Shown in pieces: positions 1 through 64,000 of a stretch of DNA of 64,000 nt. The notes beneath the pieces were generated by a model. The model was not told where the DNA came from. It did not search any database and saw only the letters and a list, made by a program, of their open reading frames with translations. Origin of the DNA: Pseudomonadota bacterium (GTDB lineage: Bacteria; Desulfobacterota; Binatia; UBA9968); contig JAJPJQ010000042.1 in NCBI GenBank assembly GCA_021324155.1, positions 124,001 to 188,000 of the forward strand. The letters are read 5' to 3'. A program made the position numbers and the translations under genes. Within the stretch, counting starts at the first letter, position 1, and each line of letters opens with the position of its first letter.

Positions 1-471
1 AATCAGGACCGGAAACGGCGTCTCGGCGAATTTCCGCGCCTGGCGCGCTACCTCTTCGGTCGCAAACGGCGGCTCAAGATAGCGCAGCGCTCGCGGCGCG
101 AGCACCGCCGAAGCCTCGCGCTCGGCCGGCTTTCGGCTGGACAAGAGCGCGTCGACCTTTTCTCTCAGCCCGTACGGATTGAACGGTTTGACGAGATAAT
201 CGACGCCGGTCCGCTTCGGCGCCGCCGCGGCGATGTACGGCGAGCTGACGAGAAAAAGCACCGGGCACGCGGCGTCGCGCGCCATCTCGGAAAGCTCTTC
301 GGGCTTGGCGTCGGCGGAAGAAATGCCGACGATCAGGAGGTCAGTTGCGGACTCGCCAAGGTCTAGGTCTTCGAGAGACGATTTCTGCGCGACGGCAAAA
401 TCGCTCCCCAATAGCAAATGAATTGTTTCACGAACCGCCTGCGACTCATCAACGACCAGGATCTGCTTCAT
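1..471 (-). CDS. Response regulator with degenerate receiver (partial, runs off left edge)
   Basis: The frame opens with ATG at 469-471 and stays open to base 1, giving 157 residues. It begins MKQILVVDES, a receiver beta-1 strand with the acidic pair D8/E9, and has the YLVKPF switch-lysine strand near residue 98. At the usual phospho-aspartate position the strand reads TDLLIVGI, so Gly49 replaces the acceptor Asp. After the receiver, the residues around YLEPPFATEEVARQARKFAE resemble the entry of a sigma-54 AAA+ (NtrC-type) domain, but the P-loop would lie outside the window. The start overlaps the end of the histidine kinase gene by 23 bases, so the two are translationally coupled and probably partners. 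Without the Asp, signalling may not use canonical phosphorylation. Confidence 0.8.
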   Translation of the reverse strand, partial: MKQILVVDESQAVRETIHLLLGSDFAVAQKSSLEDLDLGESATDLLIVGISSADAKPEELSEMARDAACPVLFLVSSPYIAAAAPKRTGVDYLVKPFNPYGLREKVDALLSSRKPAEREASAVLAPRALRYLEPPFATEEVARQARKFAETPFPVLI

Positions 472-2605
472 GCGCTTGGGGGAGAGGCTTCATGCCCTGC
501 CGTGGGTTGTATCCCACCGGCAGACGGACGAAGAAACTGGTGCCGCGGCCGACCTGGCTCTCGACGACGATATATCCGCCGTGCTCTTTGACGATTTGAT
601 GGGAAATCGACAGCCCGAGACCGCTGCCGTCTTTTTTGGTCGTGAAGAAGGGATTGAAAATGTTTTCGATATCCTTTTCCGGAATGCCGACGCCGGTGTC
701 ACGAACCTCGATCTGGGCAAACCGCTTCGATCCGTTTTCGCCGAAAAGCCGCGTGCTGACCTCTACGGTTCCGGCGCCTTCGATCGATTGAATCGCGTTT
801 AAAATTAGGTTCATGCATACCTGTTTTATCTGTTCCTTGTCAATGAATATTTTCGGCAGCCCGGTGCCGAGATGGATCTCGATCTTGACGTCTTTGTCCT
901 TTGCCTCGGTATCGAGGATGCGCGCGATCGCGTCGACGATTTCGTTCACGTCCTGCGCCGAGACGTTAGGCGTCGACGGCCGCGCAAAGTTGAGCAGATC
1001 GTTGACGAGGCCGCAAATGCGGTCGACTTCCTTGAGCGCGACGGTCTGAAAGACGTTGCGGAACTCCTGATCCTGGTAGCGCTCGGGCAGAAGCTGCGTG
1101 AACGTGCGGATCGCGACCAACGGATTGCGAATCTCGTGGGCCAGGCCGGCAGTCAGCATGCCGAGCGAGGAGAGACGGTCGGCGCGCCGGATGATGCTCT
1201 GAGAGAGCTTCAAATTCTCGTAGAGGCGCGCGTTCTCGATAGCAATCGCGGCCTGGTTCGCCAGCGTCGACAAGACCTCGATGTCCTCCGGCGAGTACAT
1301 CTCCCTGCCTTCGCGCAGCGCCAGGTTGAGAATCGCGATCAGCCGCTCCTTGGAATTGAGCGGCAGCGCGATTTCCGACTGCAAGCCGGCCATTTTCCGC
1401 GCCGCCTCGAGCGCCGGGCCTTCGTCGCCGGCCAACTCGAGCTCCTCACGGATGAGCGCCTCGTGGCGCTGCATGAGGATCTCGATCAGCGGATCGTCGC
1501 GCGCGATCTCGGGCGTGTCTGCCTCTTGCAGGTTCAAGCCGACGCTGCTGCGGAGCTTATACGAGCCGCTGCCCTCGTCGAGGAGAAACAACGACGCCCG
1601 CGGTACGCCCAGCGCTTTGACCACGGTCTTCACCAAGTTGTCGCAGACCGCCTCGAGTTCCACCATCGAGAGCATCTCGCGGCTCGAATGCAGCAGCGTC
1701 GCGCGATAGTCGTGACGCTTTTTGAAGAGCACGCGCTCGAACGCCTCGTCGGTGCTGAATCGGAACTTCGGAAAGAAAAAGCCGACGAGAATAAACATGA
1801 ACAGGGAGAAGAGCGAAAAGCGTGGGCTCACCTCGCCGAAAAACAGCGTCTGCGCGAGCAGCAGAAGAACGTAACACGGCGTGAGCAGGATGAGGAGCTG
1901 GAAGGCGTAAATGAGGCTCCGCTTGATGACGAGCTCGATATCGAGGAGCCGGTAGCGAACCATCGCGTAAGCGAAGATCGCGGTGTACGCCGATACCAGG
2001 ATGTTGCCGTACGGCAGAATCGGAATGGCGTACCATAACGGATAGTTCGTGGCGCCGCCGCTCCAGCCGACGATCTCGGCGACGATCAAGAAACGTATCT
2101 GATTGCGCTTGAGGCCTTCCGCGCGCCGCAGCTCCCGCAGCAGGATGACGATTCCTAACATCGCAAGACCGACGAGCTGCGCGACGTGGATGTGAAACAG
2201 CGGCCCGGGCACGGGCCAGTACGGAAACGGCCCGCGCGCCGCGACGCCCCTGACGATCCAGCTGTCCCAGTTGCCGCAGAAAAGCGCCATCGAAACCACG
2301 TAATTGGCCGCGATGAATAGGTGAGAGATTTTCTTGTCCAGCAGCCGCACAAGATGGTGAAACGCCGTCGGTGGTATGAAGATCGCTCCGGCCATGAGGA
2401 CGCGGCTCCAAAGCAGCGCGTCGGCGGCGTTGTCGCTGATCATCCAGCGGAAATAGCTGTAGCTCCAGACCGTAAGGCAGAAGCAGAAGATCGCGTAGGT
2501 CTGATGGCGGATGTCGTGCGGTTTGCGCGAGAAGACGAACAGGCCGAGCAGCGCGGCCGATAGGCCGTTGACCAGTCCTCCGAAGGAGAAGATTTGAACC
2601 GGCAT
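449..2605 (-). CDS. 7TM-GAF sensor histidine kinase
   Basis: A membrane sensor kinase of 718 residues from the ATG at 2603-2605; an in-frame ATG at 2641 would add 12 residues and overlap the upstream gene, so the inner start is preferred. The first 280 residues hold about seven or eight hydrophobic helices typical of 7TM histidine-kinase sensors. A GAF-like domain follows at about 300-460, then HisKA with the H-box AHEIRNPL (His490), the N-box NLILNAIQSI (Asn599), the G1 box DTGVGIP (Asp636), an F-box FNPFF and the G2 box GSGLGLS. All catalytic boxes are intact. It lies between the methyltransferase fusion gene and the response regulator on the same strand, with tiny gaps or overlaps, so all three are probably one operon. 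The signal sensed is unknown. Confidence 0.9.
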   Translation of the reverse strand: MPVQIFSFGGLVNGLSAALLGLFVFSRKPHDIRHQTYAIFCFCLTVWSYSYFRWMISDNAADALLWSRVLMAGAIFIPPTAFHHLVRLLDKKISHLFIAANYVVSMALFCGNWDSWIVRGVAARGPFPYWPVPGPLFHIHVAQLVGLAMLGIVILLRELRRAEGLKRNQIRFLIVAEIVGWSGGATNYPLWYAIPILPYGNILVSAYTAIFAYAMVRYRLLDIELVIKRSLIYAFQLLILLTPCYVLLLLAQTLFFGEVSPRFSLFSLFMFILVGFFFPKFRFSTDEAFERVLFKKRHDYRATLLHSSREMLSMVELEAVCDNLVKTVVKALGVPRASLFLLDEGSGSYKLRSSVGLNLQEADTPEIARDDPLIEILMQRHEALIREELELAGDEGPALEAARKMAGLQSEIALPLNSKERLIAILNLALREGREMYSPEDIEVLSTLANQAAIAIENARLYENLKLSQSIIRRADRLSSLGMLTAGLAHEIRNPLVAIRTFTQLLPERYQDQEFRNVFQTVALKEVDRICGLVNDLLNFARPSTPNVSAQDVNEIVDAIARILDTEAKDKDVKIEIHLGTGLPKIFIDKEQIKQVCMNLILNAIQSIEGAGTVEVSTRLFGENGSKRFAQIEVRDTGVGIPEKDIENIFNPFFTTKKDGSGLGLSISHQIVKEHGGYIVVESQVGRGTSFFVRLPVGYNPRQGMKPLPQAHEADPGR

Positions 2606-2615
2606 TCGGTAACCG

Positions 2616-4340
2616 TCAGCCCACGACGCCGAACGCGACATTCGCCTGGTTGCCGAACGCGCGGAACGTCTCGATGTCGGTCAGCCCTGCCTCCTTGAGA
2701 AGATCGGCCAGCTCTTCCTCGGTGAAAAATCGATAGACGCCCTCGGCCTCCTTCGCCATCACTTTGCCGGCGTTGCTGAGAAGCTTGCGCGCCTCCTCGA
2801 TCTGGCCCGGCTCCTCGGCAACGCTGATGTAATTGCGATAAACCTGCGACAAATCGGCGAACGGCTTGAGACTCGTGATGACGATGCGACCGTTGGGCTT
2901 CAGCAGCCGCGCCATGTCGGCGAGCGTCTGCGGCGCCTCCTGCAGATATGAAACGACGAGATTCATGCAGACTTGATCGAACGATCGAGCCGGGAACGGC
3001 AGCGGGCGTTCGAGGTCGGCGACCAAATAGTCGTAATGGGCGGGCGGGCCCCCGTTGGCGAATTCCCTGCTGAAGCCGTCGTGCGTCCGCTGCGCCTGGG
3101 CGATGGCCTCGGATACGAAATCGACGCCGACGTACTCGTACGAAGCCGCGGTGCGCATCAGCGACCGCCGCCGGCCGTAAATCGTCTTCATCAGCAGGAA
3201 CGTGCCGTAATTGCCGATGCCGCATCCGGCGTCGAGCACTCTGTAACCGGGTTTCGGATTCCCCAGGACACGATAAATGAAGTCGAGCAGGTTCCAGTAG
3301 TCGTGGACGTTGATAATGAACGAATATTTTTCGAGATAGCTCTTCCAGAACTCGCGCTCGTCGTCCTTTTTGAGGCCGTGGAGCAGACGGTAGCGCTCTT
3401 TCTCCTTGCGGATGCGATAGCCGATCTCTTTCAAGTCGGGATCGCCCATCCGCGCCTGCGGCTTTGCCGTCGGCAGATAGCGGAGCGCGCATTCAACGGC
3501 GCCCTTGAGCGCCGCCTTCGCGACCGCCGGATTTTCGTACAGCCGGTGCATGCCGTCCTGGAGCACGCGCAGATCCTTGCGCCGCGTCGGCAGCGCGGAG
3601 ACGACCTCCTCGACGTCGTCGAGATCGACCCAGGCGTCGTGTTCGGCCGCGAAGAAGATTCCCGGCGCTTTGATGTTGCGCGCGTCCTCGAGCGTGGTCG
3701 CGAGGTCGGCGTAATGCTCATCGATGGCGGCCCGCAGGAAATTATCGGCGTCGACCTGAAAGCCCACCACGTCCATGACGCCGTTGGGCAGGCCCTTCAA
3801 CGTGCGCCCGAGATGATCTTCCTTGTAGATGGCGAAGAGCGTTTTACGGACGTCGACGATGCTCACCAAGTTTATAAGCAGCGCGATGCGCTCGTCTTCG
3901 CGCGCGGCGCGCAGCAGCGCGCGGCACGCGAGGCTGCTGGCGAAGGCGCCGATCGGACGGGCGTCGTAGCGTCGCTCGAGAAAATCGATGGCGGAGAGGA
4001 TGTCGTCTTTGAGCTTCGGCAGCGTCGTCGTCAGTATTTCGCCGTCGCTCTCGCCGACGTGATCGGAATAATCGAAGCGCAGCGTATGGAAGCCGTTTTT
4101 CGCGAGATAGAACGACGGCGCGAGGACGTCGGTTTTCGTTTCGCCGTAGCCCGGCAGGACGATCATCCACGGGCGGTCGAGCGGCGTCGATTGGGCGTAG
4201 TCGTGAAAGCCGACGATGCGCCGGCCGCGCCGGTTCTCGTAGGTGACTAGCTCGCTCAGGACCGGCAGGCGTTCGGCCGCAATCGGCGGCCGCGGTTCGG
4301 TCGCGTTCGGCAGGGACGGTCTCTGTAAGCTCTTGCTCAT
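2616..4340 (-). CDS. LuxD-like acyl hydrolase fused to SAM methyltransferase
   Basis: A 574-residue two-domain protein. Residues 30-290 form an alpha/beta hydrolase closest to LuxD, the acyl-ACP thioesterase that supplies fatty acid for bacterial luciferase aldehyde: the strand KNGFHTLRFDYSDHVGESDG and the elbow ASSLACR match LuxD segments. The triad can be placed by that alignment at Ser136, Asp235 and His265. Residues 310-574 are a class I methyltransferase with motif I VLDAGCGIGNYG (about 368-379) and a later motif around PFPARSFDQVCMNLVVSYL. No signal peptide, so cytosolic. It heads the kinase operon and ends 10 bases before the preferred kinase start. A role in releasing and methylating a fatty acid, for example as a signal or lipid modification, is inference; no other lux gene is present. 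Confidence 0.8.
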   Translation of the reverse strand: MSKSLQRPSLPNATEPRPPIAAERLPVLSELVTYENRRGRRIVGFHDYAQSTPLDRPWMIVLPGYGETKTDVLAPSFYLAKNGFHTLRFDYSDHVGESDGEILTTTLPKLKDDILSAIDFLERRYDARPIGAFASSLACRALLRAAREDERIALLINLVSIVDVRKTLFAIYKEDHLGRTLKGLPNGVMDVVGFQVDADNFLRAAIDEHYADLATTLEDARNIKAPGIFFAAEHDAWVDLDDVEEVVSALPTRRKDLRVLQDGMHRLYENPAVAKAALKGAVECALRYLPTAKPQARMGDPDLKEIGYRIRKEKERYRLLHGLKKDDEREFWKSYLEKYSFIINVHDYWNLLDFIYRVLGNPKPGYRVLDAGCGIGNYGTFLLMKTIYGRRRSLMRTAASYEYVGVDFVSEAIAQAQRTHDGFSREFANGGPPAHYDYLVADLERPLPFPARSFDQVCMNLVVSYLQEAPQTLADMARLLKPNGRIVITSLKPFADLSQVYRNYISVAEEPGQIEEARKLLSNAGKVMAKEAEGVYRFFTEEELADLLKEAGLTDIETFRAFGNQANVAFGVVG

Positions 4341-4353
4341 TGTGGCAAATTGG

Positions 4354-4554
4354 CTAGTCGGCTTTTTTCTCCACGCGCGCGTGGACGTTGGAGTTGCGCA
4401 TGAGCCACGCGTCGACCAGCGCTTTTCGGAACCGCCATTGGCTGCCGACGCGGAAGGCGAGGATCTTCTTCTGCGTCACGAGCCGGTAAATCGTGAATTT
4501 GTCGACGCCGAGATAGCGCGCCACCTGCTGGGTCGTAAGTAGTTTTTCTTGCAT
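4354..4554 (-). CDS. Excisionase/MerR-type HTH DNA-binding protein
   Basis: A 66-residue protein consisting of one winged HTH of the excisionase (HTH_17) type: LTTQQVARYLGVDKFTIYRLV is the HTH and KILAFRVGSQWRFRK is the wing. The start is supported by the Shine-Dalgarno AGGAGGG just upstream on the minus strand. It ends 13 bases before the LuxD-like fusion gene on the same strand and is divergent from the FadL porin. The tandem repeat at 4570-4593 lies 16-39 bases before its start, so it probably binds there and controls itself and the porin; this is inferred from position. Full length for the family; no integrase lies nearby, so a regulator rather than a true excisionase. Confidence 0.8.
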   Translation of the reverse strand: MQEKLLTTQQVARYLGVDKFTIYRLVTQKKILAFRVGSQWRFRKALVDAWLMRNSNVHARVEKKAD

Positions 4555-4569
4555 CCGACCCTCCTATAT

Positions 4570-4593
4570 GGCAATATTTGGCAATATTTTGCC
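4570..4593. promoter_or_regulatory. Tandem/inverted repeat operator between HTH gene and FadL porin
   Basis: The 10-base unit GGCAATATTT occurs twice head to tail (4570-4579 and 4580-4589) and is followed by TTGCC, so the second copy also forms the inverted pair GGCAA-N4-TTGCC at 4580-4593. It sits in an otherwise undistinguished 89-base divergent intergenic region, overlapping the leader of the HTH gene. A binding site for that HTH protein is the simplest reading. Confidence 0.5.
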
Positions 4594-4643
4594 CTGCTAT
4601 ACAGCAGTTGGCTGATACTGTCAAACACCTATTTGGAGGGCGG

Positions 4644-5927
4644 ATGGGGGTACGGAAGTGGTACGGAAGTGTCTGGCTGTGCGTGGGTGTGCTCTTATAT
4701 GCCTCGCCCGTCTTCGCCGGCGGCTACTACATTCCACATCAGACGGCCCGCGGCGTCGGCATGTCCAATGCCCTCACCGCCGGGGTCGACGACCCATCGG
4801 CGGTTTATTACAACCCCTCCGCGCTGAGCGAGATCGACGGCAACCGGCTGCTGCTCTCCGGTACATACATCAATGTTGTCAGCAGCGTGGAGAACAGCGG
4901 GCACAAAGATGTCAACGGCGGGCGCGATAATTTCGCAGGCAGCTTCTTCGGCAACTACCACGTTCCCGGCACGGACCTGCATCTCGGCCTCGGCGTCTAT
5001 TCGCCGTTCGGCCTTGCGACTTCGTATCACGCGGGGTTTACGCGCTTCGCAGCGCGCGACGCCGAGCTCAAGACCTATTATTTGACGCCGGCGTTGGCCT
5101 GGAGCCCGTCGCAGTACTTTTCGGTCGGCGCGGGTGCGAGCTATATCCATGCCACAGGGCTGTTCTCGCGCACGCTATGTTTCGATCCGGTACTCGGCTG
5201 CACAAATCGCGCGCTCGTCGCCGCGGAAGAGCGCATCCGCCTCCATGATGACGACGACACCTACAGCTACAATATCGGCCTGCTCGTGAAGCCGACCGAT
5301 CGGCTAAAGATCGGCTTCAGCTATCGCGCCACGGCCGACCTTCACTTCGACCGCGCGCGCGCCAAGCTCAAGGGCGATTTCGGTCCGGCGCATACGATCG
5401 GCGACGTGCGCCCGATTCCGCTGCCGGCGATCATCAACGTCGGATTGTTCTATAAGATCACGCCGGACTGGGGCGCAGAGATTGTCTACGAGCGCCAGAA
5501 CTGGAGTCGCTTCCGGGACCTGAGCGTCAATTTCCCCAACCCGCCCTTCGGCATTCCATCGCTCAGACTGCCGCGGAAGTGGAACGATACGAACACGGTC
5601 AGGATGGGAAGCTACTACCGCTTAGACAAACATTGGGAGCTGCGCGGCGGCATCGGACTCGAGCAGGGCCCGATACCGGACAAGACGCTCAACCCGTCGA
5701 TCCCCGGCGGCGATGTTCTCACGCTCAACGGCGGCGTCGGCTACGACTGGGAGCACTTTTCGCTCGGTTTTGGCTATCAGGCGATCTTCTACAAAACGCG
5801 CAACGTTAAAAATAAAGAGCTCGAAGGAGCTGTGCCGCCGGGCCTCCCGTTCGCCGGCGCGCCGGGAAAAGACAAATATAAAACTTTCAATAATTTTCTG
5901 ACGGTCTCGGCAGGCTATCGCTTCTAG
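4644..5927 (+). CDS. FadL/TodX-family outer-membrane porin (OMPP1)
   Basis: A 427-residue outer-membrane beta-barrel of the FadL family, which carries long-chain fatty acids or aromatic hydrocarbons across the outer membrane. The start chosen is ATG 4644, because GGAGGG lies just before it and the protein then opens with a clean signal peptide (MGVRKWYGSVWLCVGVLLYA, cleaved after FA-G). An upstream in-frame ATG at 4578 lacks both. The family hallmark follows: a mature N-terminus GGYYIPHQTARGVGMSNA and the motif AVYYNPSAL. The protein ends in the barrel-type terminus FLTVSAGYRF. It is divergent from the HTH gene, and with the LuxD-like fusion nearby this suggests fatty-acid or hydrocarbon handling. 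Confidence 0.92.
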   Translation: MGVRKWYGSVWLCVGVLLYASPVFAGGYYIPHQTARGVGMSNALTAGVDDPSAVYYNPSALSEIDGNRLLLSGTYINVVSSVENSGHKDVNGGRDNFAGSFFGNYHVPGTDLHLGLGVYSPFGLATSYHAGFTRFAARDAELKTYYLTPALAWSPSQYFSVGAGASYIHATGLFSRTLCFDPVLGCTNRALVAAEERIRLHDDDDTYSYNIGLLVKPTDRLKIGFSYRATADLHFDRARAKLKGDFGPAHTIGDVRPIPLPAIINVGLFYKITPDWGAEIVYERQNWSRFRDLSVNFPNPPFGIPSLRLPRKWNDTNTVRMGSYYRLDKHWELRGGIGLEQGPIPDKTLNPSIPGGDVLTLNGGVGYDWEHFSLGFGYQAIFYKTRNVKNKELEGAVPPGLPFAGAPGKDKYKTFNNFLTVSAGYRF

Positions 5928-5929
5928 CT

Positions 5930-7633
5930 TTATTTCTTCTGCCCTTTTTCGATCTTCGCCCACGGGTCCCTCAGCGTGACGGTGCGGTTGAAAACGAGCA
6001 TCTTATCCGACGAATCGCGATCAACGGTAAAATACCCCATGCGCTCGAACTGATAGCGCGTGCCGGGCGCGGCGTCGGCGAGCAGTCGCTCGACGCGGCA
6101 GGATGAAAGCGTCTCGAGCGAATTCGGATTAATATTTTTCGTCCAGTCCTCCCCTTCCGCAATGTCTTCGGGACTTTCCGCAGCAAAGAGATGATCGTAG
6201 AGGCGTGCCTCGGCTTCGAGCGCGTGCGCCGCAGAAACCCAGTGGAGCGTCGCCTTTACTTTCCGCCCGCTCTGCGCCGAGCCGCTCTTCGTCTGCGGAT
6301 CGTACGTGCAGCGGAGCTCGACGACTTCGCCGGTGTTGGGGTCTTTCACGACCTCTTCGCACTTGATGATGTACGCGTAACGCAGCCGCACTTCTTTTCC
6401 CGGCGACAACCGAAAGAATCCCTTCGGCGGCTCCTCGCGGAAATCGTCGCGCTCGATGTAGAGCACGCGCGAGAACGGCACGTTGCGCGTGCCCATCGAC
6501 GGATCCTCGGGATTATTCACGGCGTCGAGCTGTTCCACGCGATCCTCGGGATAATTTGTCAGCACGACTTTCAGCGGGCGCAGCACTGCCATGACGCGCG
6601 GCGCGCGGCGGTTCAAGTCCTCGCGCACCGCGTGCTCCAGCATCGCGATATCGACGGTGCTGTTGCGCTTCGCGACTCCGATGCGCTCGCAGAAAGCGCG
6701 GATCGCCTCGGGCGGGTAGCCGCGGCGGCGGATGCCGGCGAGCGTCGGCATGCGCGGATCGTCCCAGCCTGCGACGTGCTTGTGCTGCACGAGCTGAAGC
6801 AGCTTGCGCTTGCTCAAGACCGTATGCGTCAGGTTCAGCCGCGCGAACTCGATCTGCTGCGGATGATGAATCTCCAGTTGTTCGATGAACCAGTCATAGA
6901 GCGGCCGGTGGTCCTCGAACTCGAGCGTGCAGAGCGAATGCGTGATGCCTTCGATCGAATCCGACTGCCCGTGGGCGAAATCGTAGGTCGGATAGATGCA
7001 CCACTTATCGCCGGTGCGGTGATGGGCCGTGCGCAGGATGCGATACATGACCGGGTCGCGCATGTTGAGGTTGGCCGACGCCATGTCGATCTTCGCGCGC
7101 AGCGTGTGCGAGCCGTCGGGAAATTCGCCGGCGCGCATGCGGTGGAATAGATCGAGATTCTCCGCGACCGAGCGGTCGCGAAACGGGCTGTTTCGCCCCG
7201 GCTCGGTGAGCGTGCCGCGGTATTCGCGGATCTGGTCGGCGCTAAGGTCATCGACGTAAGCCTTGCCTTTGTCGATAAGCTTCTCAGCGAATTCGTACAG
7301 TCGGTCGAAATAATCCGATGCGTAGAACTCGCGGTCGCCCCAGTCGAACCCCAGCCAGCGCACGTCGGAGCGTATCGAGTCGACGTATTCGACCTCTTCC
7401 TTGCTGGGGTTCGTGTCGTCGAAGCGCAGGTTGGTAAGCCCGCCGAACTCGGCGGCGATGCCGAAGTTGAGACAGATCGACTTGGCGTGGCCGATATGCA
7501 GATAACCGTTCGGCTCCGGCGGAAAGCGCGTGTGCACGCGTCCGCCGTTTTTATTCCGCTCGCGGTCTTCCACCACGATGTTGCGGATAAAATGCGACGG
7601 CGCGGAATCGACTTCGTTGGTCGCGATCGACAT
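5930..7633 (-). CDS. glnS: Glutaminyl-tRNA synthetase
   Basis: Charges tRNA-Gln with glutamine using ATP. 567 residues, full family length. The class I signature HIGH is at residues 46-49 ([15 protein letters not shown]), and the KMSKS equivalent is VLSKRKL near residue 275, as in true GlnRS. The C-terminal half has the two anticodon-binding beta-barrels (for example [21 protein letters not shown]). Divergent from gltX with 113 bases between. Having GlnRS means Gln-tRNA can be made directly without Glu-tRNA amidotransferase. Its substrate tRNA-Gln is encoded 2.4 kb away in this window. Confidence 0.98.
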
Positions 7634-7746
7634 GGAACGAGAACCTACTCTGTTCGTGAATTAGCTTTTTATCCTAGCATAAAGGCGCAGGCATTCCGAA
7701 TCCGCGGACGTTTTTCAGCCGCGCGATTCCGTGTTAGCTTAACTGG

Positions 7747-9159
7747 ATGGCCACCGTACGCACCCGCTTCGCTCCGAGTCCGACCGGCTACCTCCACATC
7801 GGCGGCGCCCGCACCGCACTCTTTAACCTGCTTTTCGCTCGCCACAATGCCGGCAGCTTCATCCTTCGCATCGAGGACACCGACCGCGAGCGCTCGACGC
7901 CCGAAGCGATCGAGGCGATCACCGATTCGCTTAAATGGCTCGATCTCGCGTGGGACGAAGGTCCGTTTTTCCAGACCCAGCGCTTCGATCTCTATAAGGA
8001 AAAAGTCCGCGAGCTTTTGGCTGCCGGTAGAGCCTACCCGTGCACCTGCACGGCCGAGGAGCTCGAGAAAAAGCGCCAAGCCGCGCTTAAAGAAAAAAGA
8101 AAGCCGATGTACGACGGCGCATGCCGTCCGCCGGAAGGTGTCGTCCCGGCGCTGCCGCAAGATAAGCCGTATACAATCCGCTTCCGCGGCCCGCGCGAAG
8201 GCGCCACGGTCGTCGACGATCTCGTGAAAGGACGCGTGACTTTCGAGAACCGCGAGCTCGACGATCTTATCATCGCACGCTCGGACGGCACCCCGACGTA
8301 TAATTTCTGCGTCGTCGTCGACGACGTCGACATGGGCATCACCCACGTCATCCGCGGCGACGATCATCTGGCGAACACACCGCGGCAGATCCTTTTATAT
8401 CAAGCGCTCGGCCGCACTCCGCCGGCCTTCGCGCACGTGCCGCTGATTCTCGGCCTCGACAAGGCGCGCCTCAGCAAGCGCCACGGCGCGACGTCGGTGA
8501 CGGCTTATCGCGACATGGGCTATTTCCCCGAGGCGCTCAGCAACTACCTCGTCCGGCTCGGCTGGTCGCATGGCGACCAGGAGGTATTCTCGCGCGCAGA
8601 GCTGACCGAGAAGTTCTCGCTTGAAAATGTCGGCAAGTCGGCCGGCATTTTCAATCCGGAAAAGCTTCTCTGGCTGAACTCGCATTATTTGAAGAGCCGG
8701 CCGCTGTCGCAGCTCGCCGACGACGTGGCGCCGTATATCGAAGCCAAAGGATATGTCGTGCCGCCGGACAAAAAATGGCGCGAGCGAATGGCGGCGACGC
8801 TTCAGGAGCGCGCCAAGACGCTCGTCGAGCTCGTAGAGCTGGCGCATTTTTATCTTTCGGACGACATTAAATACGATGACAAGGCGACGAAGAAATTCCT
8901 GACGCCCGAGGTTCGACCGCCGCTCGAAGAGCTGATTCAGAAGCTGGAAGCGATCGATTTTGACGAGAAAAACATTGAAGCGGCATTCAACGAGGTTTTG
9001 CAGCGCCACAATCTACAGCTCGGCAAGCTCGCCCAGCCGGTGCGCGTCGCGCTCACCGGCACGACGGTGAGCCCCGGCATCTACGAGGTGCTCGCCGTCC
9101 TCGGAAAAGAGCGGTCGCTCAATCGCCTACGAGCTGCGCTGGGAAAGATTTCCGGATAG
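7747..9159 (+). CDS. gltX: Glutamyl-tRNA synthetase
   Basis: Charges tRNA-Glu with glutamate. 470 residues, normal for bacterial GluRS. The first signature is [20 protein letters not shown] with HIGG at 17-20, the catalytic IEDTD lies just after, and the second signature is LSKRHG at 242-247. A discriminating C-terminal helical anticodon-binding domain is present (to [10 protein letters not shown]). Divergent from glnS; an EEP-family gene starts 5 bases downstream and is probably co-transcribed. The bacterial HIGG form and separate GlnRS indicate a discriminating GluRS. Confidence 0.98.
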
Positions 9160-9164
9160 TTGTC

Positions 9165-9920
9165 ATGTCCACGTCCTTTCGCGTCGCGACGCTCAACCTG
9201 GAGCAAGACCATAAATGCTGGGATTTGCGCCGCGACCTGATCGTCGCTCAGACGGCCGAAGTCAAACCCGATTTCTTCGCGCTGAATGAGATCCATGTAC
9301 CTAGCCAAACCGGCCGCTGGCTCAGGCGCGCGCTCGCCGAGCTCAATGGACAGCGATTCAGCCTCGTGCAGCAACCGAAAGCTGGCGAAGACGGCAGAGA
9401 GCAGGCGGAAGGTCTGCTGACCCGCCATTCGATTATCGAGGTCGACAGTTTGGATTACCGCTCGCACGATTGTGTCGCGCTCGTCGCCCGCTTCGAGATC
9501 GGCGGGCGGCTCCTCGATATCTACGTCACTCATCTGATCGCAGCGCGCGTGGACGAGTCCGCGCGCGAATTTCAAGCCGAACAGCTTATCGCCTGGACCA
9601 AAACGCGGACCGACGCCGATTTTTCCATCGTCTGCGGCGACTTCAACGCGCTGCCCGACGCGCCATCGATCCGCCTGATGCGGTCGGCCTTTCGCCCGAC
9701 GCAGAGCGAGCCGACGGCGTTCACGCCCTTGCAGGAGCCCGGCGCCAAGCCCACCCATTCGGAATGGCCGCGCTTCGACCGCTGCATCGATTACATCTGG
9801 CTGAACGAAGGTATCGGCGTAAAGGCATCGGGCCTTTGCTTCGACAAGCCGGCAGCCAATAATCCTCTACTATGGCCGTCCGACCACGTCGGCGTCTGGG
9901 CGGATCTAGAGCTGAATTAG
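9165..9920 (+). CDS. Endonuclease/exonuclease/phosphatase (EEP) family protein
   Basis: 251 residues of the DNase I-like EEP fold, which hydrolyses phosphodiester or phosphate esters with a divalent metal. Visible motifs: RVATLNLEQD at the N-terminus, FFALNEIH (metal-binding Glu), VTHLI, the central VCGDFNALPDAPSIRLM (Asp-x-Asn), and the C-terminal CIDYIWLN ... WPSDHVGVWADLEL (Asp-His pair). No signal peptide. It begins 5 bases after gltX. The substrate cannot be told from sequence; sphingomyelinase-like, nuclease or inositol-phosphatase activities all occur in the family. Confidence 0.85.
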   Translation: MSTSFRVATLNLEQDHKCWDLRRDLIVAQTAEVKPDFFALNEIHVPSQTGRWLRRALAELNGQRFSLVQQPKAGEDGREQAEGLLTRHSIIEVDSLDYRSHDCVALVARFEIGGRLLDIYVTHLIAARVDESAREFQAEQLIAWTKTRTDADFSIVCGDFNALPDAPSIRLMRSAFRPTQSEPTAFTPLQEPGAKPTHSEWPRFDRCIDYIWLNEGIGVKASGLCFDKPAANNPLLWPSDHVGVWADLELN

Positions 9921-9960
9921 AGCAATCGGTTCTTAGACTATTTGGAATGTTGCGAAAACT

Positions 9961-10035
9961 TGGTGGACCCAACGGGAATCGAACCCGTGTTACCGACGTG
10001 AGAGGCCGGTGTCCTAACCGCTAGACGATGGGTCC
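9961..10035 (-). tRNA. tRNA-Glu (anticodon CTC)
   Basis: The reverse complement folds as a complete tRNA: acceptor GGACCCA pairs fully with TGGGTCC, the T-arm has GGTTCGATTCC, and the anticodon loop reads CTCTCAC, giving anticodon CTC for GAG. The 3' CCA is encoded (9961-9963). It follows tRNA-Gln by one base on the same strand, so both probably come from one precursor transcript. Confidence 0.95.
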
Positions 10036-10036
10036 A

Positions 10037-10112
10037 TGGCTGAGGAGGTAGGACTCGAACCTACAATCGCCTGATCCAGAGTCAGGTGGCTTACCAATTA
10101 GCCGACTCCTCA
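10037..10112 (-). tRNA. tRNA-Gln (anticodon CTG)
   Basis: The reverse complement has acceptor TGAGGAG pairing with CTCCTCA, anticodon stem CCTGA/TCAGG with loop CTCTGGA (anticodon CTG, codon CAG), T-loop GGTTCGAGTCC, discriminator G and an encoded CCA (10037-10039). It is one base upstream of tRNA-Glu(CTC) in transcription order, and near both cognate synthetase genes. Confidence 0.95.
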
Positions 10113-10187
10113 ATTCGAAAGAAATAAATTAGAAGAATCGCCTTGGAGAGTCAAGGCGAGCGCCGAAACGTGAGCAATGCAACCGGA

Positions 10188-10397
10188 TCAAGCCTTACGG
10201 CCGTGTTTTAAAAGGTTCACAACCCGGTGCGCTTTCCGGGCGGGCACTCTGGGGAGATTCTTAGAGCCGCACTTGGGGCATTGACTTGCATCGCTCGCCG
10301 CGGCGATCGCCATTGCGGGAATCCCCTTTAAAGTGAAGAGCGATCCGCACTTGTAGCAGTGCAGCGTGACGATCCATGTTGAGTTGACCGATGGCAT
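10188..10397 (-). CDS. Small zinc-ribbon protein
   Basis: A 69-residue protein with two knuckles, CYKCG near residue 14 and CPKCG near residue 40, which together would bind one zinc. The first sits after a short strand (STWIVTLHCYKCG), as in FmdB/regulatory zinc ribbons; the tail is basic (PARKAHRVVNLLKHGRKA), which would suit nucleic-acid binding. It is transcribed toward the two tRNA genes. Function unknown. The paired CxxC motifs with even spacing make it a believable gene despite its size. Confidence 0.65.
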   Translation of the reverse strand: MPSVNSTWIVTLHCYKCGSLFTLKGIPAMAIAAASDASQCPKCGSKNLPRVPARKAHRVVNLLKHGRKA

Positions 10398-10470
10398 TGG
10401 ACCGGCAACTCATCCCATAAAGGCAGTTATCTCGTCAAGAAAATTCTCTTGAAGCAACCCCGTTTTAACC

Positions 10471-10537
10471 CGCTACACCCCACCGCCAGATGGGCGCGAT
10501 GGGACATCGGGAACGGCTCGCCGCCGCATTGCACGCT
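10471..10537 (-). pseudogene. Relic of an amidohydrolase 3' end (partial duplicate of 12333-12396)
   Basis: About 60 bases here match, at roughly 80 percent by eye, the last 20 codons of the amidohydrolase gene, in the same orientation. In frame the relic reads QCGGEPFPMSHRAHLAVG, against QCEGEPFPTSHRAHLTVG in the intact gene. Only this C-terminal piece remains, and it abuts the end of the TetR gene. The stop codon of the intact gene is lost by a one-base shift. It implies a second, now deleted, amidohydrolase copy or an insertion-linked duplication. Confidence 0.65.
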
Positions 10538-10544
10538 TCCCAGC

Positions 10545-11177
10545 TCAAGACCGCGCACAAGACCGGACCGCCCTGATGCCTGCTTCCGCGAAGGTAATCA
10601 ATTGCAGCAAAACTTCTTCCGACTGCCAAGCCCTAGCGGTGGTGTATCGTGCGCGAATGTATTTCTGCCGCGTAAGAAACGTCACGATCAAACTGAGCAT
10701 GAATTCAAAGCGCCAGTGATACTCGGCCTTCGTCATGTCCGGCGCCAGCTTGCGAAATGCCTGGATGAATTCATTTCGGCAAGCGGAGTAATGTTTATCG
10801 ATCATCGAGTAAACCGGATCGGGTTCAGTTTGCCCGCGTCCGAGAAAGAGCGATAACGTCTCGCCGCGCTTTCCCATCCTGTGCACCATCTCAATAGGCG
10901 GTCCGTAAAAAGAACGGAGCACGTCAGCTAGGGTGACATTGGGATTTTTCATTGCGACGTTGAGTCGTTGCAGCTGAAGTGCAACCACCGGCTGTGCGAA
11001 CCGCTGAGTCACGGCATTGTACAGCTCTTCTTTAGTGCCGAAATGATAGTTGATGGCCGCGATGTTCACCCCGGCATCTTTCATGATGGCGCGCAGGGAA
11101 GTCGCTTCGTAGCCGTACCGCGCAAAGTGATGCTCGGCGACATCCAATATGGCGTTCCGAGTTTTTTGCGTTGCCAT
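10545..11177 (-). CDS. TetR/AcrR-family transcriptional regulator
   Basis: 210 residues. The N-terminal HTH is clear: TRNAILDVAEHHFARYGYEA then TSLRAIMKDAGVNIAAINYHFGTKEELYNAV (about residues 26-56). The C-terminal ligand domain resembles the CecR/YbiH type. It is divergent from the O-methyltransferase gene, 62 bases away, the usual arrangement for a TetR repressor controlling its neighbour; the sigma-70-like promoter at 11178-11206 begins one base before its own start codon on the opposite strand. The C-terminus runs directly into the amidohydrolase relic, so the last residues may be recruited sequence. Base composition looks more AT-rich than the neighbours, hinting at acquisition. Confidence 0.9.
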   Translation of the reverse strand: MATQKTRNAILDVAEHHFARYGYEATSLRAIMKDAGVNIAAINYHFGTKEELYNAVTQRFAQPVVALQLQRLNVAMKNPNVTLADVLRSFYGPPIEMVHRMGKRGETLSLFLGRGQTEPDPVYSMIDKHYSACRNEFIQAFRKLAPDMTKAEYHWRFEFMLSLIVTFLTRQKYIRARYTTARAWQSEEVLLQLITFAEAGIRAVRSCARS

Positions 11178-11206
11178 TTGACAATTATATCAGCACGGGT
11201 TAATTT
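11178..11206 (+). promoter_or_regulatory. Sigma-70-type promoter for the O-methyltransferase gene
   Basis: A perfect -35 TTGACA (11178-11183) is followed after exactly 17 bases by TAATTT (11201-11206), 33 bases before the GTG start at 11240. It lies wholly in the gap to the divergent TetR gene, where a TetR dimer would block it. Confidence 0.65.
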
Positions 11207-11239
11207 TTCAATCACCTGATAGAAAAAGGAGGAACGACC

Positions 11240-12301
11240 GTGAGCAAGACAATGATGACACTGGATGCAGGGCGCATCGTGAGCGAGGCCGAATCAGAAG
11301 TCGCGGCGCGATACAAACTTAACGACATTTTCTGTCAAGCGTGGCTCAGCCATGCTATTACCGCGGCGACGCGTCATGGCATCCCCGATATTGTCGGCAA
11401 CAAGCCCCTCAGCGCGGACGAGATCGCTCGCGCGAAAAATTTGGACGCCAGCGCCGTATACCGCGTGATGCGCGCCTTGGCTGCCAACGGCATTTTCACC
11501 GAAGTTGAAGGCCGTGTATTTCATCATTCCGAAGCGTCGAGATTGCTGCGCAGCGATCATCCAAATAGCTGGTCCGGCATGGCGAAGATGTGGAACCATC
11601 CATCTTGCTTGCAGAGCTGGATGCATTTTGCGGACTGTCTGACAGATGGACGAAGCGGCGTTGAACATGCGTTCGGTAAAACTTTATACGAGCATCTAGG
11701 CGAAGATCCTGCCGCCACGCAGGCCTTTAGCGATGCCATGATCAGCAACTCGCAGCATGTGTCGAAAGCACTCGCGCGGGAATTTCCTTTTGAAAACTAC
11801 AAAGCAGTAATTGATTTGGCCGGCGGGGTTGGGACTCTGATTGTTGCGATCTTAGCTGCCCAGCCTCATTTGCGGGGAGCGATTTACGAGATCGCCGATT
11901 TGCGCGATGCGGCGACTGAATACGTCCAAAAGGCCGGCCTAACTGATCGAGCCGAAATCGTCGTTGGAACTTTTATAGAGTCGGTTCCCGAAAACTATGA
12001 TCTCTACTTGGTCAAGAACTCGTTGTGGAATTGGGGCGACGATAACTGCTCGAAAATTTTGAGGAATGTACGCACAGCGATCGGCTCGAACATAGACGGT
12101 CGCTTTGTGATCATTGAATACGTCATTGATGACGAAAACGCCAGTTGGAATACGCTGTATGACTTGCAGATTCTCAATCTGCCGGGCGGACGCGCACGAA
12201 CGCTAAATGAATATTCCGGCTTGCTCCTTGATGCCGGCTTCGAAATCGAGCGAGTCCAACACGTTGAGGATCAGACGCTCGTTATCGCGAAGCCGATTTA
12301 G
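11240..12301 (+). CDS. SAM-dependent O-methyltransferase (AcmT/DnrK-like)
   Basis: 353 residues, starting at GTG 11240 after the strong Shine-Dalgarno AAAGGAGGA. Residues 25-110 form the winged-helix dimerisation domain of plant-type and polyketide O-methyltransferases; the C-terminal Rossmann domain has motif I VIDLAGGVGT (190-199). Where many family members have a catalytic His in LHDW, this protein reads SLWNWGDD (Trp263); DnrK and RdmB from anthracycline pathways also lack the His there, and the later segment DLQILNLPGGRART resembles theirs. It probably methylates, or performs a related SAM-supported change on, a small phenolic or polyketide-like compound. Likely repressed by the divergent TetR. 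No partner biosynthetic genes are beside it. Confidence 0.85.
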   Translation: MSKTMMTLDAGRIVSEAESEVAARYKLNDIFCQAWLSHAITAATRHGIPDIVGNKPLSADEIARAKNLDASAVYRVMRALAANGIFTEVEGRVFHHSEASRLLRSDHPNSWSGMAKMWNHPSCLQSWMHFADCLTDGRSGVEHAFGKTLYEHLGEDPAATQAFSDAMISNSQHVSKALAREFPFENYKAVIDLAGGVGTLIVAILAAQPHLRGAIYEIADLRDAATEYVQKAGLTDRAEIVVGTFIESVPENYDLYLVKNSLWNWGDDNCSKILRNVRTAIGSNIDGRFVIIEYVIDDENASWNTLYDLQILNLPGGRARTLNEYSGLLLDAGFEIERVQHVEDQTLVIAKPI

Positions 12302-12326
12302 GGCGTGAGGTGTTCGCCACCCGGTA

Positions 12327-13955
12327 TTATCCCCTAAACCCCACCGTCAGATGCGCGCGATGCGACGTCGGGAACGGCTCGCCCTCGCACTGGAGCGTGA
12401 CGATGTAGGTTCCTGCCGCGGGGATCGCCTCCGGCGGGATCGTCGCCTTGAGCTCGTTTTTCGAGACGAAGCTTGTCGGCACCGGCGTCCCGTTAAGCAT
12501 GACGCGGTGAAACGGCCACATGCCGCCCTCGCCGCACACGCGGAGCGTCGTCGGGCCGCTGCCCTCGATTAGAAAGAGCGGCGAGATTTCCAAATCGAGC
12601 GGCAGACTCTGATACGAGTAGAACGACGGAATCGGGTTCTTGTACTTGTGGAACGCGTGGTCGACGACCTTGCCGTCGATCACGACCAGCTTCACGTTTT
12701 GCGTCGCCCAGATGTCCTTCAGCGGGTCGCCTTCCACGGCGATCAGGTCGGCCACCTTCCCCGCCTCGACGCTGCCGTAATCTTTGTCCCTCTTGAATGT
12801 TTTCGCAACGTTCAGCGTCGCCGCCTGTATCGCCGTTATCGGCGGCACGCCCGCTTCCACGTCCATCGCGAGCGCCTGATGCATTAGTAATGCCGCCATG
12901 CCGCGCGGCGGGTCGGAGCCTTCCTTCAGAATGCCGCCGGCAGCAACGAAGCGGAGGATGTATTCATTCGCTTTGTCGTAGCCGCGTTTCGCCTGATCGC
13001 GCTGCTCGGGCGTGTAGCGCTTAAGCAATTTTTCATAGGCATTGTCGGTTACCGTCCGCACGGCGGCGGGAAGATCGGCGTCGCGGTTATTTAAGATTTC
13101 GTTCTCGCGCGCGCGAAAGCGCTCGGCGCTGGGCGAGAACGGCCGCAGCCATTTCGCGATCGTCGGTGTGAACGCGACTTGATTGTCGACCATCGCGCCG
13201 ATCACTTCGTCGTAGTTTTCCGTCTGGTAATAGGCGCCGGCGAGCTCTTGATCGATCACGCCGCCGAGGCGGTCCTCGGCGAGCTTGCGCCGCGCGGGCG
13301 CGTAGGGAATCGAGCTGTAGCCGACCGACCAGATGTGCTCGATCGCGTCGACGCCGGCCTTCGACGAGCCGACGGCGTCCCAGCTATGCGCGGCCACCGG
13401 CATGCCGAGTCGGTGCGCCTCGTCGCACGCGACCTTCAAGAGATCCATCGACAGAAACTCGTTGACCTTTAGAATCTCGCAGCCGAATTCTTTCTTGCGC
13501 TGGATCGCGCGGCGGACCTCGTCGGCGTTCGTTACGATGATGTTGTCGCGGAACGTTCGCGAGCCGAACGCGTCGTGGCCGGTGCCGACGCCGCCGATCG
13601 CGCGGCCGGTCATCCAGATGCGCGGGCCGCGGATCTTGCCCAGCGCGGTGCCCTCTTTCTGCGCGCGCGTCCACGGGCCGTCCTGGTACAGCTCGATCGA
13701 GGCGCACGTCGTAATGCCGAGATGGAGATATAACTCGCCGTGGAAGTCTTCGAGATGGCCGTGGCCGTCGATGAAGCCCGGCAGGATCGTCTTTCCTTTG
13801 GCGTCGATGACTTCGGCGCCGGCGGGAGCGGCGGAGCCGCTGCCGATCGAATGAAACCTTCCGTTGCGAATAACGATGACGGCGTCGTCGACCGGCGCGC
13901 GTCCCGTGCCATCGATCAACCTGCCGCCTTTGATGACGAGAGCATTGTCGGCCAT
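12327..13955 (-). CDS. Metal-dependent amidohydrolase
   Basis: 542 residues of the imidazolonepropionase/prolidase-like amidohydrolase group. ATG 13955 is chosen over an upstream in-frame ATG (14081): the protein then begins MADNALVIKGGRLIDGTG, the usual beta-sandwich start, with GAGGA just before it. Metal ligands are visible: HGH at 65-67 (LPGFIDGHGHLEDF), a candidate bridging Lys in CEILKVNEF, His in VAAHSWDAV and AIEHIW, and Asp in LKEGSDPP. The C-terminus carries an extra beta domain of about 90 residues (from PLDLEISPLFLIEG) with an Ig-like look, absent from typical members. Substrate unknown. Divergent from the binding-protein pair at 14042. Confidence 0.88.
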   Translation of the reverse strand: MADNALVIKGGRLIDGTGRAPVDDAVIVIRNGRFHSIGSGSAAPAGAEVIDAKGKTILPGFIDGHGHLEDFHGELYLHLGITTCASIELYQDGPWTRAQKEGTALGKIRGPRIWMTGRAIGGVGTGHDAFGSRTFRDNIIVTNADEVRRAIQRKKEFGCEILKVNEFLSMDLLKVACDEAHRLGMPVAAHSWDAVGSSKAGVDAIEHIWSVGYSSIPYAPARRKLAEDRLGGVIDQELAGAYYQTENYDEVIGAMVDNQVAFTPTIAKWLRPFSPSAERFRARENEILNNRDADLPAAVRTVTDNAYEKLLKRYTPEQRDQAKRGYDKANEYILRFVAAGGILKEGSDPPRGMAALLMHQALAMDVEAGVPPITAIQAATLNVAKTFKRDKDYGSVEAGKVADLIAVEGDPLKDIWATQNVKLVVIDGKVVDHAFHKYKNPIPSFYSYQSLPLDLEISPLFLIEGSGPTTLRVCGEGGMWPFHRVMLNGTPVPTSFVSKNELKATIPPEAIPAAGTYIVTLQCEGEPFPTSHRAHLTVGFRG

Positions 13956-14041
13956 GTTTATTCCTCGTGAGGTTTTCCCGCTTTGCCTCACCAAAGTCAA
14001 TGCGCTTGACGCTCGAATGAAAATTCGACTAGGCTTTCGTC

Positions 14042-15061
14042 GTGAGGTCGGTAGGAATTCTTTCGCTCGCGGTGCTCGCATTGCTGACCGGATTCAATTC
14101 TGCGCAGGCGCAGAGTTCCGACCTCGCCGCTCAGGCGAAAAAGGAAGGCGCGCTCTCCTGGTACACGACGCTTTCCGTGCCCGAGGCGAAGGAATTCGCC
14201 GCCGCGTTCGAAAAACAGTATCCGCCCATTCACATTGAGATCTTTCGCTCCGGCGCCGGCGCGATCGCCAATCGCATCGTCAGCGAGTACGCGGCGAAGA
14301 CCTATCGCTTCGACGTCGTCCAGGGCATTTCCAGCCGCGGCGTGATCCCGGCGTTTCGGCGCCGCGGCATCATCGCGGCGTATCCATCTCCGGAATACAA
14401 ATTCGTCGCCAACGACTTGAAAGACAAGGACGGCTACTGGAGCGCGATGTACGTGAACACGATCGTGCTCGCGTACAACACGCGGATGGTGAAGCCGGCC
14501 GAGGCGCCCAAGACCTATGACGACCTGCTCCAGCCGCGCTGGAAGGGAAAGAAGATTTCCAACGACACGGAGAACTTCGCGTGGTTCGACGGTCTAATCA
14601 AATATTGGGGGCGCGAGAAGGCCCTGGTGTATTTCCGCAAGCTCGCCGCGCAGGATCAGGTCTTCCAGCGCGGCAGCCGCGGGCGCATCCAGCTCGTGAT
14701 GGCGGGAGAGTTCCCGCTGACCATCGCCTACGGCCCGCACGTGCAAGGCTACACGAGCAAGGCCGCGCCGATCGATTGGGTCGCGCTCGAACCCGTCGTC
14801 TTCATTTTCGACAGTGTCAGCATGGCGGGAAAGCCGGCGCATCCGGCGGCGGCAAAACTGTTCATCGATTTTCTTTTCTCCAAAGCTTCGCAGACCAAGT
14901 TGCGGGAGATGAACCGCATCCCGTCGCGCGTCGACGTCGAGCCCGACCCGCCGCGGCTTTTCCGCGGCTTCGCGCGCGTCGGCCAGGACGTCGAGGACGA
15001 GAACCTGTCGCAGTCGATCGACCTCTATCGCGAGATCTTCGCTCTGCCGGCCGGAGGATGA
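14042..15061 (+). CDS. ABC transporter solute-binding protein, family 1 (Fe3+/polyamine type)
   Basis: 339 residues, GTG start, with a signal peptide ending AQA-QSS (about residue 23). The mature part has the type II periplasmic-binding features of iron/spermidine binders: EGALSWYTTL at the start, VVQGISSRGVIPAFRRRGI, the hinge WSAMYVNTIVLAYNTRMV and WKGKKISNDTENFAWFDG. The next gene starts inside its stop codon (ATGA overlap). No permease or ATPase gene is adjacent, so it is an orphan binding protein that must use a transporter encoded elsewhere or act as a sensor. Ligand unknown. Confidence 0.85.
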   Translation: MRSVGILSLAVLALLTGFNSAQAQSSDLAAQAKKEGALSWYTTLSVPEAKEFAAAFEKQYPPIHIEIFRSGAGAIANRIVSEYAAKTYRFDVVQGISSRGVIPAFRRRGIIAAYPSPEYKFVANDLKDKDGYWSAMYVNTIVLAYNTRMVKPAEAPKTYDDLLQPRWKGKKISNDTENFAWFDGLIKYWGREKALVYFRKLAAQDQVFQRGSRGRIQLVMAGEFPLTIAYGPHVQGYTSKAAPIDWVALEPVVFIFDSVSMAGKPAHPAAAKLFIDFLFSKASQTKLREMNRIPSRVDVEPDPPRLFRGFARVGQDVEDENLSQSIDLYREIFALPAGG

Positions 15062-16059
15062 GTGTGGCGCGCGCGTTTTACATCGCCGTCGCGTTGTGTT
15101 TTGCCGCGGCGTCCACATGCTACGCCGCATCGAGCATCGTCGTCGCCTACAGCTCGATCAATCCCAACTCGGCGTTTTTAGAAATCGCGCGGGTTCACGG
15201 ATTGTATCGCAAAAACGGCCTCGACGCTGAGGTCGTGCTCGTGCGCAGCAGCGCGACGGCGACCGCCGGTCTCGCCGCCGGCAACATCCATTTCGGCTAC
15301 ATCGGCGGCTCGGCGGTGATCAACGCGGCCGCCGAGGGCGTGGCGCTGAAGCTCGTCGCCTCCTACGACGCCGAGCTCAACTACGACATCGTCGCGCGGC
15401 CGGAGATCAAAAACGTCGAAGCGCTGAAGGGCAAGAAATTCGGCGTCGGCTCGCTCGGCGGAACCCCGTGGATGGCCGCCAAGCTCGCCTTCGAATACCT
15501 CGGCCTCGACGAGAGGCGCGACCGCATCCAGGTGATCGCGATGGCGAACCAGACGAGCCGCTTCAACGCCCTCGAGCAGGGGGCGGTCGATGCGGCGATC
15601 CTCCAGGGCAACTACAGCCGCGCGCTCCAGGCGAAAGGCTTCAGCGTGATCGTCGATCTCGCGCGCGCGAAGCTGCCGTTTCTCGGCGCCGGCGTGGTTG
15701 TATCGGCGCGATTTTTGCGCGAGAACCAACCGATGGTCGAGAGCCTGCTGAAGGCGCTGCTGGAATGCCAGAGCTTCATCAACGCGCCAGAGAACAAGCC
15801 GGCGGTCGTGAGACTGCTCGGATCGTATCTGAGGGAATCGAATCCGCCGGCGCTGGAAGAAGGTTATCAGGTCTTGAGCGGCAATCTGCGGCGCAAGCCG
15901 TTTCCATCGCTCGCGGGGCTCAACAACATCAAGCGTATTCTCGCGCAGTCCAGTGCAAAAATAGCCGCGGTGAAAACCGAAGAGGTTATCGACGACCGGC
16001 TGCTGCGCGGCTACGATCGCGCCGGCAGCTTAGATCGCGCGCTTGCGGGCGCATTATAA
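15058..16059 (+). CDS. ABC transporter solute-binding protein, NMT1/SsuA type
   Basis: 333 residues. The start is the ATG of the ATGA overlap with the previous stop codon (GGAGG just upstream); a longer open frame reaching further upstream is only the previous gene's shadow. Signal peptide AFYIAVALCFAAASTCYA. The mature protein opens IVVAYSSINPNSAFLEIARVHGLYRKNGLDAEVVLV, typical of NMT1/THI5-like binders for aromatic, sulfonate or pyrimidine compounds, followed by GLAAGNIHFGYIGGSAVINAA and the KKFGVGSLGG phosphate-type loop. Translationally coupled to the family 1 binder; a VOC gene follows at 12 bases. Orphan: no permease or ATPase beside it. Confidence 0.88.
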   Translation: MSVARAFYIAVALCFAAASTCYAASSIVVAYSSINPNSAFLEIARVHGLYRKNGLDAEVVLVRSSATATAGLAAGNIHFGYIGGSAVINAAAEGVALKLVASYDAELNYDIVARPEIKNVEALKGKKFGVGSLGGTPWMAAKLAFEYLGLDERRDRIQVIAMANQTSRFNALEQGAVDAAILQGNYSRALQAKGFSVIVDLARAKLPFLGAGVVVSARFLRENQPMVESLLKALLECQSFINAPENKPAVVRLLGSYLRESNPPALEEGYQVLSGNLRRKPFPSLAGLNNIKRILAQSSAKIAAVKTEEVIDDRLLRGYDRAGSLDRALAGAL

Positions 16060-16071
16060 TAAGGAGGAGAC

Positions 16072-16791
16072 GTGAAAGCGGCCAAACTCGTTCACATCGC
16101 CGTGCGCTCGGCGAACCCGCGCGCGCTCGCGGACTTCTACAAGCGCGCGTTCGGCCTGCGCGAGGTGCTCAGCAACCGCAAGGCGGTCGATCTATGGGAC
16201 GGCTATCTTTTTCTCGCGCTCAATCCGCCGACGGCGAATGGGCCGATGGGATTAAACCATTTTGGCTTTCTCGTCGACGACGTGGATGCACTGCGGCCGG
16301 TGCTGGAGCGCGCCGGCGCTTCCAAAGTCGACGCGCGGCCGGACGGCCGATCGTTCACCGACTGGCGCGTGCACGACCCGGAGGGCAACCCGATCGATCT
16401 CTCCGCGCGCGGCTACGACACGATCCCGGCGGAGCGGCTGGAGAAGCCGATCAATGATAGTGCGATGAACGAAGTGCGCCGCCTCGTCATCCGCACGGAG
16501 AATCCATCGCGGTTGGCGGAATTTTACACCGCGGTCTTCGGCCTCGCGGCGAAAGATTGTGCGCGCGGAGTCGTCCTGACCGACGGCGTCATGCAACTCG
16601 TGCTGCTCAACCGCGGCGGCGACATCGGATTGTACGGCTACGGTCTCGCCGCGCACGGCGACACCGCACAGCGATTAAAAGACCTCGACGGCGCCGTCGG
16701 GTGGGAGCCCGATTGGCTCGACCCGGGCAGGCGGCAGATGCTGCTGCGCGATCCGGAAAATAATCTTGTCGCGCTGTTCGGCGCGGAGTAA
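16072..16791 (+). CDS. Two-domain VOC (glyoxalase/extradiol-like) protein
   Basis: 239 residues starting at GTG 16072 after AAGGAGGA. Two tandem VOC modules: KLVHIAVRSANPRALADFYKRAFGLREVL (about 4-120) and VRRLVIRTENPSRLAEFYTAVFGLAA (about 136-239). VOC proteins use paired beta-alpha-beta3 units around a metal for glyoxalase, epimerase, extradiol dioxygenase or resistance chemistry. The first module ends with VHDPEGNPIDLS, where metal-binding Glu often sits; the second is less complete. It ends the binding-protein operon, so it probably acts on, or downstream of, the imported ligand. Confidence 0.85.
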   Translation: MKAAKLVHIAVRSANPRALADFYKRAFGLREVLSNRKAVDLWDGYLFLALNPPTANGPMGLNHFGFLVDDVDALRPVLERAGASKVDARPDGRSFTDWRVHDPEGNPIDLSARGYDTIPAERLEKPINDSAMNEVRRLVIRTENPSRLAEFYTAVFGLAAKDCARGVVLTDGVMQLVLLNRGGDIGLYGYGLAAHGDTAQRLKDLDGAVGWEPDWLDPGRRQMLLRDPENNLVALFGAE

Positions 16792-16794
16792 TTC

Positions 16795-18420
16795 TCAGTT
16801 CGCGCGCAAATCCGGCAGCGGCGTCTTCGCCGCCTGCTCGGCGTAATCGTCCGCGACTCTCTGCGGCAGCAAACCTTCCTTGACGAGCTTCCCCGCCGCC
16901 GCCTTGACGCAGCTCACATAGACGTTGCGGTTGAACGCCTCGCCCTTTTTCAACAGGCCGATGCGCTGCCATGCCTGCGTCAGGTTCTCGCGCTTGTCGC
17001 GCCTGCCGTTGCCGTTCATGTCGACGAACTCGCCGCGAGCATCGAGCGGCTCCTGATTGATGCCGTCGAAGCGCGCGAGCGACGTCTCCTGCCCTCCCCG
17101 TCTTCCCGGATTAATGCCGAGCGGGAAGACATGATACACGCCGAGCGGGCACGCGACTTCCGGCAGCGCGATGGCGCCGCCGCCCAATTCTTTCAAATCG
17201 CTCTTGGTCGCCGTAGGCGCGATGCCCTTGTCAACCCAGGCGTCGAGTCGGTCGATAAACGAATCGTACAATCCTGACAGATCGACATTCTGGGGCACGA
17301 GATCGGCACGGTCGACCTGACCGGCGTCGAAATGGCTGACGCCAAGAATTTCGTACATGCGGTGCTCGCCGCCGAGTCCTTTGTCACGCAGCATGGTCGC
17401 GTTCAGGCGCTTATTCGGGATGTAATCGCCGGTCTCGCCGAGATAAAGCATATGGCTCACGTCGATCTGCTTCGCGAACGCCTTTCTGTCTTCGTCGGTC
17501 GTGAACAGCGTATCCTTGCCGTCAACGACGAGCTTCGGCAGCCACATGCCACCGCCCGCGTCGTCCAAGAGAAAGCCGTCGAATAGACGCTTGCCGTCGT
17601 CGCCGCGGTTCGCGCCCGGCATATAGTTGATGAGGCGACCGAGAAACCCGCCGGCCGAATGGCCGTAGAAGTAACTGTGCTTCGGCTTCGATCCTAAATT
17701 CTTCACAATCATATTTTGCGCGAGCTGCGTCCACGACGCGATCAACCCCGCATGCGCGCTCACGTTGTTCTTTGCCATGGTGCTGCCGTCGTCGAGCGTG
17801 ACGGTGATGTCGCCGTTGCTGCGATCGGAGGAGCGCATCGTGTGCGCGACCGCGAAGCCCTTGTCAATCATCAGCGTCGTGTAGCGGTTGACGTTCGCGA
17901 GCCGGTTGTATTTCGCGTGCGGGTCGCGCGGCAGCAGCGCGCCGACATCACCGTACGACCCCGCGCCGTGCGCGCCGACAAAGAGCTTGCCGTTCCAATC
18001 GCGTGCGTTCTCCGGATACATGATCGTCATGCCATGACCGGTCCCCGCTTCATAGCGGCCGACGCCGTGCGCGCGCGGCCCCTTCAAGCCCGACTGCACG
18101 AAGACGAAGTCCGGTCCGTCGGTGAAATAGATCGCGCGCTGGCCTTTTTCCTTCGAGGCCCAGCCTTCGACCGTGCCGGTGAGGCGAACTTCCACGCGGC
18201 GGAAGCGCTGGCCTTTGATGTTGAAGACCGTCTCGTCGGAGACGATATAGCATTGCTCGATACCGACGTTTTTTCCCATCACCTGCTTTGCCGCCGGAGC
18301 GAACTCGTTGCACGAGGCGGCATTTTTCAACCTGGCGTCCTTCGATTTCTCTTGCGCGAATCCAACGCCGTCAAAAAGCAGAAGAAAGATTGCAGTGATC
18401 ACGATGAGAAGCCTCGGCAT
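16795..18420 (-). CDS. Secreted alpha/beta hydrolase-like protein
   Basis: 541 residues with an N-terminal signal peptide (IVITAIFLLLFDGVGFA-QE) and GGGAGG Shine-Dalgarno. The nucleophile elbow YGHSAGGFL (Ser255) and a late His in LGVSHFDAG indicate an esterase/tannase-like alpha/beta hydrolase; several cysteines could form periplasmic disulfides. The C-terminal 120 residues include MNGNGRRDKRENL, a calcium-loop-like stretch. It is larger than simple esterases and close to the poorly characterised alpha/beta-hydrolase-domain secreted family. Convergent with the VOC gene, 3 bases apart. Substrate unknown; a periplasmic ester or lactone is plausible. Confidence 0.75.
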   Translation of the reverse strand: MPRLLIVITAIFLLLFDGVGFAQEKSKDARLKNAASCNEFAPAAKQVMGKNVGIEQCYIVSDETVFNIKGQRFRRVEVRLTGTVEGWASKEKGQRAIYFTDGPDFVFVQSGLKGPRAHGVGRYEAGTGHGMTIMYPENARDWNGKLFVGAHGAGSYGDVGALLPRDPHAKYNRLANVNRYTTLMIDKGFAVAHTMRSSDRSNGDITVTLDDGSTMAKNNVSAHAGLIASWTQLAQNMIVKNLGSKPKHSYFYGHSAGGFLGRLINYMPGANRGDDGKRLFDGFLLDDAGGGMWLPKLVVDGKDTLFTTDEDRKAFAKQIDVSHMLYLGETGDYIPNKRLNATMLRDKGLGGEHRMYEILGVSHFDAGQVDRADLVPQNVDLSGLYDSFIDRLDAWVDKGIAPTATKSDLKELGGGAIALPEVACPLGVYHVFPLGINPGRRGGQETSLARFDGINQEPLDARGEFVDMNGNGRRDKRENLTQAWQRIGLLKKGEAFNRNVYVSCVKAAAGKLVKEGLLPQRVADDYAEQAAKTPLPDLRAN

Positions 18421-18519
18421 AAATGTTCCTCCCGCCGCAAGCTACGTCCGGCGAGGGGAAATTGTCAATGGTCTAGGCAGGTGGCGATTCGCGTGCAATC
18501 CTAAAGTAAGGAGTTTTTT

Positions 18520-19020
18520 ATGAAGATTACAGAAACCGCGCTGGCTGTTATCGCGGTGGCGCTTTTAGCGTTCGCTTCGAGCTGCGCCGTGGAAGCGGAT
18601 TATCCCGGGTACGCCGGCTACGACGCGTATTATTACTATCCAGACTATGAGGTCTACTACTACCCGCGGTCGCACCAATACTGGTGGCGCGACGGCAACG
18701 ACTGGAGACATGGCGACCGCGCGCCCTCGCGGTTCGTGCTCCGGGACCGCGACCGGGTGCGCATCGATATGGACCACCAGCCGCACACCGATCACGCGCG
18801 GGTACGCGACATGCACCCGTCGCACAATCAGGCGCGCAACGACGCCACAGACGGTGCCGCTGGCCGAAGGGAGGGCGGAACACGCGGCGGCGACCGCGGC
18901 GCAGCGCGTGGCGGAGCCGATCGTGGTGGTAGAGGTGGCGATAGAGGCGGTGGTGGCGGCGGTGGTGACAGAGGCGGCGGCGCTGGAGATAGAGGCGGCG
19001 GGGACGGCGGCCGCAGATAG
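18520..19020 (+). CDS. Secreted protein with Tyr-rich head and Gly/Arg/Asp-rich tail
   Basis: 166 residues, preceded by AAGGAG. An N-terminal hydrophobic segment ends FASSCAVEA, a weak lipobox or signal-peptidase site. It is followed by a Tyr-rich stretch (DAYYYYPDYEVYYYP), then YWWRDGNDWRHGDRAPSRFV, similar to the short W-R-D-G motif of small periplasmic proteins. From about residue 115 to the end the chain is almost only G, R, D and A, in repeats of RGGDRGG type. The last 45 residues are low complexity and probably disordered. Function unknown. Confidence 0.7.
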   Translation: MKITETALAVIAVALLAFASSCAVEADYPGYAGYDAYYYYPDYEVYYYPRSHQYWWRDGNDWRHGDRAPSRFVLRDRDRVRIDMDHQPHTDHARVRDMHPSHNQARNDATDGAAGRREGGTRGGDRGAARGGADRGGRGGDRGGGGGGGDRGGGAGDRGGGDGGRR

Positions 19021-19074
19021 GTAACGGACGAAAACGAAGTCAACTGAACTATGTGGCGCGGCGTTAAATATGCC

Positions 19075-19650
19075 TCAGCTTCCGTCCACCTCTTCCGCTG
19101 TTTTGGCCGCTTCGGTTAGATGGTCGATGTTCGTGGGCTTCTGCATCTGACTCAGCTCTTGGTCCTGCGGCCGGGGAATACCGAGGTGATCGTGGATCGA
19201 GACGATGAGCTCCATCATTTTAGTCACCTCGCGCTCGGCGATCATGTCCACCTGGAGATTGACGCGCGCGCGCCGGTCCGCGAGGCGTGCTTGGCGATTC
19301 TCCGACATCAGGATGAAGGTCGAGAGGAAAATCGCCTCGAGCGATACCACCATCGTCAGAAACGTAAACGGATAAGGATCGAACGGCTTGAAGCCGAGCC
19401 AGCCTATGTTTACCACAAGCCAGGCGGCGAACCATGCGACGTGAATCCAAACGAAGGTCATGCTGCCGGTGAAACTCGCGATCCGGTCGGCGATCTTCTC
19501 GCTCAACGTCCGGTCGTGCGACTCGAGCTTGAGAATGTCGTTGATCGTGTTCCCGACGTGATCGCTGCCTTTGTTCACGAGCTCAGGATGCGTTTTTGTG
19601 GTCGGCAATCGGTTGCGGCGCGATTTCCGCCCGTTTCTTTTTTTCACCAC
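19075..19650 (-). CDS. DUF1003 membrane protein
   Basis: 191 residues, GTG start overlapping the preceding gene's stop by 7 bases. The DUF1003 core is evident: LSEKIADRIASFTGSMTFVW, two transmembrane helices (IHVAWFAAWLVVNIGWLG and FTFLTMVVSLEAIFLSTFIL), then SENRQARLADRRARVNLQVD and a helical tail. The head is basic (KKRNGRKSRRNR). Family function is not established. It is coupled to the small secreted protein upstream. Confidence 0.88.
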   Translation of the reverse strand: MVKKRNGRKSRRNRLPTTKTHPELVNKGSDHVGNTINDILKLESHDRTLSEKIADRIASFTGSMTFVWIHVAWFAAWLVVNIGWLGFKPFDPYPFTFLTMVVSLEAIFLSTFILMSENRQARLADRRARVNLQVDMIAEREVTKMMELIVSIHDHLGIPRPQDQELSQMQKPTNIDHLTEAAKTAEEVDGS

Positions 19651-19919
19651 TCCACCACCAACGGATTGATCGGTTTGTAGCCGCGATGCTTATTCGCCGC
19701 GACTTTCTCCTGCTCCTCGGTCACCGGGTTGACAGGCTTCGGTTGGTCTTTGCGCGCGGACTGCTTGAGGTCCGCAATATAATCGTCGAATGTATACGGC
19801 CGCAGCGCGAGCTCAGGACGCAGCCTTGAGGGCTGGGGCGGCTTTTCGGTGCGGTCATCAGCGGTCGCGGCAGCCGGAAGCGCGAGCAAAAAGGCGAGAA
19901 TATACGGCGTGTATTTCAT
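19644..19919 (-). CDS. Small periplasmic protein of unknown function
   Basis: 91 residues from ATG 19919, chosen because a signal peptide (MKYTPYILAFLLALPAAATA) begins there and AGGGGTG precedes it; a longer frame to 19973 would bury it. The mature part is short, charged and Pro-rich (KPPQPSRLRPELALRPYTFDDYIADLKQSARKDQPKP). I do not recognise a family. It overlaps the DUF1003 gene by 7 bases, so the two are likely co-translated. Confidence 0.6.
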   Translation of the reverse strand: MKYTPYILAFLLALPAAATADDRTEKPPQPSRLRPELALRPYTFDDYIADLKQSARKDQPKPVNPVTEEQEKVAANKHRGYKPINPLVVEW

Positions 19920-20000
19920 AAATTCACCCCTGGCTCTTCGTAGAGCAAGCAAGGTGCCAAGCTGGAATTGCAAGGGTTTTTCGAATCGCCGCTGCCGGAC

Positions 20001-20034
20001 CCGGTAAATTTTTCCCGTCTGCGGGATTTACCGG
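20001..20034. repeat. Hairpin-forming inverted repeat
   Basis: CCGGTAAAT (20001-20009) pairs exactly with ATTTACCGG (20026-20034), enclosing a second stem CCCG/CGGG around TCTG. It lies 66 bases after the end of the antiporter-rhodanese gene and 81 bases before the next start on the same strand. There is no T-run, so it may be a processing or factor-dependent termination hairpin. Confidence 0.5.
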
Positions 20035-20099
20035 ATAAATGGGTTATCGGCAGGATGCGTGTCTGAAGAATGATGCGCCGGTAACAAAAATTCGGGGTT

Positions 20100-21734
20100 T
20101 CAAACCGCTTCTTTTTCTTCGACCGGTAAGCCTGCGTCGAGCCAGGCGCGCCAGCCGCCGACGAGCGCGCGCGCCCGAGTCCATCCCGCCTTTCGCAGCT
20201 GCTGCGCCGCACGGGCGCTCGTCGCTTCGTCGGGTCAGGCGCAGAAAAGAATCAGCGATGTGTTCTTCGGGATGGCGAGCTCCGCCACTCGGCGCACGAC
20301 GTGCTCGGCGGGGATTCGGATCGCTCCTCCCGCTCCGCGCCTGTCGTCCAGCAGGCTGTGCTCCGAACGGACATCCAGAATGACTACCGGATCGCCGCTT
20401 TGGCGCAGCCGCCCAAGCTCGTCGATCGTTATGCGGTCGTCCGCTGGCCCGGCTGGCGTCTCTTGCGCAGGATGATCGATAGACACGGCATCGACCGTGG
20501 CCGGCGGGGCGCCGCGCAATTTGCTCGGCCGACGGCGGCGTCCGAGAAACATCAGCGAACCGCCGTGCAGCACGACCGAGAACAGCACGACGAAACACGC
20601 GACATGAAAAAGATAGTCGCTTCCGCGCGCGCCGGCGAAGACCGGAACCAGGATGAGCAGCAGGGAGCTCAAGCCGCGCGGGCCGAACCAAGCGATCAGC
20701 ATACATTCCTTCGGCTGGAGGTGCATCGTCGAGAGGGCGGCCAAAAATGCGACCAGCCGGACGAGCACGACCGAGACCGCAAGCAGCAGCACGGGCCAGG
20801 TCAAGACGGTGAAGCCGGTCCAAATGAGCGAGCTGCCGAAAAGGACGAACGCGAACAGCAGCGCCATCTCGGCGGTGGTCTCGCCGTATTCGAGAAAGCA
20901 GTCGCAGAGGTCGAGATCGAGCGCCGCGATCGTAAGTCCGGCCGTGAAGGCCGCGAGAAAGCCGCTGCCGTGGACCGATTCCGCGGCGGCGTAGGCGGCG
21001 AACGCGACGCCGAGCGAATAGAGCGACTCGTAATCCCGGCGGACGCCGACCTTGCGCCGTATCATGTCGAGCGCGGCGAGGGCGAGCAGTCCCACGGCGA
21101 TGCCGGCCCCGGGACCGAGTAAAAGGAAATCGAGCACGAGCCTAGCCCAATCGATCGGAACGAGTTGGCCGCCCTCCCTCAAAAACGGCAGCGCAACAAG
21201 AATCACGGGCAGAAGAACGATGTCGTTGAGGCCGCTTTCCAGACGTAGCGCCAGCCGCACGTTATCCGAGAGCCCCGGACGTCGCACAAGGCTGCGCAAC
21301 ATGACCGGGTCTGTCGAGGCGAGCGCGGCACCGAGAATCGCCGCCGCTGCAGGCGGGAGGTCGAGCACATACCAAGCGACCAGCGCGATCAGCAAGGCGC
21401 TGAGCACCGTGCCAGGGCCGAGCACGACAAAGGCGAGACGCTCGTGCCGCCGTACCTCCGCCATCGGCAGGCTTACGGCGTCGGTGAAAAGGACCAGCGT
21501 CAAGCTCAGCGTCGCGACGACGAAGAGAATCGGCGAATCTAGCCTGACATCGAGAAGGCGGAGCCCCGCCGGGCCGAGGACGGCCCCAAGCGCGAGAAAG
21601 ACGCCCACTTGAGGAACGTCGCTTCTGTCGATCAAGCCCGACAGCAGCGCTGCGATGATGATCACGACGCCGACCAGGGCGAGCGTGAACATGAAGAATT
21701 GCGGGTCGCCGGCGTTCATCGTCAGCCGGACCAT
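20100..21734 (-). CDS. CPA1 Na+/H+ antiporter fused to rhodanese; probable selenoprotein with in-frame UGA
   Basis: Read normally the frame stops at the UGA at 20235-20237 after 499 residues. Read through, it runs 44 more codons to a TGA at 20100-20102 (544 residues). Residues 10-415 are a CPA1 antiporter with 11-12 helices, ASTDPV (Asp142) and ESGLND (Asn170-Asp171). Residues 450-544 are a rhodanese: VVILDVRSEHS, then LILFCA-UGA-PDEATSARAA, ending LVGGWRAWLDAGLPVE, the canonical rhodanese finish. The UGA falls at the second position of a C-x-C-P-type loop (C498, residue 500), where I expect homologues to have Cys, the classic Sec site. A hairpin follows at 20204-20218. The alternative is a recent nonsense mutation, but the downstream codons show no decay. 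ATG 21719 is another possible start. Confidence 0.8.
20204..20237 (-). promoter_or_regulatory. UGA(Sec) codon with candidate bacterial SECIS hairpin
   Basis: On the minus-strand RNA, after the UGA (20237-20235) come 16 bases and then the stem GCGCC/GGCGC (20218-20214 with 20208-20204) closing the five-base loop CGUGC. The loop begins 21 bases past the UGA and has G at its second position, which fits the loose bacterial SECIS rule. The stem is only five pairs, so this is a candidate, not a proven element. Confidence 0.5.
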
Positions 21735-21803
21735 AGCAGGTTGGAGACAGCCTGCAAACGCCGCGTCTGCGGGCGTTTACGCGATCAAATTGATAAACAA
21801 TAT

Positions 21804-21822
21804 CGATCTAAAATTTAGATCG
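21804..21822. promoter_or_regulatory. Perfect 19-base palindrome upstream of the antiporter gene
   Basis: CGATCTAAAATTTAGATCG is a perfect 9-1-9 palindrome in an AT-rich patch, 70 bases before the antiporter start and 49 bases after the modA stop on the same strand. Length and symmetry fit a dimeric repressor site or a small hairpin. No T-run follows. Confidence 0.5.
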
Positions 21823-21870
21823 CCACGATCAAAATTTTGGATGGCAATAATGAGGATATTTATGATCCGG

Positions 21871-22641
21871 TCAATTCAGAACGACAAAGCCGTATTTTTT
21901 GAACGCCTGTCCGGCGGCGGCGCCAGCGACATATTTCATGAAATCACGCGCGGCGTCTTTGTGCTTCGATTCCTTGACGATCGCCGCCGGGTAAGTGATC
22001 TTCGGCCCCTTGTCGATCGGCACTTCGTAGGCGATCTTCACTTTCTTCGAAATCGCCGCGTCGGTCTTGTAGACGAAGCCGGCATCGACGTTTCCGCTTT
22101 CGACGGCGGTCAGCGTCGCCCGTACGTCCTGGACAGGAATGATCTTGGGCTTCACTTGATCCCACAGACCTCCGTCAGTCAAATATTTGGTCGTATAGCC
22201 GCTCACCGGAACCGAAGGCTCGGCGAGCGCGATCCGCTTGAAGTCCTGCTTCAGTAAATCCTTCGGCGATGACAGCTCGAGCTTGGAATCGGACGGCACG
22301 ACAATGACGAGCTGGTTCGAAAGCAGGTTTTTCCGCGTGCCGGGCTCCAGCAGTCCCTTTTTGTCGAGGTTGTCCATTTGCGGCAGATCGGCAGAAAAAA
22401 ACATATCCGCCGGCGCCCCTTCTTCGATCTGGCGTGCCAGGCCGCTCGACGGGCCGAAGTTGAATTTGACCGTATTCTTGGATTTCGCCTGGTAGCCCGC
22501 CGCGATCTCTTTTAACACGTCCGTGAGACTCGCCGCCGCCGAGACGAGAATCTCGTCGGCGCGCGCGAATGGCGGAAATGTCAGAAACATCGCTATTATC
22601 GCCGGACCGGCCCAGTTTCTTAACTTTTGCTTTAAGTTCAT
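21871..22641 (-). CDS. modA: Molybdate ABC transporter substrate-binding protein
   Basis: Binds periplasmic molybdate or tungstate. 256 residues from ATG 22641 (upstream in-frame ATG 22680 rejected because the signal peptide starts here: LRNWAGPAIIAMFLTFPPFARA). Family landmarks: VSAAASLTDVLKEIAAGY (oxyanion Ser), FGPSSGLARQIEEGAPADMFFSAD, LVIVVPSD, a Tyr-containing YTTKYL and ESGNVDAGFVYKTDA. modB and modC are not in the window. The Moco dehydrogenase at 48.5-51.2 kb would be a user of the metal. Divergent from the PaaA/C-like gene. Confidence 0.93.
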   Translation of the reverse strand: MNLKQKLRNWAGPAIIAMFLTFPPFARADEILVSAAASLTDVLKEIAAGYQAKSKNTVKFNFGPSSGLARQIEEGAPADMFFSADLPQMDNLDKKGLLEPGTRKNLLSNQLVIVVPSDSKLELSSPKDLLKQDFKRIALAEPSVPVSGYTTKYLTDGGLWDQVKPKIIPVQDVRATLTAVESGNVDAGFVYKTDAAISKKVKIAYEVPIDKGPKITYPAAIVKESKHKDAARDFMKYVAGAAAGQAFKKYGFVVLN

Positions 22642-22733
22642 GGTCTTCCGACCATAACAGTCACGCCCCGACCGCTTCAACGACCACCCTTGGTGCCCCG
22701 AAAAAAAGGTCTAAACTTAATATAGGAGGCATC

Positions 22734-23450
22734 ATGTTCAGGGACAAAATAGGCTTGAAAGACTTAGAAAAAATGGATGGGGAGTACCGCGACCTGCTGG
22801 GTCGCGTGCTGACGATCCAGGCGGACTGCGAGATCGGCGGCCCGCACTTGTATGTGAAGGACATTCTCCCGAGCGCGCCGAGCAAGACCGACCAGCTGGT
22901 CGTGGCCCGGACCGCCGCGGAGGAAGTGGACCATTTCCGCAAAATCGCCCGCGTCGCCGGCGACATGGGGGTCGACGTATCGCCGGTGCTGAGCCAGCCG
23001 AATCAGCAGCGCTATCTCGACGCCTTCCGCGGCATCATTCGCACCTGGGAGGATTTCGCGGTTTTCGGCTTCTTGATCGACCGCGTCGGCCGCTACCAGC
23101 TCGAGGAATTCTTCGGCTCGACCTACCGGCCGCTCGAAGAGATCCTGCCGAAGGTCATCAAGGAAGAGATGGGCCACATTGGCTACGGCGAGAGCAAGAC
23201 CGCGGAGATGGCGCTCAAAGGTGGCGAATCCAAAGAGAAGGCCCAGCGCGCGGTGGATTTCTGGTACGTGAAGGCGCTCGATATGTTCGGCCGCTCCGAC
23301 TCCACCCGGGATAAGCGCTACATCCATTGGGGCTTGAAGCGGCGGTCCAACGCCCAAGCGCGCGCGGAATTCATCCGCGAGGTCGATCCATTGATCCTCA
23401 AAATGGGCCTGAAAGTTCCCGACGCGCTAAAAGGCCGCCAGTACATTTAA
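22734..23450 (+). CDS. PaaA/PaaC-like ferritin-fold protein
   Basis: 238 residues from ATG 22734, preceded by AGGAGG; an earlier in-frame ATG at 22569 would overlap the divergent modA. The sequence has the helical pattern of the phenylacetyl-CoA epoxidase family (PF05138): LTIQADCEIGGPHLY, TAAEEVDHFRKIARV (E-E-x-x-H ligand pair), and a second half with IKEEMGHIGYGES (E-E-x-x-H). Both di-iron motifs are intact, so it could be a catalytic PaaA-type subunit. The other epoxidase subunits (PaaB, D, E) are absent, so a stand-alone di-iron oxygenase or an unknown role is likely. Confidence 0.8.
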   Translation: MFRDKIGLKDLEKMDGEYRDLLGRVLTIQADCEIGGPHLYVKDILPSAPSKTDQLVVARTAAEEVDHFRKIARVAGDMGVDVSPVLSQPNQQRYLDAFRGIIRTWEDFAVFGFLIDRVGRYQLEEFFGSTYRPLEEILPKVIKEEMGHIGYGESKTAEMALKGGESKEKAQRAVDFWYVKALDMFGRSDSTRDKRYIHWGLKRRSNAQARAEFIREVDPLILKMGLKVPDALKGRQYI

Positions 23451-23547
23451 GACGACGTTTCGTCGTCGAAATCTGAGCTCGCAAGGCGAACGCGCCGAAG
23501 TATCCGGGTATTGGGCCCGCGCTATATGCGCCGGCCGCGTTATCGTC

Positions 23548-24765
23548 ATGATGTACGAAGGCACAAGAGGACGAGCACGAGTTCACGCAGGCGTGCCGAG
23601 CGCGTGGATCGCCGGTCTGCTCATCGGCGTGATGTTCATGGGCAGCACGCTGGTAACGCCGCTCTACCGGCTGTACCGACAGGCTTTCGGCTTTTCCGAA
23701 CTCACGTTGACGCTGATTTATGCGGCGTACGTGATCGGGAACATGGGCGCGCTTTTCTTCTTCGGCCGGCTATCGGATCAGATCGGGCGCCGCAGTACAA
23801 GCGTTCCTTCGATGGCTCTGGGCGGCATTGCATCGATCGTATTTTTATTCGCGGGCGGTACCGCCTGGCTTTTCGTCGCGCGTATTCTCAGCGGCCTAGC
23901 GATCGGCATTGCCGCGGGGACGGGAACGGCATGGGTTGCCGAGCTTGTGCCGGACAACGATAAGGCACAGTCGAGTATGCTCGCCACGACCGCGAATTTC
24001 ATCGGTCTCGCCGTCGGCCCACTTCTAGCCGGCGTGCTCGCCCAATACATGCCGCAGCCGCTGCGTACAAGCTGGGTGGCGTACCTCATCATGCTTGGGA
24101 TCGTCGCCTGGCAAATCTTTTCTTTGGAAGAGACCGTGCGGCGGCCAGTCAAACGGCTAAGCGAGGTAGCGTTTCGCGCCCGCTTGGGCGTGCCGCACAA
24201 AATTCGGAAGCCTTTCCTGCCTCCCGCGGTGGCGGCGTTCGCGACCTTCGCGCTAATCGGTTATTACGCCGCCCTGGCGCCCAGCCTGCTGGCCGAGGAT
24301 CTCGCGATTAAGAGTCCGGCAGTCGCAGGCATAGTGGTCGCGGAAATGTTTCTAGTGGCGGCGGGTGTAGTGATCCTGACACGACGGCTGCGAAGCCGTA
24401 CCGCCATGCTGTCCGGTTTGCTGTTTCTGCTCCCGAGTCTTGCCTGCCTGCTGGTGGCCCAATCATTTGCATCGCTTTCGCTGCTAATGATCGGAACGAC
24501 GCTCGGTGGCGTCGCGTCGGCCCTCGGATATCGCGGCACGCTGCAAGTGGTCAACGGCATTGCGCCCTCGGAACAGCGTGCCGAAGTAATCTCCAGCTAT
24601 CTGATCGCCTGTTATCTCGGCAATTCGATTCCGGTGATCGGCATCGGCGTGCTTTCGATGCTGTACGGGCACCTTACGGCTTATTATGTCTTCGCAGCGA
24701 CCGTCGCTGTGCTTGGAGCCGCGGCGCTTTTCACCGGATGGCGCTATACGCCGCGGGAGGAGTAA
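23548..24765 (+). CDS. MFS transporter
   Basis: 405 residues with about 12 transmembrane helices. The loop 2-3 signature FFGRLSDQIGRRS and the motif-C-like ATTANFIGLAVGPLLAGVLA place it in the major facilitator superfamily, of the drug-H+ antiporter or sugar-efflux sort. Two adjacent ATGs (23548, 23551) are possible starts. Substrate unknown. It lies alone between the PaaA/C-like gene and the PLD-VTT gene. Confidence 0.88.
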   Translation: MMYEGTRGRARVHAGVPSAWIAGLLIGVMFMGSTLVTPLYRLYRQAFGFSELTLTLIYAAYVIGNMGALFFFGRLSDQIGRRSTSVPSMALGGIASIVFLFAGGTAWLFVARILSGLAIGIAAGTGTAWVAELVPDNDKAQSSMLATTANFIGLAVGPLLAGVLAQYMPQPLRTSWVAYLIMLGIVAWQIFSLEETVRRPVKRLSEVAFRARLGVPHKIRKPFLPPAVAAFATFALIGYYAALAPSLLAEDLAIKSPAVAGIVVAEMFLVAAGVVILTRRLRSRTAMLSGLLFLLPSLACLLVAQSFASLSLLMIGTTLGGVASALGYRGTLQVVNGIAPSEQRAEVISSYLIACYLGNSIPVIGIGVLSMLYGHLTAYYVFAATVAVLGAAALFTGWRYTPREE

Positions 24766-24830
24766 GGAACTATGCCTGCCAAAGCATACCGTCTGGAGCT
24801 TTCGGCCTCGTCTGTTAAACTTTTAGACCT

Positions 24831-26990
24831 ATGCCGGGAGACATCCTCCGCGAGGGGAAGAACTGCTGGAAGCTGGCCCATGCGGACCGCGTCAAGTTTC
24901 TAATCGACGGCGCGGCCTATTTCGCCGCGCTGGCCGACGCGCTGGAGCGCAGCGAGGAGTCGATCCTCATCGTCGGCTGGGACTTCGACAGCCGCATTTC
25001 GCTCCGGCCGAACGCGAAGCATTCGCGCGACCTTGGTCGCTTTCTCAAATCGTTGGTCTGGCGCAAACGCCGGCTGCGGCTCAACATTCTCATTTGGAAT
25101 TTCGCCGCCATCTACGCCGCGCTGAAGCGTGATTCGGTGCCGAAGTTTAACGCCGGGTGGGGCAAACATTCCCGCATCCGCTTCGAGATGGACGCCAACC
25201 ACCCGCTCGGGGCGTCACATCATTCCAAAGTCATCGTGATCGATGACAAGGTCGCATTCGTCGGCGGCCTCGATCTCGCCAAAGGCCGCTGGGACACGCC
25301 GGAGCATCCGGCGAAACTCGAATGGCGGAAGGATTTCGACGGCGCGGACCTGCCGCCGCACCATGACGTGCAGCTGATGGTCGAGGGCGACGCCGCGTGC
25401 GTCCTCGGCGATTACGCCCGCGAGCGCTGGTATAACACCACGGGCGAGCGGCTTCGCCCGCCACAACCGCATCGTCGCAACCCATGGCCGGCGGCGTTGA
25501 AGCCAGACGTCACCGACATTCGCGTCGGCATCGCGCGTACCGATCCGCCCTACGGTAGGAACGGCGCGGCGATCCGCGAGATCGAGGCGCTGTTCAAGGA
25601 CGCGATCGCCGCCGCGCGGAAATCGATTTTCATAGAAAATCTTTATCTGACCTCCGCCGTCGTAGGCGACGCACTGGCGGCCCGCCTGGAAGAGCCGGAC
25701 GGGCCGGAGGTCGTCATCGTCACGTCGAAAAGGAGCGAGGGCTGGCTCGAAGAGGCCACGATGGACGTTCTCCGCGCGCGCCTGCTCAAGCGCCTGCGCG
25801 CGGCCGACCGCCATCATCGGCTCGCCGTCTATTGCCCCGTCATCTGCGGTCTCGAAGACGGGTGTCTATCGGTCCATTCTAAGGTCATGGTTGTCGATGA
25901 CACCTTCGTGCGGATCGGCTCGGCGAACGTCGCCAACCGCTCGCTCGGCCTCGACACCGAATGCGATTTGGCCTTCGAAGCCGAGGGACGCGCCGAGGTC
26001 GTGGCCGAAATCGATAAGTTTCGCAATATGCTGCTCGCGGAGCACCTCGCCGTCGCGCCGGAAAAAGTCGCCGCCGCGGTGGGCGAAAAAAAATCACTGA
26101 TCGCGGCGATCGAGGGTCTTCGCTGCGATTCCCAGCGCTCGCTGGAGCCGGTCGACGCGACCGTCTCCGAGCTGCTCGACCGGATGGTTCCCGATTCCGC
26201 CGTGATCGATCCCGAGGCCCCGACCGCGCCCGAGCAGGTTGTGCAGGAAATCGTGCCGCCCGAGGAGCGTGGGTTTTCGAGCGGCTCGCTGCTCCGCGGC
26301 GTGCTCTTGCTCGTGCTGCTCTTCGCGATCGCGGCGGCGTGGCGGCTGACGGATTTGAAAGACTATGTCGATGTCGCGACGATCGCGAGTTGGGAAGGCT
26401 CGCTCGAGAATCATCCCGCCGCGCCCTTTATCGTTCTGGCCGGCTACGTCATCGCTGGATTCGCGGTATTTCCCGTCACGATCCTCATCGCCGCGACCGC
26501 CTTCGCGTTCGGGTCGTGGACCGCGCTCGCCTATTCTCTCGCCGGATGTATTCTGAGCGCGATCGCGATTTACGCGCTCGGCTATCGTCTCGGCCGTAAA
26601 ACCGTCATGCGGTTCACCGGCTATCGCTGGAACCGTCTCCACCGGCTCATCTCCAAGCACGGCATTCTCGCCGTCGCAACGATCCGCATGATTCCCATCG
26701 CGCCGTATTCGATCGTGAACCTCGCCGCCGGCGCCGTGCGCGTACGCTTCCGCGATTTCGTGCTCGGCACGGTTGTGGGCATGACCCCCGGCGTCGTCGG
26801 TATCACGCTTTTCGCGAGCCAGCTGGAAGAGATGATGCAAGATCCGAGCGGCTTCACGCTCATCTATCTGGCGGTCGTCCTCGGACTGCTGCTTTTCGCC
26901 GCCGCGACGCTGCGCCGCTGGCTCGGAGTCGGGCAAATGCACATCGAGGAAAAACCGACCCACGCGAAGCTTCCGGAGCATGTCCGCTGA
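24831..26990 (+). CDS. Phospholipase D/cardiolipin synthase-like enzyme fused to VTT (DedA) domain
   Basis: 719 residues. Two HKD phospholipase D motifs: HSKVIVID (His131, Lys133, Asp138) and HSKVMVVD (His349, Lys351, Asp356), each followed by FVGG or RIGSAN. From about residue 485 there is a transmembrane region with the VTT/DedA domain: FAVFPVTILIAATAFAFG, GRKTVMRF and RMIPIAPYSIVNLAAGA. PLD enzymes transfer phosphatidyl groups; VTT proteins scramble or flip lipids, so the fusion links lipid headgroup chemistry to a membrane segment. The EEP gene 6 bases downstream is its usual partner. Confidence 0.92.
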   Translation: MPGDILREGKNCWKLAHADRVKFLIDGAAYFAALADALERSEESILIVGWDFDSRISLRPNAKHSRDLGRFLKSLVWRKRRLRLNILIWNFAAIYAALKRDSVPKFNAGWGKHSRIRFEMDANHPLGASHHSKVIVIDDKVAFVGGLDLAKGRWDTPEHPAKLEWRKDFDGADLPPHHDVQLMVEGDAACVLGDYARERWYNTTGERLRPPQPHRRNPWPAALKPDVTDIRVGIARTDPPYGRNGAAIREIEALFKDAIAAARKSIFIENLYLTSAVVGDALAARLEEPDGPEVVIVTSKRSEGWLEEATMDVLRARLLKRLRAADRHHRLAVYCPVICGLEDGCLSVHSKVMVVDDTFVRIGSANVANRSLGLDTECDLAFEAEGRAEVVAEIDKFRNMLLAEHLAVAPEKVAAAVGEKKSLIAAIEGLRCDSQRSLEPVDATVSELLDRMVPDSAVIDPEAPTAPEQVVQEIVPPEERGFSSGSLLRGVLLLVLLFAIAAAWRLTDLKDYVDVATIASWEGSLENHPAAPFIVLAGYVIAGFAVFPVTILIAATAFAFGSWTALAYSLAGCILSAIAIYALGYRLGRKTVMRFTGYRWNRLHRLISKHGILAVATIRMIPIAPYSIVNLAAGAVRVRFRDFVLGTVVGMTPGVVGITLFASQLEEMMQDPSGFTLIYLAVVLGLLLFAAATLRRWLGVGQMHIEEKPTHAKLPEHVR

Positions 26991-26996
26991 CCCGCC

Positions 26997-27713
26997 ATGG
27001 CGCTCTTCACCGCGCTCTCTTACAATGTTCACGAATGCCTGGGCCTCGACGGCAAGCGCGATCCAGCGCGCATCGGCGAGATCATCAAGGCGAGCGGCGC
27101 AGATATCGTCGGCCTACAGGAGGTGCATATCGAATCCGACGGCAGGGTCGAGTCGCACCAGGCCAACTATCTCGCCGCGGCGACGAACTTCAACGCGGTC
27201 CCGGGCTGCTTTCTCCAGCGCCGCAACGGACATTTCGGCAATACGCTGCTTACGCGCTTTCGCATCTTGAGCGCGGAGCAACTCGACATGACGATCGGAC
27301 GCCATGAGCCCCGGGGCGCGATCGACGCGGATATCGAGATCGACGGCGAGCCGGTGCGTGTGATCGTCACGCATTTCGGCTTGAGCCCGTACGAGCGCCG
27401 CTGTCAGGTGACGAAGCTCTTGCGGCTAGTCGCGGACGCGCGCACGCGCGTGACGATGGTCATGTGCGACCTGAACGAGTGGTGGCCGCACGGCCGCCCG
27501 CTCAAGTGGATGGAGCAATATTTCGGCAAGCACAAGCTCTTGCCGACGTTCCCGGCGCTCTGTCCCGTGTTCTGCCTCGACCGCATCTGGGTCTATCCGT
27601 CGTCCGCGCTCCTCGAGATGGCGCCGTTCCGTAACTCGTTTACGCGTATCGCCTCGGATCATCTGCCGCTCAAGGCGAGCATTCAGACCCCGGAGCCCGA
27701 GATCCTCGGCTGA
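26997..27713 (+). CDS. EEP-family hydrolase partnered with PLD-VTT
   Basis: 238 residues of the endonuclease/exonuclease/phosphatase fold: ALSYNVHECLGLDGKRDPARI at the start, IVGLQEVHIES (catalytic Glu), the central VMCDLNEWW (Asp-x-Asn), and the C-terminal LDRIWVYPS ... RIASDHLPLKASI (Asp-His). It starts 6 bases after the PLD-VTT gene, so translation is coupled. In other bacteria this pair recurs, and the EEP partner is thought to act on phospholipids or their headgroups. No signal peptide. Confidence 0.87.
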   Translation: MALFTALSYNVHECLGLDGKRDPARIGEIIKASGADIVGLQEVHIESDGRVESHQANYLAAATNFNAVPGCFLQRRNGHFGNTLLTRFRILSAEQLDMTIGRHEPRGAIDADIEIDGEPVRVIVTHFGLSPYERRCQVTKLLRLVADARTRVTMVMCDLNEWWPHGRPLKWMEQYFGKHKLLPTFPALCPVFCLDRIWVYPSSALLEMAPFRNSFTRIASDHLPLKASIQTPEPEILG

Positions 27714-27760
27714 GCGCTCCGCTTGAAACCGACGCCGGGAAAGCCGAAACTACGAACATC

Positions 27761-29362
27761 ATGGCCGACCTCCTGGACCAAATCATCGCGCTCGCGGAGA
27801 AAGGCAACGTCGAGCAGCGCTCGGCGGCGCTGCTCGTCATGGGCGCGCTCAAGCTCGACAACGCGCGCGTGCTCAAAACGGTCGCCGCGGCGCTGGAGAA
27901 TTCCAACCCGATCGTGCAGGACTACGCGCTACGCTGGCTGGAGGCGACGCAGGCGAAAGCGGCAATTCCGCTGCTGATCGCGCTGCTCGACCGGCCCGAC
28001 AAGGACATACAAGACCGCGCCGTGCGCCTGCTTATCCAGATGGGCAGCGCGGCCGTCGAGCCGCTGCTCAAGCGTGTGCCGGGCGCGCCGCGGCACGCGC
28101 AAATCTGCACCGCGCGCGTGCTTGCAGTCGTCGGCGGCAAGACCGCGCTCAAAGGCACGCTGCGCATCCTGGAATCCGGAACGGATGATTTCAACAAGGC
28201 CGTTTGCGATCTCCTCACGCCGGCGCTCCGCGATTTGAACGAAAAAGAGCAGGAATGGTTTTACTGCGAGCTGGAGACCTTCGCAGATCGGCTTAATCCG
28301 AAAGAACATCGTCCGGCCCTCGTCTCCACTCTGCGATTATTCGGACAACTCGGCTTTTCGCAGGCGCGCAAACGCCTCTTCGGCTTCGTGGCCCGCGACA
28401 ATCACCCCGCGCTCCGCGGCCACGCGCTCGGCGCGCTCATTCGCTGCGTTAGGGACGAGGACTTACGTAAGGACGAGTATGCGAAGCTGATCGCCATTCT
28501 CGAAGAAGCGGAATTCTCCGAGGCCGTTCGGCTTGCGCTGGAGATCCTCGATGCGCACGAGCTGCCCGACGACGCGCGCGCCGCGCTCGGACGTCTGATG
28601 CAGAGTCCGCACGCGGCGGTGCAGCAATTCGCGTTGAGAAAAATGGGTGACGTCGGCACACCGGCGACAGTGCGCACACTAATCGAGCAGCTTGGCGATC
28701 CCGATTACCGTCGGCGCGACATCGCCGCGCATTCGCTGAGAAAAATACCCGAGGCCCGGTCCGCGCTCATCAAAGAATTGCTCGCGTGCGAAGAGCCGAG
28801 CAAGGCGTGGAGCATCGCCGAGCTCGTGCCGACGCTCGAAGGCAAATGGCGCAGCGACGCGCTCGACGGGTTGTGGAAGCGCCTGGAGCAAGCCGTCGAA
28901 GCGGAAGAGCGCATCCAAAGCTCGTTTCTGCACGTGCTCAAGGCCGCGGACGCCGAGTACGTTTATGAAAAGCTGGCCGCCGAGGGAAGCCGTCTGCTCA
29001 AGGCGAAAAAATACAAAGAGGCGGCGGCGTTTCTCCTTCCGTTGAAAGAATTCTCCGAATTCAAGCCCGAAGATAAGTTCCGCCTCGCGCTCGCACAGTT
29101 GAAGGCCCACGCGCAGCGGCGCCAGCCGGCGGTAGAGATTTTGAGCGAGCTCTATCGGAATTCCGCGTTTCCGGTTTTCGAGACGCTCAAGAGAGAAAAA
29201 CGCCTCGCGACCGAGGATCTCTTCAACCTGGGTTTCGTTTTCGCCGAGCGCCACGGCGACGAGCGCAGCTTGGGTAAAAGCCTGCTCGAGCACGTCGCCG
29301 CCAGCGCGCCGCGGACGAAGATCGGCAAGAACGCGAAGAATAAGCTCAAGCTTCTCGGCTGA
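27761..29362 (+). CDS. HEAT-repeat protein
   Basis: 533 residues built of HEAT-like helical repeats, for example RSAALLVMGALKLDNARVLK, IVQDYALRWLEATQAKAAIP and IQDRAVRLLIQMGSAAVEPL in the first 120 residues, with further repeats to about 380. The last 150 residues look more like TPR helices (LLKAKKYKEAAAFLLPLKEF). No signal peptide or catalytic motif. It probably is a scaffold. It follows the PLD-EEP pair after 48 bases and may be in the same transcript. Confidence 0.8.
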   Translation: MADLLDQIIALAEKGNVEQRSAALLVMGALKLDNARVLKTVAAALENSNPIVQDYALRWLEATQAKAAIPLLIALLDRPDKDIQDRAVRLLIQMGSAAVEPLLKRVPGAPRHAQICTARVLAVVGGKTALKGTLRILESGTDDFNKAVCDLLTPALRDLNEKEQEWFYCELETFADRLNPKEHRPALVSTLRLFGQLGFSQARKRLFGFVARDNHPALRGHALGALIRCVRDEDLRKDEYAKLIAILEEAEFSEAVRLALEILDAHELPDDARAALGRLMQSPHAAVQQFALRKMGDVGTPATVRTLIEQLGDPDYRRRDIAAHSLRKIPEARSALIKELLACEEPSKAWSIAELVPTLEGKWRSDALDGLWKRLEQAVEAEERIQSSFLHVLKAADAEYVYEKLAAEGSRLLKAKKYKEAAAFLLPLKEFSEFKPEDKFRLALAQLKAHAQRRQPAVEILSELYRNSAFPVFETLKREKRLATEDLFNLGFVFAERHGDERSLGKSLLEHVAASAPRTKIGKNAKNKLKLLG

Positions 29363-29428
29363 TCGGCACGCACGCTATTGACGGCGCGGCCTCCAAAGCG
29401 ATAGAGCCGACATATCGACGGAGGCTCT

Positions 29429-30412
29429 ATGGCGCAAAAACCCCGCATCACGCTCGGCTCCCCGCCCGATCCGCGCAATCGCGCCATGATCGACGGCCTC
29501 GTTGAGGTCGAAGGCTACGAAATCGAGTACGTGAGCAAATACTCTCCCGGCGAGTTTCACTATCGCTTCGTTCAGGGCGAATACGACGTCGCGGAGATGT
29601 CGACGGCGACTTTTCTCCGCACGCGCGAGCGAGGCCAGCCGTTCATCGCGCTGCCGGTCTTCTTTCAGCGCGGGCCGCGCCAGCGGAACATTTTTTACTG
29701 TGAAGGTAAACTTAAAAACCCAAGCGATTTGAAGGGCAAGAAAATCGGCTGCTTTCGATACGGCGCGACGGCCGTGTCGTGGGCGCGCGGGTTTATGCTC
29801 GACGAGTGCGGCATTAAGACGACCGATGTCTCCTGGTTCGTCTCGGGTCGCGAAGTGTTCATCGGCGACTCGCTGCCGGTCAAAGTCGAGCGCATCGACC
29901 CGCCCGCGCCCTTCGGCCAAGAAAAAGCCGTGCTCGCCGAGATGGTTAGCCGCGGTGATCTCGGCGCGGCGCTCGTGCCGGGCGACTCGGGCTACATCGG
30001 GCTTTTCGGCGGCGGTTCGGTGCCGGGACAAATGGGACGCTTTCCCGGCGTGAAACCGCTCTTCGCCGATACCGAGGAGATTGTCGCCTGGGCCAAACGG
30101 AGCGGCATCTATCCGATCATCCATATCATGGCGCTGAAACAAGAGACCGTCGAGCGCTTTCCCGATTTACCGGCGAAACTGATCGCGGCGTTCCGCGCCG
30201 CCAACAAGCTCGCGCCGAAATATCTGACTCCTGAAGCCGCCGCGGGCTACGCGCGGGAGCGCGAGGTGCTGGGGTACGATCCCTACGCCTACGTTCTCGG
30301 AGAGACAGAAAAGCGGACCATGCGCGCGCTCAACCGCTATCAGATCGAGCAGGGACTCATGAAGCGCGAGCTGCCGCTGGAGAGCCTGTTCGTGCACGAG
30401 GCTTTCGCCTAA
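29429..30412 (+). CDS. 4,5-dihydroxyphthalate decarboxylase-like / periplasmic-binding-fold protein
   Basis: 327 residues similar to the Pht5 (4,5-dihydroxyphthalate decarboxylase) group, which shares the solute-binding fold: KPRITLGSPPDPRNRAMIDGL, EYVSKYSPGEFHYRFVQGEYDVAEMS, LPVFFQRGPRQRNIFY, DLKGKKIGCFRYGATAVSWARGFM. No signal peptide is visible, which supports a cytosolic enzyme or lyase-like role rather than transport; members are often annotated both ways. GGAGG precedes the start. An NMT1-type binding protein follows at once, giving the set binder-like, binder, VOC, amidase. Confidence 0.8.
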   Translation: MAQKPRITLGSPPDPRNRAMIDGLVEVEGYEIEYVSKYSPGEFHYRFVQGEYDVAEMSTATFLRTRERGQPFIALPVFFQRGPRQRNIFYCEGKLKNPSDLKGKKIGCFRYGATAVSWARGFMLDECGIKTTDVSWFVSGREVFIGDSLPVKVERIDPPAPFGQEKAVLAEMVSRGDLGAALVPGDSGYIGLFGGGSVPGQMGRFPGVKPLFADTEEIVAWAKRSGIYPIIHIMALKQETVERFPDLPAKLIAAFRAANKLAPKYLTPEAAAGYAREREVLGYDPYAYVLGETEKRTMRALNRYQIEQGLMKRELPLESLFVHEAFA

Positions 30413-30423
30413 ACGTGCCGGCG

Positions 30424-31425
30424 ATGGCGCGATCACCATCAATTTACCTCGCTGTATTCCTTTTTGCGCTTGCACTCGCGTCTCCTGCGCGCGCCCAGGA
30501 GACAAAGAAAATCCGCCTCGGCTATCCTTCCCTTGCTTTCACGCAGGCGCACATCTGGGTCGCGAAAGAAGTCGGGCTGTTCAAGAAATACGGCGTCGAC
30601 GTCGATCCCGTGTTTCTCCGCGGCGGCCAGGTCGCGACGCAGGCGCTCGCCGCGGGCGATCCGCCGCTCGTCAACGTCGGCACCGTCATTCAGGCGAAGC
30701 TCACGGGCTTCGATCTCGCGCTGATCGCGGCGGTCGAGAACAATTATTATCAAGTCGTCTTCGCTCGGACGGACATTACGCGTTTGGAACAGCTCAAAGG
30801 CAAGCGCTTCGGCATCAGCGGCTTCGGATCCGCGACGCACTACGCCGCGCTGATTCTTCTCAAGCATCTCAGCATGGAGCCGAATAAAGACGTGACGCTA
30901 GTGCCCGCGGGGCCCGACGCCGAGCGGTTGGGCGCGCTAATCGCAGGCAAGCTCGACGCGTGCTTCTTCAATCTGTCGACCGCGCCGGTCGCGCGGCGCA
31001 TGGGCTTCAACGAACTCATCAACGTCGCCGACCTCGGCGTGGAAGTCCAAGGGAACGGCCTCGCGACCTCGCGGCCGTATATCAAGAACAGCCGCGACAC
31101 CGTCATGGCGACACTCAAGGGCTACATCGAGGCGATTTATTTCATTCACGCGAACAAGACGGAGGCGCAAAAAGTCTTCGCCAAGTACATGCGTACGAGC
31201 GATCCGGAGGTGCTGGAGAACTCGCACGTGAATTACGTCAAGACGATTCCCAAGCGGCCGTATCCGACCCTCAAGGGCATTCAGTTCATGCTCGACATGC
31301 TCGCACCGCAGATGCCGCACGCGAAGAGCGCGAAACCGGAGCAGTTCGTCGACTTGAGCTTCCTCGCGGAACTCGATAAAGAGAACTTCTTCGGCGAGAT
31401 GACGAAAAAATATCCGTCCCGATGA
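30424..31425 (+). CDS. ABC transporter solute-binding protein, NMT1/SsuA type
   Basis: 333 residues from ATG 30424 (GTG 30415 would add three). Signal peptide IYLAVFLFALALASPARA-QE. The body is of the NMT1/SsuA type: IRLGYPSLAFTQAHIWVAKEVGLFKKYGVDVDPVFLRGG, ALAAGDPPLVNVGTV, the KRFGISGFGSATHYAALI loop. It follows the decarboxylase-like gene after 11 bases and precedes a VOC gene by 13. No permease or ATPase is beside it. Ligand unknown. Confidence 0.88.
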   Translation: MARSPSIYLAVFLFALALASPARAQETKKIRLGYPSLAFTQAHIWVAKEVGLFKKYGVDVDPVFLRGGQVATQALAAGDPPLVNVGTVIQAKLTGFDLALIAAVENNYYQVVFARTDITRLEQLKGKRFGISGFGSATHYAALILLKHLSMEPNKDVTLVPAGPDAERLGALIAGKLDACFFNLSTAPVARRMGFNELINVADLGVEVQGNGLATSRPYIKNSRDTVMATLKGYIEAIYFIHANKTEAQKVFAKYMRTSDPEVLENSHVNYVKTIPKRPYPTLKGIQFMLDMLAPQMPHAKSAKPEQFVDLSFLAELDKENFFGEMTKKYPSR

Positions 31426-31438
31426 CAAGGAGGAAGTC

Positions 31439-31843
31439 ATGGCTAAAATCCGCCACCTGGCGATACGCACGGAAGACACCGGCAAGCTAGCCGCGTTTTA
31501 CATGGACGTCTTCGACTTAACGATCCTGCACAAAGACAAACGCGAGGGGGGCGCGATCTATCTGACCGACGGCTACTTCAATCTCGCGATTCTTCCCAAT
31601 CACGAGCAGCAATCGCCGAACGGCTTCTATCATTTCGGCTTCGAGGTCGAGAACGGCGAGGCGATTGTCGAGAAGCTGAAGAAGAGAAATCATCCGAGAT
31701 TGCCCAAGGCGCGGCCGAACGGCAGGCCCTTCGCCGAGACGCGGACGTCCGATCCCGACGGCAACTTCTTCGACATCTCCGAGCACGGCTTTCTCCAGGT
31801 CGAGCCGCTCGGCGAGAAAAAAGAAAAAGACTCCACCAAATAA
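31439..31843 (+). CDS. VOC-family protein (single domain)
   Basis: 134 residues after AAGGAGG. One VOC module: AKIRHLAIRTEDTGKLAAFYMDVFDLTILH, GGAIYLTDGYFNLAIL, YHFGFEVENGEA and TSDPDGNFFDISEHGF. The conserved His near the start and the acidic residues near DGNFFDISE would form a metal site. Size suits a dimer. It lies between the binding protein and an amidase. Confidence 0.88.
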   Translation: MAKIRHLAIRTEDTGKLAAFYMDVFDLTILHKDKREGGAIYLTDGYFNLAILPNHEQQSPNGFYHFGFEVENGEAIVEKLKKRNHPRLPKARPNGRPFAETRTSDPDGNFFDISEHGFLQVEPLGEKKEKDSTK

Positions 31844-31854
31844 TCACCATTGCC

Positions 31855-33342
31855 ATGGCAGCATTTAATCTTCTTGAAACGACCATCGTAGATGTCCACG
31901 CGGCTTATCGCGCCGGTCAATTGACCGCGCGTCAGCTGGTGGACATGTATCTCGAGCGCATGGAGAGCTACGACAAAAAAGGCCCGGCGCTGAACGCGAT
32001 CATCACGGTGAACCCGCAGGCGCGTGAGGAGGCCGACCGCCTTGACGCCGCGTATAAATCCTCCGGCTTCGTCGGCCCGCTGCACGGCATCCCCATCGTC
32101 CTGAAGGATCAGGCCGATGCCAAAGGCATGCCGACGACATTGGGCTCGCTTTTGTTCAAGGATTACTATCCGGATCGCGACGCTTTCGTCGTCGACAAAC
32201 TGAAAAAGGCCGGCGCGATCATCATCGGCAAGGCCACGCTCGGCGAATTGGGCGGCGGCGACACGCACGGCTCTCTCTTCGGCTCGACGAAAAATCCCTA
32301 CGCTCTCGACCGCACGCCCGGCGGCTCGTCCGGCGGGACGGCCGCGAGCGTTGCGGCAAACTTCGCTACCGTGGGGATCGGCCAGGAGGGCTTCGCTTCC
32401 ATCCGCCGCCCGGCGACATGGAACTCGATCGCCGGCATGCGACCGACCGCGGGGCTCGTGAGCCGCGCCGGCGTCTTCGCCGGCTGGCCGGAGATCGCCG
32501 GCTCGCTCGGTCCCATGTGCCGCACGGTCACTGATCTCGCGATGCTGCTCGACGTCATGGTCGGCTACGATCCGGAAGATCCGGTCACTGCGCGCGGCGT
32601 CGGCCGCGCGCCCGACAGCTTCACGAAGTCGCTCGACGCGAGCGGCCTCAAAGGCGCGCGCATCGGCGTCATCCGCGAATCGATGGGCTTCGAAGCGGAG
32701 CCCGGCTCGGAGGATTTCAAAAAAATCGACGAAGTCTTCAACCGCGCCATCGGAGAATTGAAGGCCGCCGGCGCCGAGATCGTCGATCCCGTCGCGATCC
32801 CGCGGCTGCAAGAATTACTGGAGAAGCGCGCCGGTAGTTACATCGACAGCGAGAAGGGATTTCAAAATTATTTCGGCCGCAGCAAGCACCCGCCGTTTGC
32901 GTCGCGCGCCGAAGCGGCGAAGTCGCCGGATTTTCCGAAGGTGATGCGCCGCTCGCAGGCGCGCTGGACGCGGCCCGGAGACCCGGTGAAGCACTACGAG
33001 TACCTGCTCGCGCGCGAAGAGCTAACGACGAGTTTTCTCAAACTCATGGCGGACAACCGGCTCGACGCAATCGTGCATAAGGCCGTCGAGCACCAGCCGA
33101 CGCTCATCGCCGACGCCTTCCGCCCGCCTTACGTCGATCAGAAAGGCGTGCCGCACATCAATACGTTTCTGGTTTTCGTGCCGTCGATCGTCGTGCCGGC
33201 GGGCTTCACGCGCGACAATCTGCCGGCGGGCATCTGCTTCCTCGGCCGGCCGTACGACGACGCGAATATGATCAAGTTCGCCTACGCCTACGAGCAGGCG
33301 ACGCATCACCGCCGGCCGCCGAGCAGCACCACGCCGTTGTAG
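31855..33342 (+). CDS. Amidase-signature hydrolase
   Basis: 495 residues of the amidase signature family, which hydrolyses amides with a Lys-Ser-Ser triad. The triad can be placed at Lys84 (GIPIVLKDQ), Ser158 (TPGGSSGGT) and nucleophile Ser182 (EGFASIRRPA). The loop before the nucleophile reads IGQEGFAS instead of the usual GTDxGGS, which may alter substrate fit. It follows the VOC gene by 11 bases, so it is the enzyme end of a binder-VOC-amidase unit; the imported compound may be an amide. It is convergent with the family 1 binding protein. Confidence 0.9.
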   Translation: MAAFNLLETTIVDVHAAYRAGQLTARQLVDMYLERMESYDKKGPALNAIITVNPQAREEADRLDAAYKSSGFVGPLHGIPIVLKDQADAKGMPTTLGSLLFKDYYPDRDAFVVDKLKKAGAIIIGKATLGELGGGDTHGSLFGSTKNPYALDRTPGGSSGGTAASVAANFATVGIGQEGFASIRRPATWNSIAGMRPTAGLVSRAGVFAGWPEIAGSLGPMCRTVTDLAMLLDVMVGYDPEDPVTARGVGRAPDSFTKSLDASGLKGARIGVIRESMGFEAEPGSEDFKKIDEVFNRAIGELKAAGAEIVDPVAIPRLQELLEKRAGSYIDSEKGFQNYFGRSKHPPFASRAEAAKSPDFPKVMRRSQARWTRPGDPVKHYEYLLAREELTTSFLKLMADNRLDAIVHKAVEHQPTLIADAFRPPYVDQKGVPHINTFLVFVPSIVVPAGFTRDNLPAGICFLGRPYDDANMIKFAYAYEQATHHRRPPSSTTPL

Positions 33343-33345
33343 GAT

Positions 33346-34371
33346 TTACTTCCCAAAAAACACTACGCGAAAATCCGCCATGATCGTCTTGAACTCCTCT
33401 TCGGTCGGATTGTCCATGAAGACGACCTTGGCCGTAACTTTGTCGGCGTCGTGGATCGCCGGGTAAATCCCCGGCGACAGCACGAATTCGCCGGTCTTGG
33501 CGAACGCCTCCTGCCCTTCGGGCGAGCAGGCGTACTCGATGTAGAGCTTCGCGGCGTTCGCATGCGCCGCCTTCGCGCCGAGGCTGAAAAGGCTCGGGTC
33601 GGCCAGATAACGGTCGATCGGCGCATAATCGACGGGCCCCTTGAATTGCGTCACGGTATTGATGAGCCCGATGCCGACGTGCGACTCGCCTTTGATAAGC
33701 GCGTTGATTACCGGTGTAAGCGACTCGATCAGCAGCGGCTGCTGGCGCGCGAGCCCCTTCACGAAGTCCGGCCATTTATCGCCCATGTATTTTTTCAGGT
33801 TCCATAAAAACTGCGCGGTTGTCGTGTGCGACGACGGATCGGGCATCGCGAGCTTGCCCTTCCATTTGGGATTCACGAGCTCTTCGAGCGATTTCGGCGC
33901 GTCGGCGGCTTTTACCAGCTCGTTGTTGTAGATGATGCCGATCGGCAGCATGCGCCACGGCGTCGAAATCTCGTCTTTTTCCCTGAAGCGCGCGGGAAAC
34001 TTGTTCGCCGACGGCGGCGCGTAGCGTGAGAAGAGGCCGGCCTTCTGCATGATGAGCTGCACGCCGCGGCTCGCTTCGACCACGTCGAACCCCGGTTTGC
34101 CGGCGCGCCACTCGTTAAGCGCGCGATCCGCTACTCCGGTCGCCGATGCGCGCCAGTATTCGACGCGAATGCCGTATTTTTTCTCGAACCCCTTATTGAT
34201 GACGTCCATCGCCTGCGGCGTCGCCGTGCCATAAAGGACGATGCCGCCTTCCTTTTTTGCCGCATCGATATTCGGCGCTTGCGCGGCTGCGATATCGGCC
34301 AAGGCTAATAGAATGGTGGTCATCATGGCGGTCGCCGAGTATTTGACGTATCTGCTTAGCAGCATCCTCAT
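33346..34371 (-). CDS. ABC transporter solute-binding protein, family 1 (Fe3+ type)
   Basis: 341 residues, signal peptide ATAMMTTILLALADIAAA-QA. Mature features match iron/polyamine type binders: GGIVLYGTATPQAMDVINKGFEKKYGIRVEYWR, FDVVEASRGVQLIMQKAGLF, WRMLPIGIIYNNELV, NPKWKGKLAMPDPS and AKLYIEYACSPEGQEAF. It is convergent with the amidase and lacks permease and ATPase neighbours. It is a second family 1 orphan like the one at 14042. Ligand unknown. Confidence 0.87.
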   Translation of the reverse strand: MRMLLSRYVKYSATAMMTTILLALADIAAAQAPNIDAAKKEGGIVLYGTATPQAMDVINKGFEKKYGIRVEYWRASATGVADRALNEWRAGKPGFDVVEASRGVQLIMQKAGLFSRYAPPSANKFPARFREKDEISTPWRMLPIGIIYNNELVKAADAPKSLEELVNPKWKGKLAMPDPSSHTTTAQFLWNLKKYMGDKWPDFVKGLARQQPLLIESLTPVINALIKGESHVGIGLINTVTQFKGPVDYAPIDRYLADPSLFSLGAKAAHANAAKLYIEYACSPEGQEAFAKTGEFVLSPGIYPAIHDADKVTAKVVFMDNPTEEEFKTIMADFRVVFFGK

Positions 34372-34516
34372 GCCTCCAATTCTTCCGCGACGTGAGGGAA
34401 ACCCCTCAAATTTTTATTTTTTGCTTTTCGCCTTGCGTTGCCTGAACCGCTCCGTTACACTCCGCAGGTAATCACCGCAAGGCAGGCTCCCCCGCTTGTT
34501 CGTCGAAAGGATCTAG

Positions 34517-34822
34517 ATGGAAGATTTTGAGCCGTCCCTCATCGAAGGATACCTTCTCTGTCTCTGCAACGCGGAAGCGATCCGCTCGCAGACGAGCCAG
34601 TGGAAGCGCAAGCTTTTGTTCTTCATGAGCGGCGTCGCCGTCGAGATCGCCGCAGTTCCCTTTTTGTCGTGGCTGCTCGGCTACGACTTCTCATGGGTTG
34701 CGTGGCTGCTTACCGCGGTCTTTCTGCCGATGGGGCTGCTAGGTTTCTACGCCAGCAAGCGCGGCAGCGATCACTTCGTCGAATTTCTCCTGCTCGCGCC
34801 GCAATTCGGCCCCAAGCGCTGA
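34517..34822 (+). CDS. Small two-helix membrane protein, unknown
   Basis: 101 residues after AAAGGA. Residues 35-53 (LLFFMSGVAVEIAAVPFL) and 57-79 (LGYDFSWVAWLLTAVFLPMGLLGFYA) are probable transmembrane helices; the N-terminal third is soluble and contains ESSL-free polar sequence. I do not recognise a family. It stands alone between divergent and convergent neighbours, so it must have its own promoter in 34372-34516. Confidence 0.6.
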   Translation: MEDFEPSLIEGYLLCLCNAEAIRSQTSQWKRKLLFFMSGVAVEIAAVPFLSWLLGYDFSWVAWLLTAVFLPMGLLGFYASKRGSDHFVEFLLLAPQFGPKR

Positions 34823-34826
34823 AGCG

Positions 34827-35894
34827 CTACTTCGAAGTTCCCTCGGGCTTTCCCGCGGTTTTCTTCGCCTCGTCGACGAGCGGCTGGAGCTTTTTCCTCA
34901 CGTTCGGATCGAGCTGGTAGGCCTTCTTCAGATCGGCGTCCGCGTCGTTCGCGCGCCCTTGGTGCAGCCGCGCGAGGCCGCGCTGGCCGTAGGCCTCGGC
35001 GTTTTTCGGCAGCATGACGATGACCTGCGTGAAGTCTCGCGCGGCGTAATCGTACTTGCCCTGCTCCGCATAGGCGAGACCGCGGTTATAGACCGCTTCG
35101 GGGTCTTTGGGATCCAGCCGGATCGCTTCGTTGTAATCCTCGACTGACTTATCGAGATCGCCCATGCGGAAGCGCGACAGACCCCGGTTGTAGTAGACCT
35201 CGGGCGCTTTTGGAAACGACTCCAGAACTTTGGTGTAATCATCGACCGCCTTGTCGTGTCGCTCGAGGTTCGCATATGCATTGCCGCGGTTGTAATACGC
35301 CTCGGCGAATTCCGGATCGAGCGCAATCGCCTTGTCGTAATCCTCGACCGCCTTTGCCGGATTCTCGAGCGCCATATAGGTGTTGCCGCGGTTGTAGTAA
35401 GCGTCGGCGAAATCCGGATTCAAGCGGATCGCCTCATTGTAGTCTTTCAGCGCGGGCTCATACTGTTTCATCGAATAGTAAATCGTGCCGCGGTTCAGGT
35501 AAATGTCCGGGTCTTCCGGCGTCGAGCGCAGCGCCGCCGCGTAATCTTTGAGCGCGCGGTCGCTTTGCTTGAGGCGGCGGAACGCGTCACCGCGCCCGCG
35601 ATAGGCTTCGCCGTTGTTCGGCGCGAGGCGGATCGCTTCGTTATAATCCTTCAGCGCGCGCTCGTCTTCGCCGAGCTCGGCATAGGAGTTGGCGCGCCCG
35701 AGAAAAGCGACGGCCGATTTCGGGTTAGCTTGAATCGCCTTGTCGTAAAGGCCGATCGCCTCCTTCGTCCTGCCGATCTGCTGGAGGAGCTGTGCTTCCT
35801 TGAGCGCGTCATCGGCGCTCGCCGCGAGCGAAACCGCCGCGCCCGCGAATAACAGTCCCGCGATCATCGCGCAGCGCAAAATAGTTGTCTTCAC
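34827..35894 (-). CDS. Secreted TPR-repeat protein (copy 2)
   Basis: 355 residues with a signal peptide (CAMIAGLLFAGAAVSLA) and about nine tetratricopeptide repeats from residue 28 to 320, each of the form AIxLxPxxxxAYYNRGxxYxxLxxxxxAxxDYxxA. TPR arrays bind peptides or protein partners; in the periplasm they often support envelope assembly. The ATG start overlaps the stop of the other TPR gene by four bases (35891-35894), so the two are coupled. The repeats are closely alike, which marks recent internal duplication. Confidence 0.88.
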   Translation of the reverse strand: MKTTILRCAMIAGLLFAGAAVSLAASADDALKEAQLLQQIGRTKEAIGLYDKAIQANPKSAVAFLGRANSYAELGEDERALKDYNEAIRLAPNNGEAYRGRGDAFRRLKQSDRALKDYAAALRSTPEDPDIYLNRGTIYYSMKQYEPALKDYNEAIRLNPDFADAYYNRGNTYMALENPAKAVEDYDKAIALDPEFAEAYYNRGNAYANLERHDKAVDDYTKVLESFPKAPEVYYNRGLSRFRMGDLDKSVEDYNEAIRLDPKDPEAVYNRGLAYAEQGKYDYAARDFTQVIVMLPKNAEAYGQRGLARLHQGRANDADADLKKAYQLDPNVRKKLQPLVDEAKKTAGKPEGTSK

Positions 35895-36724
35895 TTCACA
35901 ATTCCTTTGGTGCGGATGTCGTTTTCGAGCTTCTGCTTGAGGGTTGGATCGAGCTCGAATGATTTCGCGAAATCCTTCTCCGCGTCGTCGTTCTTGCCCG
36001 CGCCGAGATTGGCGAGGCCGCGGTTGGCGTAGATGCGCGCGTTCTTGGGATCGAGCTTCAGCGCCGCGTCGTAATCGGCGAGCGCCATATCGTATTTGCG
36101 AAGCACATAGTACGCGTTGGCGCGGTTGTTATAAACTTCGGGATTGTTTGGATTGAGCTTCAGCGCCATGGTGTAATCGTTGACGGCGGCATCGGCCTTG
36201 CCGAGGCGGCGTTCGGCGAGGCCGCGCTCGTAATAGGCGGCGGCATCTTTGGGGTCGTAGCGGATGGCATCTGAGTAATCCTGCATCGCCTTGTCGAGCT
36301 GTCCGAGCGTGTAGTAGGCGCTGCCACGCTGGCGGTAGGCCTCAGAAAACTTCGGGTTCAGCCGGATCGCGTCGTCGTAGTCTTTGATCGCGCGCTCGGC
36401 CTGCTTGCCCTCGGTGTAGACGTTGCCGCGGTAATAATATCCTTCCGCCAGCTTCGGGTTCAGCTTGATTGCCTGATCGAAATCTTTGATCGCGCGCTCC
36501 GGTTGGCCCAGCCGCGCATAAGCTTCGCCGCGGCCGACGAACGCTTTGGCCAACTTGGGGTCGGCCTGGATCGCCTTGTCGTAGGCCGCGACCGCTTCCT
36601 TGAATTTTCCCGCCCGGTGAAGATTCACCGCCTGATCGTATGCCCCGGTCGCCGCGGCGCTCCAGACTGGCGCCGTCGTCGCGAGGAGGAAAAAAACAGC
36701 CGGGAAGATAGTGCGCAATTTCAT
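35891..36724 (-). CDS. Secreted TPR-repeat protein (copy 1)
   Basis: 277 residues from ATG 36724, chosen because the signal peptide LRTIFPAVFFLLATTAPVWS starts there; a longer frame to 36811 lacks one. It carries about six or seven TPR units such as AIKDFDQAIKLNPKLAEGYYYRGNVYTEG and AMQDYSDAIRYDPKDAAAYYERG. It shares layout and repeat wording with the following gene, so the two are tandem paralogues. They lie downstream of mlaC and may be in the same transcript. Confidence 0.88.
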   Translation of the reverse strand: MKLRTIFPAVFFLLATTAPVWSAAATGAYDQAVNLHRAGKFKEAVAAYDKAIQADPKLAKAFVGRGEAYARLGQPERAIKDFDQAIKLNPKLAEGYYYRGNVYTEGKQAERAIKDYDDAIRLNPKFSEAYRQRGSAYYTLGQLDKAMQDYSDAIRYDPKDAAAYYERGLAERRLGKADAAVNDYTMALKLNPNNPEVYNNRANAYYVLRKYDMALADYDAALKLDPKNARIYANRGLANLGAGKNDDAEKDFAKSFELDPTLKQKLENDIRTKGIVK

Positions 36725-36776
36725 AATTTGAATTTTATTAGCCCACGATCGGCCCGATGTCCACCGCGGGCATTTT

Positions 36777-37364
36777 TTACTTCGCCGCGACCTGCTTGCG
36801 CAGGTTCGCAAGCATCTCCTCCGGGCTTTCTTTCGTCAGCATGCGGCCGAACTGGCTCCGATAATTCGCCACTACGGCGATGCCCTCGACGGAGAAGTCG
36901 TAGACCGACCACTTGCCGTCCCTCTGCACGAGGCGGAAATTAATCGGCGTCTCGGTCGAACCGGAGATGACTTTAGTCTCGACCTCGTAGCGGTTCTCAC
37001 CGAGGGGCCGCTCCTTGCCGAACGTCACCTGCTGGTCCTTAAACGACAGGATCGTCTCAGCATAGAAATTCTCCAAAAGCGTCTTGAAGAGAACCACGAA
37101 TTCTTTCTGCTGCGCGGGCGTGAGCTTCTCCCAGTTGCGCGAGAGCGTCGCCCGCGACATCTCGTTATAGTCGAATATGCCGTCGAAGATCGCGCGCAGC
37201 TTCTTTTTCTTCGCCTCTTTTTGCGAATCGGCCTTGAGCGCCGGGTCGCGCAGCACCGCGAGCACTTCGCCGACCCGCGCCTTGGTCGTCTCCAGCGCGG
37301 TGTCCGCGCGCGCGGCCGCCGCAACCACAAGCACGAGCAACAGCGCGATCAGAACCTTTTTCAT
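36777..37364 (-). CDS. mlaC: MlaC/Ttg2D periplasmic phospholipid-binding protein
   Basis: 195 residues with a signal peptide (KVLIALLLVLVVAAAARA). The Ttg2D/MlaC pattern is present: RNWEKLTPAQQKEFVVLFKTLLENFYAETI, then the strand-rich half TKVISGSTETPINFRLVQRDGKWSVYDFSVEGIAVVANYRSQF. MlaC carries phospholipid between the outer membrane and the MlaFEDB complex. Last of the mlaE-mlaD-mlaC set; 17 bases from mlaD. mlaB is absent. Confidence 0.93.
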   Translation of the reverse strand: MKKVLIALLLVLVVAAAARADTALETTKARVGEVLAVLRDPALKADSQKEAKKKKLRAIFDGIFDYNEMSRATLSRNWEKLTPAQQKEFVVLFKTLLENFYAETILSFKDQQVTFGKERPLGENRYEVETKVISGSTETPINFRLVQRDGKWSVYDFSVEGIAVVANYRSQFGRMLTKESPEEMLANLRKQVAAK

Positions 37365-37381
37365 GAAACACCTCGTTTCGT

Positions 37382-37858
37382 TTATTTGGCGTCCTTGGGA
37401 GTTTTTTTCTCCACGTCGCCGAATGCGTACTTGCTGATGAGCTCAATGAGGTCGACCGGCGGCTCGGTCTCCGTAATCGTCCCTTTCGCCTGCAGGAGTT
37501 TGCCGGCGCCGCCGGCGTCGATCTTGATGAACTTGTCGCCCAGAAGACCGTTCGACTTGATCGATGCGACCGCATCGTCATAGACTTTCACGCTCTTGTC
37601 GATGCGCAGCTCTACGACCGCGACCATGTCCTTCTGATCCATCGAGAAGCCGGAAACGCGGCCGATCTGCATGCCGACCATCTCGACCGGGCTGCCGATC
37701 TTCAAGCCTGAGACTGACGTGAATTTCGCGAACAGCGGATACGTCTTGTCGCCCAGCACCGGGACATCGCCGAGCTTGAGCGTCAAATAGGCGACGCAGA
37801 CGATACACACGACCATAAAAATCCCGACCAGGGTTTCCGTGGAATATTTTTTCACCAT
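37382..37858 (-). CDS. mlaD: MlaD lipid-transport protein (MCE domain)
   Basis: 158 residues with one N-terminal transmembrane helix (TLVGIFMVVCIVCVAYLTL) and one MCE domain: PLFAKFTSVSGLKIGSPVEMVGMQIGRV, VVELRIDKSVKVYDDAVASIKSNGLLGDKFIKID. The hexameric MCE ring forms a hydrophobic pore for lipids between MlaC and MlaE. Length is that of MlaD. It lies between mlaE and mlaC. Confidence 0.95.
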   Translation of the reverse strand: MVKKYSTETLVGIFMVVCIVCVAYLTLKLGDVPVLGDKTYPLFAKFTSVSGLKIGSPVEMVGMQIGRVSGFSMDQKDMVAVVELRIDKSVKVYDDAVASIKSNGLLGDKFIKIDAGGAGKLLQAKGTITETEPPVDLIELISKYAFGDVEKKTPKDAK

Positions 37859-37890
37859 CTTCCGCTCCGTCTATTTGATGCCGAATACCA

Positions 37891-38685
37891 TTACAGCATG
37901 AAGGTCGTGATCACGTAGTCCACGACGAGCACGAGCACGCACGAGAGCACGACCGCCGACGTTGTCGACATGCTGACGCTCTTCGCGCCGCGGGCATCGG
38001 CGCGCAGGTGCGTAAAATACCCCTGGAAGCTGCAAACCGTTGACACGATGATCGCGAACACGAGCGCCTTCACAAAGCCGCCGACGACATCCTTGGTCGT
38101 GACGCTCGCCTGAAGCTGATCGAGATATGTGCCGGAATTGACGCCTAGAAGAATGACGCCGGTGAAGTATCCGCCGGCGATGCCGACCGCGTCGAAAAGC
38201 GCCGTCAGCAGCGGAAAGCTCACGACGGCAGCGGCGATGCGCGGGCTGATAAGATAGCCGAGCGGATCGATGCGCATCGTCTGGAGCGCGTCGATCTGCT
38301 CCGAAATGCGGAGGATGCCGATCTCCGCCGTCATCGACGAGCCCGCACGCGCGATGATCATGATCGCCGTCATGACGGGGCCTAGCTCCCGGATGAGGCC
38401 GAGACCCACGGCCGAGCCGAGCATCCCCTCGGCGCCGAGCTTCGCTAGCGCATAGTACACCTGGAGCGCGACCACCATGCCGGTGAAAAGGCCGATAAGC
38501 GACACGATACCCATCGTGCGGGCGCCGATGTGCGCGAGCTGATCAAGGATCGCGGGCAGCCGCTTGGGGCGGAAAATCAGCCAGAACGCCTTGGCGAAAA
38601 AAATCGCCGCCGCACCCATGTCGTTCACGATCGCGATCGTGCGCCCGCCGAGCGGGGCGAAAATTCGGTCCTGTGTCGCGTTCAT
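37891..38685 (-). CDS. mlaE: MlaE lipid ABC permease
   Basis: 264 residues from ATG 38685 (TTG at 38697 is four codons earlier but less likely). It has five or six hydrophobic helices and the MlaE hallmark GLGLIRELGPVMTAIMIIARAGSSMTAEIG, including the conserved E-x-G-P-V loop, then RISEQIDALQTMRIDPLGYL. It is the inner-membrane subunit of the Mla retrograde or anterograde phospholipid transporter. Its ATPase mlaF is transcribed the other way 0.75 kb away. Confidence 0.95.
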   Translation of the reverse strand: MNATQDRIFAPLGGRTIAIVNDMGAAAIFFAKAFWLIFRPKRLPAILDQLAHIGARTMGIVSLIGLFTGMVVALQVYYALAKLGAEGMLGSAVGLGLIRELGPVMTAIMIIARAGSSMTAEIGILRISEQIDALQTMRIDPLGYLISPRIAAAVVSFPLLTALFDAVGIAGGYFTGVILLGVNSGTYLDQLQASVTTKDVVGGFVKALVFAIIVSTVCSFQGYFTHLRADARGAKSVSMSTTSAVVLSCVLVLVVDYVITTFML

Positions 38686-38802
38686 CGATCCGCCCAAAAA
38701 GCAGGCGCGATGTTATCAGCGTCATCGACCGGGCGCAACGGCGGAATTGTAATTTGCGTATGAAACGCGTTATGTTGACGATCCGCTGAAGGGGATCCGA
38801 TC

Positions 38803-39399
38803 GTGAAATGTCCAATGTGCGACGCCGAAATCGCCGGCACGCCGAATTATTGCGGCGCGTGCGGCCAGAACCTGAATGCCACGGCGGCGGCTCCGCGGAA
38901 TGACGCGGAGGAGCCCAGGCTGCCGTCGGGCTTCAGCCGCACGCTCTCGACCGACCTCGTCGCGCGACAGATGGAGCTGCGCACGCATGCGAAGCTCGTC
39001 GCGCTGGTCGAGAATCGAAACTACAAGCCCGGCGAAGTGATCATTCAGCAGGGCGAGCTGTCGCGGGATCTCTTTGTTCTCAATGAAGGGATGGTGGAGA
39101 TCTCGCGCAAGGGCGGTGAGGGCGAAGTCGTGCTGAACGTGGTCGAGCCGCCCTACCTTCTCGGCGACGTCGCGTTCCTCGTCGGTATGCCGCGGACAGC
39201 TTCGGCGCGCGCAAACACCGATGTGAATGTCTTCGTCGTACGCTACGATGCGCTAAAGGAGATGACCAAGGAACTGCCGCCGTGGCTGCGTCCTTTATTG
39301 ACCGCGCTCGAAAGCAACATCAAATCGCTGCACAACAAGACCCACATGCTGGAGCAACGCGTGGCCGAGATCGAAAGCAGGTCCAAAGCCAAAGCTTAG
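38803..39399 (+). CDS. Zinc-ribbon plus cyclic-nucleotide-binding-domain protein
   Basis: 198 residues, GTG start after AAGGGGA. Residues 1-25 are a zinc ribbon (CPMC at 3-6, CGAC at 17-20). Residues 55-165 are a CRP-type effector domain: NRNYKPGEVIIQQGELSRDLFVLNEGMVEISR, then PPYLLGDVAFLVGMPRTASARA, which holds the phosphate-cassette Gly-Asp and Arg. No HTH follows, so it is a sensor or adaptor rather than a transcription factor; the end is coiled (MLEQRVAEIESRSKAKA). It sits 46 bases before mlaF and divergent from mlaE, so it may link a cyclic nucleotide to lipid transport. Confidence 0.85.
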   Translation: MKCPMCDAEIAGTPNYCGACGQNLNATAAAPRNDAEEPRLPSGFSRTLSTDLVARQMELRTHAKLVALVENRNYKPGEVIIQQGELSRDLFVLNEGMVEISRKGGEGEVVLNVVEPPYLLGDVAFLVGMPRTASARANTDVNVFVVRYDALKEMTKELPPWLRPLLTALESNIKSLHNKTHMLEQRVAEIESRSKAKA

Positions 39400-39445
39400 A
39401 ACGTTGTAAAGTCATTGGCGACTCTTTGTAATTTATCGGTAATCG

Positions 39446-40675
39446 ATGCCCACGCCTTTAATCGAATTCAGAAACGTCACCAAGCGTTTCGGCAGTCGGA
39501 CAATACTCGACGGCGTCAGCCTCGAGATCCACGACGGCCAGACGACGACGATCATCGGCAAGAGCGGCACGGGAAAAAGCGTGCTGCTGAAGCACATGAT
39601 CGGTCTGCTCGACCCGACGGACGGCGAGATTCTCTTTCGCGGCAAGCCCATCAGCGGCATGAGCCGGCGCGAGGTCGAAGAGTTCCGCGGCCAGTTCAGC
39701 TACTGCTTTCAGAACAACGCGCTGTTCGACTCGCTCACCGTGTTTCAAAATATCGCGCTGCCGCTCCAGCAGACGACCAAGATGAGCAAGCAGGCTATCG
39801 AGGACAAGGTCATGCAGCGGATCGACCAGCTCGAGCTCTCCGAAGTACCGCACAAATTTCCATCGGAGCTTTCCGGCGGCATGCAGAAACGCGTCGCGCT
39901 CGCGCGCGCTCTCATCACCGATCCGAAGATCGTCCTTTTTGATGAGCCGACGACCGGCCAGGACCCGATCCGCAAAAACGCGATCTTCAGCATGATCGTC
40001 CACAACCAGAAGAAGTTCGGCTTCACGACGATCATGATCAGCCACGACATTCCCGACGTCTTCTTTATCTCCGATCGCATTCTCGTCCTTTACGAGCGGC
40101 AGATCATCTTTCAGGGGCCGTACGAGCAGATCGACGCGCTCAAGCACCCGATGGTCGACGAGTTCGTGAAAAGCCTGGAGCATTTTCAGGACGAGCTCAC
40201 CGGCCTCTATTCGAAGAAGACATTCAACAAGGTCTACCAACAGGCGGCGACGGAAAAGCCCGCTGATAACGTCACGGTTGCGGTCTTCACGGTCGATGAC
40301 ATGGACGGCGCCGCGGCGAACCTGGGCCACGCCGCGGCGCAGGAGATCATCCAGTCGCTGGCGCTCCATATCGACCGCCATCTCGGCGAGATCGGCATCT
40401 CGAACCGCTTCGGCCGGAGCCAGATCGTCTCGATCCTTTTTGGCACCGCGCGCGGCGCGGCGGAAGACGTCCTGGCGACGCTCGCCCGAGATCTCCAGGA
40501 GCGCGGGCTGGCCGGCGCTCCCGCTGCAACCGACGGGCAGCGCTCGTATGCGCTGTCAATCCTCGCCGGGCTCGCCGAAGGCAAGATCGGCGAGGAAATC
40601 GACGCGATCTCGGAGCGAGCTAAGGCCGTGCAAAAGGAAATCGCCAGGTTCCGGTGTCGCTTCGCCACCGGCTGA
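39446..40675 (+). CDS. mlaF: MlaF-type ABC ATPase fused to a degenerate GGDEF domain
   Basis: 409 residues, where MlaF is normally about 270. Residues 1-245 are the ATPase: Walker A GKSGTGKS (38-45), signature LSGGMQKR (142-149), Walker B IVLFDEP, switch His200. From residue 249 the sequence enters a GGDEF fold: DELTGLYSKKTF (249-260, the usual D-x-L-T-G-L opening), then FTVDDMDGAAANLGHAAAQEII. At the active site it reads RFGRSQIVSIL (from 321) instead of RYGGDEF, so cyclase activity is unlikely; it may bind a nucleotide or another protein. A Zn-ribbon/cNMP-binding gene lies just upstream. The fusion is unusual and may regulate lipid transport. Confidence 0.9.
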   Translation: MPTPLIEFRNVTKRFGSRTILDGVSLEIHDGQTTTIIGKSGTGKSVLLKHMIGLLDPTDGEILFRGKPISGMSRREVEEFRGQFSYCFQNNALFDSLTVFQNIALPLQQTTKMSKQAIEDKVMQRIDQLELSEVPHKFPSELSGGMQKRVALARALITDPKIVLFDEPTTGQDPIRKNAIFSMIVHNQKKFGFTTIMISHDIPDVFFISDRILVLYERQIIFQGPYEQIDALKHPMVDEFVKSLEHFQDELTGLYSKKTFNKVYQQAATEKPADNVTVAVFTVDDMDGAAANLGHAAAQEIIQSLALHIDRHLGEIGISNRFGRSQIVSILFGTARGAAEDVLATLARDLQERGLAGAPAATDGQRSYALSILAGLAEGKIGEEIDAISERAKAVQKEIARFRCRFATG

Positions 40676-40824
40676 GAATCGAGACTCAGGACGATTATTA
40701 AACTTCTTTTGATATTTCATGCCGCCGTTCATCGACGCTTAACTGTTTGGACCTGATCATTTTTAGCACTATCCGCCTGCAAAATTACCCGATCGCGCCA
40801 TCGGCCGAACACCCGTTAGAAAAA

Positions 40825-40941
40825 ATGTGCTGGAAAATTGCGGCTGTTTTGGCTATTATTCCACTGGTATGTTTTCTGCTCCATGTCGTGGCCTTTATGA
40901 CGAAAGGTCGCGATAAAGCTCCCCCCGGGCTCGCGAACTGA
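40825..40941 (+). CDS. Possible 38-residue membrane peptide
   Basis: From ATG 40825 the frame encodes MCWKIAAVLAIIPLVCFLLH and a basic tail, a single transmembrane helix. The frame also extends to a TTG at 40747. No clear Shine-Dalgarno is seen, and it ends four bases before the phosphorylase start. It fills the 270-base gap between mlaF and the phosphorylase gene, which otherwise shows nothing recognisable. Confidence 0.35.
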   Translation: MCWKIAAVLAIIPLVCFLLHVVAFMTKGRDKAPPGLAN

Positions 40942-40945
40942 GATA

Positions 40946-42658
<1,713 letters not shown>

Positions 42659-42693
42659 AAGACGATTTCGGGAATTTTTCGAAATAATGTCAG

Positions 42694-43320
42694 TTAATAA
42701 ATCGGCTTCTGTCCCACGAGCGCTTTGATCGACGGGCGCGCTTTCATGCGCTGAATCCACGCACCCAGGCGCGGGAGCGCGGGCGTCGGCAGCGCGCCGT
42801 AGTCTTCCAGCCGGCCGAAGCGCGGCCAGAGATCGACGTCGGTCAGGCTGAACTCACCTAAGAAATAATCCTTCTCTCCGAGCGCCTCTTCGAGGTAGCC
42901 GAGCATGCCTCGCAGCTCGCGCTGCTTGTCCGCGATCAGCTTCTGATCGCGCTCGCCTTCTTTCTTGAAGAAGAATTCGTCCCGCAGCGCGAAGTAGGTC
43001 GTGTGCAGATAATTCATGCCGTAGTCGACGAGGATGCGTCCGCGCGCGCGCAGATACGGGTCTTTCGGCATGAGCGGCGGGTTCGGATATTTCTCGTCGA
43101 GATATTCGTTGATGATGCACGACTCGAAAAGTATTTTGCCGCCGTCGTCGATCACCGGCACTTTGCCGTAGGGGTTGAGTTTCAGGAACTCGGGCTTTTT
43201 CTGGTCGCGCCGCGCGAGATTGAGCGACACGCGGTCGTACGCGAGGCCTTTTTCATTCAGCGCGATCTTCACGCGATCGCTGTTGGACGACGGCACCGCG
43301 TCGTAAAGCTTGATAGCCAT
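42694..43320 (-). CDS. Glutathione S-transferase family protein
   Basis: 208 residues from ATG 43320, preceded by GGAGGAAAG; the frame to 43377 is too long. The N-terminal thioredoxin fold is clear: MAIKLYDAVPSSNSDRVKIALNEKG, with a Ser-rich active loop, then NPYGKVPVIDDGG and LFESCIINEYLDEKYP (the Glu-Ser glutathione contact). The C-terminal all-helical domain includes FSLTDVDLWPRF. It could be a conjugating GST or an isomerase; substrate unknown. Confidence 0.9.
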   Translation of the reverse strand: MAIKLYDAVPSSNSDRVKIALNEKGLAYDRVSLNLARRDQKKPEFLKLNPYGKVPVIDDGGKILFESCIINEYLDEKYPNPPLMPKDPYLRARGRILVDYGMNYLHTTYFALRDEFFFKKEGERDQKLIADKQRELRGMLGYLEEALGEKDYFLGEFSLTDVDLWPRFGRLEDYGALPTPALPRLGAWIQRMKARPSIKALVGQKPIY

Positions 43321-43437
43321 TGCTTTCCTCCATGAGAAAAATCCGGAATCCCACCGGCGTATCAACTCGATGCGCAAGCGTCAATCGGTTCGATGACGCA
43401 CCTTGCGCTTCGCCTATGCGACTGCGACAAAATAAAT

Positions 43438-43818
43438 ATGAGCGCGGAAGATCTTCAGCGGTTCGTCAAACAACGGACGGTTCTCCTCACGACGTTCCGG
43501 CGGGACGGCCGCGGCGTCGGCACGCCGGTCAACATCGCCGTCGAGAACGGACGCGGCTACGTCCGCACGTACGGAAGCGCATGGAAGCTAAAGCGCATCC
43601 GCAATAATCCCGCCGTCGAGCTGGCGCCGTCGACGGCGCGCGGCAAGCAGACCGGGCCTGCGGTTCGAGCGCGGGCGCGGATTCTAAACGGCGAAGAAGC
43701 CGAGCGCGCCAGCCGCGCGATCGATCGCAAGCACCCGCTGCTCCACGGAATTATTGTCCGGATGTTCCATCGCCTGCGCCGCGAGCAGACTGTGTACCTC
43801 GCAATCGAGCCTGCCTGA
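43438..43818 (+). CDS. PPOX-type flavin/F420-binding oxidoreductase
   Basis: 126 residues from ATG 43438. Pyridoxamine-phosphate-oxidase-like split barrel: LQRFVKQRTVLLTTFRRDGRGVGTPVNIAVENGRGYVRTYG, SAWKLKRIRNNPAVELAPSTARGKQTGPAVRARARIL. This short form with the GK-Q-G-P type segment resembles the F420/FMN PPOX-class proteins. Divergent from the GST gene. Cofactor and substrate cannot be settled from sequence. Confidence 0.8.
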   Translation: MSAEDLQRFVKQRTVLLTTFRRDGRGVGTPVNIAVENGRGYVRTYGSAWKLKRIRNNPAVELAPSTARGKQTGPAVRARARILNGEEAERASRAIDRKHPLLHGIIVRMFHRLRREQTVYLAIEPA

Positions 43819-43896
43819 GGGGGTCACAAACGACCCGGAAAATCGGGACTTCACCCGTCTTGACCGTTCTGAGTGGCAGCGATAGTTGGGGTTGTC

Positions 43897-44226
43897 ATGA
43901 CACCGCCACTGCCGCCGCTCATTTGGATCAGTCTCACGGGACTGAACTTGTTGTTTCAGGTTTTCGATGGGGTTCTGACGTACGAGGTGATGCATTACGG
44001 TGTCGGGGAGGCTAATCCGCTCGTCGCCGCCGCCATCGGCGCTTGGGGCGCCGTCTGGGGCTTGGTCTTCTGGAAGCTCCTGGCATGCACCCTATTGTGC
44101 ATGATTTTCGCCATGCGCCACCGCCTGCAAATGATGGGCATCAAGGCGCTGACGCTGACCGCTGCCGTTTATGGCCCTGTGGTGTTCCTATCGTTCTGCG
44201 AGTTGTTTTTGCAGATCGGCAGATAG
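43897..44226 (+). CDS. DUF5658 membrane protein
   Basis: 109 residues from ATG 43897 (GTG 43873 would add eight). Three transmembrane helices; the motif LNLLFQVFDGVLTYEVMHYGVGEANPLVAAAI is the DUF5658 hallmark (D near helix 1, E-x-N-P-L loop). Family function unknown. It lies convergent with bfr. Confidence 0.75.
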   Translation: MTPPLPPLIWISLTGLNLLFQVFDGVLTYEVMHYGVGEANPLVAAAIGAWGAVWGLVFWKLLACTLLCMIFAMRHRLQMMGIKALTLTAAVYGPVVFLSFCELFLQIGR

Positions 44227-44234
44227 CCGACGCT

Positions 44235-44711
44235 TTAACTCTTCTTGTAAATCTGCTGCGCCAGATAATTCTGGTAGCCGACTTCCTCGATTTTATGGAG
44301 CTGCGCCTCGATCCAGTCGATATGCTCCTCCTCGTCGACCATGATGTGCTCTAAAAGCTCGCGCGTCACGTTGTCGCCGGATTCGAGGCAGGTCTTAATG
44401 CCCGGCTTTAATATCTCCAGCGCGGCGTGCTCGAGAGCGAGGTCGTTCTCGAGCTGCTGCTTGACCGTCGCGCCGATCAGGATCTTGTCGTAGCCGGCCA
44501 TGTTCGGCACGCCTTCGAGAAATAGAATGCGCTCGGTGACCTCGTCGGCGTGCTTCATCTCGCCGATCGATTCCTTCCAGATGTTGTCGTACAGCACCTC
44601 GTAGCCCCAATTCTTGCACATCTTCGCGTGCAAGAAGTACTGATTGATGCCCGTCAGCTCCTTCCGCAGTACATCGTTCAATACCTTCAGCACGTGCGGG
44701 TTGCCCTTCAT
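44235..44711 (-). CDS. bfr: Bacterioferritin
   Basis: Stores iron as a 24-mer with haem between subunits. 158 residues, as in E. coli Bfr. All ferroxidase ligands are seen: Glu18 (KELTGINQY), Glu51 and His54 (GEMKHADE), Glu94, Glu127 and His130 (DEEEHIDW), and the haem ligand Met52. Preceded by GGGAGG. Convergent with the DUF5658 gene. Confidence 0.96.
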   Translation of the reverse strand: MKGNPHVLKVLNDVLRKELTGINQYFLHAKMCKNWGYEVLYDNIWKESIGEMKHADEVTERILFLEGVPNMAGYDKILIGATVKQQLENDLALEHAALEILKPGIKTCLESGDNVTRELLEHIMVDEEEHIDWIEAQLHKIEEVGYQNYLAQQIYKKS

Positions 44712-44860
44712 GGTTGACCTCCCTCGAATCGAAGTCGACGATCGTTTCGATGATTCTCTAGATTGCCGCCATGGAAATCAAGACACAAAAGTACATCTTT
44801 TCCTTCCTTGGCAGCCGCGTCGCGCGCATGATAAGTTATTTCACCTGAGGAGGAATGCCG

Positions 44861-45952
44861 ATGAGCGCAGAGCCGAAGCCGTCGCCCGCGCGCGATAAAT
44901 TCCACGAGCGCATGCATTCGAGTCACATGTACGGCCTCTGGGAGCTGGCGAGCCAGATGACGCCGAATCCGCAGCCCAAGGCGATTGCGTACATGTGGCC
45001 GTGGTCCGAGCTCGAGCCGATCATCAAGGCTTCCGGCGAGATGGTTCCCGTCGGCGAGGAGCGCCGCGCGCTGCAACTCTTCAATCCCGGGCTCGGCGGG
45101 CGCTGGGCGACGACGAATAATCTTATCGCCGCGGTACAGCTCCTCCTTCCCGGCGAGGTCGCGCGCGCGCACCGCCACACGCCGACGGCGATCCGCTTGA
45201 TCATCGAAGGCTCCGGCGCGTATACCGCGGTCGACGGCGAGCGCGTCTACATGGAGCCGGGCGATCTCATCCTCACGCCGAGCTGGTCGTGGCACGACCA
45301 CGGCAACGAGACCGACAAGCCGATCATCTGGATGGACGGCCTCGACATCCCGCTGATCGCGTCGCTCGACGCAATGTTCTTTCAGTTCTACTCGCAGGCG
45401 CAGGTGCCCACGACCCGACCGGCGAATGCTTCCAAGCAGCTCCACGGCCACACGCATCTGACGCCGACGTGGGTGAAAGAAAAACCCAGGGCGTCTCCCC
45501 TGCTGCTCTACTCATGGCAGCAGACGCGCGAAGCGCTCGATACACTGCGCGCCCAGGAAGGCAGCCCGCACGACGGCATTTGCCTCGAATATCAGCATCC
45601 GCAGACCGGCGGGCCGGTGATGCCGACCATGTCGTGCAAGGTGCAGATGCTCCGTCCCGGCGAGCGCACGCGCGCCCATCGCCACACCGGCAGCGCGGTC
45701 TATCACATCGTCCAAGGCGAGGGCGAAACGATCATCGACGGCCAGCGCTTTAGCTGGAATAAAGGCAGCATCATCGCGCAGCCCTCCTGGGCGGTGCATG
45801 AGCACGCGAACACCTCGACGAAGGAAGACGCGGTGCTCTTCTCGATCAACGACACCCCCGTGCTCGAAAGTCTCGGTCTCTACTACGAAGAGGAATTCAC
45901 CGAGGGCGGCGGGCGGCAGCAGGTCACCTCGACTTTTTCCTCGCATCCCTGA
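44861..45952 (+). CDS. Gentisate 1,2-dioxygenase-like double-cupin
   Basis: 363 residues from ATG 44861, seven bases after GAGGAGG; ATG 44855 is too close to that site. Two cupin domains: the first with ARAHRHTPTAIRLIIEG ... WSWHDHGN, the second with TRAHRHTGSAVYHIVQGEG ... WAVHEHAN. The first-cupin His-x-His plus later His form the Fe(II) site. Gentisate, 1-hydroxy-2-naphthoate and salicylate ring-cleaving dioxygenases share this fold. First gene of the catabolic cluster; HpaB follows at 13 bases. It would open the ring of a hydroxylated aromatic acid; the precise substrate is inferred. Confidence 0.88.
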   Translation: MSAEPKPSPARDKFHERMHSSHMYGLWELASQMTPNPQPKAIAYMWPWSELEPIIKASGEMVPVGEERRALQLFNPGLGGRWATTNNLIAAVQLLLPGEVARAHRHTPTAIRLIIEGSGAYTAVDGERVYMEPGDLILTPSWSWHDHGNETDKPIIWMDGLDIPLIASLDAMFFQFYSQAQVPTTRPANASKQLHGHTHLTPTWVKEKPRASPLLLYSWQQTREALDTLRAQEGSPHDGICLEYQHPQTGGPVMPTMSCKVQMLRPGERTRAHRHTGSAVYHIVQGEGETIIDGQRFSWNKGSIIAQPSWAVHEHANTSTKEDAVLFSINDTPVLESLGLYYEEEFTEGGGRQQVTSTFSSHP

Positions 45953-45965
45953 TAGATAAGAGCGC

Positions 45966-47429
45966 ATGGCCGCGCGTAGTCGAACCGAATACCTCGCGGG
46001 CCTCGCCGACGCGCGTGAGATATGGTTCGACGGCGCGCGCGTGTCCGACGTCGCCGGCCATCCGATCCTCGGCCGGACCGCGCACACGCTGGCAGATCTC
46101 TACGACCTGCAGCGCGATCCCGAATTACAACCGAAACTCACCTATGCGTCGCCGAAAACCGGCGATCCCGTAAGCCTCGCGTTCTTACAGCCGCGCAGCG
46201 TGGACGATCTCGTGCGCCGCCGCGTCATGTTCAAGCACTGGGCGGACTACAGCGGCGGGATGCTCGGGCGCACGCCGGATTATCTGAACGCGATCCTCGC
46301 CGGCTCGGCTTCGTCGGCTGACTACTTCGGGCGTAACGGGCCGGAGTACGCCGGGCGCATCGTAGAATATTACGAATATTGCCGCGAGCGCGATCTCTGC
46401 GCGACGCACACTTTCGTCGATCCGCAGATTAATCGTGCGCTGAGCCAGTCCGAGCAGGCCGATCCGACCGTGCCGCTCCACATAGCGGGCGAAAGCGAGA
46501 AAGGCCTGGTCGTCTCAGGCGCGCGCATGCTCGCGACGCTCGCGCCGTACGCGGACGAATTGCACGTCTTCCCCTCGCCGTCGCGCACACAGCAGAGCGA
46601 CGCGCCGCGCTTCGCGTTCGCCTTCGCGGTGCCGATCGCGACGCCGGGGCTCAAGTTCATGTGCCGCGAGAGCTTCGACATCGGTGGCACCACTGGCGAC
46701 TATCCGCTTACCGCGCGCTACGAGGAAATGGACAGCGTCGCCGTCTTCCACGACGTCGTCGTGCCGTGGGAGCGCGTCTTTCTCAAAGGCGACATCGGTC
46801 TCTGCAACCGGCTCTTTCGCGAGACGCCCGCGTTTCTGCACGGCATCCACCAGTTCACGACGAAGAATCTAGCGAAGGCGGAATTCATTCTCGGGGTCGC
46901 GGCGCTGGTCGCCGACGCGATCGGCCGCGCGGGACTGCCGCAGTACCAGCAAATGCTGGGCGAGATCGTCGACGCGGTCGAGACCGAGCGCGCCTATTTG
47001 AGAGCGGCGGAAGCCGACGCGATCACCGACGCGCGCGGCTTTGTCCACCCGAACCCCGATATTCTCTCGACCGCGCGGAATTATTTTCCGAAAATATATC
47101 CGCGTCTGATCGAGATTTTGCAGCTCATCGGATCGAGCGGCCTCATGGCGACGCCCGCCGAGCGCGATTTGAAATCGCCGCACATCGAGAAAGATATAGA
47201 GCGCTACTATCAATCGGCGACGCTGATGGGCAAAGAGCGCGTGCGGCTGTTCCGCCTCGCGTGGGACCTGGCGTGCAGCTCGTTCGCGGGGCGGCAGGTG
47301 CTCTACGAGAGATTTTTCGCCGGCGATCCGTTCATGCTGATGGCGAACCGCTTCGCCGCGTACGACAAGAGCGAGGTCGTCGCGCGCGTGAAGGCGTTGC
47401 TCGCGCGCCGCGAGACGGATAAGGAGTGA
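45966..47429 (+). CDS. HpaB-family FADH2-dependent monooxygenase
   Basis: 487 residues of the 4-hydroxyphenylacetate 3-monooxygenase large-subunit family: MAARSRTEYLAGLADAREIW at the start, YARDLCATHTFVDPQ-like segment CATHTFVDPQINR, LVVSGARMLATLAPYADE (flavin site), VPWERVFLKGD and FPKIYPRLIEILQLIGSSGLM. It hydroxylates phenols or aromatic acids using FADH2 supplied by a reductase (HpaC); no reductase gene is in the cluster. It follows the dioxygenase gene and precedes the ACMSD-like gene by 3 bases. Confidence 0.93.
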   Translation: MAARSRTEYLAGLADAREIWFDGARVSDVAGHPILGRTAHTLADLYDLQRDPELQPKLTYASPKTGDPVSLAFLQPRSVDDLVRRRVMFKHWADYSGGMLGRTPDYLNAILAGSASSADYFGRNGPEYAGRIVEYYEYCRERDLCATHTFVDPQINRALSQSEQADPTVPLHIAGESEKGLVVSGARMLATLAPYADELHVFPSPSRTQQSDAPRFAFAFAVPIATPGLKFMCRESFDIGGTTGDYPLTARYEEMDSVAVFHDVVVPWERVFLKGDIGLCNRLFRETPAFLHGIHQFTTKNLAKAEFILGVAALVADAIGRAGLPQYQQMLGEIVDAVETERAYLRAAEADAITDARGFVHPNPDILSTARNYFPKIYPRLIEILQLIGSSGLMATPAERDLKSPHIEKDIERYYQSATLMGKERVRLFRLAWDLACSSFAGRQVLYERFFAGDPFMLMANRFAAYDKSEVVARVKALLARRETDKE

Positions 47430-47432
47430 TCC

Positions 47433-48413
47433 ATGAACATCGACTTTCACTGCCACATCTATCCCGAAGCGTATTTAAAGAAGCTCGAAGCTTCGACCGG
47501 CGACGTGCGCATCGAGACCAACGCCAAGGGCGAGAAGATCATCGTCAGCATGGGCGCCAAGGCCGGCCCGGTGACGCCGGAGTTCTTCGACATCGACCTT
47601 CGCGTCGACGAGATCAAGAAGCACCGCGTCGATATGCAGGTGCTCTCGACACCGCATCCCGGCGTCGACCGCTTCTCGGCGGAAGAGAGCGCCGAGATGA
47701 GCCGCATCATCAACGACGGTCTCGCGCTGTGCGTAAAAAAGCACCCGAAACACTTTCAGGGCCTCGCGATGCTGCCGCTGATCGACACCAAGGCCGCGCT
47801 CAAAGAGCTCGACCGCGCCGTCCTCGATCTCGGACTCAGCGGCATGTGCATGCTCACCAACGTCGCCGGCAAGACCCTCGACTCGGAATTTCTCCTGCCG
47901 GTCTACAAGCGGGCCGAGGAGCTGCGCATTCCGATCTTCATCCATCCGACGACGCCGCTCGGCGCGCAAGTGATGCAAGAGTGGCGGCTCGCGGTCATCC
48001 TGGGCTTCGAGTTCGACGTGATGCTCTCCGCCACGCGCCTCGCCTACGCCGGCGTGTTGGAAAGATTCCCCGAGCTGCATTTTGTGATCTCGCACCTCGG
48101 CGCGGGACTCCCTTTCCTCGCCGGGCGCATCGACCGCGGCTATCACGATCCGACGTGCGGCATCAAAACCAAGAAGCCGACGTCCGACTATTTGAAAGAC
48201 CTCTACTGTGACACCGTCTGCTTCTATCAGCCGGCACTGAAGATGGCCTACGAATTCTACGGCCCGGAGCGCATGGTGCTCGGCAGCGACTTTCCGCTTT
48301 TGATCGGCGACCTGCCCGGGGCGGTGCCGAGCATCGAGGAGATGCAGATACCCGATCGCGACAAGAAAAAAATCCTCGGCGAGAACGCCGAGCGGCTGTT
48401 GAAGCGGTCTTGA
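47433..48413 (+). CDS. ACMSD-type amidohydrolase/decarboxylase
   Basis: 326 residues starting 3 bases after hpaB-like. It opens MNIDFHCHIYPEAYLKKLEA with His6-x-His8 of the metal site, and has FIHPTTPLGAQ (His near 174), VISHLGAGLPFLAGRIDRGY and LGSDFPLL (Asp). This is the aminocarboxymuconate-semialdehyde decarboxylase group, non-oxidative decarboxylases of aromatic or muconate-type acids. In this cluster it would decarboxylate or hydrolyse the ring-cleavage product. Confidence 0.92.
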   Translation: MNIDFHCHIYPEAYLKKLEASTGDVRIETNAKGEKIIVSMGAKAGPVTPEFFDIDLRVDEIKKHRVDMQVLSTPHPGVDRFSAEESAEMSRIINDGLALCVKKHPKHFQGLAMLPLIDTKAALKELDRAVLDLGLSGMCMLTNVAGKTLDSEFLLPVYKRAEELRIPIFIHPTTPLGAQVMQEWRLAVILGFEFDVMLSATRLAYAGVLERFPELHFVISHLGAGLPFLAGRIDRGYHDPTCGIKTKKPTSDYLKDLYCDTVCFYQPALKMAYEFYGPERMVLGSDFPLLIGDLPGAVPSIEEMQIPDRDKKKILGENAERLLKRS

Positions 48414-48456
48414 TTTTGACGTAGCGGGATAAACGGATCCCGCAAAGGAGTGTCGT

Positions 48457-48921
48457 ATGGCGAAATTCACCCTGAAGGTCAACGGCAAGAGCCATGTGGT
48501 CGATGTCGATCCCGAGATGCCGCTGCTGTACGCGCTGCGGAACGATCTCAGGCTCAACGGGCCGAAGTTCGGCTGCGGTCTGGCGCAGTGCGGCGCGTGC
48601 GCCGTTCTCGTCGACGGCAAGGCGATCCGCTCGTGCTCGCTCGAGGTGAAGGATCTCGGCGGCCGCGCGGTCACGACGCTCGAAGGCCTCGGCACGGTAA
48701 AAAATCCGCACCCGCTGCAAAAGGCGTTCATGGAGGAGCAGGCGCTCCAGTGCGGCTACTGCATCAACGGCTTCATCATCGGCGCCAAGGCGCTGCTCGA
48801 CTCCAATCCCAAGCCTACCGATGCCGAGATCAAGGAAGCGCTCGAGGGCAATCTCTGCCGCTGCGCGACGCACACGCGTATTCTCCGCGCCGTCAAGCGC
48901 GCTTCCGGACAGGCCGTTTGA
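48457..48921 (+). CDS. 2Fe-2S subunit of molybdenum hydroxylase (IorA/CoxS-like)
   Basis: 154 residues with two 2Fe-2S clusters: plant-type CGLAQCGACAVLVDGKAIRSC (Cys40, 45, 48, 60) and the C-terminal CGYCINGF plus CRCATHTRI. This is the small electron-transfer subunit of xanthine-dehydrogenase-type enzymes such as isoquinoline 1-oxidoreductase. AAAGGAG precedes it. The large subunit starts 10 bases later. Confidence 0.95.
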   Translation: MAKFTLKVNGKSHVVDVDPEMPLLYALRNDLRLNGPKFGCGLAQCGACAVLVDGKAIRSCSLEVKDLGGRAVTTLEGLGTVKNPHPLQKAFMEEQALQCGYCINGFIIGAKALLDSNPKPTDAEIKEALEGNLCRCATHTRILRAVKRASGQAV

Positions 48922-48931
48922 GGAGAATACG

Positions 48932-51196
48932 ATGAAAACGGAATTATCCCGCCGCGAATTGCTCAAGGCCGGCGGCGCGCTTATCGTGAGCTTCAACCTC
49001 TTTCCTTCGCTGGACCTTTTCGCGGGCGAGGCGCAAGCGCCGGGCATGCCGGATCCGACGCAGCTCGATTCCTGGATCGCCGTCGCGAAGGACGGCACCG
49101 TCACGGTCTTCACCAGCAAGGTCGAGCTCGGGACCGGCATCAAGACCGCGCTCGCGCAGATCGCCGCGGAGGAATTGGACGTGCCGCTCGGCCGCGTCAG
49201 GATCGACATGGGCGATACCGACAAGACGATCGACCAGGCGACGACCTCCGGCAGCCGCACGATCGAACGCGCCGGGCCGCAGATCCGCCAGGCGGCCGCG
49301 GCGGCGCGGAAGGAATTGCTGCGCCTCGCCTCCGAGCGCCTCGGAGCGCCCGCCGACAAGCTCGCCGTCAAGGACGGCGTCGTGAGCGTCGCCGGCAGCC
49401 CGTCGAAGCGCGTCACTTACGCGCAGCTCGTCGGCGGCAAGCGCTTCTACAAGACGATCCAGGCCGAAGGCAAGCTGGGCGAGATGAAGCTCGCGCAGGA
49501 CGTCAAGCCAAAGGACCCGAAGGAATACGAAATCGTCGGAAAATCGATCGAGCGCGTCGATGTGCCGCCGAAAACGACTGGTGAAGCGGTCTACGTCCAC
49601 GACGTGCGCATCCCTGGCATGCTCCACGGCCGCGTCGTGCGGCCGCCGGTGGTCAACTCCGCGCCTTCCTCGATCGATGAATCCTCGATCAAGGATATTT
49701 CCGGCGTGGTGAAAGTCGTGCGCGAGGGCGCCTTCGTCGGCGTGGTCGCCAAGACCGAATGGGCGGCGATCAAAGCTGCGCGCAATCTTAAGGTCAATTG
49801 GAGCAAGCCCGCGTTTCAGCTCCCCGCCGACCGCGAGCAGCTCGACAAATATCTCACGACGAACAAGAGCTTCACGACGCTCAAACAGGTCGAGAAAGGC
49901 GATCCCGCGGCGGCGATCGACAAGGCCGGCAAGCGCTACGAGGCGGTCTTTCGGTGGCCATTTCAGATGCATGGGATGATCGGCCCGTCGTGCGCGGTCG
50001 CCGACGTGCGCGGCAACAAGGCGACGGTGTGGTCCGGATGCCAGGGGCCGTTCCGCACGCGCGCGTCGATTGCGAGTTTATTGAAAATTCCCGAAGACAA
50101 CGTCCGCGTCGTCTATCATGAAGCGTCGGGATCGTACGGGCGGCTCAGCAACGACGACGGCGCCGAAGATGCCGCGCTGCTGTCGCGCGCCGTGGGCGCG
50201 CCGGTGCGCGTCCAGTGGATGCGCCACGACGAGCACGGCTGGGAGCCGAAGGGCCCCGCCCAGCTGCAGAAGGTCCGCGCCGCGGCAGCGGACGGAAAGA
50301 TCGTGGCGTGGGAGTTCGTCGACTACAGCCTGCCGTGGACGGTCGCGGCGACGATGACGCTGCTCGCCTCGCAGCAGATCGGGCTGACGACAAAAATTCC
50401 GGGACAAGGAAACGGCAATCAGGGCGGCGGCGAAATCTACGCCTTCGACAATACCAATGTCCGCGCCGAGGAAATCCCCTGGATGAAGCCCGAGGCGAAT
50501 CCGCTCCGCACGAGCAACCTGCGCGCGCCGGGGCAGCTCTCGCGCTGCTTCGCGAGCGAGACGCTGCTGAGCGAGATCGCTGCCGACCTCGGCGTCGATC
50601 CCATCGAGCTGCGCCTGCGCTATCTCGCGGCGGACAAGCGCGCGAGCGACGCGCTCAAGGTCGCCGCCGGGCAAGCCAAGTGGGAGTGGCACCGTCAGCC
50701 GGCGGCCAATTCCGCGGCCGCGGTTGCGAAGGGCCGCGGCGTCGCGATGACGCGGCGGGCCGGGGGCTACGCCGCGGCGATCGCCGACGTGGAGGTCGAG
50801 CGCGCGACCGGGAAGGTCGCTGTGAAGCGCATCACGCTGTCGCACGACTGCGGCCTCATGGTCAATCCCGACGGGGTCAAGAACCAGGTCGAGGGCAACA
50901 TCGTGCAGGGCGTAAGCCGCGCGCTTTACGAGGAAGTGGCCTTCGACGCGACCGGCGTCACGAGCCTCGACTGGGTGAGCTATCCGATTCTTCGATTTCC
51001 CGAAGTGCCGGAGCTCGAAGTCGCGCTCATCGACCGCAGGGAGGTCGCTCCGCTCGGCGCGGGCGAGCTTTCGACTGTGCCTATCCCGGCCGCAATCGCC
51101 AATGCGATCTTCGACGCGACCGGCGCGCGCCTGCGCGACGTGCCGTTCACGCCGCAGCGCGTCCTCGCGGCACTGAAAGCGGCGAAGGCAGCCTAG
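48932..51196 (+). CDS. Molybdopterin-binding subunit of xanthine-dehydrogenase-type hydroxylase (IorB-like)
   Basis: 754 residues from ATG 48932 (GAGGAG before it; longer frames are shadows of the 2Fe-2S gene). A Tat signal SRRELLKAGG marks export to the periplasm, as in the IorB group. Family motifs: FTSKVELGTGIKTALAQIAAEEL, SGSRTIERAGPQIRQAA, KTTGEAVYVHDVRIPGMLHG, and LRAPGQLSRCFASETLLSEIA near the Moco site, then VNPDGVKNQVEGNIVQG and GAGELSTVPIPAAIANAIFDA. These oxidise N-heteroaromatics or aldehydes using water. No FAD subunit gene is present, consistent with IorAB type. modA is elsewhere in the window. Confidence 0.94.
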   Translation: MKTELSRRELLKAGGALIVSFNLFPSLDLFAGEAQAPGMPDPTQLDSWIAVAKDGTVTVFTSKVELGTGIKTALAQIAAEELDVPLGRVRIDMGDTDKTIDQATTSGSRTIERAGPQIRQAAAAARKELLRLASERLGAPADKLAVKDGVVSVAGSPSKRVTYAQLVGGKRFYKTIQAEGKLGEMKLAQDVKPKDPKEYEIVGKSIERVDVPPKTTGEAVYVHDVRIPGMLHGRVVRPPVVNSAPSSIDESSIKDISGVVKVVREGAFVGVVAKTEWAAIKAARNLKVNWSKPAFQLPADREQLDKYLTTNKSFTTLKQVEKGDPAAAIDKAGKRYEAVFRWPFQMHGMIGPSCAVADVRGNKATVWSGCQGPFRTRASIASLLKIPEDNVRVVYHEASGSYGRLSNDDGAEDAALLSRAVGAPVRVQWMRHDEHGWEPKGPAQLQKVRAAAADGKIVAWEFVDYSLPWTVAATMTLLASQQIGLTTKIPGQGNGNQGGGEIYAFDNTNVRAEEIPWMKPEANPLRTSNLRAPGQLSRCFASETLLSEIAADLGVDPIELRLRYLAADKRASDALKVAAGQAKWEWHRQPAANSAAAVAKGRGVAMTRRAGGYAAAIADVEVERATGKVAVKRITLSHDCGLMVNPDGVKNQVEGNIVQGVSRALYEEVAFDATGVTSLDWVSYPILRFPEVPELEVALIDRREVAPLGAGELSTVPIPAAIANAIFDATGARLRDVPFTPQRVLAALKAAKAA

Positions 51197-51203
51197 CACC
51201 GCG

Positions 51204-52193
51204 ATGCGCATTTCGCGCGCCGAACTGCTTCTCGCGCTCTTTTTCATGCTCGCTGCGGCGCCGGCGCGCGCCGCGTCGCCGCTCACGCGCGTCGTGATGA
51301 CGACGGGCTCGTTCGCCGAGCGCGAAGGCGTCGTCTACGTCGCGCAGGACCAGGGATTTTTCCGCAAATACGGCGTCGACATCAGTTTCGTTCAGGTGCG
51401 GAACGGTCCCGTCGGCATGTCGGCGCTCGCCTCCGGCGAATCGCAGTTCCATTGGGGATCCGTCACGGCGGCGAATCTCGGCGCGATCGCCGAGGGCGCG
51501 GACATCGTCTTCATCGCCGGCTTCATCAACAAGCTCACCGGCGCCTTCGTCGTCAATTCCAAAATCAAAACTCCGCAGGACATCAAGGGCAAGACGCTCG
51601 GCGTGAACAGTCTGAGCGGCGGCGGTTGGATGTTTACGATGCTCGCGCTCGACCACTGGGGCCTCGACCCGAAGCGTGACGGCATCAACATCCGCTCGCT
51701 CGGCAGCGACGGCATCCGCACCGAAGCGCTGTCTTCCGGTGTCATCGACGGCTGTCAGATCGGCTACACGTTTGCCGCGCAGCTCCAGACCAAGGGCTTC
51801 CGCGTCCTCGCGGATTTGGAGAAGCTGCCGATCGCCTACCAGGGATCCGGAATGATGGCACGCCGCGCATTTGTCACCTCGCAACCGGCGGTCGTGGAGA
51901 ACACGCTCCGCGGCCTGCTCGACAGCGTCGCGTTCATCCGCAATCGCGAGAACAAGGCGGCGGTCATGAAAAGTCTCGCGCGCGGGCTGCGTCTGTCGCG
52001 CGTCGAGGACGCCGAGGAAGGCTACAACAGCATCGTCGACATCTACGAGAAAAAAATCTACCCGAGCACCGACGGCATCGCCAACGTCATCCGCCTCCTG
52101 GGCGCGACGAACGAGAAGATCCGCCGCTTGAAAGCCGCCGATCTGGTCGAGACTTCCGCTGTAAAGAAATTAGAAAAAGAAGGAAGGTTCTAG
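51204..52193 (+). CDS. ABC transporter solute-binding protein, NMT1 type
   Basis: 329 residues; signal peptide LLLALFFMLAAAPARAA. The mature part runs RVVMTTGSFAEREGVVYVAQDQGFFRKYGVDISFVQV, ALASGESQFHWGSVTAANLGAIAEGADIVFIAGF, KTLGVNSLSGGGWMFTML, as in NMT1/SsuA binders. It follows the Moco subunit by 7 bases as the last gene of the catabolic cluster, so it probably binds the cluster's substrate. No permease or ATPase gene follows; the next gene is convergent pilU. Confidence 0.88.
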   Translation: MRISRAELLLALFFMLAAAPARAASPLTRVVMTTGSFAEREGVVYVAQDQGFFRKYGVDISFVQVRNGPVGMSALASGESQFHWGSVTAANLGAIAEGADIVFIAGFINKLTGAFVVNSKIKTPQDIKGKTLGVNSLSGGGWMFTMLALDHWGLDPKRDGINIRSLGSDGIRTEALSSGVIDGCQIGYTFAAQLQTKGFRVLADLEKLPIAYQGSGMMARRAFVTSQPAVVENTLRGLLDSVAFIRNRENKAAVMKSLARGLRLSRVEDAEEGYNSIVDIYEKKIYPSTDGIANVIRLLGATNEKIRRLKAADLVETSAVKKLEKEGRF

Positions 52194-52202
52194 ACCGGCG
52201 TC

Positions 52203-53390
52203 TTACAAGCCGGCTACCGCTTTCTTTTTACTTGGGGCCGGAGCATCCGGCCGCTGTGAATTGTCGATCACAGAACCGAGCACGGGCGTAATCTCGCGCT
52301 TGATGCGAAGCCCGTTGGCTTCGTCGGGGGCGGCGCGATCGAGCTTGATCTTCAGGCGCAGATTGTTCGGGCTGTCCGAGTTCGCGACGGCCTGTTCGTC
52401 GGTTATTTTCCCCTGCTTGTAGAGCATGAAGAGCGACTGCTCGAAAGTTTGACATCCCTCATGAATGCCTTGATCCATCGCTTCTAGAAGCTCGCCGGTC
52501 TTCCCCTCTTTGATCAGGTCTTTGATGCGCGGTGTGGCCATCAGGATTTCGAGAGCCGCCACGCGCGTGGAGTCTACCGTAGGCACCAGACGCTGCGAGA
52601 TGATGCCTCGGAGATTGAGCGAGAGCTGCATGAGAATCTGGGGATGGCGCGTCTCGGGAAAAAAGTTGAGAATGCGCTCAAACGTCTGGCAAGCGTTCGC
52701 CGAGTGCAGCGTCGCGAGGCACAGGTGACCGGTGTCGGCGAACATGATCGCCGCCTCCATCGATTCGCTGTCGCGGACCTCGCCGATCATGACCACATCG
52801 GGCGCCTGGCGCACAGCGCGCTTTAGCGCCTCGCCGAACGAAGCGGTATCGAAACCCAGCTCGCGCTGCGTGACAAGGCACTGCTTGTGCGGGTGCACGA
52901 ATTCGATCGGATCCTCGACCGTAACGATGTGTCCAGGGCCGGAGGTGTTACGGTAATCGATGAGCGCGGCCAGTGTCGTCGATTTGCCCGTGCCGGTTGC
53001 ACCGGCGACGAGCACGAGGCCGCGCTTTCTGACCGACAGCTCTTTCAGCACCGGCGGCAATCCGAGCTCGTCGATCGTCGCGATCTCGCACTTGATCGTG
53101 CGCACGACCAGCGCGATCGAGCCGCGCTGACGCAGCACGTTGACGCGAAAGCGGCTGACCCTGTCGTGAACCAGCGCCAGGTCCATCTCGTTCGTGCGGC
53201 TGAACTCCTGCCATTGATTCTCGTTCATAATTTCGCGCGCCATCTTTTCGAGATCGCCAGGGGTGAAGACGTCCTTGCCGATGCGCTGCATGACGCCTTC
53301 GACGCGGTAGACGGGTGGGCTGCCGGCCGTTAGGTACAGGTCTGAGGCATTTTTTTCGACCATCGCTCCGAGGTGTGACGCGATTTCCAT
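52203..53390 (-). CDS. pilU: Twitching-motility ATPase PilU
   Basis: 395 residues from ATG 53390; a longer frame to 53606 has no support. Walker A GATGTGKST (130-138), Walker B DVVMIGEVRD and the PilU-typical ALIDYRNTSGPGHIVTVEDPIEFVH, LCLATLHSANACQTFERILNFFPETRH and the late SDSPNNLRLKIKLDR closely resemble PilU of type IV pili. The last 40 residues (to KKKAVAGL) extend past the usual end. PilU works with PilT to retract pili. No pilT or pilus subunit gene lies nearby, so pilU is isolated here. Confidence 0.93.
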   Translation of the reverse strand: MEIASHLGAMVEKNASDLYLTAGSPPVYRVEGVMQRIGKDVFTPGDLEKMAREIMNENQWQEFSRTNEMDLALVHDRVSRFRVNVLRQRGSIALVVRTIKCEIATIDELGLPPVLKELSVRKRGLVLVAGATGTGKSTTLAALIDYRNTSGPGHIVTVEDPIEFVHPHKQCLVTQRELGFDTASFGEALKRAVRQAPDVVMIGEVRDSESMEAAIMFADTGHLCLATLHSANACQTFERILNFFPETRHPQILMQLSLNLRGIISQRLVPTVDSTRVAALEILMATPRIKDLIKEGKTGELLEAMDQGIHEGCQTFEQSLFMLYKQGKITDEQAVANSDSPNNLRLKIKLDRAAPDEANGLRIKREITPVLGSVIDNSQRPDAPAPSKKKAVAGL

Positions 53391-53453
53391 CGAGGTCTCA
53401 CTTTCCGGGACTTTCGTCGTAGAAATGGCTAGCAATTTTCGATCCGTAAAATT

Positions 53454-53483
53454 GCGCCAAATCGTGCTAAATCGCACCAAATC
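53454..53483. repeat. Three tandem 10-base repeats upstream of pilU
   Basis: Units GCGCCAAATC, GTGCTAAATC and GCACCAAATC occupy 53454-53463, 53464-53473 and 53474-53483. The spacing equals one helical turn, so proteins could bind side by side. They lie about 65-95 bases upstream of the pilU start. Confidence 0.5.
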
Positions 53484-53524
53484 TACACCGCAGAATGCCC
53501 TAAAATGGAAAATGTCACACAACA

Positions 53525-53809
53525 ATGAACGCGCTGAACGAAGGGTACCGGTGGCTGCCCATGCTGCGATACGCGTATCGGGTGAATAGCTTCTCCTGTC
53601 CCTCATTCTCAGCGCTTTGATCGGCTGGGAGCGGGACCTCTATGACAGACGCGCTAGAGACATGCGGCCTCAAAATGCTGGCGAGCAAACAGATCAAACA
53701 CGACGATCGGCATTGTTACGAAATCACGCCCGCGGGCCGCAAGTTGCACCACGAACCACTCGTGGAAAAGCGCCTCAAAACCCCTGACGTGTGGGAAGTG
53801 CGGTATTAA
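53525..53809 (+). pseudogene. MgtC/SapB-family gene relic
   Basis: The 415-base stretch between pilU and the M20 gene has no intact gene. A start ATG at 53525 gives MNALNEGYRWLPMLRYAYR, then the reading frame shifts and continues as LLLSLILSALIGWERDLYDR (53590-53650), which matches the MgtC entry (short hydrophobic helix, GxERE-type motif). After another shift comes a 55-codon frame (53642-53809) ending LKTPDVWEVRY, like an MgtC C-terminal domain. The middle is missing. I read it as a frameshifted and internally deleted mgtC-like gene. Confidence 0.5.
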
Positions 53810-54924
53810 GGTCTCGTTAGCTTCTTCTCCAGATACCTCTCGTAGATCCGATACAGCGTCTCCATCGACGCGATGTCGATCCATTCGTTTTCGGCGTGGA
53901 GGTTGCCGACGAGCGGCCGCGTCATGATGACCGGGATGCCGAACTGGCATATGTAGCGCGCGTCGCTGCCGCCGTGCTCGCGGATGAGGCGCGGCGCCAC
54001 GCCGGTGATCTCTTCCGTTGCGGCGAGGTAGAGCGGATCCGGCGCGACGTGCGTCGGCTCTGCGACGACGATGATCTCACGCTCGATGCCGTCGGCGGAT
54101 TGCGCGACGATCTCTAGGATCTCGCGCCCGCTGTAGGGCGGCGGGAAGCGGATATCGAGGACTGCTTGCGCATGGGATGGGATGCGGTTGGGCACGCGAT
54201 TCTCGGTGTAAATCTGGGTCACGGCGCAGGTCGGATGCCAGTGATCGTCGCCGCGCTGAAGGCTCGCAAAATGATTCTGGACGCGCGCGACGGCGGCGAT
54301 AATCCGCTCCATCGGATTCTCGACGAGCCACGGGCGCGACGCGTGGCCGGACGGGCCGTGAGCCATCAGGCGTAGATGCAGAATCCCCTTCTCCTCGACG
54401 GCGATATCGTGGATCGTGCCCGAGTCCGGAAGAATCGCGACGCCGCAGCGGAAACCCGCCTTCTCGAAGAGAAAGCGCGTGCCGTGATTGCCGCCGTGCT
54501 CCTCGTCGGAAGTGATGGCGAGGCCGAGCGAGACGCCGGGACGGCGCTCGTGAAAATCGCGGAAGAGCGCGAGCAGGATCGCGAGCTCGCCTTTCATGTC
54601 GCCGCTGCCGGGGCCGTAGATGCGCCCGTCGCGCACCGACGAGCGGTATTCGGTCCCTTCCGGCCGCGCGACGACGTCGATGTGGGCCAGCAGCATCACA
54701 TCGGGCCGCTCGATGGCCGCCGGCAGGACGACCGCCGACGGGCTCCCCTCCTCGGCGAAGCGCCGCACCTCCACCGATTCCGCCTCGGCGTGGTTGACGA
54801 CGAACTCCATGCAGCGCTCGATCTCATCGGGCCGGTCGCGCGTGCTCGGTATGAGGATCAGATCGCGCGCGAGCTCGACGAGGCGGTTTTTCAGGATTTC
54901 GCTTTTGCCGCTAGTCACGGTCAT
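53806..54924 (-). CDS. M20-family metallopeptidase (ArgE/DapE/CPG2 type)
   Basis: 372 residues. Zinc ligands visible: LLAHIDVVARPEG (His-x-Asp), GPGSGDMKGELAILLALF (bridging Asp), ITSDEEHGGNHG (Glu-Glu catalytic/ligand pair), ILPDSG and a late His in LIREHGGSDARY. It hydrolyses N-acyl amino acids or dipeptides. It overlaps the ATP-grasp gene by 14 bases, so the two are coupled, and they could form a make-and-break pair for the same amide bond. It overlaps the mgtC-like relic by four bases. Confidence 0.93.
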   Translation of the reverse strand: MTVTSGKSEILKNRLVELARDLILIPSTRDRPDEIERCMEFVVNHAEAESVEVRRFAEEGSPSAVVLPAAIERPDVMLLAHIDVVARPEGTEYRSSVRDGRIYGPGSGDMKGELAILLALFRDFHERRPGVSLGLAITSDEEHGGNHGTRFLFEKAGFRCGVAILPDSGTIHDIAVEEKGILHLRLMAHGPSGHASRPWLVENPMERIIAAVARVQNHFASLQRGDDHWHPTCAVTQIYTENRVPNRIPSHAQAVLDIRFPPPYSGREILEIVAQSADGIEREIIVVAEPTHVAPDPLYLAATEEITGVAPRLIREHGGSDARYICQFGIPVIMTRPLVGNLHAENEWIDIASMETLYRIYERYLEKKLTRP

Positions 54925-56269
54925 AACCCCATTCGACCGGCAGCTCGCTCCACGCGCGCGCGAGGAGGCCGCCGCAGACGGCGTGATCTTTTCCCATGCA
55001 CAGGAACTGTCCCTTGGTGACTTTGCCGTCTTCCCCGACGTTCAAGTTGAAAGGGATAATGCCTTTCTCGGCGCCGGGGCGGAAAAGCTCGCCCGCGCGG
55101 CTCATGTGATCGAGGATCTGCGCGCCGTCGAGCGCGCTGCGGAATTGAATGTTCCGCATATGCCACGTCCCACCGGGGAGAAAACGGCGCGCGAGCACCG
55201 CAGGATAGGTTGCGCCGGTGACGCGCGCGTTAATCTCGCAGATGATCGCTTCCGTCTTCGTCTTGCGGCGCACGACGAGAAAATCGGTGCTCGCGGTGCC
55301 GCGGTAGCCTTGCGCGTGGAGCCACGTGCCGGCGATACCCGCCTGCCGGAAGAGGTCTTCTTTAAGGCCGGGAATTTCGGCGGCATAGGACGGCGGCGAT
55401 TGGTTGCCCTCGTGCACGCTCTCGTCGGAAAGGATCTGCTCGGTCCAGTCGAAAAGAAATACTGTATCCTCGTTCAAAAACATCTGGACGCTCGGCGAGC
55501 CCAGACGCTCGATGCCGCGGCAATCCTCGTCGATCCATCCCTGTACCATGCACGGCCCTTCGAAGAAGAGATATTCCGGCGCATCGGACGGCTGGAAACC
55601 GGCGATCGGCGCCTTCACCATGCCGTAGCCGGAGGCGCCTACTTGCGCCTTGATGACGGCTTTCTTGTAGCCCATCGCGCGGAGGCGCTCGAGGCACGGC
55701 GGCACCTCCGCCGGGCTCGCTGACATGAAGGTGTCGAAGACGGGCAGCTTCCGCTCGACCTGATGGAGATGCAAGAGATACTTGTTATTGCCGTTCTTAC
55801 TGCCGGCGAGCGTGCTCACCGTCTTTTTTTTCAAACACGCGGCGAGGCGGACGAGCACGGCGTCGGTCACGTAGCCGTCGACCCACGCGGCGGGATGCTC
55901 TTTCAGCTCCGCGAGCATCGGATCGGCGGGCGCGCGCGTATCGCGCTTAGCGGAAAGCTCCTGGTACCGACGGTGATCGAGAACTTCGAATGTCGGCAGC
56001 GAGAGCTTCAGGTCGCCGGAGAAATAGTCGAGCAGGTTCGTCTCCGGAGGTGCTTCGAGAAGGATTTTATTCGGGCCGCCCTGGAACAACGTATTCAGAA
56101 TGGATATGACGCGCCCGCCGTAGGACTGCGCGCCGGTGATGCGGCGGACCAGCTCGGCCGCTTCGGCGTCGTTCTCGTAGAAGATCGAGCGCAGATTGCA
56201 GAAAAAAAGGACGCTCCGGTCCCAGAACGGCGGCAGACCTTCAGTGGCGATGTGAACTCTAGGAGTCAT
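54911..56269 (-). CDS. ATP-grasp ligase of unknown substrate
   Basis: 452 residues. ATP-grasp features: AVIKAQVGASGYGM (Lys207 and glycine-rich loop 211-217), a segment MVQGWIDED, and the Mg-binding end IICEINARVTGATYPAVLARRF (Glu345, Asn347, Arg349). Residues 1-150 look like a pre-ATP-grasp domain. Such enzymes join a carboxylate to an amine, for example in peptide-ligase reactions. Its start of translation is TGA-proximal, and the M20 gene begins inside its 3' end. Substrate unknown; the peptidase partner suggests a peptide or acyl-amino-acid product. Confidence 0.8.
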   Translation of the reverse strand: MTPRVHIATEGLPPFWDRSVLFFCNLRSIFYENDAEAAELVRRITGAQSYGGRVISILNTLFQGGPNKILLEAPPETNLLDYFSGDLKLSLPTFEVLDHRRYQELSAKRDTRAPADPMLAELKEHPAAWVDGYVTDAVLVRLAACLKKKTVSTLAGSKNGNNKYLLHLHQVERKLPVFDTFMSASPAEVPPCLERLRAMGYKKAVIKAQVGASGYGMVKAPIAGFQPSDAPEYLFFEGPCMVQGWIDEDCRGIERLGSPSVQMFLNEDTVFLFDWTEQILSDESVHEGNQSPPSYAAEIPGLKEDLFRQAGIAGTWLHAQGYRGTASTDFLVVRRKTKTEAIICEINARVTGATYPAVLARRFLPGGTWHMRNIQFRSALDGAQILDHMSRAGELFRPGAEKGIIPFNLNVGEDGKVTKGQFLCMGKDHAVCGGLLARAWSELPVEWGYDRD

Positions 56270-56308
56270 CGATGCGCGCCGCGTCGGGGAAGAAGCCGCG
56301 CGCCGGCT

Positions 56309-56665
56309 TTAGGAGGAATGGGGAAGCGGCTCGCGATAGTCGTCGGGCTCAATATCGCGGGTGCGAAGCCGCGCGTTCTCCACCTCAAGGTCGCGCACAC
56401 GATTCTCCAGCTCGGCTATCGTCTCGCGAGCGCGTCTCACTTCGGTATTCTTGCCGCGCATCGCGAGCGTCGAAGAAACCGAACGCGCGACGTAGAGAAT
56501 CCACGCGACGAAGAGACCGATCAATAGCGAACCGATGACGACGAGATAGAGCGGGACCTCTTCAATGGCGTACTCGGCAACGCGTAGCGTTACCGGAATC
56601 GTGTTCTGCGTCGCGAAGTAGCCGATCGCCGCGCCAAAAACAACTGCGATGAGAAGTGCCAGCAT
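56309..56665 (-). CDS. LapA-family membrane protein (DUF1049)
   Basis: 118 residues: two transmembrane helices (ALLIAVVFGAAIGYFA and LYLVVIGSLLIGLFVAWILYV) with QNTIPVTLRVAEYAIEEVPL between, then a coiled coil (RRARETIAELENRVRDLEVENARLR). This is the LapA layout; in E. coli LapA works with LapB in LPS assembly. LapB is not here. Preceded by AAAGGAG. Confidence 0.85.
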   Translation of the reverse strand: MLALLIAVVFGAAIGYFATQNTIPVTLRVAEYAIEEVPLYLVVIGSLLIGLFVAWILYVARSVSSTLAMRGKNTEVRRARETIAELENRVRDLEVENARLRTRDIEPDDYREPLPHSS

Positions 56666-56777
56666 GATTGACTCCTTTCGTCAGAGCCAACGTTCTCTCA
56701 GAATGGTAGAGCACGGGAGGAAAAAATCCAGAACCCGCCCGCAGCGTTTATTATGCTCAAGTAGGTTCTGAGAAGGA

Positions 56778-56795
56778 ATCGGGTAAATACCCGAT
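56778..56795. repeat. Inverted repeat ATCGGGT-N4-ACCCGAT
   Basis: A perfect 7-4-7 inverted repeat in the 201-base gap between the TPR lipoprotein gene and lapA. It could be an operator for lapA or a weak terminator of the lipoprotein transcript; no T-run follows on either strand. The rest of the gap shows nothing else. Confidence 0.4.
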
Positions 56796-56866
56796 GTGAC
56801 TATGTTTTCATATCCAATGAAATTGCGAAGTTAACCGCTAGTCTCGGCGCGATCCTTATACATTGT

Positions 56867-57517
56867 TTAGAACCCAAATCCCACGCCCACTCCGCGGCCG
56901 GATGGAAAGCGGTCGCGGCCGCGCTGCAATTCGTACTGCTCGTTACGCCGCGCGATCTCCACTTCCTGCTCGATTTTCTTGCCGAGCCATTCTCCGTTCG
57001 CGATGAGCTGTTGCCAGTCGAAAGCTTTCTTGTCGATGGCCTCGAGATCCTTCTCGATCTGCATGCGAATTTCGCGGTTCGGATCCCAGTACACGCCGAA
57101 CCGGGTGTTGAAGGTGAGATAATCGAGCCAGTCGTGCAAGCTGCGCATGGCGTTCACGATCTCTTTCAGACCGGCGGTGCGGTCGCCGCTCCGCGCGAGC
57201 GTGAGCCCGAGATAAAGACGCGCGACGTAATCGTCCTTTTTGATCGACAGCGCGCGGTCGAGCGAGGTGCGCGCTTCGGAAAGCTTGCCGGTCGCGTACT
57301 GCGTCCGGCCGACGTAGGTCCAGATCCCTTCAGTGAACGGTCCCGATGCGTAGTAGTATTGCGGGTCTTTCGCGGCGGTTTGCTGGAAGCGGGCGAGCGC
57401 TTCATCGTAACGGTCGGCGAGCAGCGCCTGCCGCCCGTCCTGCACTTGCGTCGCGGCCTGACACGCCGCGCAGGCGAAGAGCACCAACAGGACAAGCGGC
57501 GGACGAAACGCTTTCAT
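56867..57517 (-). CDS. TPR-containing lipoprotein
   Basis: 216 residues. N-terminus FRPPLVLLVLFACAACQAA looks like a lipoprotein signal (Cys16 or Cys19). Then TPR-like helices (RQALLADRYDEALARFQQTAAKDPQ, GRTQYATGKLSEARTSLDRAL, RLYLGLTLARSGDRTAGLKEI) and a YWDPNREIR segment. The end is basic and Gly-rich. It is the likely first gene after the membrane protein at 58342, 45 bases away. Function unknown. Confidence 0.8.
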   Translation of the reverse strand: MKAFRPPLVLLVLFACAACQAATQVQDGRQALLADRYDEALARFQQTAAKDPQYYYASGPFTEGIWTYVGRTQYATGKLSEARTSLDRALSIKKDDYVARLYLGLTLARSGDRTAGLKEIVNAMRSLHDWLDYLTFNTRFGVYWDPNREIRMQIEKDLEAIDKKAFDWQQLIANGEWLGKKIEQEVEIARRNEQYELQRGRDRFPSGRGVGVGFGF

Positions 57518-57562
57518 AGCTCTAATAGCAATAGTCCTCGTGCGCGCGAAGTCAATTGCAGG

Positions 57563-58342
57563 TTAGGCGAGCCGCGCGGCCAACTTATCGCCATACCGCT
57601 CGCTCAGGTCCTCCAGGACATTCAACGATAATTTCGTCCGCGCGCGCATGATCCAAATCCACGCCTCGACAAATACAACGAAGAAGAAGATCGCACCCTG
57701 CGCATATGCTTCCGGAACGTGCGCGAAGAATACGAGCGCGACGAGCGCGAGCACGAGGGCGCCGCCGACAGCGAAGCGCCACCACTGCCAGCGGCCGTCC
57801 ACGTAGCGCTCGATGATTCGCAGCTTTTCCAGATCAATGTACTCCCGAGTCCTGCCGTAGTGGGAGGCGGACTGGCGGATCGCGCCTTTGAGCACGCCGA
57901 CCATGTAGCGCCACGCCACCACGTTGATCGCCCAAAAGGCCGTGAGTGCCAGCGCGAAGCCGCGGTAATTATCGCTCACGACGCAGAGCACGCCGAAGCC
58001 GAGGGCGATGCCGAGGATGACGCCGATGTCCAGCGTGTTGAGCCGGCCGCCGTGGGGCGCCCCGATATAGACATCCTCCTGCATCTCGGTGTCCGATTCT
58101 CCGCCGAGGACCCAGGAGAGGAAATAGATCACCAGCGCCGTCTTCCAGAGGACCGTAGAGAAGTCCGGGTTGGCGACGGCGTGCGCGAGCGCTTCGGGAA
58201 GGCGCTCGATTCCCCCGTGGTGGATCAGCTCGCGCAGCTCGATGCCGGCCACGATGACCGGCAGCAATATTTCGATGACCTTCAGGAGCGTGCGCGTCCC
58301 GTGAGCGAAGGTTTTCACCTCGTGCTGCTTTGCGCGGTCCAT
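57563..58342 (-). CDS. Multi-pass membrane protein, unknown family
   Basis: 259 residues from ATG 58342, preceded by CGGAGGA; upstream frames add no sense. Predicted helices: IEILLPVIVAGIELRELI, TVLWKTALVIYFLSWVLG, LDIGVILGIALGFGVLCVV, GFALALTAFWAINVVAW, WWRFAVGGALVLALVALVFFA and GAIFFFVVFVEAWIWIM. A cytosolic segment holds WRYMVGVLKGAIRQSASHYGRTREYIDLEKLRIIERYV. I do not recognise the family. Divergent from the ECF sigma operon, so its promoter lies in 58343-58537. Confidence 0.7.
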   Translation of the reverse strand: MDRAKQHEVKTFAHGTRTLLKVIEILLPVIVAGIELRELIHHGGIERLPEALAHAVANPDFSTVLWKTALVIYFLSWVLGGESDTEMQEDVYIGAPHGGRLNTLDIGVILGIALGFGVLCVVSDNYRGFALALTAFWAINVVAWRYMVGVLKGAIRQSASHYGRTREYIDLEKLRIIERYVDGRWQWWRFAVGGALVLALVALVFFAHVPEAYAQGAIFFFVVFVEAWIWIMRARTKLSLNVLEDLSERYGDKLAARLA

Positions 58343-58537
58343 ACGGTCCTCCGTAGCGTTCGATGGCCGCACTATCTGCGCGTAGAATAAGCCTGTCAAG
58401 CGCGCGGAGACTTTTCCCATCCCGGTCGTATTAACGTTTGAAAGCGACCGCGACCGTCCGCGATCCTGTCGGGGGCCGCCTGAATCGTGTATGATTCTCA
58501 AGCATTATTCGTATGAACACGAGGCCTGCGCGAAGCG

Positions 58538-59086
58538 ATGGCGGTGGACTGGGCTGACAAGGACGACGGCGAATTGCTCGCCCTCATTCAGACCGGCAGT
58601 CACCACGCATTCGGGGTCCTCGTGCGGCGGCATACCGGGCGGTTCTACCGTCTCGCGTACCGCTACGTTCAGAATCGCGAGGCGGCCGAGGATATCGTGC
58701 AGGACGCGTTCTTGAAATTATGGGAGGAGCCCGGGCGCTGGCAGCCGGACCGCCGCAGCAAGTTTACGACCTGGTTCTACACAATCGTCGTAAATCTCTG
58801 CCTCGACTGGCGGAAGAAAAAACGTCCGGTACAGCTTCCCGAGGAAGCACCCTTGGTCGACGAGGGTTTGCGGCCGGAAGACGCTGCGGCGCGCGCTGAA
58901 GAGCAGCGCCGGCTCGAAACCGAGATCGCCGCGCTGCCGGAGCGGCAGCGCGAGGCACTGAATCTGTGCTTCGCCGAGGGGCTCAGCAACCAGGAGGCGG
59001 CCGACATCATGGGAGTCAATTTGAAAGCGCTCCAGTCGCTCTTGATGCGCGCCAAAACGACGCTGCGCGAGCGGCTGAGCGAGTGA
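58538..59086 (+). CDS. ECF-type RNA polymerase sigma factor
   Basis: 182 residues. Region 2: DGELLALIQTGSHHAFGVLVRRHTGRFYRLAYRYVQNREAAEDIVQDAFLKLWE; region 4: LPERQREALNLCFAEGLSNQEAADIMGVNLKALQSLLMRAKTTLRERL. Directs RNA polymerase to stress promoters. It is followed at 7 bases by a probable anti-sigma gene and then a ZraP/CnrX-like gene, forming a regulated envelope-stress or metal response unit ending at the terminator at 59866. Divergent from the membrane-protein gene. Confidence 0.95.
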   Translation: MAVDWADKDDGELLALIQTGSHHAFGVLVRRHTGRFYRLAYRYVQNREAAEDIVQDAFLKLWEEPGRWQPDRRSKFTTWFYTIVVNLCLDWRKKKRPVQLPEEAPLVDEGLRPEDAAARAEEQRRLETEIAALPERQREALNLCFAEGLSNQEAADIMGVNLKALQSLLMRAKTTLRERLSE

Positions 59087-59093
59087 GGTCTTT

Positions 59094-59408
59094 ATGAGCG
59101 AGATGAGCGACGAAAAGCTCGAACGGATGCTGCGCGAGCGGCGCGTCGCGCCGCCCAGCGCCAATCTGGCCGAGCGCATTATTCTCAAGGCGCAGGCGAT
59201 CCCACAGAGCGAGGCGCTATCGCTCGGGCAATCGATCCGGCGTCTTTTCACCGAGTTCCATTTGCCCAAGCCTGCTTACGTGGTCACTGGCACGCTTATA
59301 CTCGGCTTAGTGCTAGGCTTCAGCGATCCTTTCGCGCAAGCCCCGGTCGACCGCGGCGGATCCACCAGCGCTCAGGCATTCCTGTATGCCGAAGAGGATG
59401 CGTTATGA
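59094..59408 (+). CDS. Probable anti-sigma factor
   Basis: 104 residues: a cytosolic head with MSDEKLERMLRERRVAPPSANLAERII, a transmembrane helix (AYVVTGTLILGLVLGFS) and a short periplasmic tail. The layout and its place between the ECF gene and a metal-sensor-like gene fit a membrane anti-sigma. It lacks the zinc motif of ZAS anti-sigmas. Its stop overlaps the next start by four bases. Confidence 0.75.
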   Translation: MSEMSDEKLERMLRERRVAPPSANLAERIILKAQAIPQSEALSLGQSIRRLFTEFHLPKPAYVVTGTLILGLVLGFSDPFAQAPVDRGGSTSAQAFLYAEEDAL

Positions 59409-59839
59409 ACCATACCTTGAAAGTCGTCTTACTTGTCTCGCTGATCGCAAACGTTCTGCTCCTGGGATTCGTCTTAGGCGCCGCGCCGCGCCGTCTCGAA
59501 GAGCGGCCCTCGTTCCGCGACCGGGTCAAAGCGGACATAGAGAAGCTGCCGGAACCCGCTCGCACAAAGATGCGCGAGAACATGGAACAGACGCGCAAGA
59601 CCGACGAGCCGATGTTTGCCGAAATCCGCCAGGCGCGCGAGGAAACGCTGAAGATCATCGCTGCCGACCCTTTCGACGAGGCGGCCTACGACCGGCACGT
59701 GAACAGGATTTCCGAGCTGCGGGCTAGTATGTTTCGACACATGTCCGACAACATCAAAGCGATCGTGAAAACGCTGCCTGCCGAGCAGCGTAAAGCGGTC
59801 GCCGATCTTTTCAAACGCCCGCCGCCCGGAACGGCCTAA
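59405..59839 (+). CDS. ZraP/CnrX-like periplasmic metal-sensor protein
   Basis: 144 residues: one membrane anchor (VVLLVSLIANVLLLGFVLG), then a helical periplasmic domain (RDRVKADIEKLPEPARTKMRENMEQTRKTDEPMFAEIRQAREETLKIIAADPFDEAAYDRHVNRI). Helical hairpins of this sort (heavy-metal-resistance family) sense Zn, Cu, Ni or Co, or act as envelope chaperones. Met and His residues (M-F-R-H-M) near the end could bind metal. Coupled to the anti-sigma gene; a CnrYXH-like circuit is suggested. Confidence 0.8.
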   Translation: MNHTLKVVLLVSLIANVLLLGFVLGAAPRRLEERPSFRDRVKADIEKLPEPARTKMRENMEQTRKTDEPMFAEIRQAREETLKIIAADPFDEAAYDRHVNRISELRASMFRHMSDNIKAIVKTLPAEQRKAVADLFKRPPPGTA

Positions 59840-59865
59840 AGTCTACTCGAGATATCCTCCGTAAG

Positions 59866-59891
59866 GCGCCGGACTTCCGGCGCTTTTTTTT
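59866..59891 (+). terminator. Rho-independent terminator of the ECF operon
   Basis: Perfect seven-pair stem GCGCCGG/CCGGCGC (59866-59872 with 59877-59883) around ACTT, followed by eight T (59884-59891). It lies 27 bases after the ZraP-like stop codon and separates that operon from macA. Confidence 0.92.
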
Positions 59892-59933
59892 GCCCATCGC
59901 ACCGCGGAGACTTCGCCGCCGACGGTCGTATAA

Positions 59934-61172
59934 ATGGACATGAGAACACCACTGCAGCATCCCTACATCGCCGAAGCAAAAAAACACCGGGTTTTGGTGG
60001 GTCTGGCCGCGCTGCTGATCGTTATCGCGGGTGGCTGGTACTGGTACAGCCGCTCTGCGCAAAACTCCGGCCGGGAGAGACTGCATCCGGTCGCCGTGAC
60101 GCATGGAACCATTGAGGACGTCGTCACGGCGCAGGGCAAGCTCGAGCCGAATCAATACGTCGATGTCGGCACGCAGGTTTCCGGTCAGCTCAAGAAAATC
60201 TATGTGCAGATCGGCGACACGGTTAAACAAGGCCAGCTCGTGGCCGAGATCGATCCGCGCGTCTATCAGTCGCAGGTCGAAGCGACCGAAGCCCACATTG
60301 GAAGCCTTAAAGCGCAGCTTGCGCAGCAAAAGGCCGCCGCTGTGCTGGCGCAGCAAAACTTAAAGCGCAACCAGAACCTTATCGCAGCCAATGCCGTCAG
60401 CCAGCAGGCGCTGCAAGAAACGCAATCGCAGGCGGCCGTCGCGGATGCGCAGGTGCAGGCGCTTTCGGCGCAGATCAAGGAAAGCGAATCCAATCTCAAA
60501 GGGATTCAAACCAATCTGGGTTTTACGAAGATTTACGCGCCGATGTCGGGCACGGTTACGACCATGCCCGCGCGGGAGGGCCAGACGCTGAACGCCAACC
60601 AGACCGCGCCGGTCATTCTTCAGGTCGCCAATCTCGACCTCATGACTGTGCGCGCCAATGTCGCCGAAGCCGATGTGCCGCGTTTGAAGGAAGGCATGGA
60701 CGCATATTTCACCACGCTGGGTAACAGCGAGCGGCGCTGGCAAGGCAAAGTACGCCAAATCCAGCCGGCTCCGCAGGTAGTGAACGACGTCGTCCTGTAC
60801 GACGTTCTCATCGACGTTAAAAACGAAAAGCGACAACTCATGACCGGCAGCACGACGCAGGTTTTCTTCATCCTCGGCAGGGCGGACAACGCGACGATCG
60901 TTCCGGCCGAGGCGCTGACGCGCCGCGTGCCCGATCAAGATAACGATCAGGGCAAGGCGTACCGGGTAATCGTCGCGAATGGCGACAGCGGCAGCGGCGA
61001 GCCGCGCGTGATCCACGTCGGCCTCAGCACGCGCGCGCAGGCGCAGGTGACCGACGGCCTTAAGCCCGGCGAGCGCGTCTTGCTGCCGCGCCGGGAAGGA
61101 ACGGCGCCGGCCGCCGCATCGCAGCAGCAGAATCAACGCCGGCCGGGCTTCACGCGGGGGCCGCAGTTATGA
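59934..61172 (+). CDS. macA: MacA-like periplasmic adaptor protein
   Basis: 412 residues with one N-terminal membrane helix (VLVGLAALLIVIAGGWYWY). Membrane-fusion-protein architecture: VVTAQGKLEPNQYVDVGTQVSGQLKKIYVQIGDTVKQGQLVAEIDP (lipoyl half), a long coiled hairpin (QSQVEATEAHIGSLKAQLAQQ to ESNLKGIQTNLGFTKIYAPMSGTV), then beta-barrel and membrane-proximal parts. It bridges MacB and the outer-membrane channel. Stop overlaps the macB start by four bases. Confidence 0.94.
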   Translation: MDMRTPLQHPYIAEAKKHRVLVGLAALLIVIAGGWYWYSRSAQNSGRERLHPVAVTHGTIEDVVTAQGKLEPNQYVDVGTQVSGQLKKIYVQIGDTVKQGQLVAEIDPRVYQSQVEATEAHIGSLKAQLAQQKAAAVLAQQNLKRNQNLIAANAVSQQALQETQSQAAVADAQVQALSAQIKESESNLKGIQTNLGFTKIYAPMSGTVTTMPAREGQTLNANQTAPVILQVANLDLMTVRANVAEADVPRLKEGMDAYFTTLGNSERRWQGKVRQIQPAPQVVNDVVLYDVLIDVKNEKRQLMTGSTTQVFFILGRADNATIVPAEALTRRVPDQDNDQGKAYRVIVANGDSGSGEPRVIHVGLSTRAQAQVTDGLKPGERVLLPRREGTAPAAASQQQNQRRPGFTRGPQL

Positions 61173-63112
61173 CGACGAACGAAATCATTCTCGAGCTGCG
61201 AGACGTGCATAAGGAATACGCGACCGGCGACACGGTCGTCCGCGCCCTCGACGGCGTCTCGCTGACGGTGCGGCGCGGCGAGTTCGTGGCGATCATGGGA
61301 CAGTCAGGCTCAGGTAAATCGACGTTGATGAACATCATCGGATGCCTCGACCGGCCGACCTCCGGCAGCTACACCGTTCTCGGCCAGGAGGCGGCGCGCC
61401 TCTCGCCCGACGAATTGGCGGCGCTCCGGCGCGAGACCTTCGGTTTCGTCTTCCAGCGCTACAATCTTCTCGCCACCGCCACCGCCGGCGAGAATGTCGA
61501 GATTCCGTCGGTGTACGCCGGCCTGCCGAAGCACAAACGCTCGGCGCACGCACGCGGCCTGCTCGAGCGGCTCGGGCTTGGCGACCGCACCGGCCATCGT
61601 CCCGCCGAGCTCTCCGGCGGACAGCAGCAGCGCGTCGCGATCGCGCGCGCTCTCGTGAACGATCCGCCGGTCATTCTCGCCGACGAGCCCACCGGCGCGC
61701 TCGACACCAAGAGCGGCGAGGAAGTCCTCGCGCTGCTTAAAAAGCTTCACGCGGAAGGACGCACGATCGTCCTCATCACCCACGCCGAAAACGTCGCGAG
61801 CCACGCGAGCCGCGTCGTCCATATACAGGACGGCAAAATTCTCTCCGACAGCGGCGCGCCTGAACCCGGCGCAGCGCCGTCCGCGATTGAGCGGCACGAC
61901 TACAGCGGAGGCGCGCCTTTTTTCGCGAGCGTGCAAGAAGCGCTCTTGACGGCATGGCGCTCGCTGCAAGTGAATATTTTTCGCACCGTGCTGACGCTCC
62001 TCGGCATCATCATCGGCGTAGCCGCCGTCGTCGCGATGCTGGCCGTCGGCGAGGGCAGCCGGCAGAAAGTGCTCGATCGCATCAGCTCGTTCGGCACAAA
62101 TCTCATTCTCATCCGTCCCGGCGCCGCAGGCATCCGCAACGCCGGCGACATCGTCACGCTGGTGCCGGAGGACGCCGCTGCGATCAAAACGATTCCCAAC
62201 GTCGAGACCGCGCTCCCGGAGCGCAGCGGGCGCATCACTGCCCGCTACGGCAACATCGATTACCAAACGACAATCCAGGGCACCGGCGCGGACTTTCCCT
62301 CCGCCCGCGACTGGCCCGTCGGCGAAGGACAGTTTTTCAACGATGACGATTTGAAGCAATACGCGCCGGTCGTCGTGCTCGGCAAAACCGTCGCGAAAAC
62401 GCTTTTCACCGACGGGCGCAGCCCGGTCGGCAAATATGTGCTGGTGAAGAACGTACCCTTCCTCGTGATCGGCGTCATGAGCGAAAAAGGCGCGGCGCCG
62501 AACGGCAACGATCAGGACGACGTGCTCTTCACGCCGATCACGACCGGCCTCGTCCGCCTATTCGGCAAGAGCTATCTCGGCAGCATCACGATCAAGGTCG
62601 CCGACGCCACGCAGATCGAAGCGACGCAGGACCAGGTCGAGACCATACTCAAGGCGCGCCATCGTACGGAAGACTTCAGCGTGCGCAACATGGCTTCGAT
62701 CCTGCAAGCGGCGATGGAGACGCAGGATACGTTCACCCTGCTGCTCGGCACGGTGGCGGCGATCTCGCTTTTGGTCGGCGGCATCGGCGTGATGAACATC
62801 ATGCTCGTCAGTGTCGTCGAGCGTACGCGCGAAATCGGCATCCGCATGGCAACCGGCGCGCGCATGCGCGACATTCTGCTTCAATTCAATATCGAGGCGG
62901 CGGTCGTCTGCGCGGCCGGCGGCGTGCTCGGGATTTTATTAGGCATGGGCGCGGGATTCGCGCTGCGCTACAGCGGCATGACGGTGATTTTTTCCCCGAC
63001 GCCGGCTTTGCTGGCGTTCGCCTGCGCGTCGGCGACCGGGCTCGTTTTCGGCTACCTACCGGCGCGCAAGGCTGCGCGCCTCGATCCGGTCGTGGCTTTG
63101 GCATCGGAGTAA
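61169..63112 (+). CDS. macB: MacB-like ABC exporter
   Basis: 647 residues. N-terminal ATPase: Walker [26 protein letters not shown], Walker B ILADEPTG. Then the MacB membrane part: helix 1 [23 protein letters not shown], a periplasmic domain with [16 protein letters not shown], and the three C-terminal helices ([38 protein letters not shown]). MacB pushes peptides, macrolides or lipids across the outer membrane as a mechanotransmission ABC exporter. Overlaps macA; a TolC-like gene follows after four bases. Confidence 0.95.
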
Positions 63113-63116
63113 AACT

Positions 63117-64000
63117 ATGCATAAACACTTACCAGTTACGGCTATCGCTCTCTCGCTCGTTTTTTCGGCTTGCAGCCTCGCGCCGCAGTTCGCGCGGCCT
63201 AACATGGATATGCCGCAAGGGTGGAACGACGCTTCAGGCATCGCCATGCGGTCCGGCGCCCCGCAGGAGCCGTTCTGGGAAGCGCTCGGCAGCAGCGAGC
63301 TCGATCAGTTGATCGATATGGCGCTCGCGCAAAATCTCGACCTCGAGGCGGCGCTCCATCGCATCGACGAGGAGAGAGCGCTCGCCAAAGTCGCCGCTGC
63401 GCCGCTCTACCCTTCCGTCAATGCGAGCGGATCGGCCTCGCGCACCTATACGAAATCCGGCGGACAACAGACGCAGGCGAGTAACGCGGCGTCCGGCGGC
63501 GGGAGCATCAGCTGGGAAGTCGATCTCTGGGGCAAGAACCGGAACACGGCGAAATCGGCGAAGTACCGCGCCGACGCGACCGTCTTCGACCGCGAGGCGC
63601 TTCGCCTGGTCATCACCTCCGACGTGACGAATCTCTACACGCAGATACTCGGCTTCAACGATCGAATTCAGATCGCGGCGAACAATCTCAAGAACGCGCA
63701 GGAGGTGCTCCGCATCATCGAAGTGCGTTTTAAGGAAGGCGCCGTGTCGGGGCTCGAAGTCTCGCAGCAACGGGTGGAAGTCAACGGGCTGCAATCGGCG
63801 CTCTCGGCCTTGAACGAGCAGCGAACTACGGCTCTTAACGCGCTCGCCGTTTTGCTCGCCAAGGCGCCGCAAAACTTCGATGCGCCGGACGCCCAGTTCG
63901 CCTCGCTCAAGATGCCCGAGGTGAGCCTAACGCCGCCCGCTGAGCTTCTGACCGCGCGGCCGGACATCCAGAGTGCCGAAGCCGGTCTCCGTGGCGCCAA
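63117..64000 (+). CDS. TolC/NodT-family outer-membrane efflux lipoprotein (partial, runs off right edge)
   Basis: 294 residues visible, from ATG 63117. A lipoprotein signal (VTAIALSLVFSACSLAP; Cys near 20) is followed by FWEALGSSELDQLIDMALAQNLDLEAAL, the NodT-type FwxxfxDpxLnxLi pattern, then long helices (ISWEVDLWGKNRNTAKSAKYR, VLRIIEVRFKEGAVSGLEVSQQRVEVN). It supplies the outer-membrane channel for MacAB. The C-terminal half is outside the window. Confidence 0.93.
   Translation, partial: MHKHLPVTAIALSLVFSACSLAPQFARPNMDMPQGWNDASGIAMRSGAPQEPFWEALGSSELDQLIDMALAQNLDLEAALHRIDEERALAKVAAAPLYPSVNASGSASRTYTKSGGQQTQASNAASGGGSISWEVDLWGKNRNTAKSAKYRADATVFDREALRLVITSDVTNLYTQILGFNDRIQIAANNLKNAQEVLRIIEVRFKEGAVSGLEVSQQRVEVNGLQSALSALNEQRTTALNALAVLLAKAPQNFDAPDAQFASLKMPEVSLTPPAELLTARPDIQSAEAGLRGA

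Follow-up and report, generated by a model that had tools for sequence, protein, structure and literature searches.

A gene on the minus strand of a 64,000-nucleotide stretch of bacterial DNA (the window) encodes, as judged from its sequence, a CPA1-type cation/proton antiporter with a rhodanese tail, and the in-frame UGA codon in its rhodanese domain is almost certainly a selenocysteine (Sec) codon, which makes the gene that of a selenoprotein. An antiporter–rhodanese selenoprotein with Sec at the redox loop was the central claim of an initial annotation of the window, and it is supported by the checks named at that time: the pattern of UGA and Cys at codon 500 among homologues, the Sec genes of the same genome, and a SECIS-like hairpin after the UGA that covaries at three pairs. 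Genomes from several bacterial groups, a cultured isolate among them, carry the gene, and in every UGA copy the table-11 frame stops at the rhodanese loop; gene finders of the ordinary kind would cut the rhodanese part off at this codon. The features are as follows, in window coordinates.

20100..21734, minus strand: whole gene, predicted CPA1 antiporter–rhodanese selenoprotein, 544 residues with UGA read through
21222..21227, minus strand: Asn170-Asp171, the ND pair, expected CPA1 ion site; invariant in 15/15 aligned fusions
20898..20906, minus strand: Cys277-Asp278-Cys279, predicted cytoplasmic loop preceding helix 10; invariant Cys-x-Cys
20544..21656, minus strand: cation/proton antiporter domain, residues 27-397; Pfam PF00999 (Na_H_Exchanger), E=2.4e-38
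20136..20426, minus strand: rhodanese domain, residues 437-533; PF00581, E=8.9e-7, 29.7 bits, cut-off 22.2
20241..20243, minus strand: Cys498, rhodanese catalytic Cys position, directly after predicted strand 493-497
20235..20237, minus strand: UGA, predicted Sec500; UGA in 36/39 loci, Cys in 2, unread in 1
20204..20218, minus strand: SECIS-like hairpin, 5-bp stem GCGCC/GGCGC, loop CGUGC; first base is the 17th after UGA

Reading frame and homologues

The frame starts with ATG at 21734 and runs through FCA into TGA at 20235-20237, continues as PDEATSARAAQQLRKAGWTR...GGWRAWLDAGLPVE, and ends at a second TGA at 20100-20102, so that sequence and frame match the initial annotation throughout. Its expectation that ordinary annotation would end the protein at 499 residues is likewise correct, 499 aa being the ORF under table 11, after which 44 further codons follow without a gap up to the second UGA. 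Openness of the frame is weak evidence, because 44 open codons would occur by chance at this GC content in about 26% of cases (a rough estimate). Chance is instead excluded by homology, because 36 of 39 distinct loci, the window included, share the UGA codon and a conserved continuation.

These loci derive from several searches. A scan of a collection holding one genome per species yielded 16 (15 UGA, 1 Cys), and the window adds one. Profile searches at E <= 1e-100 matched 10 of 162 genomes in the class of Pyrinomonas (3 new loci), 20 of 400 sampled genomes in the phylum of a Ktedonobacteraceae genome (18 new, 17 with UGA plus the unread locus L112, whose contig stops before the rhodanese), and 2 of 395 sampled genomes in the phylum of the Cys homologue (1 new, with Cys). 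A fragment at a contig edge (L020, genome G001) was excluded from the count. No bias towards UGA is seen, because the profile, though built mostly from UGA proteins, treats UGA as Cys and reads through stops. Every one of the 38 readable loci carries either UGA (36) or Cys (2) at codon 500. Recurrence of the same UGA in 36 genomes makes an assembly error at this codon, which the initial annotation had named as a possible refutation, untenable.

Named UGA records carry the titles Deltaproteobacteria, Acidobacteria (with Pyrinomonadaceae and Bryobacteraceae), Chloroflexaceae, Ktedonobacteraceae and Candidatus Gracilibacteria, and one UGA locus (L056) belongs to the isolate Pyrinomonas methylaliphatogenes K22. 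Among genomes of the same family as the window's, G008 and G012 contain read-through orthologues with 66-67% identity, and G024 a partial orthologue; all three copies have a single in-frame TGA. A search of 25 family genomes with an exact DNA pattern, which proved too strict, matched two, the window's own included. A plasmid collection returned 22 matching records, none covering >80% of the query; among the 10 matches listed, 9 were annotated as cation:proton antiporter. The residue after Sec varies among homologues (P, T, R, K, Q, G and A are all found), so that of the Cys-x-Sec-Pro loop originally described, Cys-x-Sec stands and Pro as a family feature does not.

In a tree without outgroup, the two Cys proteins group as a single clade (100/100) nested among the UGA proteins, with moderate support for its exact place. 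This topology fits a putative single replacement of Sec by Cys in a lineage that has no Sec genes. Addition of three unfused outgroups gives a very long outgroup branch and leaves the base of the tree without resolution; the direction of the change therefore rests on nesting in the outgroup-free tree.

Inspection by eye of the four homologous loci listed showed no conserved gene neighbours. Upstream in the window, on the same strand, lies a gene that by eye is ModA-like (molybdate-binding-protein-like; 21871-22680), ending ~135 bases before the antiporter gene. Positions 24831-26990 encode a 719-aa protein in which a phospholipase D-like part seems, by eye, to precede a DedA/VTT-like membrane part.

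Selection, hairpin and selenocysteine genes

Rates of codon substitution indicate that the codons downstream of UGA are under purifying selection: across eight pairs, dN/dS after the UGA is 0.06-0.19 versus 0.07-0.20 in the antiporter part, rough values, since several pairs approach saturation at synonymous sites. The rhodanese segment before the UGA gives no value for 3 of the 8 pairs.

The hairpin was assessed in 36 fusions and 5 UGA-containing sequences of other architecture (41 in all; 40 distinct rows). All five pairs are kept in 40/40 distinct rows (200/200 cells paired), and three of the five show double compensatory changes, with 0/500 shuffles as high on these measures. One pair is doubly changed in L028 and L029 and two further pairs in L097 and L103. 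Two controls delimit this result: 94/500 shuffles equal the observed number of pair types, and sliding the partners by -3 gives a covariation score of 0.093 versus 0.097, although at that offset the paired cells drop to 66% and double changes are absent. Covariation became clear only with 41 rows. Earlier pair counts on the first 17 had been weak, with a double change at one pair (106/500 shuffles as high on that measure; 4/500 on three other measures).

The commonest sequence downstream of the UGA is AGCGCC-CGKGY-GGCGC. Loop positions G26 and G28 are invariant; the bSECIS apical loop carries a conserved G, according to a figure legend in PMC1794560. Codons under the 5' arm are, as codon usage suggests, constrained: Ser506 is AGY and Ala507 GCC in 14/14 tabulated fusion genes, whereas over those genes as a whole AGY makes up 0.33-0.53 of Ser codons and GCC 0.23-0.48 of Ala codons. 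Among the loci found later, L097 and L103 encode residues other than Ala at 507 and stay paired; the full stem is not preserved in either Cys gene. Rfam models found no SECIS at the hairpin region. In six sequences, the minimum free energy of the 60 nt starting at the UGA does not stand out from that of mononucleotide shuffles (z -0.7 to +0.6), so the hairpin would be missed by thermodynamics alone.

The window's genome holds SelA (603 bits, cut-off 268), SelB (412 bits, cut-off 242), a tRNA-Sec over cut-off (74.8 bits, anticodon TCA) and SelD, encoded next to selB and selA (L091 2189-3289, minus strand, contig C16) with an in-frame UGA of its own (AAG-U-AAKLGP); UGA-containing SelD is a known kind of selenoprotein. 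Across genomes, SelA is over cut-off in 33 of 36 with UGA (14/16 of the first set, 19/20 of the later) versus neither of the two with Cys (Fisher one-sided 0.014, kinship not corrected). SelA was scored in all genomes, SelB and tRNA-Sec in 20 (a set that leaves out G806 and the 20 later UGA genomes); of the first 16 UGA genomes, 12 have SelB over cut-off and 13 a tRNA-Sec of at least 60 bits. One metagenome-assembled UGA genome, G067, has none of SelA, SelB and tRNA-Sec over cut-off. SelA is also below cut-off in G069 and G554, and SelB in G058, G066 and G069; a tRNA-Sec of at least 60 bits was not found in G024 and G066. ARAGORN recovers tRNA-Sec (TCA) at 3 of the 4 loci given and none for the Pyrinomonas locus, though the Rfam model scores 75.8 bits there.

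Were the UGA a true stop, the product would be the 499-residue antiporter, and the downstream frame would be a decaying remnant or the result of a mutation or an assembly error. UGA does serve as a normal stop in this genome, as nine of 19 window ORFs picked by eye terminate with TGA. The codon is nevertheless shared by 36 of 39 loci, what follows it is under purifying selection and contains a covarying hairpin, the genome has Sec genes, and truncation would remove from the predicted rhodanese fold the helices and strands that follow residue 502, all of which leaves a true stop very improbable. A pseudogene is rejected on the conserved UGA, the purifying selection and the hairpin. Gracilibacteria read UGA as Gly, and one locus (L055) is titled Candidatus Gracilibacteria; even so, reading of this UGA as Trp or Gly through a changed code or generic readthrough is the least credible interpretation of all, since the window gene itself terminates at a UGA, full-length UGA copies have one internal TGA by the count of the genome searches, the sole alternative residue is Cys (2 loci, in genomes without a SelA match), and the L055 protein groups with a Chloroflexaceae protein in a genome (G064) with SelA, SelB and tRNA-Sec over cut-off. 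The title of L055 is probably that of a mislabelled bin. Under the selenoprotein reading, Sec would be inserted at UGA codon 500 under the direction of the downstream hairpin and the same genome's SelA, SelB, SelD and tRNA-Sec.

Domain architecture

PF00999 is found in 15/15 members of the fusion alignment, and Pfam detects only this domain and PF00581 in the fusions, with no RCK/KTN domain of the Kef type. The ND pair at 170-171 is taken here to be the CPA1 ion site. The nearest curated models are those of YcgO/NhaP2-type K+/H+ antiporters (NCBIfam PRK05326), with E=7e-43 and 146.8, 140.3 and 94.6 bits against cut-offs of 355, 309 and 471. The initial assignment as a CPA1 Na+/H+ antiporter is therefore retained for the CPA1 type, on PF00999 and the ND pair, and is not secured for the ions, the nearest equivalogs being K+/H+ antiporters, all under cut-off.

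An AF2 model recovers an antiporter fold of mixed confidence, with MjNhaP1 and then PaNhaP as its best solved matches, and a rhodanese fold (pLDDT block means 65-91) in which strand 493-497 ends just before Cys498. The model as a whole is weak (mean pLDDT 69.5), and loop 274-284 and linker 401-430 are both under 50. Thirteen spanning helices can be counted in the antiporter part. According to the consulted portion of PMC4381896, MjNhaP1 has 13 spans and a cytoplasmic C-terminus. Because the helix count equals that of MjNhaP1, the rhodanese and loop 273-287 are both predicted to be cytoplasmic, the location of the loop resting on helix counting because the AF2 model is weak there. From the dimer-interface passage on MjNhaP1 in the same paper it follows that in PaNhaP helix 10 extends into the cytoplasm; His292 in that helix is described there as key for transport.

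The rhodanese domain belongs to a recognized type. NCBIfam model NF041203 (rhodanese_LYCAU) matches the fusion with E=3.9e-24 over profile positions 21-126, scoring 84.7 bits for the whole protein and 88.5 for the domain alone. Both scores are under the cut-off of 115, so the fusion is filed as a relative of NF041203 rather than as a member. This 'rhodanese-related (seleno)protein' corresponds to rhodanese-like form 3, CxU, in a table of PMC13188914. Selenium rhodaneses were described from the outset as a known group, and both the model and that table list the CxU type. What was announced as a new selenoprotein is thus not new as a seleno-rhodanese domain type, which is catalogued, and appears to be new as an antiporter fusion. 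In the consulted parts of two selenoprotein reviews, PMC13188914 among them, the word 'antiporter' is absent and no cation/proton antiporter occurs, though other papers on new selenoproteins may mention the fusion; the portion of PMC12013277 consulted contains neither 'rhodanese' nor 'antiporter'. NCBIfam holds no model matching the fusion beyond the separate antiporter and rhodanese ones.

The same type of rhodanese also follows a DedA-type membrane protein in L029 835-1818 (G010), L088 941-1966 on the minus strand (G001) and L089 (G012, two places). These DedA-type fusions have an in-frame UGA (CSUPNEATSAR) and the same hairpin, L089 being read in its C-terminal parts only. A free-standing rhodanese with a CAU motif and, by eye, a signal-peptide-like start (L028 1456-1827, G016) scores 158.9 bits against NF041203, over the cut-off, and so represents the catalogued seleno-rhodanese type within the same family of genomes. 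One seleno-rhodanese module is hence joined to two different membrane proteins, of CPA1 and DedA type.

Proposed redox coupling and relation to known systems

The antiporter part carries a pair of cysteines of its own. Cys277-Asp278-Cys279 is present in 15/15 aligned fusions, and Cys-x-Cys also occurs in the other fusions in which the region is readable, L106 having Thr in place of Asp. The motif is absent in 8/8 unfused antiporters, two of which have the first Cys (position 277), although these comparators are few and distant. The idea of redox-gated transport, raised with the initial annotation, gained support from this invariant Cys-x-Cys in the transporter. A partnership between C-x-U and C-x-C is proposed from their shared predicted cytoplasmic side, the invariance of Cys-x-Cys and the role of helix 10.

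The rhodanese forms the predicted cytoplasmic C-terminal tail, the site of regulatory domains in relatives, E. coli YcgO being one. In the proposed mechanism, Cys498-x-Sec500 would act as a fast thiol/selenol redox or persulfide centre and would exchange with Cys277-x-Cys279 of the cytoplasmic loop before helix 10. Making or breaking of a (seleno)disulfide would turn antiport on or off in answer to oxidants, persulfides or electrophiles, and selenium shortage would lead to termination at the UGA, leaving an antiporter without a complete sensor domain. A selenoprotein in which exchange between Cys498-x-Sec500 and Cys277-x-Cys279 switches antiport is the best joint explanation, and we judge it slightly better than an even bet. 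The separate statement that thiol/selenol exchange lets the rhodanese control the antiporter is tentative, with a probability that falls just short of even. That its exchange partner is specifically the C-x-C loop is doubtful. Also unlikely, if conceivable, is the complete selenium redox switch, in which C-x-U trades disulfide or persulfide bonds with C-x-C to gate antiport and UGA termination under selenium shortage produces a sensor-less form.

Across the fusions, the two domains are joined by a linker of anywhere between 22 and 91 residues, and this variation, together with its pLDDT of <50 over 401-430, argues against a rigid gate. A variable and probably disordered linker is also what favours the main alternative, which accepts the selenoprotein and takes the rhodanese to be an independent putative enzyme (a sulfurtransferase or a peroxide/persulfide reductase) that the antiporter tethers to the membrane, without control of transport. 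The occurrence of the same domain alone (L028) and on a DedA-type protein (L029, L088) likewise suggests a portable module. Against this stand the position of the rhodanese at the site of the regulatory domains of CPA1 relatives, as described in the consulted portion of PMC11808508, and the extra Cys-x-Cys in the transporter, which goes along with the fusion. Such a tethered enzyme has a considerable chance of being right, though one clearly below even.

The fusion would link selenium with ion and pH homeostasis. If the switch is real, the pH and cation balance of some Acidobacteria, Chloroflexota and relatives of the window's organism would be governed by selenium supply as well as by oxidant load, and the C-x-U and C-x-C motifs offer a concrete residue pair for covalent redox gating of a transporter.

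Several known systems bear comparison. Like members of NF041203, the fusion has a rhodanese with Cys-x-Sec (C498-A499-U500), but it differs from them in falling below the 115-bit cut-off and in being joined to a CPA1 antiporter. Other membrane transport proteins with predicted Sec are named in the part of PMC13188914 consulted (SO_0444 Cu/Zn efflux, E1-E2 ATPase, YeeE/YedE and SaoP); they belong to other protein families, none of those named there being a cation/proton antiporter, and most are implicated in metal or metalloid resistance. YcgO/NhaP2 antiporters share the arrangement of a membrane domain followed by a cytoplasmic C-terminal region, through which E. coli YcgO is regulated according to the same portion of PMC11808508. 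The fusion departs from that arrangement in having, by Pfam, a rhodanese in place of an RCK/TrkA or CorC domain, and in the Cys-x-Cys of the loop preceding helix 10. The logic proposed here resembles that of KefB and KefC, in which, as set out in the consulted part of PMC11150392, a cytoplasmic C-terminal domain senses the thiol/electrophile state and controls K+/H+ exchange. The RCK domains of Kef bind glutathione adducts according to the same source, whereas the fusion has no RCK domain and its putative sensor would work by covalent Cys/Sec chemistry.
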